DNA of 27,382 nt. It comes from a virus. The stretch covers positions 1 to 27,382 of IMG/VR virus record IMGVR_UViG_3300027687_000060; one strand, given 5' to 3'. The notes beneath the pieces are model-generated. The model did not search any database and was not told the origin of the DNA. It worked only from the letters and a program-made list of their open reading frames with translations. Of the stretch, positions 1 through 27,382 are shown piece by piece (the stretch's first letter is position 1; each line of letters opens with the position of its first letter). The position numbers and the translations under genes were made by a program.

Positions 1-37
1 CATCGCTAAGACGAAGTGGGAGGACGGCAATGTTTAA
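1..37 (+). CDS. 3' end of an upstream gene (partial)
   Basis: An open frame enters from the left edge (frame starting at base 2) and stops with TAA at 35-37, reading IAKTKWEDGNV. It overlaps the next start by 8 nt, which fits the tight packing of plus-strand genes elsewhere in the window. A second frame also stops in this stretch (TAA at 7-9), so which one is the real gene end is uncertain. No function can be given. Confidence 0.3.
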   Translation, partial: IAKTKWEDGNV

Positions 38-233
38 TATAACAATGCGGTTAGGGTTTGGCTTTGATATTGAGTCCAGTGATAGTACTTGTTACATTAT
101 AGAAAGTGAGAATGATGAAGGAGAGACAGAGGCATATGTCGCTGCCTTTGAGGGGTTGATGGTAACTATTCCCTTCTTTAAAATATTGTTTGGGACGTTC
201 CATGAGCTTGACCTAGATATGTTCGAGAATTAA
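30..233 (+). CDS. Small acidic hypothetical protein, last gene of the plus-strand unit
   Basis: A 67-residue protein with a good Shine-Dalgarno (GGGAGG at 18-23, 6 nt before ATG). The middle is acidic (ESENDEGETEA) and the second half is hydrophobic (VTIPFFKILFGTF), so the protein may be membrane-associated or have a buried core; no family is recognised. It ends 10 nt before a strong bidirectional terminator and faces the late operon. It is therefore the last gene of a plus-strand unit that, on a circular map, would be the far end of the early operon starting near 21987. That continuity is inference. Confidence 0.6.
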   Translation: MFNITMRLGFGFDIESSDSTCYIIESENDEGETEAYVAAFEGLMVTIPFFKILFGTFHELDLDMFEN

Positions 234-243
234 CAGGCAAAAT

Positions 244-277
244 AAAAGCCCCTATGTATCACTACATAGGGGCTTTT
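244..277. terminator. Bidirectional intrinsic terminator between convergent units
   Basis: A perfect 15-bp stem (244-258 with 263-277) with a 4-nt loop TCAC. The stem has a GC core (GCCCC/GGGGC) and is flanked by an A run on the left and a T run on the right, so it gives a hairpin followed by U residues on both strands. It lies between the plus-strand gene ending at 233 and the minus-strand late operon ending at 288. Confidence 0.9.
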
Positions 278-287
278 TAGTTGGTTT

Positions 288-2615
288 CTATCTTTCGTTA
301 ATGATTTGTTGTGATTGGTAATCTCTTAAACCGCCCACTGAACTTGTAGATTTTAAAATAGACTTACCAACATCGAGACCTTGTTTAATCAACGAAGGAG
401 CAACCTGCTCTTCATTAACAACGCCACCACTCAGCTGCTGTGGCATTAGCAACTTAACAAACTGTTCCCGAATATTAGGAGACATCTTAACGGACATAAC
501 TTCAGTTACTTCCTTTACCCTGTTCTTAGGCAGAAACTCAATAAAGTCAGCAAGTTTCTTAGGGTCTAACATTAACTCAGCCATCTTTAGGTCATATTCT
601 TTTTGTGACCCCTTTTGTAAAGTTCCTAAAATAGACTTAGTAACAGCAAGGCTTTGGTTAATTAGCGAAGGAAGAACCTGCGCTTCATTAGCAACACCCT
701 CACTTGTTTTACCATAAGAAGCCGCCAACTGTGCCCGTTCTGCTCTAGATACATCTGCCGATAAGCTCTTTAACACATTGATTTGTTTTGGTGTGGCAAA
801 GTCTTCTATCTTATTGTAGTTACGCTTTGTTACTTCCTTGATTGTTTTCGTAGCATTAGTAAAAGCATTAATAAACGTTCCCGCTTGTTGAGCACCACTT
901 GCGCTGTCAAAACCAAGTTTGTTTAGAAAAGCACGGCCTACCTTTATCTGATCTATTTGTTTAGAACGAGTAGCAAACTCATCAAGATAACGTTTCCATG
1001 TACCACTACCTGAAGCCTTCTCAATAGACGCATCAAATAATCCTCTCAACATTCTTGCGTCAGCAGCAGCCTCTTTACCTAGCGTCTTATTCTCGCCTAG
1101 AAATTTAACCATGTCCTCTTCAATTTGTTTACGAACATTGTAAAGGTCATCACTTTTAATGATACCCGTGTCAGGGTCAGTAAACTTAGCAAGTTTATCA
1201 CGCATTGAACTAATAGCAACTTGTAATATTGTATTAGATTGTGAGCCGGGTGTAGTGGCTAACCTATCAATATCAGTAAGGATGTTATCTACTTTTAATG
1301 GGTAGAAGCCTTCTTCTTTAAGTGTCTCCAGTTGGTTTTTCTTAACTTGGACATCCGCTGCACGTTGCTTTACAATATCACCAACTTCAGCAGCAGCCTT
1401 ACGGTTTTCTAGTGCGTTATTTGAATTAGTAATCCAACCCGGTTTACCTACCTCAAAACGCTTTTCGCCGTGTCTAGCTGCTCCTGTGAAGCGTGTACCT
1501 ACTACTTGAGCATCCAAAACAGCCTGATCTCCTTGTACAACGGCACGTTCTAAAGGCACAACCTCATTGCCATACCTATCAGCCTCACGCATTGCCGTCT
1601 CTCGCAACTCACCAGTAACTTTTGAACGCTCCGTCATTGCCGCTGGTATATCACTTTCTTTTCCAAAAGCGCCTTCTATCGCTTGCCTGTTAGCCTGTTG
1701 ATTCTGAAGGTCACGCTCTCTAGCTAATGCAGGATTAGAAAGTAACACCCTCTCTTGTTCCTTTATTAGTGGTATGCCTACAGGAGTGTCTGCAAGTGCC
1801 TCACCCGCTGACATCTGTCTACCTTCTATGTTAGGCGTAGTGTCCCGAAGAGCGCCCATAACCTGTGGCCTATCTTGTTCAGGAACTAAATCTCCCATGT
1901 ACTTCTGTAATGCTCTATTTTTAGCAGCTTGAGAATAAGGAAGTCTACTAACAAAAGCCACTAATTGTTTAAAGCCAGCAACACCAGCGGGGATTGCGCC
2001 ACCAAAAGCGCCTCCAATAGCAGCGCTGATAAGTTTATCCGCAGCGCCTTCATCGCCTTCCCTCTCAGTAGGTATCATTAAACCTTGACCAACACCAGTC
2101 GTAGCTCCCGTGACCGTTCTACCTAGTAGGTTAGCCCCTTGAGCCGCCATACCAGCTTTGTTGACTGGGCTTAAAATAGCACCACCAAATTGGATAGGGT
2201 CAAAGCCTGTACTACCAAGCATTGCCCTTGCATCATTAGTGGCCTTATTGTAAGCCTGTACATTTTGAGTAGCACCTTTTTTAACAGTATCTCCAAAAAG
2301 ACCTGTGTTAGCAAAAAGTTGGTTTAATCCCAGTGCGGGGTCAACAACAGCGCCTTTAAGAAAACGAGCAATAGGACTACCTGTTCCAAGCGTTGCATCA
2401 AATGTAGACGGTGACTGTTGTTCCCCTGTAGCCTCTTGTGGCTGTTGGGCCTTAACTGGTGTCTCCTTCTTCATTAAGTGGGTAACTATATCTGAAGAAC
2501 TTGCTCCCTTTTCAGTAGCTCCTTGAATGTTAAAGCCGTGTTTCTTAGCAAGGTGGGCAGCAATTGCTTCATCACTTGCTCCTGCTTCCTTTGCTTTTTG
2601 TATATCAAAAGCCAT
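288..2615 (-). CDS. Large virion protein, probable DNA-ejection (internal virion) protein
   Basis: At 775 residues this is the largest protein and the last gene of the late unit. It begins with two tandem helical repeats of about 25 residues (FDIQKAKEAGASDEAIAAHL and FNIQGATEKGASSSDIVTHL), a repeat type common at the front of large phage virion proteins. A Gly/Ala-rich hydrophobic stretch follows (roughly residues 140-220, e.g. AAIGGAFGGAIPAGVAGF), as expected of ejection proteins that insert in membranes. The rest is charged and helical. A motif of about 24 residues occurs twice near the C-terminus (about 637-660 and 728-751). No lytic-transglycosylase motif was recognised. Placement last after two other virion proteins resembles the T7 gp14-gp15-gp16 order. 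The role is inferred from position and composition, not homology. Confidence 0.7.
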   Translation of the reverse strand: MAFDIQKAKEAGASDEAIAAHLAKKHGFNIQGATEKGASSSDIVTHLMKKETPVKAQQPQEATGEQQSPSTFDATLGTGSPIARFLKGAVVDPALGLNQLFANTGLFGDTVKKGATQNVQAYNKATNDARAMLGSTGFDPIQFGGAILSPVNKAGMAAQGANLLGRTVTGATTGVGQGLMIPTEREGDEGAADKLISAAIGGAFGGAIPAGVAGFKQLVAFVSRLPYSQAAKNRALQKYMGDLVPEQDRPQVMGALRDTTPNIEGRQMSAGEALADTPVGIPLIKEQERVLLSNPALARERDLQNQQANRQAIEGAFGKESDIPAAMTERSKVTGELRETAMREADRYGNEVVPLERAVVQGDQAVLDAQVVGTRFTGAARHGEKRFEVGKPGWITNSNNALENRKAAAEVGDIVKQRAADVQVKKNQLETLKEEGFYPLKVDNILTDIDRLATTPGSQSNTILQVAISSMRDKLAKFTDPDTGIIKSDDLYNVRKQIEEDMVKFLGENKTLGKEAAADARMLRGLFDASIEKASGSGTWKRYLDEFATRSKQIDQIKVGRAFLNKLGFDSASGAQQAGTFINAFTNATKTIKEVTKRNYNKIEDFATPKQINVLKSLSADVSRAERAQLAASYGKTSEGVANEAQVLPSLINQSLAVTKSILGTLQKGSQKEYDLKMAELMLDPKKLADFIEFLPKNRVKEVTEVMSVKMSPNIREQFVKLLMPQQLSGGVVNEEQVAPSLIKQGLDVGKSILKSTSSVGGLRDYQSQQIINER
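363..706 (-). repeat. Duplicated motif of about 24 codons in the C-terminal coding part
   Basis: Two diverged direct copies, about 363-432 and 640-706, encode GVxNExQVxPSLIxQxLxVxKSIL. They are similar at both DNA and protein level and lie about 275 nt apart. This is an internal duplication in the large virion protein; the conserved helical motif may be a docking peptide (inference). Confidence 0.75.
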
Positions 2616-2626
2616 ATTACTACCCC

Positions 2627-4042
2627 TTATGGTGTGTCAAACGGAGTTAAATCTATTTCGGTTTTATAATTCCCGCCGTTCTTGTTAATCATCTCTATGT
2701 TTTTAGTTTTGATTGTTTGCTGCCATGTTTGTATCTCAGTAAGAGCTTGCTTAACACCTTTATTAGAATACGTTTCTAAGTTAGTGATAATAGAGTCAAA
2801 GGCACGTTTAGCATCCCCATCTGTTTGGACACCTGCCGCTGCTTGTAAAATTAAGTTAGCTTGCTTTACAAACTCACGTTGTATCTTAGCTGCTTTTAGT
2901 GTCTTCTCATCTGCATTACCTGTCTCAGCTTTAATGTATGATGCAAGGCGACCAGACCTGCTAAAATCTACTTTGTCATCTTCTATATCTTTAATATACT
3001 CTTTTAATGTTACATCACTAGAGTCAATTAAAGAAATGTTACCATAGAATTCGGCTGTAGCTGCACTTACTTTTTGATCTAACTTTAGCTGTACTTCTTC
3101 TCGTTTCTGGGCTAAGGCTTCTTCTGCTGCTCGTTGCGAGTCAAGACGGGCCACGTTATCCAGAATAACTTTAGGTGACCCATACTTATTAACAACTTTA
3201 GTTATTTCTGCATCAGTTGGATTATCTAATTTAGAAAGTTCATCTCTAAATGAAGCGTCTTTAACCACAACATTTACTTGGTTTTGTAACAATGCTAAGT
3301 TAGCAGGAGCACGAGATTGCTGCTCTGCTAGATTAGACTGAGCAGTGGCAATCCTTGTTTGAAGTTCTTTAACTTTGAGAGGTGCTAAATCTGTTCTTTC
3401 TAATAATGCTTGCTTATCCAAACTAAGCTGCATTTGCTTTTGATTAATTTCATACGGCAACAACGTCTTTGATCTACCTGTCTCAAAGATTGTTGAAGCA
3501 GTTTTTGCATTTAAGTCAGTTATTGAAGCAGTTTTATAATCAACAGCTAACTTAACCAAATTAATATTAGCATCTTGAGTTTTTTCAGCAACGTTAGCCC
3601 CTACTGTAGCTGTTCTAGCAGCAGCTTCGTTTGCCGCAATGTTAGACGATAACGTGCCTTCAGCTAATTGAGTTTCAGCCAATGTTAAGCGGTTAGTCAG
3701 GGCTTGTTGACTTAAAGTGTTAGCCTTATTCGCAGTTAACTCAGCTTCTTTAGTTAAACCTGCTTCTGAAAACCTCTTAGAAGCCCCCATAAGCCCTTCT
3801 GCGCTAGTTAAATCAACACCCTGCATTATGCCTTGCACTTGTTGTTGACGAGCCTCTTCTGGCAATTGCAGCCCTAACATGCCAGCACCAGTAGCACCAA
3901 TGTTAGCACCAGCGTTACTCATCTGCGACACCAGTTGACTTAACAACGGCTGCTGACCCATTTGAGCGCCCGACACCAATAGTGGCTGTAAACGTGCAGC
4001 CCTCATATTCTCTGGAGATTGATAATCAAATAAGCCAGCCAT
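2627..4042 (-). CDS. Coiled-coil virion protein, probable internal/ejection protein
   Basis: 471 residues, with strong Shine-Dalgarno AAGGAG ahead of ATG. The N-terminus (MAGLFDYQSPENMRAARLQP) is followed by a small Gly/Ala/Met segment (about 40-65). Then comes a long Ala/Gln/Lys/Glu-rich region (about 90-330) with almost no Pro or Gly, typical of extended helical or coiled-coil proteins. It lies between a Gly/Gln-rich protein and the 775-residue protein, 11 nt from the latter, so the three are probably co-translated. By position it corresponds to the middle ejection protein of T7-like phages (inference). No enzymatic motif is seen. Confidence 0.65.
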   Translation of the reverse strand: MAGLFDYQSPENMRAARLQPLLVSGAQMGQQPLLSQLVSQMSNAGANIGATGAGMLGLQLPEEARQQQVQGIMQGVDLTSAEGLMGASKRFSEAGLTKEAELTANKANTLSQQALTNRLTLAETQLAEGTLSSNIAANEAAARTATVGANVAEKTQDANINLVKLAVDYKTASITDLNAKTASTIFETGRSKTLLPYEINQKQMQLSLDKQALLERTDLAPLKVKELQTRIATAQSNLAEQQSRAPANLALLQNQVNVVVKDASFRDELSKLDNPTDAEITKVVNKYGSPKVILDNVARLDSQRAAEEALAQKREEVQLKLDQKVSAATAEFYGNISLIDSSDVTLKEYIKDIEDDKVDFSRSGRLASYIKAETGNADEKTLKAAKIQREFVKQANLILQAAAGVQTDGDAKRAFDSIITNLETYSNKGVKQALTEIQTWQQTIKTKNIEMINKNGGNYKTEIDLTPFDTP

Positions 4043-4067
4043 TAGTTAACTCCTTCTATATTATATT

Positions 4068-4967
4068 TCATCGTTTCTGCATCCCCAACCCATAAGGGCT
4101 GTTAGCTTGTGTAGCTTGTGTAGGTGCTGGTTGGTAAGGCTTAAATGCGTTACCTGCATTAGCAAACATACCTGCCATACCTAAGCCACCAGCCAAGTTA
4201 GCATTAGCAGCACCTTGACCACCGGCTAACAATGCTTGACCTTGATTAGCACCAGAGACAGCTTGACGACTTCCAATGTCAGCACCCATACTAAGTGGTG
4301 TCATAGCCAGTTGTTCTAAGCCTGTGGCTGTCTGTAACATACCCTGACCACGGCTGATGTTGCGGTCGATGTCAGCTTGTGCCATCTGCATAGATTGACC
4401 AGCTAAGTTCTGATCTGCCATGTTACGGGCTACTTGCTGTGAATATTGACCGGGGTTTAAGTAGCCACCACCCATACCTGCTGGGCCGCCTGCACCCATT
4501 GCCTGTGATGATAACCCAAGACCAATACGGCCCTGTTGCATCTGTTGGTTACGTAAGGCAATATCTTCTGCTTCACGCCCACCAGCCATTAAGCCTTGTT
4601 GTTGGTTATAGTAGTTCTGAGCGGCTGCATTGGGGTCAGTGGTAACCTGCCCTAAGAAGTCTGCTGAACCGCCATACATCTGGTCACGGAAAGCCTGAAG
4701 TACAGGGTCAATCTCATAACCTGCTTGATTCTTATTCGTATCAAAGTAGCCAGTGCCAAACCCTGATGTTATAGAATAAGGTTTAAACTCTGCCGCCGCC
4801 GCTGCTTGCCTACCAGCCGCTGCACTAGCTGCCGCTGCGTCTTGACCTGCGCCTCTTGCTTGACTTGCTCCATACACATTACCCGCCAATGAAGCCCAGT
4901 CTGAGGCATCAGTGTTGTCCAATGCCTTTTTACCATAATCTATTAAATTATCAAACCAACCAGCCAT
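4068..4967 (-). CDS. Gly/Ala/Gln-rich virion protein, probable small ejection protein
   Basis: 299 residues, starting MAGWFDNLIDYGKKALDN. An Ala-rich stretch (AAAASAAAGRQAAAAAEF, about 44-61) is followed by a Gly/Gln/Met-rich body (e.g. GGPAGMGGGYLNPGQ) and an alternating Gly-Ala hydrophobic tail (LAGGLGMAGMFANAGNAF) that could insert in a membrane. The composition is like T7 gp14-type internal proteins and many podovirus proteins encoded just after the tail nozzle. It lies 9 nt downstream of the small fibre-like gene. The function is inferred. Confidence 0.6.
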   Translation of the reverse strand: MAGWFDNLIDYGKKALDNTDASDWASLAGNVYGASQARGAGQDAAAASAAAGRQAAAAAEFKPYSITSGFGTGYFDTNKNQAGYEIDPVLQAFRDQMYGGSADFLGQVTTDPNAAAQNYYNQQQGLMAGGREAEDIALRNQQMQQGRIGLGLSSQAMGAGGPAGMGGGYLNPGQYSQQVARNMADQNLAGQSMQMAQADIDRNISRGQGMLQTATGLEQLAMTPLSMGADIGSRQAVSGANQGQALLAGGQGAANANLAGGLGMAGMFANAGNAFKPYQPAPTQATQANSPYGLGMQKR

Positions 4968-4976
4968 AATATTTCC

Positions 4977-5192
4977 TTAGTAAGTGCCACCATTGATAGA
5001 CGCGCCATCAATAGTAGGTATAGTAGCCGTACCAGTAAAGGTAGGTGAAGCTAGGTTAGCTTTGGTAGCCGACACGGTTTGCAGTGATGTAAACTCAGCA
5101 TCAATCTCTGCACCTTTAACAATCTTTCCTGCATTACCTGTAGGGAGTGAATCCTTAGCAGCGTAGTCAGTGAGTTTTGTATAGTTACTCAT
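4977..5192 (-). CDS. Short tail-fibre-like protein with C-terminal GGTY
   Basis: 71 residues. The N-terminal half (KLTDYAAKDSLPTGNAGKIV then KGAEIDAEFTSLQ) is a pattern I recognise from the start of many phage tail-fibre proteins. The second half reads SPTFTGTATIPTIDGAS, as in fibre repeats, and the protein ends INGGTY. The same ending (TIDGGTY) closes the long fibre gene at 12010. It follows the nozzle gene by a tight junction (stop at 5193, start at 5192). It could be a truncated fibre or a small adaptor or decoration protein; I cannot decide which. Confidence 0.6.
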   Translation of the reverse strand: MSNYTKLTDYAAKDSLPTGNAGKIVKGAEIDAEFTSLQTVSATKANLASPTFTGTATIPTIDGASINGGTY

Positions 5193-6758
5193 TTAGTTAA
5201 TCCTTCCTGTTTTAACAAATATATCTATTCTTTGCACACTTAGTTCCTTACCGTCAACATCGGCTTCAAAGCCTATCTGAATAACTTCTCCACTGCCTTG
5301 TGCTGGTGCGCTTATCTTGTCAATTAACACTCCGGCAACATACTCAGCAATGTTATACTCAGCAATTCCGTATTCAAATATCTCACCTGCGTTTATAACA
5401 AAAGGGTAAGAGAACGAACTACCAAAGTAATCGTAACCTGATTTGATAACAAAAGATTGACCGTTGCCACCAATAGCAATTACATTAATACGCTTTAGTA
5501 TCTTCTTAACTGTTACATCCCCCATATCAATAAAGTTGGAGAAGAATTTCATACGGTAGCTTGCGCCGTTGTCAGAGTAACCAGCATACACGCCGATACC
5601 GTTAGCCTTACCTAAGAACACATCACGGTCTCTGGTGCGTAAGAAGGCTGCAATCTTACTACCTTGCCAGTTTGTAACTCTTGATGAACCATCCTCCAGT
5701 GGAGACCGCATATCTAAACAGTAGATAGTCAGTGCAGATGGGAACGAGATGAGGTAGAAGGCGTTGTCCTCAGAATAGACACTACGTACCTTATCTAAGT
5801 TGCCAGCACTAGCAATCTCAGCGTTCATAATATCTAAGAAGTCATCCCTTACATTACGTGTCAAGTCACGCATTGGTAAAGACTTCTCTTGAATCAAGCG
5901 ACCTAGACTGCGGATACCAGTGTCAGACAAGAACAACAAGTCTCCGCCAGTACCCTGTAAACTATCACGAGCCACACAGCCAACACCAGTTATAATGTCT
6001 GCTAAAACAAAGTTACCTAAAGGGTTGTCTGCGCCACTGTAAATGACAATGTTACGTTCGCAGAATATAATTAAAAAGTTGTTATGAACAGCCAACGCCG
6101 TGATAACATCCACATTCTTAGGCAGTACAGATGCAATGTTCAATGTACCGCTAGACCCACCAGCAAAGGCAGGGAAAGTGCTGTCGGCTATATCTGTTGA
6201 CCAATACACTGTAGAGCCATCATGCACCCAGAAGCGTCCAAAGGCGGCTATTGCATCTCTAGGGTAACTAGTACCAAAGCTGGGAGTGTAAGGGCCACCG
6301 TGAGCCGTATGAGCGCTCTCTAGGTGTAATACAGGTGAGCCACTCTCTCTAGTAAAGATTAAGGGTGCTTGACTTTTCTGAACCAACAATGTGTGGTCAA
6401 AGATAGTAGCACTCTTCCAGTTGTTAGCCGATATAGTGTAACTACCCGGAGTTATGTCTGTTAGTGTTTTATCCGTCTCTTGTAACAATATCTTGTTGTT
6501 GCCGGATACTAAGATGTCCGTAGTGTTGTCAGCGTTAACATGCTCAAAGATACCCTCGACATACGTGCCGCCTAAAACAGATGAACCTGTCACGGTTTGC
6601 ATTGTCCAGCCTTTACGAGCACCTAATCTACCGTATTTGTCGATGGTGCAGTTATCAGCTACGAGGGCATAGTTGGCAGAAACGGTAACACTACTCTCTT
6701 GTGTATTCAGCCCGAAAAAGCCGGGAGCTACAATGGAGATAGGTGTTAGTTGTTTCAT
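5193..6758 (-). CDS. Tail nozzle / tail-tube protein (T7 gp12- or P22 gp10-like role)
   Basis: 521 residues, beta-rich throughout, with a characteristic N-terminus: FFGLNTQESSVTVSANYALV followed by ADNCTIDKYGRLGARKGW. This motif is typical of podovirus nozzle or stabilisation proteins, which form a beta-propeller closing the tail. Repeated blade-like strands follow (e.g. ILVSGNNKILLQE, FWVHDGSTVYWS, LLFLSDTGIRSLG). It overlaps the adaptor gene by 4 nt (ATGA), so translation is coupled. It is shorter than T7 gp12 (about 790 residues) and nearer P22 gp10 (about 470). The identification rests on the motif plus its position after the adaptor. Confidence 0.75.
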   Translation of the reverse strand: MKQLTPISIVAPGFFGLNTQESSVTVSANYALVADNCTIDKYGRLGARKGWTMQTVTGSSVLGGTYVEGIFEHVNADNTTDILVSGNNKILLQETDKTLTDITPGSYTISANNWKSATIFDHTLLVQKSQAPLIFTRESGSPVLHLESAHTAHGGPYTPSFGTSYPRDAIAAFGRFWVHDGSTVYWSTDIADSTFPAFAGGSSGTLNIASVLPKNVDVITALAVHNNFLIIFCERNIVIYSGADNPLGNFVLADIITGVGCVARDSLQGTGGDLLFLSDTGIRSLGRLIQEKSLPMRDLTRNVRDDFLDIMNAEIASAGNLDKVRSVYSEDNAFYLISFPSALTIYCLDMRSPLEDGSSRVTNWQGSKIAAFLRTRDRDVFLGKANGIGVYAGYSDNGASYRMKFFSNFIDMGDVTVKKILKRINVIAIGGNGQSFVIKSGYDYFGSSFSYPFVINAGEIFEYGIAEYNIAEYVAGVLIDKISAPAQGSGEVIQIGFEADVDGKELSVQRIDIFVKTGRIN

Positions 6759-7414
6759 ACAGGATACCAGATAGAATCTTCGGGATGTCGGGCAGCGTCC
6801 AGAGCAATCTCGTCAGCCATAGCGCTTTGAGCCATCTGATATGCATTAATACTTTGTTGCCCACCGTCTTCACCACGTTCTTCAATCGCCATTGCGACTG
6901 CTAACAATATGATGGGGCGAGTTGGAATAACTACCTTGTCTGTATCCGCTGAAAGCTCAGGGTTACGCTTAGTTACGTTAAAGCGAATCGTGTATACTTT
7001 GTCTGGAATAGGGAAGATGTCAACCTGTGAGTCACCGTTAGCATCCACACCGTTGTAGTTGTAATAGGTTGGTGCGCCTTTGGCTGGAGCATCTGGCAGA
7101 AACTGTTGATTAAACCAATGTGAGGTCTGGTAGCGCATCTCTAATTTAGATGTGTCGTTCCAAACATCAAGCGTCTTAAAACTATTCTCTGCGCCTACCA
7201 ATACATAGTTAAACGTGTTAGCCGCTGTGGTTAGAGTTAAAGTGTCACGCAGGGCGCTCCAATCGTATGAAGTCTCTATTTGTGATTTAGCCTCATTAAC
7301 ATAGTCACCTATGAGACGGGTGTAGGAGTTAATGTTACCAGTCCCTTGAACTGTAGTAGCCTCTCCTTCCCGTAAGCGCCGTAGCACCTTATTTACAATA
7401 TCTAAATAGGTCAT
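6755..7414 (-). CDS. Head-to-tail adaptor (T7 gp11-like / P22 gp4-like)
   Basis: 219 residues, starting MTYLDIVNKVLRRLRE, then a helix (YTRLIGDYVNEAKSQIETSYDWSAL, written here in part) and a beta-rich middle with the frequent adaptor pattern PTYYNYNG and VDIFPIPDKVYTIRFNVTKR. It ends in a helical region (LLAVAMAIEERGEDGG). This helix-beta-helix plan is that of phage adaptor proteins that sit under the portal and receive the nozzle. It is the first gene after a consensus promoter (about 14-nt leader with AAAGGA), and its stop overlaps the nozzle start. Confidence is good for the family, less for the exact analogue. Confidence 0.8.
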   Translation of the reverse strand: MTYLDIVNKVLRRLREGEATTVQGTGNINSYTRLIGDYVNEAKSQIETSYDWSALRDTLTLTTAANTFNYVLVGAENSFKTLDVWNDTSKLEMRYQTSHWFNQQFLPDAPAKGAPTYYNYNGVDANGDSQVDIFPIPDKVYTIRFNVTKRNPELSADTDKVVIPTRPIILLAVAMAIEERGEDGGQQSINAYQMAQSAMADEIALDAARHPEDSIWYPV

Positions 7415-7434
7415 TGTTTGTTTCCTTTGTTGCT

Positions 7435-7463
7435 ATTATACCACAACTTTGTTAATTTGTCAA
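7435..7463 (-). promoter_or_regulatory. Late promoter P3, consensus sigma70 with extended -10
   Basis: Read on the minus strand: TTGACA (7458-7463), a 17-nt spacer ending GTTGTGG, TATAAT (7435-7440). TGG directly before TATAAT gives an extended -10. Start expected near 7428, 14 nt before the adaptor ATG. Its downstream bases TATAATAGCAACA are identical to P2. Confidence 0.9.
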
Positions 7464-7466
7464 GCA

Positions 7467-7814
7467 TTATTCACCGCCAAAAGCGGCTGTAGGGGCTTCT
7501 CTATACAGATCAAATGAAGCCATAACATTCATTAACGAGGCAGCTTCTGTTAACACTTGTATGGAGTCACCGCTTTGCATAACCATACTGTCGCTAAACT
7601 GTACATAGTCGTTAGCGTTAAGTACATACTCAGTTATAATATAAATCTTGTGGTCTATGTCGTGAGCGTGTTGCCAGTATATGGAGACAGTTTTGTTATT
7701 CCCTTGGCGGTTACTAGCAAATAAGGTACTTACTTTAGCTTTATAACCTGCGGGGACTTTAAACAACTCTGTTAGCGTAGCGGGTTGGATTATCTTACCT
7801 ATTGTATGGAACAT
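7467..7814 (-). CDS. Small beta-sandwich structural protein
   Basis: 115 residues, mostly beta-type: TIGKIIQPATLTELFKVPAG, YKAKVSTLFASNRQ, KTVSIYWQH, IYIITEYVLNAND, GDSIQVL. Short proteins of this shape (a central pattern of P-A-G-Y then tissue of alternating hydrophobic residues ending in G-D-x-I-x-V) are common beside phage tail genes and are thought to be decoration or tail-associated subunits. The gene overlaps the upstream one by TAATG and is the last gene before promoter P3. No firm function. Confidence 0.6.
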   Translation of the reverse strand: MFHTIGKIIQPATLTELFKVPAGYKAKVSTLFASNRQGNNKTVSIYWQHAHDIDHKIYIITEYVLNANDYVQFSDSMVMQSGDSIQVLTEAASLMNVMASFDLYREAPTAAFGGE

Positions 7815-8488
7815 TAGTAAACACCTCCCATTTCGCCTAGACTCATACCGCCGGCACTAACACCCCCGTTAGGGCCGCTACTATCACCCATTGGCCCTAT
7901 TGGTGTGCCCATAGGAGGCGCGGACATATCGACTGGAGACGTAACTGCACCCATTGGTGTTGATGTTGTTTCTCCCATTTGAGGTGTACCGCTACTATCA
8001 CTGTGTGGGTCTAGTGCTGGATTAGTAAGCTGTTCAAAAAAGCTATGTGGGTTGTTAATAAAACTACTGGGGTCTTGGTAAGCAGCATAAGCAGACAAGG
8101 CCATTGATATTGGAGTAGGTACAGCATTTGTTAGTGCGTCAAAAACACTAAGCACATTATTTATTTGGTCTATATCAACAAAGGCATTAGGGTCTGTAGG
8201 AGTAGTTCCTATAGGGCTATCACCGCCACCATCGCCACCGCCACCACCAAGCATACCCGATGCAGTGGGAAGACCTAACAATTTGTATAATGTTTTCTCA
8301 TCTTCCACCCTTTTAGCAATACCAGCATCTATAGAATCTGGACGCTTAAAGCGGTTGTTATAGTAATCACTAGTTAACGCTTGGGTGTAGAAATTATCGG
8401 TAGGAGCTGAAGCCCCTGTAAGCATGTTGCCTTTGGGGTTTGGATTGCCTAACAACTCTTGAATATAGTCATCAAAGGGTGAGTTCAT
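7814..8488 (-). CDS. Low-complexity Gly/Pro/Ser/Met-rich protein
   Basis: 224 residues. The N-terminal third looks folded (MNSPFDDYIQELLGNPNPKG; YYNNRFKRPDSIDAGIAKRV). It is followed by a glycine linker (GGGGGDGGGDSP, about 82-93), a short hydrophobic segment (ALTNAVPTPISMALSAYAAY) and a disordered tail rich in Gly, Pro, Ser and Met (e.g. APPMGTPIGPMGDSSGPNGG). It lies between the membrane-protein cluster and the beta-sandwich gene. Probably a virion-associated or flexible structural protein. No family recognised. Confidence 0.6.
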   Translation of the reverse strand: MNSPFDDYIQELLGNPNPKGNMLTGASAPTDNFYTQALTSDYYNNRFKRPDSIDAGIAKRVEDEKTLYKLLGLPTASGMLGGGGGDGGGDSPIGTTPTDPNAFVDIDQINNVLSVFDALTNAVPTPISMALSAYAAYQDPSSFINNPHSFFEQLTNPALDPHSDSSGTPQMGETTSTPMGAVTSPVDMSAPPMGTPIGPMGDSSGPNGGVSAGGMSLGEMGGVY

Positions 8489-8499
8489 ATGTTATCCAG

Positions 8500-8565
8500 T
8501 TATTTCTTTGGTGGTTTCTTGTTTCTTGTCTTACGCATGTTCCGCACTGGTAGTTCTCTTAACAT
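8500..8565 (-). CDS. Very short basic peptide, translationally coupled
   Basis: A 21-codon frame encoding MLRELPVRNMRKTRNKKPPKK. Its ATG overlaps the stop of the upstream membrane protein (TAATG at 8563-8567) and it ends 11 nt before the next gene. Ten of 21 residues are Lys or Arg, with no hydrophobic stretch. Either a real coupled micropeptide that binds nucleic acid or acidic partners, or a reinitiation spacer that carries ribosomes to the next start. No homologue is known to me. Confidence 0.4.
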   Translation of the reverse strand: MLRELPVRNMRKTRNKKPPKK

Positions 8566-9008
8566 TAGAATTGTCCTTTAGTGTAAATAGCCCATAGGAG
8601 ACCACCAATAGCGAATAGGCCGGTGGACACAAGTATAATAACCAACACGGTATTAACAACATTGGCTATCCTTTCTTTTGTCTTTAATCGTTTTCGTAAT
8701 TCAGCAGCGGCAACTTCATCTCTTTTCCTACGAGCTTCCACTTGAAACTGTAACCAATCATCCCAAAGACCTGCTCTACCTTGATATATAAACATCTCTT
8801 GAATAGCAGCCTCATGTTGCTTGATTTGTTCAAGAGCAAAGAAAGCCTCAGAGTCTGATCCCGACTGGTTAGCCTTCTTTGACAACTCCGACTTAGAGTC
8901 AAAGAACTTAAAGATATGTGAACCCGCTGCCATTATATCGCCGCCGTTGGCTATTGTTTCTTTAATAACACCAAAGGCAGCGTTGGCTATAGCGAGTTCA
9001 GCAATCAT
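8565..9008 (-). CDS. C-terminally anchored membrane protein of the fibre/lysis region
   Basis: 147 residues. The N-terminal part is helical (MIAELAIANAAFGVIKETIA), then a charged coiled region (about 55-112, e.g. VEARRKRDEVAAAELRKRLK), then one long hydrophobic segment at about 117-141 (NVVNTVLVIILVSTGLFAIG) and a short tail. The start overlaps the end of the holin-like gene by 4 nt. Proteins of this plan are frequent in marine podoviruses next to fibre genes, but I know no proven role. Possibilities are a lysis accessory protein or a virion membrane protein; the evidence does not choose. Confidence 0.65.
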   Translation of the reverse strand: MIAELAIANAAFGVIKETIANGGDIMAAGSHIFKFFDSKSELSKKANQSGSDSEAFFALEQIKQHEAAIQEMFIYQGRAGLWDDWLQFQVEARRKRDEVAAAELRKRLKTKERIANVVNTVLVIILVSTGLFAIGGLLWAIYTKGQF

Positions 9009-9208
9009 TTAATAATCCAATTCATAACTAATGTTAACGCACCACCTAAGACGGCAGCTATAGTCATCCCCATCCAGAAGCCACCTTTAGACTGATTAGC
9101 TAAGGCCAACAATTCTTTTAGGTCAGATTCCATACTCTCAACTTTACAAGTTAGGTTATCTACTTGGGCAATAAGTTTTCCATATTCAATTGGGTCTATA
9201 GAGTTCAT
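9005..9208 (-). CDS. Holin-like small membrane protein (coiled coil + one TM)
   Basis: 67 residues: an N-terminal amphipathic or coiled-coil part (LIAQVDNLTCKVESMESDLK, about 12-31), then a hydrophobic helix (about 44-65, FWMGMTIAAVLGGALTLVMN) and a charged end (WIIK). This is the arrangement of XhlA-type and related small phage holins or holin-associated proteins. It sits after the tip/chaperone modules and before another membrane protein, with ATGA-type couplings on both sides. A second, 3-TM-type holin-like protein is encoded at 19699-20088, so this one may be an accessory or antiholin (inference). Confidence 0.55.
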   Translation of the reverse strand: MNSIDPIEYGKLIAQVDNLTCKVESMESDLKELLALANQSKGGFWMGMTIAAVLGGALTLVMNWIIK

Positions 9209-9267
9209 ACATTAGCAGGCTCTGGTGTATTACCCTCTACCAGCCACTCAAGGTAGTCCTGTGTCAT
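9205..9267 (-). CDS. 20-residue coupled micropeptide between chaperone and holin-like gene
   Basis: Frame encoding MTQDYLEWLVEGNTPEPANV. Its ATG overlaps the upstream stop (ATGA at 9264-9267) and its TGA overlaps the next ATG (9205-9208). It exactly fills the gap between two genes in a coupled chain, which argues for translation. It is acidic, has an N-terminal amphipathic stretch and a Pro-rich end, and no membrane segment. It may only relay ribosomes; function unknown. Confidence 0.45.
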   Translation of the reverse strand: MTQDYLEWLVEGNTPEPANV

Positions 9268-9524
9268 TTTGGGTACTCCGCTTTCACTGCTAAACAAGCA
9301 TCAACATACGCTTGAACTTGTACAGCATCACCCTTCACCACACCGTCTAAGTAGTCGGTAACGGGTGGGTAAGCAACGGCTCGTAACTCTTGGTAGGTTG
9401 GCGCTACAACTGGTACAGCAACAACCTCGACTGCTGCCATGCCCTTTGTCCACTCAGGCAATTCACTTACACCATCCCATTCAAATTGGTAGTAGCCATC
9501 ATTATTATCTTTAAATGCAATCAT
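9264..9524 (-). CDS. Tip-associated small protein / fibre chaperone, module C
   Basis: 86 residues. An N-terminal region (MIAFKDNNDGYYQFEWDG) precedes the C-terminal block shared with two other genes here: TYQELRAVAYPPVTDYLDGV, then KGDAVQVQAYVDACLAVKAEYPK (two parts of one stretch). The pattern R-x-x-x-YP-x-x-x-D-x-LD ... AVKxxYPK is common in small genes directly behind phage fibre genes and is usually taken to be a fibre assembly or tip protein. Start by TAATG overlap with the tip protein gene, so a 1:1 coupled pair is likely. The role is inferred from context. Confidence 0.65.
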   Translation of the reverse strand: MIAFKDNNDGYYQFEWDGVSELPEWTKGMAAVEVVAVPVVAPTYQELRAVAYPPVTDYLDGVVKGDAVQVQAYVDACLAVKAEYPK

Positions 9525-10087
9525 TATGCAACCCTCGCTATCGTGAAAAGACTAGCCCTACCGCCGGTGGCTGCTCCACCGTCAGTGTGTGCTCTAACAA
9601 CCCCTGTTGCCGCTATATATACGGTAACGGAGCAGACAGTAAGATAACCATTTACCGCAGAAGTAGCAGCAGCAATTTTGTCAGCTAGAGTAATACTGTA
9701 TATGCTGGTAGTAAGTTGAGTTGAGTTTAAGGATACACCAAAATCTCCTGCTGCGTTTGGTGCTTCAGCAAAATGTATTGAATATACCCCATTTGTGTTT
9801 ATGGTAAATGACCCACCAAGTGTTGCACTATCAGCATAAGTAATATCAACACCTTGATTTTCTAAAACATTAGTAAATCTACGAATTTTGGTGTTAGTTG
9901 AGCCGTAACCATTTGCAGTGTTCAGGCGTACATAGCTTAGGCTTTGTGCTAAAGCAATTGTCCCAGTCTCGTCAGGCATTGTTAATGTTCTATTTGTATT
10001 AGTCGCAGGAGGAATAACAGTAATGATGCCCGTTCCAGATTGCGACAGCATCTCTAGCTGACTGACTCCAAGTATTCCATTAGCCAT
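9524..10087 (-). CDS. Tail fibre tip / receptor-binding protein, module C
   Basis: 187 residues. A short connector (ITVIPPATNTNRTLTMPDET) matches the connector of the 178-residue tip protein upstream. It is followed by a beta-rich domain with the pattern YVRLNTANGYGSTNTKIRRF ... GVYSIHF, which I recognise from many phage-encoded tip domains with a C1q/TNF-like jelly roll feel. The C-terminus is ASLFTIARVA. It is preceded by a strong AAGGAGG site and coupled (TAATG) to the upstream chaperone. Connector plus distal domain suggests an interchangeable tip. Confidence 0.7.
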   Translation of the reverse strand: MANGILGVSQLEMLSQSGTGIITVIPPATNTNRTLTMPDETGTIALAQSLSYVRLNTANGYGSTNTKIRRFTNVLENQGVDITYADSATLGGSFTINTNGVYSIHFAEAPNAAGDFGVSLNSTQLTTSIYSITLADKIAAATSAVNGYLTVCSVTVYIAATGVVRAHTDGGAATGGRASLFTIARVA

Positions 10088-10353
10088 TATTCGCCTCCTT
10101 TAGGGAATTCTTGTTTCACTGCTGTAATTGTCAACTTCCAAGCATCAACGCCACCGTGGTAGATTAAATCTAGCTGGTCGGGAATGGATGGGTAGGCTGC
10201 GGCTCGTTGGGTCTTGTATGCGTTAGCGGCAACCAAGGCTTCAGCGGCAGCAAGGTCATAAGACACTACTTGCTCATTGGCATCGTAAGCAACACCACCA
10301 CGCATTGTTACGATAGCTGGGTTTAATTTGTAAATTGCTTCAATTAAGTTCAT
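10087..10353 (-). CDS. Tip-associated small protein / fibre chaperone, module B
   Basis: 88 residues, starting MNLIEAIYKLNPAIVTMRGG. A longer frame exists (start 10383), but it would overlap the tip gene by 34 nt. The ATG at 10351-10353 overlaps the upstream stop by ATGA and has GGAG at good spacing, so I chose it. The C-terminal block (AYKTQRAAAYPSIPDQLDLI ... AVKQEFPKGGE) is homologous to the 86- and 78-residue proteins beside it. It is probably the partner of the preceding tip protein. Confidence 0.7.
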   Translation of the reverse strand: MNLIEAIYKLNPAIVTMRGGVAYDANEQVVSYDLAAAEALVAANAYKTQRAAAYPSIPDQLDLIYHGGVDAWKLTITAVKQEFPKGGE

Positions 10354-10886
10354 GCTGCAATCTCCATAAGTGTTAGTGTGCAAATTGCTGCGTCAACTTC
10401 AAATGTTGATGTGCCGCTGCTAGTTCTTAAATACAATGTATAAGCTGTTGCTGATGTTGTCGCTGGGGCATCATATGCGCTTATTGAAATTGGAAAGTCA
10501 GTAGAGCCTCCGGCGCTATAAACCTGATATAACCCACGGGTAGCATTTCCAATGTTTGTAGCATCTCTATAAATAGTTAAGTACGCCTGATTAGTTGTGC
10601 TAGTCCTTAATACACCACCAGCAACAATTATAAAAATCTTGCTTGTTGCACTTGTTGGGGTTATTGAGGCACTAAATGAAGTAGTAACAAAAGAAGTGCT
10701 TGTTGTTGGCACGCTGGTGGTGGTATTAGCACTCACCACCTGCAACACATTACCAGCACGACTAAGCGTATCAATCGTCCCAGCCTCGTCAGGCAAAGTC
10801 AATGTCCTATTTGTACTGGTGGCTGGCGCTTCAAGGGTGAATGTTCCACTCCCTGTAGCCGCACCCTTAATTGCTATATTACTCAT
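10350..10886 (-). CDS. Tail fibre tip / receptor-binding protein, module B
   Basis: 178 residues. Connector FTLEAPATSTNRTLTLPDEA near the N-terminus, similar at DNA level to module C. It is followed by a Ser/Thr-rich beta domain (SFSASITPTSATSKIFIIVA; then ISISAYDAPATTSATAYTLY) that resembles a frequent phage tip domain ending in a strand TLTLMEIAA. Preceded by AAGGAG, with an ATGA overlap with the upstream chaperone. Its distal domain is unrelated in sequence to those of modules A and C. Confidence 0.7.
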   Translation of the reverse strand: MSNIAIKGAATGSGTFTLEAPATSTNRTLTLPDEAGTIDTLSRAGNVLQVVSANTTTSVPTTSTSFVTTSFSASITPTSATSKIFIIVAGGVLRTSTTNQAYLTIYRDATNIGNATRGLYQVYSAGGSTDFPISISAYDAPATTSATAYTLYLRTSSGTSTFEVDAAICTLTLMEIAA

Positions 10887-11119
10887 TTGGTCTCCTTCGG
10901 ATATTTGTCTTTGACTGCTTGAATAACCGCTGCCATTTCAGCAGGGAAAACACCAGCATGGAACAATGCGTCTAATTGGTCGCCAATGCTTGGATACTCT
11001 GGGACACGTTGTTCTTGATAAGTGGGTATAACAGGTTTAGGCAGCGCAGCAATCTCGGCTGCTGTTAGGTCAATTGTTGTTTGTACACCGGTTTGTACAT
11101 TAATTTCAATTCTTTGCAT
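10883..11119 (-). CDS. Tip-associated small protein / fibre chaperone, module A
   Basis: 78 residues. An N-terminal strand region (MQRIEINVQTGVQTTIDLTA) then the shared block TYQEQRVPEYPSIGDQLDAL ... AVKDKYPKETK. It lies 9 nt after the 184-residue tip protein with AAGGA as ribosome site. It is the first of three copies of this small family in the cluster. The N-terminal parts differ between copies, while the C-terminal blocks are conserved. Confidence 0.7.
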   Translation of the reverse strand: MQRIEINVQTGVQTTIDLTAAEIAALPKPVIPTYQEQRVPEYPSIGDQLDALFHAGVFPAEMAAVIQAVKDKYPKETK

Positions 11120-11128
11120 TGGGTGTCC

Positions 11129-11683
11129 TTATTCGTACATGATGTTAATAGAGCCAGCATCAAACGTATCTGTGCCGTTGACGGTAGTAATGCGAACTCG
11201 GTCTAATGTGCCGCTTAAAGTAACAGCTCCGGCAGTAGGCATAGTCCCAATTGCAGTATCTATTGCCGAAACACCAGAAGCAACCCATACATTTGATCCA
11301 AGCGTTGTAATTGTCAACCCACCACTGATGACCGTAGCTGCACCCAAGTTGCTATACACACCAAACCCAGTAGTAAGGTTTGTAGTGGCAACCCCTGTTG
11401 TAACTACTGATGCAGAACCCGTGTATCCAGATGTTGTAGGGCTACCTGCGCCTATTTGAACCAAGTAATGGCTACTTCCATTAGTAGATACACCACGAAA
11501 CATCACAGTAATCTTCTTAACCCAACTAGGTATTCCAGTAAAGTCAATTGCTGTTCCAGATGTAGAAGCAACCGCAGTACCGGATGTTAACGGGTATAGG
11601 ACTGCACCATTTGTTTCTATGTAATCAGTTGACGTTAAGTCGGGGGTTGTAATCCCTGTCGTTCCATTTAATATAATACTCAT
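11129..11683 (-). CDS. Tail fibre tip / receptor-binding protein, module A
   Basis: 184 residues. N-terminus MSIILNGTTGITTPDLTST, a common fibre connector, then a beta-rich domain with the widespread phage tip pattern IDFTGIPSWVKKITVMFRGV followed by STNGSSHYLVQIGAG, ending GTLDRVRITTVNGTDTFDAG and SINIMYE. I recognise this domain from the distal ends of many tail fibres in environmental phages. It lies 9 nt downstream of the Mtd-N-like gene. Encoded separately here, it presumably assembles onto the fibre as a tip (inference). Confidence 0.75.
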   Translation of the reverse strand: MSIILNGTTGITTPDLTSTDYIETNGAVLYPLTSGTAVASTSGTAIDFTGIPSWVKKITVMFRGVSTNGSSHYLVQIGAGSPTTSGYTGSASVVTTGVATTNLTTGFGVYSNLGAATVISGGLTITTLGSNVWVASGVSAIDTAIGTMPTAGAVTLSGTLDRVRITTVNGTDTFDAGSINIMYE

Positions 11684-11692
11684 GTTCTTTCC

Positions 11693-12010
11693 TTAAAGTA
11701 TAACTAAGCGAGAGCCAGTAGGAACGGTAACAGTGATGCCAGTGTTAATTGTCAGCGGCCCTGTTGTCATCGCATTCTTACCAGTGGTGAGGGTATAGTT
11801 GGCAGTTACGGTTGGTGTGTTCTCGTAAAATACATCGTCAACACCCGTACCAGTTGCACCGCCACCCACTTGAACCACAACACCCCCTGCGGTCTTTGTG
11901 TATAACTTACGGTCAGCAGTGTTGATTGCTAACTCAGCCGCCGTTAGGTCGCCAGTACCGGGAACAGCAGAGGCTGTTGAACTGTTTTTGAGAATAATTG
12001 TATTTGCCAT
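11693..12010 (-). CDS. Mtd N-terminal-like fibre protein
   Basis: 105 residues. The first half (MANTIILKNSSTASAVPGTG, DLTAAELAINTADRKLYTKT) matches the pattern of the N-terminal, virion-binding domain of the major tropism determinant and many other fibre proteins (LxxGELAINxADxKLYxK). The second half is a fibre end repeat (PTVTANYTLTTGKNAMTTGP ... VTVPTGSRLVIL). Its ATG overlaps the upstream fibre stop (TAATG), and its ribosome site lies inside the last codons of that gene. No C-type lectin variable region or template repeat is visible, so a diversity-generating system is not supported here. Confidence 0.7.
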   Translation of the reverse strand: MANTIILKNSSTASAVPGTGDLTAAELAINTADRKLYTKTAGGVVVQVGGGATGTGVDDVFYENTPTVTANYTLTTGKNAMTTGPLTINTGITVTVPTGSRLVIL

Positions 12011-12966
12011 TAATAAGTTCCTCCGTCAATGGTCGATGTGTTAATAAGTCCGTTAGTCACTGCAATAGGCCAAGTGCCGGTAGCGTTTGCCCCACCTACA
12101 TCTGCCTTAGTTGTTAAGTCCAGCACTGCCCATGAAGCAACAGTGCCATTAGTTGTCAGATACTCACCGCTATTTCCAGTTTGGTCAGGTAGAGCATCCA
12201 CTGCCGCCCATGAAGTAACAGTACCATTAGTTGTCAGAAACTCGCCACTGTTGCCTGTCTGAGCCGGTACAGCCACAAGAATAGCAGCCGATAAGTCAGC
12301 AGGTTGTGTAGCTGAGTCTGCCGTAGAGCCTTGAGCCGCCGTAGCGAAATAACCTACATCTTGAGCCGCTGCTGTGCCCACATCTGCCGCTTGGAGGGCT
12401 GAGTCTGCCAGTGTACCTTGAGCCGCTGTAGCATAGGCTGTAGCTGCTGTAGTAGCCGCTGTACCCAGTCCTAAGTTAGTACGGGCAGTTGCTGCATTGT
12501 CTAGGTCACTAAGGTTATTAACATTTATTAGAGCGCCTGACAAAGAAGCATATGCATCAAGCCAAGCAGAGCCACTCCACACCTTCATTAACTCATCTAC
12601 AGTGTCAAAGTATAAAGCACCAGTAATTAACGCATCACCGTCATTGTCCGTTGTAGGTGCTGTACCTTTAGCGCCTAAGTAACGGTCATCAAAGGAGTCG
12701 TAAGAGGCTGCGGATTCAGTGGCGCTATTAGCGGAAGCCGTGGCGCTGTTGCCTGAAGTTGTGGCACTGTTAGCTGATGCAGTGGCGCTGTTAGCTGATG
12801 CAGTTGCTCTGATGTTAGAGGTACTTGCACTGGTGGCTGAGTTTGAGGCGCTTAGAGCCGCTCCTGTGGCTGCATTGACTGCAATTACTGCTTGGGCGGT
12901 GACAGCAGTTACAGTTGCATCTGTGTTACTATCTCCTGCGCCGCCTATGCCTCTGTATATTGCCAT
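12010..12966 (-). CDS. Long tail fibre, Ala/Ser heptad shaft
   Basis: 318 residues. N-terminus MAIYRGIGGAGDSNTDATVT is a frequent attachment sequence of podovirus fibres. A shaft follows of 7-residue repeats (SATASAN and variants, about 54-88), then a linker domain (ALYFDTVDELMKVWSGSAWL), Ala-rich repeats (YATAAQGTLADSA) and two 26-residue repeats (QTGNSGEFLTTNGTVTSWAA / QTGNSGEYLTTNGTVASWAV). It ends TIDGGTY. There is no enzymatic or large receptor-binding domain, so the binding tips are probably the small proteins encoded downstream (inference). AAAGGA precedes the start. Confidence 0.8.
   Translation of the reverse strand: MAIYRGIGGAGDSNTDATVTAVTAQAVIAVNAATGAALSASNSATSASTSNIRATASANSATASANSATTSGNSATASANSATESAASYDSFDDRYLGAKGTAPTTDNDGDALITGALYFDTVDELMKVWSGSAWLDAYASLSGALINVNNLSDLDNAATARTNLGLGTAATTAATAYATAAQGTLADSALQAADVGTAAAQDVGYFATAAQGSTADSATQPADLSAAILVAVPAQTGNSGEFLTTNGTVTSWAAVDALPDQTGNSGEYLTTNGTVASWAVLDLTTKADVGGANATGTWPIAVTNGLINTSTIDGGTY
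12129..12270 (-). repeat. 78-bp tandem repeat in the fibre gene
   Basis: Two copies with a period of 78 bp (anchor CCCATGAAG at 12129 and 12207) encode two 26-residue fibre repeats. Differences are mostly at third codon positions, indicating selection on the protein. Confidence 0.75.
12719..12844 (-). repeat. 21-bp tandem repeats coding the fibre shaft
   Basis: About six degenerate 21-bp units (units begin at 12719, 12740, 12761, 12782, 12803, 12824); those at 12761 and 12782 differ at one base. They encode the SATASAN heptads. Such repeats allow length change of the shaft by slippage. Confidence 0.8.
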
Positions 12967-12967
12967 A

Positions 12968-13117
12968 TCATTCCTTTGTTGGTTTCTTAACTACAGGTGT
13001 CTTTTCTTTAGGTTTTATTACTTCTACAAAGTCAGGGTGTTCTCTCATCTGCTTAATATCATAATCTAAAGTAAAGGTAACAATAGAACCACCTTGTTTA
13101 CATACAAATTCAACCAT
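12968..13117 (-). CDS. Small protein between capsid and fibre genes
   Basis: 49 residues from the ATG at 13115-13117, which has AAGGAG at 6-nt spacing. A longer frame starting at 13168 has no ribosome site and would begin inside the post-capsid hairpin region, so I reject that start. The N-terminal half is beta-like (MVEFVCKQGGSIVTFTLDYD), then EHPDFVEVIKP and a Lys/Pro tail (KEKTPVVKKPTKE). A similar small protein beside capsid genes in other phages suggests a head-associated protein, but no function is established. Confidence 0.6.
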   Translation of the reverse strand: MVEFVCKQGGSIVTFTLDYDIKQMREHPDFVEVIKPKEKTPVVKKPTKE

Positions 13118-13172
13118 ATATTCTCCTTGTTTGTAGAATTCACTCTTGTAAATAAACTCTACAAACATGAAA

Positions 13173-13194
13173 GGGGACTCCCTAAAGAGTCCCC
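13173..13194 (-). terminator. Weak terminator hairpin behind the capsid gene
   Basis: An 8-bp perfect stem (GGGGACTC 13173-13180 with GAGTCCCC 13187-13194) with a 6-nt loop. On the minus strand it is followed by only TTTC, so read-through is expected. It lies 10 nt after the capsid stop, as the partial terminator behind T7 gene 10 does. It probably lowers fibre and tail expression relative to capsid (inference). Confidence 0.7.
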
Positions 13195-13204
13195 AGTCTA
13201 GCTA

Positions 13205-14122
13205 TTAACCAAGCATTGCGAAAGCAACACCAGCGTCATCACGCAACTCTTTAACACCGTACAACGTGTCAGCAGTGTACAATGTAGCCAAGTAGTCTTG
13301 CTTGTACTGAGTTTGTGAGCGAACGCCCATCTGCTCTGCAAAAACAAACGCTTCTTTGTGGAACATCAAACCAATGCGGTCAGTTGCAGTAGAAGGAGTA
13401 GCAGCGTTGGTAGACACGTAAACCATCATGCCATATACATCGCCAATGCGACCGTTATGGATAGTGTTACCTGAACCAATATCACCAACAAAAGACTGCT
13501 CAGTGAAACGGGCAATACCCATCATCACGTTACGGCCTACAGGTGGCAACACAATTGAGCGACCGTCCATTGGCACATCAGCATCGTCCAAAGTCTGAAT
13601 CATCTTGCGAATACCAGCGTCAGTCAATGCAGTACCAGCAGTAGTACCAGCAACGTAAGGAGTAGTGCCATCACCAGCTAACACTGCTTTGTTGTAAGCA
13701 GTAGTGCCTGAACCACCTTGTAGGCCAGAGCCTAATTCGATGATAGAGGTGTCAACTTGCTTACCTAAAGCGTAGCCAGCGTCAGAAGTGTAGAAACGGC
13801 GCATAGATGACAAGGCTTGAACTTCAGCAATGTCTTCAATGAAGCGTGAGTATTCAAAGTGTTGGTTAACAATAACTTGAACTTCAGTCTCAGTAGCAGC
13901 AATCAAAGTAACAGCGGTAGAAGCAGCTTTAGCAGAAGCAGCACCACGAGTTGGCTTTGGAATGTGCAATGTGTCGCCCTTTTTGCCCTTGAAGGACATC
14001 TTGGAGACAAGGTTAGCCATAACTAGGTTTTGCTTGTAAGCGGCAATAACTTCGTCAGACCAGATTTCAGGGATAAATACAGCACCAGTTGCTTTGGTGA
14101 CTTGGGGGGTAGGATAGGCCAT
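13205..14122 (-). CDS. Major capsid protein
   Basis: 305 residues, starting MAYPTPQVTKATGAVFIPEI. The motif IPEIWSDEVIAAYKQNLVMA followed by NLVSKMSFKGKKGDTLHIPK is typical of phage coat proteins of the HK97-fold class. The protein continues with helix and P-domain-like parts (IVNQHFEYSRFIEDIAEVQA) and ends ELRDDAGVAFAMLG. It directly follows the scaffold gene and precedes the fibre genes. AAAAGGA precedes ATG, and many codons are the same favoured ones, fitting high expression. The weak hairpin just downstream fits the usual capsid position. Confidence 0.92.
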   Translation of the reverse strand: MAYPTPQVTKATGAVFIPEIWSDEVIAAYKQNLVMANLVSKMSFKGKKGDTLHIPKPTRGAASAKAASTAVTLIAATETEVQVIVNQHFEYSRFIEDIAEVQALSSMRRFYTSDAGYALGKQVDTSIIELGSGLQGGSGTTAYNKAVLAGDGTTPYVAGTTAGTALTDAGIRKMIQTLDDADVPMDGRSIVLPPVGRNVMMGIARFTEQSFVGDIGSGNTIHNGRIGDVYGMMVYVSTNAATPSTATDRIGLMFHKEAFVFAEQMGVRSQTQYKQDYLATLYTADTLYGVKELRDDAGVAFAMLG

Positions 14123-14148
14123 TTTAATTTCCTTTTAGTTTAAAAATT

Positions 14149-14928
14149 TTACTTTACCCGACCCTCAGCATATGCAGCCATAATTTCAGGTTGTAATGCT
14201 TGATAGCGGTCAGGATTTCTTTGCATGAGATCAATGATGTCAGCGCGGCGGTATGTTTTCTTGAGACTCTCGCCAGAACCTGTTGAACTACCTGTTGAGG
14301 CAGCTCGTATTGCATTTGATCGTGTAGCCTTTTCTGCCTTCACTGTGTTATTAACAACTTGTGTTCTTTCTTTCCAAGTTGACAGTAACTCATGTGCAGC
14401 ATCAAAGTCATACCGTTGATCTGCTCGTTGAAACAATTCCTTACGCACATTGCTCTTTGTAATCCACTCTCCAAACCCAGCGTCTTGTAACACTTCTTGG
14501 AAATCAGGGTGAGATTGCTTGAGGTTAGCTAGGGCTTCCGCCTTTGCCATCTGCGCTGTATATTGTTCAGCTTGCTTAATCTTCGGATGTTTATCGATAG
14601 CCCGTGCAATGGCTTTATCTGGGTCTGAGAAGAAATCTAGTTCCTCTTCGACATCGGGGGCTTTGTTGACGGTTTGAGCTTTGACAAAATCATCAACCAC
14701 ACGGCGTAATTCACCGACTTCACTACCCTGCTTGCCCATAGCTCTCTCAGCTTCTTGGTGCATACGAACAATGTCTTTTACGCTCTTGTTCCTATACTTT
14801 TCAGGTATGTCGTCTTCTTCAGGGGGTTGAGAAGTTTCCTCTTCAGGGGTCTCTACCTCTTGTTCCTCATCAATTGAGCTGAATTCGTCTGGTTGAAGGT
14901 CATCACCCTCGTCTAAAAATGTTGCCAT
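14149..14928 (-). CDS. Capsid scaffolding protein
   Basis: 259 residues from the ATG at 14926-14928 (CGGAGA ahead of it); a start 15 nt upstream lacks a ribosome site. The N-terminus is very acidic and disordered (EEQEVETPEEETSQPPEEDD). The middle is helical (KSVKDIVRMHQEAERAMGKQ; LRRVVDDFVKAQ) and the C-terminus basic with helices (SLKKTYRRADIIDLMQRNPD). An acidic start, helical body and basic helix-loop-helix end are the hallmarks of podovirus scaffolds, which bind coat protein through the C-terminus. It lies immediately upstream of the capsid gene. Confidence 0.88.
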   Translation of the reverse strand: MATFLDEGDDLQPDEFSSIDEEQEVETPEEETSQPPEEDDIPEKYRNKSVKDIVRMHQEAERAMGKQGSEVGELRRVVDDFVKAQTVNKAPDVEEELDFFSDPDKAIARAIDKHPKIKQAEQYTAQMAKAEALANLKQSHPDFQEVLQDAGFGEWITKSNVRKELFQRADQRYDFDAAHELLSTWKERTQVVNNTVKAEKATRSNAIRAASTGSSTGSGESLKKTYRRADIIDLMQRNPDRYQALQPEIMAAYAEGRVK

Positions 14929-14978
14929 GTTTTCTCCGTACATAGAATGTATTGTGGAAATTAAAATAGCCCTTATAC

Positions 14979-15218
14979 CTATTCGGTGGGGCTGTACTTC
15001 TTCTCTGCTTTAATCTTTTCGTTTCGCTTCCGTTCCCATTGCGCATGTGCGCCGGGAAAATCTCCGGTCACGCCCTCAAGTTTGACCATAGGAGTGCTAA
15101 CTATGCGATTAGCAGGTTGACCACATACCTTACAATTGGTTATCCGGAGTTCGGAGTCAATATATGCATCGGTAAGGTGGTCGCTTGGGCAGATAAACTC
15201 GTATATACGTTTAGGCAT
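14979..15218 (-). CDS. Zinc-ribbon protein (FmdB-like)
   Basis: 79 residues starting MPKRIYEFICPSDHLTDAYI. I chose this ATG (15216-15218) because CGGAGG lies 7 nt upstream; a frame opening 24 nt earlier lacks one. A possible metal site is C-x3-H (CPSDH) with CKVC about 20 residues later, and the MPxRxYxFxC start resembles FmdB-type zinc ribbons. The tail is highly charged (WERKRNEKIKAEKK). It overlaps the upstream gene by 8 nt. Similar small ribbons occur near phage portal and scaffold genes; the role is unknown. Confidence 0.6.
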   Translation of the reverse strand: MPKRIYEFICPSDHLTDAYIDSELRITNCKVCGQPANRIVSTPMVKLEGVTGDFPGAHAQWERKRNEKIKAEKKYSPTE

Positions 15219-15462
15219 CAGAGTCCTCCGTAAAATCCTCATAGCTGTTTTTAATTGAGGTTTCGTACTGTAGGATTCGTGTTACCGCTTCGAGTTGACC
15301 GCGCCTATGCCAGAATTGTTTCTCATCTGCGATTGTTGTAATATCCTGAAGCATTTCCTGATTGTCGGTAATATCTTCTACATATTGTTTCCAGCCAGCA
15401 GTGGTAAACAGTTCTAACAAATTCTCGTAATAATCTTGTAAATCTTTGTCTTCTTGGTTCAT
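15211..15462 (-). CDS. Small acidic conserved phage protein upstream of scaffold
   Basis: 83 residues, starting MNQEDKDLQDYYENLLELFT, then TAGWKQYVEDITDNQEMLQD and a conserved-looking part FWHRRGQLEAVTRILQYETS. Entirely helical and acidic. It is the first gene after promoter P2, with AAAGGA upstream. I recognise the general pattern (W-x-x-x-x-x-D ... FxxRRGQLEAL) from small proteins next to portal and scaffold genes in other podoviruses; none has a proven role. Assembly cofactor is a guess. Confidence 0.6.
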   Translation of the reverse strand: MNQEDKDLQDYYENLLELFTTAGWKQYVEDITDNQEMLQDITTIADEKQFWHRRGQLEAVTRILQYETSIKNSYEDFTEDSDA

Positions 15463-15497
15463 CTCTTTTTCCTTTCGTTGTTAGGAGAGATGTTGCT

Positions 15498-15526
15498 ATT
15501 ATACCACACTTCTGCAATTTTGTCAA
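15498..15526 (-). promoter_or_regulatory. Late promoter P2, consensus sigma70 with extended -10
   Basis: Minus strand: TTGACA (15521-15526), a 17-nt spacer ending AAGTGTGG, TATAAT (15498-15503). Extended -10 TGG. Start near 15491. It drives the scaffold and capsid block and is insulated from the portal transcript by the hairpin at 15546-15569. Confidence 0.9.
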
Positions 15527-15545
15527 GTGTTTTCTTGCAAAAGGT

Positions 15546-15569
15546 GGGGGTTTTCGACACACTACCCCC
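15546..15569 (-). terminator. Hairpin behind the portal gene, probable terminator
   Basis: A 6-bp GC-rich stem (GGGGGT 15546-15551 with ACCCCC 15564-15569), loop of 12 nt. On the minus strand it is followed by ACCTTTTG. A second short palindrome (GCCCTAGGGC, 15582-15591) lies between it and the portal stop. It sits just upstream of promoter P2. Confidence 0.5.
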
Positions 15570-15598
15570 GGAGTGCTAACGGCCCTAGGGCTGTCTAA

Positions 15599-17641
15599 TT
15601 ACATGTCATCATTAGCCATCATGCTACCGTCAGGCATTCTGTGCATTCCGGGCTTTGCTTTGTTTTGCATCTGCATTGTGGCAATTCGCTCATTGCTGTC
15701 GATGTCTTCTTTCTTTAACAACAACTCAGCCATCCTGAAGCGTTGTTCCATTGCTTTCTCATCGCCGCCGCCTGTATCTAAGTTATTAGACAAAGCCGCT
15801 ACCAATTTAGCCTGAGCAATCTGTGGTGCAATCTGCGTATCCACTTGCGTTTCTTGAGCTTCTGCATTAGTCTTAGCGATTTGAGCCTGTAGCAATTGCA
15901 ATTGAGCTTGTACCGTTGCCATCTGCATCTGCTGTTGAGCTTGTTGCATCTGTTGCTGTTCAGGTTGTGGTTGGTTTATCTGCTTCAACTGTTCCATCAA
16001 CTCTTCACGGTTTGTTAGGCCCATGTTATCAATAACGCTAGATACCAGCATTGGGTACATAGGGCTGTCTTGACCTAATGTCTGCAACAACTGAACAAGT
16101 TGGGTTACTTCGTATTCACGGGCGATAACACCAAGTGAGGATGAAGGCACAAACTTGTAATCAGACACAGGATAGTTATCTGGGTCAAACTGCATGTAAC
16201 GCCACGCTGTCTTCTCAATCATTGGTATCAGGAAGCTCTCTTGGAAGTTAACCAAGGTACGCTTGTGCCGTTTAATGATTGCACCTAGAGACATGGACAC
16301 CGCACCGGCAGCAGCCTCACCATTAATAGAGCCGGGGATACCAGCAGCGTCAATAGCGCCTGTAGCCATCTGCACCATCTTCTGCAACTCAGCAGCTTGG
16401 GCAAAGGAGACTTGATCTAGGTTACCAAACTTAAATGGTTGTAGGATTTCAGATGGGTTACCGTTAGTCAGGATGGTCTTGCCGGGACGAATCTCCAACT
16501 TAGCACCACGAGGCATACGAGTAGCGTCCATAGCCATCATAGGATGGACTGTGAGCGCCAAAGCATCGATACGGGCACGTAGCTCTGCATCTAGTGCTTT
16601 CTGGCTGTTGTAGCCCTTCTCACAGACTCCACGACCCCAGAACCTGCCGGGTACAACGTCCCAAGGGAAAGCCACAACAGGACGGTCTTGCATCATGTAG
16701 GGGTTTTCTTCGATCTTGAGCAGTTGGCCTTCGTTAGCAATAACAATGATTACTTCAACGTAGCCCTTTTCTTCTTCTTCGTCCTCATCGGTCTCTGGGT
16801 CAATCTCGCTATCTAGGTCGTCTTCGTCGTCTTCGTCCTTTGAGAACTCTTTTAACGTAGCTGTGTAGATGTGACGGGGGATTAGGCCATAATACTTGGT
16901 TAGACGCACCTTGTCGTCATCGTAGGTGCTTAACTCTTTGTCGGGTTCAATATCTGTGTCGGTGTCAGCGTCTTCTAGCTCAACATCCTTGTAGATACCG
17001 GAATCGATACCCATTTGAACCTGATGACGAGGCACAAACTCATCAATAATGATACCTAAAGCATCTTCAATGGTGGAGGCTACTGGGTCAATCAAGAAGT
17101 TCTGCGGTTGAACAGGGCGCAGCTTAACTACAACACGAGATTCAACGGTAACTCCGACTGCTTGCATTGCACCTTCCATAATAGGCTGCGTTGCTGGCTT
17201 CATCTCGTTGACTTCTTCAATAACCAACTCAGCCATACCCGTTCCATACACGGCAGCATTGATTAAAACCTCACCAACGGCCTTGCGGGTCTTAGTAAAG
17301 CCAAAGTCTTCTGATAGTTGCTCACGTAGGTAGGCAATGTCTTTGTTATCGGGGTCGTTGCGGTCATCTTTAATGTCAAACCACTTACCACGCCCAAAGG
17401 TTGCCTCTTCAATCTCTGCTACTGAACTCTCAACGGCTTGTTGGAGGGCAGGAGAGATCAATTGCGACCGCTCACTCTCACGAATCTTGTCTTCAGCAGC
17501 CCAAATGCCACGCCACAGACGGTAGTATTCATCAAACTTCTGTTCGTAGTTACTAGAGTAGTGGTCGCGCCATTGGTCGGCCTTATCAATGACCCAACTT
17601 TCGGCTGTTTGCTTTATATACTGCTTATCTTTTTTATACAT
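15599..17641 (-). CDS. Portal protein (head-tail connector)
   Basis: 680 residues, the size of large podovirus portals (P22 gp1 is 725). N-terminal helices (RLWRGIWAAEDKIRESERSQ; LISPALQQAVESSVAEIEEA) match the usual portal opening. A conserved part (VLINAAVYGTGMAELVIEE) is followed by a wing region with an acidic insert (about 270-300, mostly Asp/Glu), a stem-like portion (FPWDVVPGRFWGRGVCEKGY) and a Gln-rich helical barrel (QQMQQAQQQMQMATVQAQ) at the C-terminal end. It follows terL and a small gene. The start is preceded by AAGGA. Confidence 0.92.
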   Translation of the reverse strand: MYKKDKQYIKQTAESWVIDKADQWRDHYSSNYEQKFDEYYRLWRGIWAAEDKIRESERSQLISPALQQAVESSVAEIEEATFGRGKWFDIKDDRNDPDNKDIAYLREQLSEDFGFTKTRKAVGEVLINAAVYGTGMAELVIEEVNEMKPATQPIMEGAMQAVGVTVESRVVVKLRPVQPQNFLIDPVASTIEDALGIIIDEFVPRHQVQMGIDSGIYKDVELEDADTDTDIEPDKELSTYDDDKVRLTKYYGLIPRHIYTATLKEFSKDEDDEDDLDSEIDPETDEDEEEEKGYVEVIIVIANEGQLLKIEENPYMMQDRPVVAFPWDVVPGRFWGRGVCEKGYNSQKALDAELRARIDALALTVHPMMAMDATRMPRGAKLEIRPGKTILTNGNPSEILQPFKFGNLDQVSFAQAAELQKMVQMATGAIDAAGIPGSINGEAAAGAVSMSLGAIIKRHKRTLVNFQESFLIPMIEKTAWRYMQFDPDNYPVSDYKFVPSSSLGVIAREYEVTQLVQLLQTLGQDSPMYPMLVSSVIDNMGLTNREELMEQLKQINQPQPEQQQMQQAQQQMQMATVQAQLQLLQAQIAKTNAEAQETQVDTQIAPQIAQAKLVAALSNNLDTGGGDEKAMEQRFRMAELLLKKEDIDSNERIATMQMQNKAKPGMHRMPDGSMMANDDM

Positions 17642-17649
17642 GTTGTTCC

Positions 17650-17985
17650 TTACTTGATTTTATTAGCTAAAGGATTAAAAGTTTCCAATGCAGTGCCTTT
17701 TTTGTAACCACCCTCGGCATATTTAAGAGCATCGTTTTTAGAAGGCATTGGTAAATAGTTTCCAGTTCTCATGTTGTAATCCATTGCTTGCCCATTATCC
17801 TCAAACTGGTATAATTCTCCAGTAGGTAGCCTGACAATAGTAGGGAACACCATCCAATTACCATTTTCATCAACTTCTGCCGCCATACGATGCGTAGATA
17901 CCGACTTATCTTCGTTTGTCACATAAGGATATTTACTTGGGTTGTTAATCCTATCTAAGAACTCTGGTTGGTTTTTAGTAGCCAT
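17650..17985 (-). CDS. Small protein between terminase and portal
   Basis: 111 residues from the ATG at 17983-17985, 1 nt past the terL stop, with CAGGA upstream. A frame opening 60 nt earlier lies inside terL, so the later start is preferred. The core VDENGNWMVFPTIVRLPTGE followed by LYQFEDNGQAMDYNMRTGNY and the end KNDALKYAEGGYKKGTALE resemble a short domain (VFPTI ... A ... YAEGGYKKGT) that recurs in large phage virion or polyvalent proteins. Here it stands alone. No function can be assigned. Confidence 0.65.
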   Translation of the reverse strand: MATKNQPEFLDRINNPSKYPYVTNEDKSVSTHRMAAEVDENGNWMVFPTIVRLPTGELYQFEDNGQAMDYNMRTGNYLPMPSKNDALKYAEGGYKKGTALETFNPLANKIK

Positions 17986-17986
17986 A

Positions 17987-19240
17987 TTAATATCCTGCCG
18001 TAGCGTCCATAGGTTCGTAGTCATCTTCCTCAAAATCAAACACATAAGCTACTTTAGCTAGTTGTTCAATGTATGAGAGTGCGTCAATTAAATCGTCATG
18101 TACTAACTTGTTGGGGAATTGAAATAGTTGGTCTAAGAACTCAGCATTCCAGTCGCCTTTGTTCAACGTAACATAGCCATTCTCAAAACGACCTTGCAAC
18201 GACCAAACAATACGATCAGTCTTCTTCTTGTTACCGTGAGTTAATTCATCAACCCTAAAGAATGTTTGAGTCCGTTTCATAACGTCTGACAGATAAGGCA
18301 TCACCGCTTGTTTAGCAATACCTCTTTCAATCCCGACTGCCACCGGCTCATACTTCTTAACAGCATCGAATATCTTCTTGGCTGTCTCTCGTACATCCCA
18401 GCGTCCGTATATGATGTTCTCTACATACCAGCCGTCTTCGTTTGCTTTAACAATGGCAATGGCTGTGTTGTCCAGCCTCTTGTTCTTAACACCCTTACTG
18501 CCTTCTTCTTCAAAGCCAGCTAAGTCACAGGCAATGTAATACTCGCCCTCTTTTGGTGCTTTCTTGTCGAACTTAATCCACTTCTCGTTAAACAACTCAC
18601 CACCCGCAGCCTCAAAGGAAGCTAAGAATTCTTGACGGAATGCAAAAGATGACATACTGGTTTTAGCAGCATTAATCTCTTCAGGGTCAAGTAGGGGGTT
18701 ATCAAAGGAGGTAAAGTGAAAGCCAGCAAAGGTTGGGTCATCACCTGACATCCCATGCTGATACAAGTCATAGAAATGATTGCGTCCCATCGGTGTACCA
18801 ATAAACAAGGCATCACCCTTCAAGTCAGCCAGTGCAGGTCGTAGGATTTGCTCCCACACCTCTGGCTTCATGTCGGCATACTCGTCCATAACCAAAAACT
18901 TCAAGGACACACCTCGCATAGTCTCTGGTCGGTCAGCACCCTTCAGGCTTATCATAGAGCCGTTAATCAATTTGAACTGGAGGTTATTAACGTGGCTGCT
19001 TGTAATAACACTATGCCCCACCTCTAGGATGGTCTGCCACATAATGTCTCTAGCTTGTCCCTGTGTGGGCGCAACGTAGAACACTTGTCCCTTTTGGCTT
19101 TGCAATGCCCTCACTATTAGGAGGTATGCTGCCAACCTACTTTTTCCTGTACGGCGACCGGCTGCAACCACTTTAAATCGTGTGGTATCATTCCAGACTG
19201 TCTGTTGCCAAGGGAGGAGGTCGATGTTTAACTCTGCCAT
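17987..19240 (-). CDS. terL: Terminase large subunit (packaging ATPase/nuclease)
   Basis: 417 residues from ATG at 19238-19240, which overlaps the peptidase stop (TAATG) and has GAAGG at 9 nt; a GTG 6 nt upstream is too close to that site. Walker A AGRRTGKS (27-34), Walker B FLVMDE (115-120), a coupling-motif-like FIGTP, then a nuclease domain with acidic residues in YIACDLAGFE, VGIERG and HDDLIDALSY. It moves DNA into the prohead through the portal and cuts concatemers. Length is close to the usual 420-600 range, at the lower end. Lysis genes sit between terS and this gene. Confidence 0.95.
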   Translation of the reverse strand: MAELNIDLLPWQQTVWNDTTRFKVVAAGRRTGKSRLAAYLLIVRALQSQKGQVFYVAPTQGQARDIMWQTILEVGHSVITSSHVNNLQFKLINGSMISLKGADRPETMRGVSLKFLVMDEYADMKPEVWEQILRPALADLKGDALFIGTPMGRNHFYDLYQHGMSGDDPTFAGFHFTSFDNPLLDPEEINAAKTSMSSFAFRQEFLASFEAAGGELFNEKWIKFDKKAPKEGEYYIACDLAGFEEEGSKGVKNKRLDNTAIAIVKANEDGWYVENIIYGRWDVRETAKKIFDAVKKYEPVAVGIERGIAKQAVMPYLSDVMKRTQTFFRVDELTHGNKKKTDRIVWSLQGRFENGYVTLNKGDWNAEFLDQLFQFPNKLVHDDLIDALSYIEQLAKVAYVFDFEEDDYEPMDATAGY

Positions 19241-19698
19241 TACCACTTACCTTCAGTGTAGATGGTCTTCTTGCCATCCTTCAGGGCATTTAACTTTTGT
19301 TTATCATTGCTACCTTGTTTGTAAGAGCAATGAATCCAGCCGCTGTGCATATCGCCTGAGTGGTAGAATTCTAAGATGAGTTGCTTAAAGTCTAGGTTAT
19401 GTGCAATCCACTGAGCCATTACCTTATTGTCTTGAGACTGCACTTCAAAGTCGGCAGCACAACCAAGGCAATGGTCGCTTGTAGTAGACCCGCCAATGGC
19501 TTTGTTTAGCTCAGGGCTGCGGTAGCCACTGGAGATGGTAATAGGGCCAAAGCGGTCACGTAGGGGCTGCAACACAAAGGTCACTAGCTCCTGTAGGTTA
19601 TCGGTTGCTTCTTTGTCAGGGGTGTTGTCAATCCCTAGTCGGTCTGCTGTAGGTGAAGAGGTGAATTCACTCAAACTAAAATTATTACTGAGTTTCAT
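19240..19698 (-). CDS. M15-family peptidase, probable endolysin
   Basis: 152 residues. Fold markers of the peptidase M15_3 group: NFSLSEFTSSPTADRLGIDN at the start, SSGYRSPELN (57-66), zinc ligands in SDHCLGCAADF (H76, D83) and GWIHCSY (H123), with E110 in LILEFY a likely catalytic acid. It would cleave peptide cross-links or stems of peptidoglycan. There is no signal peptide, so it needs a holin; one lies directly upstream (adjacent stop and start at 19698/19699). It is coupled to terL by TAATG. Confidence 0.88.
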   Translation of the reverse strand: MKLSNNFSLSEFTSSPTADRLGIDNTPDKEATDNLQELVTFVLQPLRDRFGPITISSGYRSPELNKAIGGSTTSDHCLGCAADFEVQSQDNKVMAQWIAHNLDFKQLILEFYHSGDMHSGWIHCSYKQGSNDKQKLNALKDGKKTIYTEGKW

Positions 19699-20088
19699 TT
19701 AAAACCCTTTCTTTGCTAACACTTTTTCTAATAGGCCACGTAGACCATATATAACAACAACCATGCCAATAATTGTATACTGATACCATTGCGGCATCTG
19801 AGCCATAACACCAAACCCAGCCAATGCATATAACTCAAAGCCGGGAATGAAAGCCATTATCATTGGGGCTAGGAAGACGGCAAGAATAACCTCATCCTTC
19901 CAACTCTTAGACATGTTTTCCATAGCTAGGCGGTCGAGATCGTAGTTCTGATCTTGTGCGCTGGCCTGTCTGTCGGCTTGTGCCTTGATGGTGGTAATCT
20001 CGGCATCTGTCTTAGCCTGTGCCACCTTCTGTTTGTTATCTAGCCAGTTACCGCCTATCTGGACAAGCGTAGTTAATAAAGGTATCAT
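19699..20088 (-). CDS. Holin-like protein of the GTA 3-TM type
   Basis: 129 residues. Hydrophobic start (1-12), a charged helical part (about 15-60), then KSWKDEVILAVFLAPMIMAF (61-80, membrane segment) and a second hydrophobic helix YTIIGMVVVIYGLRGLL (104-120). The W-K-D-E followed by two helices and a final YGLRGLLEK is the pattern of the 3-TM holin family first described in gene transfer agents. It overlaps the lysozyme-like gene by ATGA and precedes the M15 peptidase, making a holin-endolysin pair. Confidence 0.8.
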   Translation of the reverse strand: MIPLLTTLVQIGGNWLDNKQKVAQAKTDAEITTIKAQADRQASAQDQNYDLDRLAMENMSKSWKDEVILAVFLAPMIMAFIPGFELYALAGFGVMAQMPQWYQYTIIGMVVVIYGLRGLLEKVLAKKGF

Positions 20089-20609
20089 ATGGTAGGCTCG
20101 AATCCAGTTTTGTTTAAGTCCACAGGTTGTTGAGATAACTCCCTTGTCCTGCGGTTGGTTTCGTTCTGGTCTTGGAGTGCAAACCCGTAGGCTTCATCCA
20201 TTCTACGTTCCGTGTGTGGTTTGCTTGGCATGAACCACTTGTCAATAAGAGCTTGGGTTATTTCTTTGTAGTCGCCTGTTTCAAATAACTTACGGAGGTC
20301 GGCGGCATTGCCATAACCTACTTCTTCTCTGCTGTCCCCATAGATTGAATCCATGAAGTAGTTAATCTGGTTTTGTGCGCTGTCTTCATGGGCGTTGGTC
20401 TTTAGATATTTCTGGTAGTTATTATACTTACCTTTAGGGTCTAGCTGTAATAAGCCATAAGCCGGAGCAGGTACATGACGCTGGTATTGTTGGTGGTCAA
20501 AGGTGTTATCGGTTTCGACTGCTATGTTAGCCAAGAGAGCTATCTGAGCCGCCTTGGGTAAGCCTGTGTCTCTAACCATCCTCTCAACGTCTCGTTTCTT
20601 TTCACTCAT
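20085..20609 (-). CDS. Tail-lysozyme-like muralytic protein
   Basis: 174 residues from the ATG at 20607-20609, which overlaps the terS stop by 8 nt and has GAGGA upstream. The segment GLPKAAQIALLANIAVETDN (16-35) followed by APAYGLLQLDPKGKYNNYQK fits the phage tail-lysozyme type fold, with E32 the probable catalytic acid. The end holds ITQALIDKWFMPSKPHTERR. It could be a virion-borne lysozyme or a second lysis enzyme. An in-frame upstream extension (to 20795) contains a signal-like hydrophobic run but has no ribosome site and lies inside terS. Confidence 0.65.
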   Translation of the reverse strand: MSEKKRDVERMVRDTGLPKAAQIALLANIAVETDNTFDHQQYQRHVPAPAYGLLQLDPKGKYNNYQKYLKTNAHEDSAQNQINYFMDSIYGDSREEVGYGNAADLRKLFETGDYKEITQALIDKWFMPSKPHTERRMDEAYGFALQDQNETNRRTRELSQQPVDLNKTGFEPTI

Positions 20610-20979
20610 AGGGTACGTCCTCAACATCTCCATTATCGTCAATAACCGTGGGGTTATCTCCACTGCCGATACCGTTAATGGTAATAGAGACAGCAGGGCG
20701 ACTGCCACCAGCTTTGTCCTTTTCAAAATAAGACATTGGTAACATTCTATCAACGAGGAGTTTCCACGCTGCCGATTGATTCTTGTGGTCGTCATCTAAA
20801 GCCGCATTCAAGATAGAGTCAATAACTTGTTTACTTTTGGGGGATGCTAATAACCGTGCCTTAAACTCTTCTATGGCTGCTGCGTCACCCTTTGGTCTAC
20901 CTACCGATCTCTTCATCACGGCTGCCAACTCACTCTTGCGGGGACGACCCGGCTTCTTACGTTGTTCGGGTTTATCCAT
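20602..20979 (-). CDS. terS: Terminase small subunit (probable), AT-hook type
   Basis: 125 residues. Lys/Arg-rich start with two GRP AT-hook cores (KKPGRPRKS, 11-13; VGRPKGD, 27-29), then a helical region (EEFKARLLASPKSKQVIDSI; SAAWKLLVDRMLPMSYFEK) and an acidic end. This is the usual make-up of small terminase or DNA-recognition proteins of podoviruses, which bind the packaging site and load TerL. It is the first gene after promoter P1, with AGGAG about 9 nt before ATG. Identification is by composition and position; the family is poorly conserved. Confidence 0.7.
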   Translation of the reverse strand: MDKPEQRKKPGRPRKSELAAVMKRSVGRPKGDAAAIEEFKARLLASPKSKQVIDSILNAALDDDHKNQSAAWKLLVDRMLPMSYFEKDKAGGSRPAVSITINGIGSGDNPTVIDDNGDVEDVPYE

Positions 20980-21077
20980 TACTGGGACTCCTAATTAGAC
21001 TATATAGGCTATATACCTATGAACGTCAGATATAATTTAAATAAACCCTATCACCTTCATACCTATATAGAACAATC

Positions 21078-21106
21078 ATTATACCACACTTTTGCTAAAA
21101 TGTCAA
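21078..21106 (-). promoter_or_regulatory. Late promoter P1, consensus sigma70 with extended -10
   Basis: Minus strand: TTGACA (21101-21106), a 17-nt spacer ending AAGTGTGG, TATAAT (21078-21083), extended -10 TGG. Start near 21071, giving a leader of about 90 nt before terS. It shares AAGTGTGGTATAAT with P2. Confidence 0.9.
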
Positions 21107-21123
21107 GTACTATCTTCACTTTT

Positions 21124-21390
21124 TTATGCCTTATCGTCATAACCTCCAGTCGAGATTGTCACATAGGCGACTCTTAGTGGGTATTTAAGATTATAGCTGA
21201 CGTCTTTGGTTAGCCTTGGTGGGTTACTTTTGGTGTCCTCATTGATGAGGGTAGCATAGATTAAGTTGTTGAATTCCTTTAAGATTATATCTGCTATCCC
21301 TAAATAGGCGACATCGACTGGTGATAGGTTAGCCTCTGTAATATTGGTTATTGATTGGTTAGGCCTTGTTGCCGCCTTTGTTGTTTTAAA
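21124..21390 (-). pseudogene. Minus-strand open frame of 88 codons without ATG, TTG or GTG start
   Basis: Between TGA (21391-21393) and TAA (21124-21126) a frame reads on without stops. Its translation has normal protein character: NQSITNITEANLSPVDVAYL, then GIADIILKEFNNLIYATLIN, then EDTKSNPPRLTKDVSYNLKY, then PLRVAYVTISTGGYDDKA. No usable start codon lies in the first half; the first in-frame GTG is close to the end. It may be a gene remnant, a gene with an unusual start, or chance. It ends just upstream of promoter P1. No homologue recognised. Confidence 0.35.
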
Positions 21391-21488
21391 TCAACCTTCT
21401 AAGTCTATATAGGAATGATTCCTGTTTAGGTTAATAAGGTCTATTATTTAGCCTATTTTGTATCTGGGCGGGTACTACAAATATACAG

Positions 21489-21514
21489 CCCAGCTAATCC
21501 CCTCCCCCCTCCCC
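21489..21514 (-). promoter_or_regulatory. G-quadruplex motif beside the DnaA boxes
   Basis: On the minus strand: GGGG-A-GGGGGG-A-GGGG-ATTAGCT-GGG (plus-strand C tracts 21511-21514, 21504-21509, 21499-21502, 21489-21491). Four G tracts of at least three with loops of 1, 1 and 7 nt meet the usual motif rule. It lies 31 nt before the first DnaA box. Confidence 0.6.
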
Positions 21515-21545
21515 TGTCTGCTGTGGCGTAGAAACAACACAATAG

Positions 21546-21770
21546 TTATCCACAGGTTATCCACAGGCAGTATAGTGCATGTTAATAGTTATCCACAGAT
21601 ACCCCCACCAGTATAGCCGTTTAGACCAGGTGTAACTAAGTTACCAAGTTAGGCAGGCTATCATGTAACTAAGTTACCTAGGTGTGTGAGTCTATGCGGG
21701 TCACTATATAGACACATAAGCTACAACACCAAGTTATCCACAGGCTATAAAGTTATCCACTATATCCACA
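21546..21770 (+). other. DnaA-box cluster (candidate origin)
   Basis: Four exact TTATCCACA sites at 21546-21554, 21557-21565, 21589-21597 and 21734-21742, with near matches TTATCCACT (21753-21761) and ATATCCACA (21762-21770). All have the same orientation. The first two are 11 bp apart, in helical phase, and the third is 32 bp further. TTATCCACA is the high-affinity bacterial DnaA site. It could be an origin using host DnaA, or a sponge that titrates DnaA. Confidence 0.75.
21631..21678. promoter_or_regulatory. Pair of 15-bp dyad sites, candidate operators or iterons
   Basis: TGTAACTAAGTTACC occurs exactly at 21631-21645 and 21664-21678. Each contains the inverted repeat GTAACT-A-AGTTAC. The copies are 33 bp apart, about three helical turns, so bound proteins would lie on the same face. 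They lie between DnaA boxes three and four. Confidence 0.65.
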
Positions 21771-21785
21771 GCTTGCACAGTCTTG

Positions 21786-21819
21786 GTGCGGCTATGCACA
21801 ACATCAGTGCGTCATGCAC
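21786..21819. promoter_or_regulatory. Two short tandem dyads GTGC-N5/6-GCAC
   Basis: GTGC (21786-21789) with GCAC (21796-21799), and GTGC (21807-21810) with GCAC (21816-21819). Left halves are 21 bp apart (two helical turns). Could be protein binding sites or small hairpins just upstream of the early genes. Confidence 0.35.
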
Positions 21820-21855
21820 CACAGTAAAGCACGGGTATTAATCCTAGTAACCAAC

Positions 21856-21884
21856 TTGAACAGACACCTTGCAACTAATAGTAT
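21856..21884 (+). promoter_or_regulatory. Candidate early promoter
   Basis: TTGAAC (21856-21861), a 17-nt spacer, TAGTAT (21879-21884). Four of six matches in each box, spacing ideal. It lies about 100 nt before the first plus-strand gene. Much weaker than the late promoters, which would make it open to activation or simply not real. Confidence 0.3.
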
Positions 21885-21923
21885 TAAGTTTAACAGTCTG
21901 AAAAGTTGGCACACTGTTTGCAA

Positions 21924-21936
21924 GTAACTAAGTAGG
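21924..21936. promoter_or_regulatory. Partial third copy of the dyad motif in the early leader
   Basis: GTAACTAAGT (21924-21933) followed by AGG matches the first ten bases of the GTAACTAAGTTAC element. It lies between the candidate early promoter and the first early gene, where a bound protein could block transcription. Confidence 0.4.
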
Positions 21937-21986
21937 CCGCTAAGTTGAGCAGTCAAATTAACCACCACAAACAAGGGTTACACACA

Positions 21987-22223
21987 ATGAACAAGGCAAC
22001 ATACACAGCCACACGCCGTAGCATCAGGGACAACGGCATACGCTACACACTGCAACACGCTATAGATACTGACAACTATGACACCATGTTCATATGTGAT
22101 GATCTAGTCAACGTCATATGCCAAACTGACTGGCTTGCAATGCGGTTACAGTTTGCTAGGTCAGGCGGCACAAACCATGCATTTCGACTGACAACTACCG
22201 TCACTAAGACAGCCACCAACTAA
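21987..22223 (+). CDS. First early gene, small hypothetical protein
   Basis: 78 residues from ATG at 21987, with AAGGG 9 nt upstream; a TTG-started extension from 21945 has no ribosome site. Begins MNKATYTATRRSIRDNGIRY and has a middle FICDDLVNVICQTDWLAMRL, possibly a small helical fold; the end is Thr-rich (TTTVTKTATN). Basic N-terminus. As the first gene after the control region it is a natural candidate for a host-takeover or regulatory factor, but no motif proves this. Confidence 0.6.
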   Translation: MNKATYTATRRSIRDNGIRYTLQHAIDTDNYDTMFICDDLVNVICQTDWLAMRLQFARSGGTNHAFRLTTTVTKTATN

Positions 22224-22240
22224 CCAAGACAGGTAACATC

Positions 22241-22486
22241 ATGCAAAGCAAACAACCACACGACATCGCAAACAACGCTTACATCAACGCACGTGAAGCC
22301 AGACAGTTTGCCGTCTCACTAGAAACCGAAGACATGGCATGTGCTCAAAAGTGGCACACACTGGCTGACCTCTTAGGTGATGTGGCTGAACACTGCGACA
22401 CTGAGATGACGGCCAAACATATAAGGACACGTACTGCATTGGTTAAACCACTCAGCGACCGCCTACCAACTGACTGGGTGTTATAA
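22241..22486 (+). CDS. Small hypothetical protein
   Basis: 81 residues, all helical in character: ANNAYINAREARQFAVSLET then ACAQKWHTLADLLGDVAEHC. Preceded by the leader TAACCAAGACAGGTAACATC, which also carries the stop of the previous gene; a close copy stands before the 67-residue protein at 22581. The stop overlaps the next ATG (TAATG). Not recognised. Confidence 0.55.
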   Translation: MQSKQPHDIANNAYINAREARQFAVSLETEDMACAQKWHTLADLLGDVAEHCDTEMTAKHIRTRTALVKPLSDRLPTDWVL

Positions 22487-22563
22487 TGTTATTAGCCCTC
22501 ATCCCTGTAGTGGCTATCTTAGCCGCTATAATTGTATTATTCCTACTACTTGAAACCCTCTAA
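22486..22563 (+). CDS. 25-residue single-helix membrane micropeptide
   Basis: Starts by TAATG overlap with the previous stop. Almost entirely hydrophobic: MLLALIPVVAILAAIIVLFL then LLETL. One membrane helix with an acidic residue at the end. Coupling and the clean helix argue for a real product that may act on a membrane protein. Too short for homology. Confidence 0.5.
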   Translation: MLLALIPVVAILAAIIVLFLLLETL

Positions 22564-22580
22564 CCAAGACAAGGTACACA

Positions 22581-22784
22581 ATGACATACTCAATCATTAT
22601 CTGGCACAAAGACGACATCAACGGTCTACACCAGTCAGTGCTAACAAGCGCAGCCACCGTTGGTAAGGTGTTGCGGGACTTCAGCAAGTACATGCAGCGC
22701 CCTCAGTCTATGCGCTCGTTCACCCCTGCAAACCTCGTACAACTTCACGGGCCTGATGGCTTGCTATTCGACATTACCCAATAA
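22581..22784 (+). CDS. Small hypothetical protein
   Basis: 67 residues with AAGGT 6 nt before ATG. Starts MTYSIIIWHKDDINGLHQSV, continues VGKVLRDFSKYMQRPQSMRS and ends LHGPDGLLFDITQ. Alternating beta and helix suggests a small compact fold. No family recognised. Part of the early small-gene run. Confidence 0.55.
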   Translation: MTYSIIIWHKDDINGLHQSVLTSAATVGKVLRDFSKYMQRPQSMRSFTPANLVQLHGPDGLLFDITQ

Positions 22785-22817
22785 CTCACACCAACTAATC
22801 CAGATAGGATATATATT

Positions 22818-23141
22818 ATGAAACAAGCTGTATACTTCAATGACTTTCGCGATGCTTTTGTGTCCATTCGTCCTGATAACTTTAGCCGTGATGGTTTATG
22901 GGCTATTTACGATTACCTTACAGAGCTAGAGGCAGACACTGGCGAAGAGTTAGAACTAGATGTTATCGCTATATGCTGTGACTACACAGAAGACACGTTT
23001 GCCGGAATCGTTGACGCTTACGATATTGATTTAGCCGATGTTGATGAAGACGATATACCACAAGCAATCATGGCCTACCTTTGCGACAATGCGGGCTGGG
23101 CTGTGCAAACCGATAGCGGCTTTGTTTACGCTAATTTTTAA
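22818..23141 (+). CDS. Highly acidic conserved phage protein
   Basis: 107 residues: 25 Asp or Glu against 4 Lys or Arg. The pattern FRDAFVSIRPDNFSRDGLWA, IYDYLTELEADTGEELELDV, IAICCDYTED is one I recognise from small proteins in many phages of Proteobacteria, with no settled function. AGGA lies 9 nt before ATG. Size, early position and charge resemble the DNA-mimic T7 Ocr (116 residues), but sequence similarity is not apparent, so antirestriction is only a hypothesis. Confidence 0.7.
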   Translation: MKQAVYFNDFRDAFVSIRPDNFSRDGLWAIYDYLTELEADTGEELELDVIAICCDYTEDTFAGIVDAYDIDLADVDEDDIPQAIMAYLCDNAGWAVQTDSGFVYANF

Positions 23142-23151
23142 GAGGTAACAT

Positions 23152-23253
23152 ATGCGACAATTATTAATCACTGGATTCGGATATACTGTCTTTGTGGTGG
23201 GTGGGGTGTGTCTCCTGCTCGAATACTTTAATTGCCTTACATACACTTACTAG
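23152..23253 (+). CDS. 33-residue membrane micropeptide
   Basis: GAGGT 6 nt before ATG. Sequence starts MRQLLITGFGYTVFVVGGVC then LLLEYFNCLTYTY, one hydrophobic helix with a positive N-terminus and an aromatic end. The good ribosome site and its fit between two genes support translation. Function unknown. Confidence 0.5.
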   Translation: MRQLLITGFGYTVFVVGGVCLLLEYFNCLTYTY

Positions 23254-23262
23254 GGGTATATT

Positions 23263-23460
23263 ATGAATGAACTGGCGGACAAACTGGACGCTTTAGCATC
23301 AGGCAATGGCTATCATGGCCAAGCGCTACTTGATGCGTTGGGTTTAGACTTGACAATGGAAAACAAACAAATGCTAAGACGCTACCTATACGGCGCGGAC
23401 ACTGGAACTGACAGATTCGATTTGCACGGGTTAGCTATAACATTAAGGGGTATGGAATGA
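23263..23460 (+). CDS. Small hypothetical protein
   Basis: 65 residues with AGGGG before ATG. Starts MNELADKLDALASGNGYHGQ, continues LLDALGLDLTMENKQMLRRY, and ends FDLHGLAITLRGME. Helical. Its stop overlaps the next start (ATGA). Not recognised. Confidence 0.55.
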   Translation: MNELADKLDALASGNGYHGQALLDALGLDLTMENKQMLRRYLYGADTGTDRFDLHGLAITLRGME

Positions 23461-23678
23461 TAAAAGATAAAAAGGTTAACGACACCATGTGCTTGGGTTT
23501 CTCAAAGCTCGATAATCTTCGCGTGACGTTTTCGTTCGAGTCGTTTGACGGCGAGATTTGGTGTGAGGTTGAGGAGGTTTATAGGGGCACTGACACGCTC
23601 GACCTTATGCCCTACTTGTCAGATTCGGTGCTTAGTGAGCTAGAAAAGCAAATCGTTTTCGCACAAGGGGATGATTAA
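23457..23678 (+). CDS. Small hypothetical protein, coupled
   Basis: 73 residues, acidic. Starts MIKDKKVNDTMCLGFSKLDN, with a beta-like part RVTFSFESFDGEIWCEVEEV and a helical end SDSVLSELEKQIVFAQGDD. Coupled upstream by ATGA and downstream by TAATG. Not recognised. Confidence 0.55.
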   Translation: MIKDKKVNDTMCLGFSKLDNLRVTFSFESFDGEIWCEVEEVYRGTDTLDLMPYLSDSVLSELEKQIVFAQGDD

Positions 23679-23872
23679 TGTACTACATACAAATACGAAA
23701 CAGCAAGTATGGCTGGCATAGGCTGTGCCCTGCTAATTTTGAGGGCTTACAAGAGGCCGCCAGTGCAATTGATCTGTTTATACATACTAACCCCCTAAGA
23801 CATGGTAAATTGTTGACTAGGGGCGTGTTTAGGACTGTACGGGTCAAGGTTAAATCAAAGGAGGTAGCGTAG
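23678..23872 (+). CDS. Small basic hypothetical protein, coupled
   Basis: 64 residues, basic. Starts MYYIQIRNSKYGWHRLCPAN, continues EGLQEAASAIDLFIHTN and ends GVFRTVRVKVKSKEVA. The plan strand-helix-strand resembles the next small protein (53 residues), so the two may be related. TAATG coupling upstream. Confidence 0.55.
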   Translation: MYYIQIRNSKYGWHRLCPANFEGLQEAASAIDLFIHTNPLRHGKLLTRGVFRTVRVKVKSKEVA

Positions 23873-23873
23873 C

Positions 23874-24035
23874 ATGTATCAGGTAGTGCACGTCAGCAGT
23901 GGGATTGTCGCCGTAACCTACAATAGCTTACAATTTGCTTTGGACTGGGTGGCTGATAACAATGTTTTATATGACAATGAAATTCAATTGTATAAAGTAA
24001 TTAAAGTAAAGGATTTTAAAAATGATGGCGTATAA
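23874..24035 (+). CDS. 53-residue hypothetical protein
   Basis: ATG at 23874 with GGAGG 9 nt upstream, one of the best ribosome sites in the right arm. Starts MYQVVHVSSGIVAVTYNSLQ, continues FALDWVADNN and ends YKVIKVKDFKNDGV: a strand, a helix and a basic strand, as in the protein before it. Overlaps the next start by 14 nt. Not recognised. Confidence 0.6.
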   Translation: MYQVVHVSSGIVAVTYNSLQFALDWVADNNVLYDNEIQLYKVIKVKDFKNDGV

Positions 24036-24216
24036 CTTAACAGTCAAAGGCTATGCAAATGGGGTTATGCAAGCGCCCCCAGCCGTTACCCTCACCATTA
24101 CATCAATTATCTCGATGGTAGAGCTTGAGGCCATTCTAACGCCTATCAGGGAGTCATTCAACACAGTTGGCGACAGTCTGGCCTTTGATGTTACATTTCA
24201 AGACTTGGACTTATAA
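24022..24216 (+). CDS. Small hypothetical protein
   Basis: 64 residues; AAAGGA upstream, with a second ATG one codon later. Starts MMAYNLTVKGYANGVMQAPP, Thr/Ile-rich middle (VTLTITSIISMVELEAIL), acidic end (FDVTFQDLDL). Beta-rich small domain. Not recognised. Confidence 0.55.
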   Translation: MMAYNLTVKGYANGVMQAPPAVTLTITSIISMVELEAILTPIRESFNTVGDSLAFDVTFQDLDL

Positions 24217-24225
24217 AGGATATAT

Positions 24226-24288
24226 ATGCTCTTACCTATCTGTTTCGCCGTGGTGCTGGGCTTGGTTATTTTACTAATGGAGGATTAA
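24226..24288 (+). CDS. 20-residue membrane micropeptide
   Basis: AAAGGA 6 nt before ATG. Encodes MLLPICFAVVLGLVILLMED: one hydrophobic helix and an acidic end, like the micropeptide at 22486. Its last codons (ATGGAGGATTAA) carry the GGAGG ribosome site for the next gene. Confidence 0.45.
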   Translation: MLLPICFAVVLGLVILLMED

Positions 24289-24292
24289 CTAT

Positions 24293-24523
24293 ATGAAATG
24301 CGAATGTTGCGATTCAACACTATCAGATGCTGAATTAACAATTAAAAGTGCAACTACTGGATTGTTCCTGAATGCATGTGTGTCCTGTTTGTCTTTAATG
24401 GAGGGTATCGAATGGACATGCGAAAATGACATAACATTAGACCTTGGCACGAATATTGCTCTTCAAAGAGGCTATATAGACGATATAGACTATGAAGATA
24501 ATAACGACTTTAGATATAATTAA
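24293..24523 (+). CDS. Cys-rich zinc-finger-like small protein
   Basis: 76 residues, starting MKCECCDSTLSDAELTIKSA. Four or five cysteines (C3, C5, C6 and the pair in CVSC about 25 residues on) form a probable zinc site, a layout common in small phage proteins. The C-terminus is very acidic (YIDDIDYEDNNDF). Ribosome site GGAGG lies in the end of the previous gene. Possible DNA, RNA or protein adaptor; no proof. Confidence 0.6.
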   Translation: MKCECCDSTLSDAELTIKSATTGLFLNACVSCLSLMEGIEWTCENDITLDLGTNIALQRGYIDDIDYEDNNDFRYN

Positions 24524-24540
24524 TAAAGGAATAACTAAAG

Positions 24541-24726
24541 ATGACTAAAGACTATATAGACTTAGAATATATGACGTTCGCTACTTTGACTGATGCACAT
24601 GAGTTAATTAAACAAGTGGGTATGTTAAATTTCCTAACGTCCCTATATACTGAGAAACAATCTCGACCGCTGACCGTTGAAGAACAAGAGGCAATGGAAG
24701 TGTTACACAATAGCTGGGGGTTATAA
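24541..24726 (+). CDS. Small acidic hypothetical protein
   Basis: 61 residues; AAAGGA upstream. Starts MTKDYIDLEYMTFATLTDAH, helical (ELIKQVGMLNFLTSLYTE; TVEEQEAMEVLHNSWGL). It ends 1 nt before the start of the primase-helicase. Not recognised. Confidence 0.55.
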   Translation: MTKDYIDLEYMTFATLTDAHELIKQVGMLNFLTSLYTEKQSRPLTVEEQEAMEVLHNSWGL

Positions 24727-24727
24727 C

Positions 24728-26320
24728 ATGAGTGATGCAAAGATACACCAGCCATGTAGCGACTGTGAGAGTAGTGATGCACTAAAAATAAATACTGACG
24801 GCTCAACTAAGTGTTATTCGTGCGGAAAGTACACAAGGCCTCTGAACGGCTCAAACAGTGAAACCCTACCTGTCCTATCAACCAAGGTAGTTAAGGGCGT
24901 TACAGAGCGTTCTGATGCGTTTGTAGGGGGTTTTAAAGACCGTAGAATATCCATTAACGCAGCCAGTCGATATGGTGTTACTCAAACGGGTGATTTAACC
25001 ATATTTCCCTATTACAACAAGACGGGAGACAAACAAGGTCAGAAGGTTCGTAATGTTGATAAGAAAATGTGGTTTGAAGGTGAAAAGCAGAAGTCGGTTT
25101 TATTTGGACAACAGTTATTCACGAAGGGCGGTAAATTCGTAACTATTGTCGAAGGTGAGTTTGATGCATTGGCGGCATACCAGATGTTAGGCAATTATCC
25201 GGTGGTGTCGGTTCGTACAGGTGCACAGGGTGCATTAGGGGATTGTAAAGAACACTTTGAATGGCTTGATTCTTTTGATAGTGTGGTTATATCATTTGAC
25301 TCTGACGAAGCAGGACGTAAGGCGGCGGCGGAAGTGGCGGAATTGTTTGGTAATAAAGCCAAGGTGATGAAGCACATAGACGATTGCAAAGATGCATGCG
25401 ATTATCTAATGCAAAGGTTAGAACCGCAGTTTGTATCATCATGGTGGGCGGCAGAGCAATTTAAGCCTGAAGGTATAGTTACCATGCAGGACATTCGCGA
25501 CAGGTTGCTGAAGCCGCCAGAAGCAGGTGTGCCGTGGTGCTTTCCAACATTGACAGAGTTAACATACGGCAGGCGAAAAGGCGAGCTATTCGGATTCGGA
25601 GCAGGAGTGGGAGTGGGAAAAACCGATATATTCACCCAGCAGATAGCCTATGACATTGATGTGTTAAAGATTAAAGTGGGCGTTATTTATCTAGAGCAGA
25701 ACGTGGTGGAGACGGCTCAACGTGTGATGGGTAAGCTGGATAAGAAGCTGTATCACATACCTGATGGCGAATGGAGTAGAGAGCAATATGTCGATTCAAT
25801 TGATAGGTTAGAAAAGCGTGACCAGTTGTACATGATGGAGCATTTCGGGTCTATGGATTGGAAGACCATTAGGAGTATCATCAAGTACTTTAACAAGGCA
25901 TACGACATTGACCATATTTACCTTGACCACTTGACGGCACTATCGGCCAATGAGCATGACGAACGTAGGGCATTAGATGGCATCATGGCGGACATGGCGG
26001 GGTTGGCGCAGGAGTTGGGTATCATTATCCACTTCATTAGCCACCTGACAACACCAGAGGGTAAGGCACACGAAGAAGGGGGTCGGGTTATGGAGAAGCA
26101 TTTTACCGGAAGTCGGTCTATTGCAAGGTGGTCACACTATATGTTTGGATTGGAGCGAAACAAACAAGAGGAAGATTTGGTTAAACGGCAGACCACAACG
26201 TTCAGGGTGTTAAAAGATCGGTTCACTGGTAGGGCTACGGGTATGAAGTTTGGATTGCTTTATAACCAGAAGAATGGTATACTGAGCGAGACGGCATTGA
26301 TAACTGAAGAGGCTTTATGA
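24728..26320 (+). CDS. Bifunctional primase-helicase (T7 gp4-like)
   Basis: 530 residues from ATG at 24728; a TTG-started extension from 24677 lies inside the previous gene. Zinc motif with C10, C13, C29 and C32 at the start, a TOPRIM core (IVEGEFDALAAY near 140; VVISFDSDEAG near 190), then a RecA-like helicase with Walker A GAGVGVGKT (about 291-299), Walker B IYLDHL (about 396-401) and a later HFISHLTTPEG. It makes primers and unwinds DNA at the fork; T7 gp4 is 566 residues. It overlaps the next gene by ATGA. Confidence 0.93.
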   Translation: MSDAKIHQPCSDCESSDALKINTDGSTKCYSCGKYTRPLNGSNSETLPVLSTKVVKGVTERSDAFVGGFKDRRISINAASRYGVTQTGDLTIFPYYNKTGDKQGQKVRNVDKKMWFEGEKQKSVLFGQQLFTKGGKFVTIVEGEFDALAAYQMLGNYPVVSVRTGAQGALGDCKEHFEWLDSFDSVVISFDSDEAGRKAAAEVAELFGNKAKVMKHIDDCKDACDYLMQRLEPQFVSSWWAAEQFKPEGIVTMQDIRDRLLKPPEAGVPWCFPTLTELTYGRRKGELFGFGAGVGVGKTDIFTQQIAYDIDVLKIKVGVIYLEQNVVETAQRVMGKLDKKLYHIPDGEWSREQYVDSIDRLEKRDQLYMMEHFGSMDWKTIRSIIKYFNKAYDIDHIYLDHLTALSANEHDERRALDGIMADMAGLAQELGIIIHFISHLTTPEGKAHEEGGRVMEKHFTGSRSIARWSHYMFGLERNKQEEDLVKRQTTTFRVLKDRFTGRATGMKFGLLYNQKNGILSETALITEEAL

Positions 26321-26460
26321 AACTAGAACAGTATGGTTATTGCAGCAAGACGGGCAGGTGTCTCAACCCTTTCGGGGCTAGGCCGCTATGGGTGATTAAG
26401 TTGGCTGAGAAGATTAGGCAGGGCAACGTTGTAACTAATACAGAGGAGGCTTTATTTTGA
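26317..26460 (+). CDS. 47-residue hypothetical protein coupled to the primase-helicase
   Basis: ATGA overlap with the primase-helicase stop. Starts MKLEQYGYCSKTGRCLNPFG, then ARPLWVIKLAEKIRQGNVVT. Two cysteines 7 residues apart and a basic helix. Its end carries GAGGAGG, the ribosome site for the next gene. Not recognised; coupling suggests a helper of replication (inference). Confidence 0.5.
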   Translation: MKLEQYGYCSKTGRCLNPFGARPLWVIKLAEKIRQGNVVTNTEEALF

Positions 26461-26729
26461 ATGAACGAATTAAAGAACTGGCTGAACAAGCTGGTATACA
26501 TTTCAATACTGTTGGGTTTTTAGACGGCGATCCAAACGGGTCTGCTAGAATGGTTGGGTATTCTAAGATGGAGAAGTTTGCTGAGTTAATCGTCAGTAAA
26601 TGTATTGAACTGATGGATGAGAGTTATAGGGGTGATATGTACACAGGTGATGTGTTTGCCTCTGAGTATAACAACTGTATCAATGAGCAGGTTGAAACGT
26701 TACAAGATTATTTTGGAGTTAACAAATGA
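26457..26729 (+). CDS. Small phage protein with TTG start
   Basis: 90 residues. The start codon is TTG at 26457 (GAGGAGG 7 nt upstream), overlapping the previous stop as TTGA. Starts with MNERIKELAEQAGIHF and has the part MEKFAELIVSKCIELMDESY, a pattern I know from many small phage proteins (xxxFAELIVxxCxxL). An out-of-frame ATG 4 nt later opens only a 20-codon frame. Function unknown. Confidence 0.7.
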   Translation: MNERIKELAEQAGIHFNTVGFLDGDPNGSARMVGYSKMEKFAELIVSKCIELMDESYRGDMYTGDVFASEYNNCINEQVETLQDYFGVNK

Positions 26730-26875
26730 CAGCAATACATATTAATCTTTTAGCTTGCATAATCAGTGCGTTTGCTGCTGGCTATGTTACTTCACCGTTC
26801 TGGGTTGTGACAAACATAATAGCCTGTTTAATCAATGTAGTGATTGTCGCTGCGGCGCTTTCGCTTTGGAGTTAA
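26726..26875 (+). CDS. 49-residue two-helix membrane protein
   Basis: ATGA overlap with the previous gene. Two hydrophobic segments: HINLLACIISAFAAGYV and FWVVTNIIACLINVVIVAAA, separated by TSP. Small membrane protein; could be an early lysis regulator or host-membrane factor. GGAG lies ahead of its start. No homologue known. Confidence 0.55.
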   Translation: MTAIHINLLACIISAFAAGYVTSPFWVVTNIIACLINVVIVAAALSLWS

Positions 26876-26878
26876 CAA

Positions 26879-27364
26879 ATGACAGATGAAACAATTAAAA
26901 GTGAAGGCTCTGTGTCACTGATACGTGATAATGAAGACGGCAGTTCAGACTATCAATTTAACTTCCCACCGGAGGCATTGGCGGCACTAACAAGGCTAGG
27001 TATATTAACTGCTATACAGTCGGGGATTGCGGAAGCTAGACACCTAAATCCTGATGAAGGAGAAGAAGCAATGACTGATGAAGAGCTAAAGCAAGCAATT
27101 GAGGAGCTTAACGACACGGAGACAGAGCAAGACATAGCAATAGCAGAAAAGAACATTGCTTTAATGCGGGATGGTGAGTTGCAGGTGTGTGTTAAGGAGT
27201 TCTTTGAGAAGTATTTAAACTACGCAGAGGAGAGTGACGGCGGTAAGATGTTTAACCCAATCGTTGTTAGTTGCTGTAGGGTGATGATGACAGAACCGCT
27301 TAACAACTTGTTGGCTAGGATGGCTGAGTTGTCAGGTGCTAAACCAAAGGAAAGTTATGACTGA
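26879..27364 (+). CDS. Acidic hypothetical protein with a possible internal start
   Basis: 161 residues; GGAG 7 nt before ATG. An N-terminal part (SVSLIRDNEDGSSDYQFNFP, then PEALAALTRLGILTAIQSGI) is followed by an acidic linker, then a helical part starting MTDEELKQAIEELNDTETEQ. A second ATG at 27071 has AAGGAG 8 nt upstream, so a 97-residue shorter product may also be made. Overlaps the next start by 8 nt. Not recognised. Confidence 0.6.
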   Translation: MTDETIKSEGSVSLIRDNEDGSSDYQFNFPPEALAALTRLGILTAIQSGIAEARHLNPDEGEEAMTDEELKQAIEELNDTETEQDIAIAEKNIALMRDGELQVCVKEFFEKYLNYAEESDGGKMFNPIVVSCCRVMMTEPLNNLLARMAELSGAKPKESYD

Positions 27365-27382
27365 TGAAGAGTTTGAAGAGTT
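27357..27382 (+). CDS. 5' end of the next gene (partial)
   Basis: ATG at 27357 with AAAGGA 5-6 nt upstream, reading MTDEEFEE to the window edge. It overlaps the previous gene by 8 nt. The opening resembles the internal start of the previous gene (MTDEELK). Confidence 0.55.

Follow-up and report, generated by a model that had tools for sequence, protein, structure and literature searches.

What does a virus gain from three tip genes, each followed by a small gene, behind a single fibre shaft, and, if these tips are exchangeable cassettes, what is the unit that moves? We examined this arrangement in a virus record of 27,382 bases (the window, meaning this whole stretch of DNA), an aquatic/environmental, podovirus-like contig. 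Its minus strand carries terminase, portal, scaffold and major capsid protein genes in a podovirus-like order and then the fibre genes, and a primase/helicase is encoded on the plus strand. A preliminary description had placed three pairs of tip and small partner behind the shaft, between 9264 and 11683 on the minus strand, and all six ORFs are present. The region reads as follows.

12968 to 14122, minus strand: fixed upstream flank, a 66-aa gene and the major capsid protein gene (phrog_267, major head protein, E = 2e-51)
12010 to 12966, minus strand: fibre shaft gene, 318 aa, matching PHROG tail fibre families (e.g., phrog_38058, E = 5e-28)
11693 to 12010, minus strand: "neck" gene, 105 aa, with C-terminal end TVTVPTGSRLVIL and PHROG tail fibre matches
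11129 to 11683, minus strand: tip1, 184 aa, with an ILNGTTGITTP connector and a distal domain from about residue 35
10883 to 11119, minus strand: chap1, 78 aa, with a class-A N-half (MQRIEINVxTG) and a YPS C-half
10752 to 10895, minus strand: conserved joint, made up of the chap1 end plus the tip2 connector and showing 89% DNA identity to the sister contig L086
10350 to 10886, minus strand: tip2, 178 aa, with a TNRTLTLPDE connector (residues 1 to 45) and a predicted TNF-like jelly-roll distal domain (47 to 176)
10087 to 10353, minus strand: chap2, 88 aa counted from ATG (the mechanical ORF has 98 aa from TTG), with a class-B N-half and a YPS C-half
9524 to 10087, minus strand: tip3, 187 aa, with a TNRTLTMPDE connector and a distal domain from about residue 49
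9264 to 9524, minus strand: chap3, 86 aa, with a class-C N-half (KDxxxGYY) and a DYLDGVVKGD-type C-half
8565 to 9208, minus strand: fixed downstream flank, a 67-aa gene and a 147-aa gene, with homology to L086 back from 9255

Coupling by ATGA or TAATG overlaps or a short gap is seen at all five junctions, as had been described: tip1 and chap1 are 9 bases apart, chap1/tip2 and tip2/chap2 overlap by 4 bases (ATGA), and chap2/tip3 and tip3/chap3 overlap by 1 base (TAATG). Across the window and related loci, the partner gene lies directly downstream of its tip, mostly with an overlap of 1 to 4 bases or within about 10 bases. The TVTVPTGSRLVIL-type C-terminal motif of the neck gene also closes most genes upstream of tip1-type connectors in related loci. 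The 67-aa and 147-aa genes have hydrophobic C-terminal stretches and are the array's most constant flank. Relatives of the major capsid protein in genome_contigs were confined to two MAG contigs.

The distal domains of the three tips are indeed different, each retrieving a separate set of homologues, and the connector PATxTNRTLTxPDExGT, thought to be shared by two tips, is exact in tip2 (PATSTNRTLTLPDEAGT) and tip3 (PATNTNRTLTMPDETGT). The tip1 distal domain was recovered from roughly 600 viral loci or more, and some cultured phages have tip1-type domains annotated as "tail fiber" or "major tropism determinant". Tip1-type connectors, tip2-type connectors, other leaders and the C-terminal end of long shafts can all carry a distal domain; the distal domain of tip3, for example, ends a 515-aa shaft in contig L062. 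A fixed order of connector slots was rejected, with tip1-type preceding tip2-type in 16 of 23 loci and the reverse in 7; loci with the window's flanks keep the window's order in the cases seen. In loci L244 to L323 (e.g., L252, L247 and L266), tip1-type distal domains often stand head-to-tail without a partner gene of the types recognised here between them.

For tip2, an AF2 model (pLDDT 85.8, pTM 0.80) comprises an extended N-terminal stretch of 46 residues followed by an all-beta domain, and a Foldseek search of the PDB with this predicted monomer identified the latter as a TNF-like jelly-roll at 12 to 15% sequence identity. Among its best matches are two TNF-like lectins, PLTL (9ib7) and BC2L-C (2wq4), along with the C-terminal domain of Chlamydia Pgp3 and the binding domain from the short tail fibre of cyanophage A-1(L) (8ke9). 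TM scores (target) were 0.72 to 0.76 for 9ib6, 9ib7 and 9ib9 (E = 4e-5 to 1e-4) and about 0.7 for 2wq4. The tip2 distal domain is thus predicted from the model to have a TNF-like lectin fold; it may bind glycans. A resemblance of tip1 to Q-beta coat protein was dismissed, as the PDB match in question (E = 1e-4) rested on a pair of weak repeats within a fusion construct.

The small partners are homologous to one another, as proposed: a search of the contig with chap1 retrieved both other partners (E = 8e-9 and 1e-7), and a profile of 42 C-terminal residues scored the three at E = 1e-25, 7e-22 and 5e-19. The conserved end YPSxxDQLD ... AVKxxYPK is present but looser than first described, with YPPVTDYLD in chap3 and AVKQEFPK at the end of chap2. 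Among the first loci, this 42-residue domain (YxxxRAxxYPSIxDQLD...AVKxxYPK) occurs in 166 ORFs, nearly always at the very C-terminus. The N-half that precedes it is variable, but it sorts into classes that match the preceding tip: class A (RIEINVxTG) follows tip1-type distal domains, class B (AIYxLYPxVVT...DANGN or SLRPxAEW) follows tip2-type domains and class C (FKDxxDGFY) follows tip3-type domains, in L062 too. On the same N-half, at least three other unrelated C-halves can replace the YPS C-half, among them the Pfam "Phage tail assembly chaperone" PF16778 (L481, E = 7e-14); class-A N-halves usually carry a C-half other than YPS, namely a KLAAAGLTxxEL end, a coiled-coil-like end, DPLFFKxQRGE...RARFP or PF16778. 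Descent of the YPS and PF16778 C-halves from one ancestor was considered and found no support (hhalign probability 0.1).

Database searches with these proteins gave little by name. In Pfam, none of the eight proteins scored above the cut-off, and the partners had no match to Tfa, Caudo_TAP (PF02413), DUF4376 or PF16778; in PHROG, the partners matched only families of unknown function (9114, 2687 and 1787); and a sequence search of the PDB gave no convincing match for the partners, tip1, tip2 or tip3. The closest worked-out analogue is the pair gp24/gp25 of cyanophage Pam3, in which the variable N-domain of gp25 binds the TNF-like fibre gp24 and the conserved helical C-domain trimerises (PMC9608196, PDB 7YPX). 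Pam3 resembles the window, with its predicted TNF-like tip2 and putative chaperones, in having a TNF-like fibre whose next gene encodes a chaperone with a variable N-domain and a conserved helical C-domain, and the small partners share with Pam3 gp25 and Tfa-like chaperones a fibre-specific variable N-domain joined to a conserved C-domain. The AF2 model of chap2 (mean pLDDT 94.8) has a small alpha/beta N-half and C-terminal helices at 45 to 53 and 57 to 82, the helical C-domain expected of such chaperones. However, Pam3 has one pair and no array, its gp25 is 162 aa long with a C-domain of about 100 aa, and the chap2 model matched no solved structure in Foldseek (no PDB match at E < 1, Mu Tfa and the gp25 fold included), its matches among viral models being only unnamed or uncharacterised phage proteins.

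We then asked how tightly each half of the partner is tied to the tip, using distal-domain families drawn only from the tips. An N-half had its nearest neighbour behind the same distal family in 105 of 109 cases, compared to 50 on permutation, and in 97 of 109 after exclusion of similar tips; for the C-half the figures were 74 of 109 (highest permutation 63) and 67 of 109, all of these being locus counts that do not represent independent events, because loci were de-duplicated by exact sequence only. Within the tip2 family, the distal domain correlated with the N-half (rho 0.30, reached in 0 of 500 permutations), while the correlation of distal domain with C-half was 0.10 (62 of 500) and that of N-half with C-half 0.01. 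Scanning the viral collection with an N-half alone, we found a tip2-type upstream gene at all 75 class-B loci with an upstream gene and a tip1-type gene at all 64 such class-A loci. In the other direction, 24 of 26 tip2-type domains have the matching partner, a count that takes in two YPS partners with another N-half and, in addition, one divergent member judged by eye. A class-A partner is not always needed by the tip1 distal domain, as only 39 of 123 tip1-type domains have one. Pairing therefore appears to reside in the variable N-half and not in the conserved end; judged from these comparisons, linkage of the C-half to the tip is weak, yet not zero, so that this half varies for the most part independently of the tip. 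Adjacent genes are inherited together and the loci are not phylogenetically independent, so that co-variation of tip and N-half might reflect nothing but a shared neighbourhood, with no physical pairing. This is highly improbable: the C-half of the same gene acts as a built-in control, with little linkage to the tip, and the N-half tracks its tip across many contigs and, in contig L087, into another slot.

Comparison of related genomes revealed the shuffling of modules that had been suggested, as sisters with matching flanks differ in their tips, with slots gained, lost or replaced. Three sister phages have flanks in common with the window but different tips, and this difference in tips despite shared flanks is why we regard the array as exchanging. 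In L086, the major capsid protein is 95% and the 147-aa gene 99% identical to that of the window, while DNA homology is lost at about codon 18 of tip1 and returns 9 bases past chap3 (9255); between these points lies a 144-base island of homology over the conserved joint, and the neighbouring cores have no detectable homology. L022 and L023, more distant relatives with the same flanks, have two tip-chaperone pairs and then a protein of about 350 aa, and many further layouts occur in other relatives.

In L087, slot 2 holds the core of the window's slot 1. Its distal domain is 75% identical in DNA to that of tip1 as against 47% to tip2, its connector is of tip2 type (61% vs 45%), and the chaperone that follows is chimeric at the expected joint, with an N-half like that of chap1 (69% vs 44%) and a C-half like that of chap2 (73% vs 56%). 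L329 has the C-half types in the order of the window's slots 1 to 3, with different N-halves and tips in slots 1 and 3. Within the window itself, the chap1 C-half plus tip2 connector resembles the chap2 C-half plus tip3 connector (62.5% over 264 bases). The two conserved stretches singled out in the preliminary description, YPS motif and TNRTLT connector, act as joints and are left behind during exchange.

These results bear on the cassette array of the preliminary description in two ways. The idea of tips that can be exchanged and that each have a dedicated partner held up, and neither of the findings that were to count against the idea, an array of fixed form and a lack of specific pairing, was made: sisters' tips differ and the partner-tip linkage is strong. 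The gene pair as the unit of exchange was ruled out, because the C-halves do not follow the tips.

The changing number of slots among sisters, together with relatives such as the more distant L009, in which one long fibre and one chaperone occupy the array space between the same flanks, would also suit a virus that uses one tip per particle and keeps the others as spare or decaying cassettes awaiting recombination. That seems unlikely, as all six ORFs are intact and tightly coupled, a second contig (L084) retains all six in an array 99.97% identical in DNA to that of the window, and arrays recur, with two or more modules in 42 of 170 non-redundant YPS-chaperone loci.

Taken together, the data support a model, which we consider likely to be correct, of a multi-slot receptor-binding array with dedicated intermolecular tail-fibre chaperones, in which the distal domain and the chaperone N-half are exchanged as a core. 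Each tip gene product would be a short fibre-tip protein with a slot connector at its N-terminus and, at its C-terminus, a distal domain that binds the receptor and is presumably trimeric in the case of tip2; the tips would be carried on the virion. The small gene after each tip would encode that tip's intermolecular chaperone, whose N-half would bind its own tip's distal domain and whose helical C-half would be generic, with a probable role in trimerisation or capping. Tips may be changed by recombination within the conserved joints (chaperone C-half plus next connector), for which homologous recombination is a plausible route; distal domain and N-half would therefore travel together as one piece, splitting both genes, and the core could enter another slot or join a long shaft.

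Rather than act as transient assembly chaperones, the small partners might remain in the virion itself, as part of the receptor-binding tip, with the N-half as adaptor and the C-half exposed, as Tfa of Mu and Ur-lambda is present in mature phage (as cited in PMC9608196); variation of the C-half independently of the tip is what an exposed part might show. We find this improbable, since Pam3 gp25 went undetected in virions (PMC9608196) and the few C-half types recur across phages without linkage to tips, as would be expected of a generic part more than of a receptor-facing one.

The organisation that we favour resembles that of Pam3 gp24/gp25 and of the cultured Lentibacter phage ICBM2 (Cobavirinae, MF431616), and the evidence for a two-part chaperone code is unusually clear here. 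ICBM2 likewise has three consecutive pairs of fibre and tail assembly chaperone, its first tip with a tip1-like connector and its second with a TNRTLTLPD connector, but its chaperone C-half is PF16778 rather than YPSxxDQLD and its distal domains are others. Excerpts of the published account call this region variable, count two tail fibres and three tail assembly chaperones in it, and note this variability rather than a two-part linkage (PMC6775973). In the Alteromonas phages A5 and V22, fibre-chaperone modules have been swapped between phages, and the beta-strands of the DUF4376 chaperone were suggested to co-evolve with the fibre head (PMC10579305, PMC7289586); unlike the window, these phages have a single pair, with longer chaperones and a different C-domain. 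Homologues of tip2/chap2 type are found in Methylophilales phage MEP301 (gp19/gp18) and Pelagibacter phage HTVC010P, where gp18 and the HTVC010P homologue are annotated as hypothetical; the three-slot array was not seen within the stretches compared.

Environmental sequence alone thus indicates that one chaperone half goes with the fibre and the other is an exchangeable plug-in, which gives an annotation rule for many "hypothetical" small phage genes and helps predict which helper each receptor-binding domain needs. It also suggests a way to change a tip without breaking assembly, by recombining the tip together with the matching chaperone half, and the seams that cut through genes show how such viruses may alter host recognition.

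The C-half types of the window's slots 1 to 3 are all different (HAGVFP, IYHxGxDAWK and VVKGD), raising the idea of an orthogonality code in which the N-half reads the tip and a different, non-mixing C-half in each slot lets three trimeric fibres assemble without cross-talk. We regard such a code as quite improbable. C-halves of the same cluster were found within one contig in 4 of 59 pairs, compared to 13.1 expected, a deficit reached in 0 of 3,000 permutations at two of four clustering cut-offs; with hand-made types the count was 7 against 11.6 expected (409 of 5,000), and the avoidance effect was gone once repeated array patterns were collapsed (hand count). The within-contig difference depends on how the types are drawn, and avoidance of DNA repeats would yield the same picture.

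The protein of about 350 aa in the last slot of relatives (L022:11108-12208, L023:11990-13033, L086:5494-6648 and L089:2010-3110) shares the stretch NR.INGDMRIDQRNAG and has no YPS chaperone gene behind it. At L005:10010-11701, two tip1-type tips follow one another, both with class-A partners, of which one has a C-half of the type TDWMVLRQ... and the other a YPS C-half.
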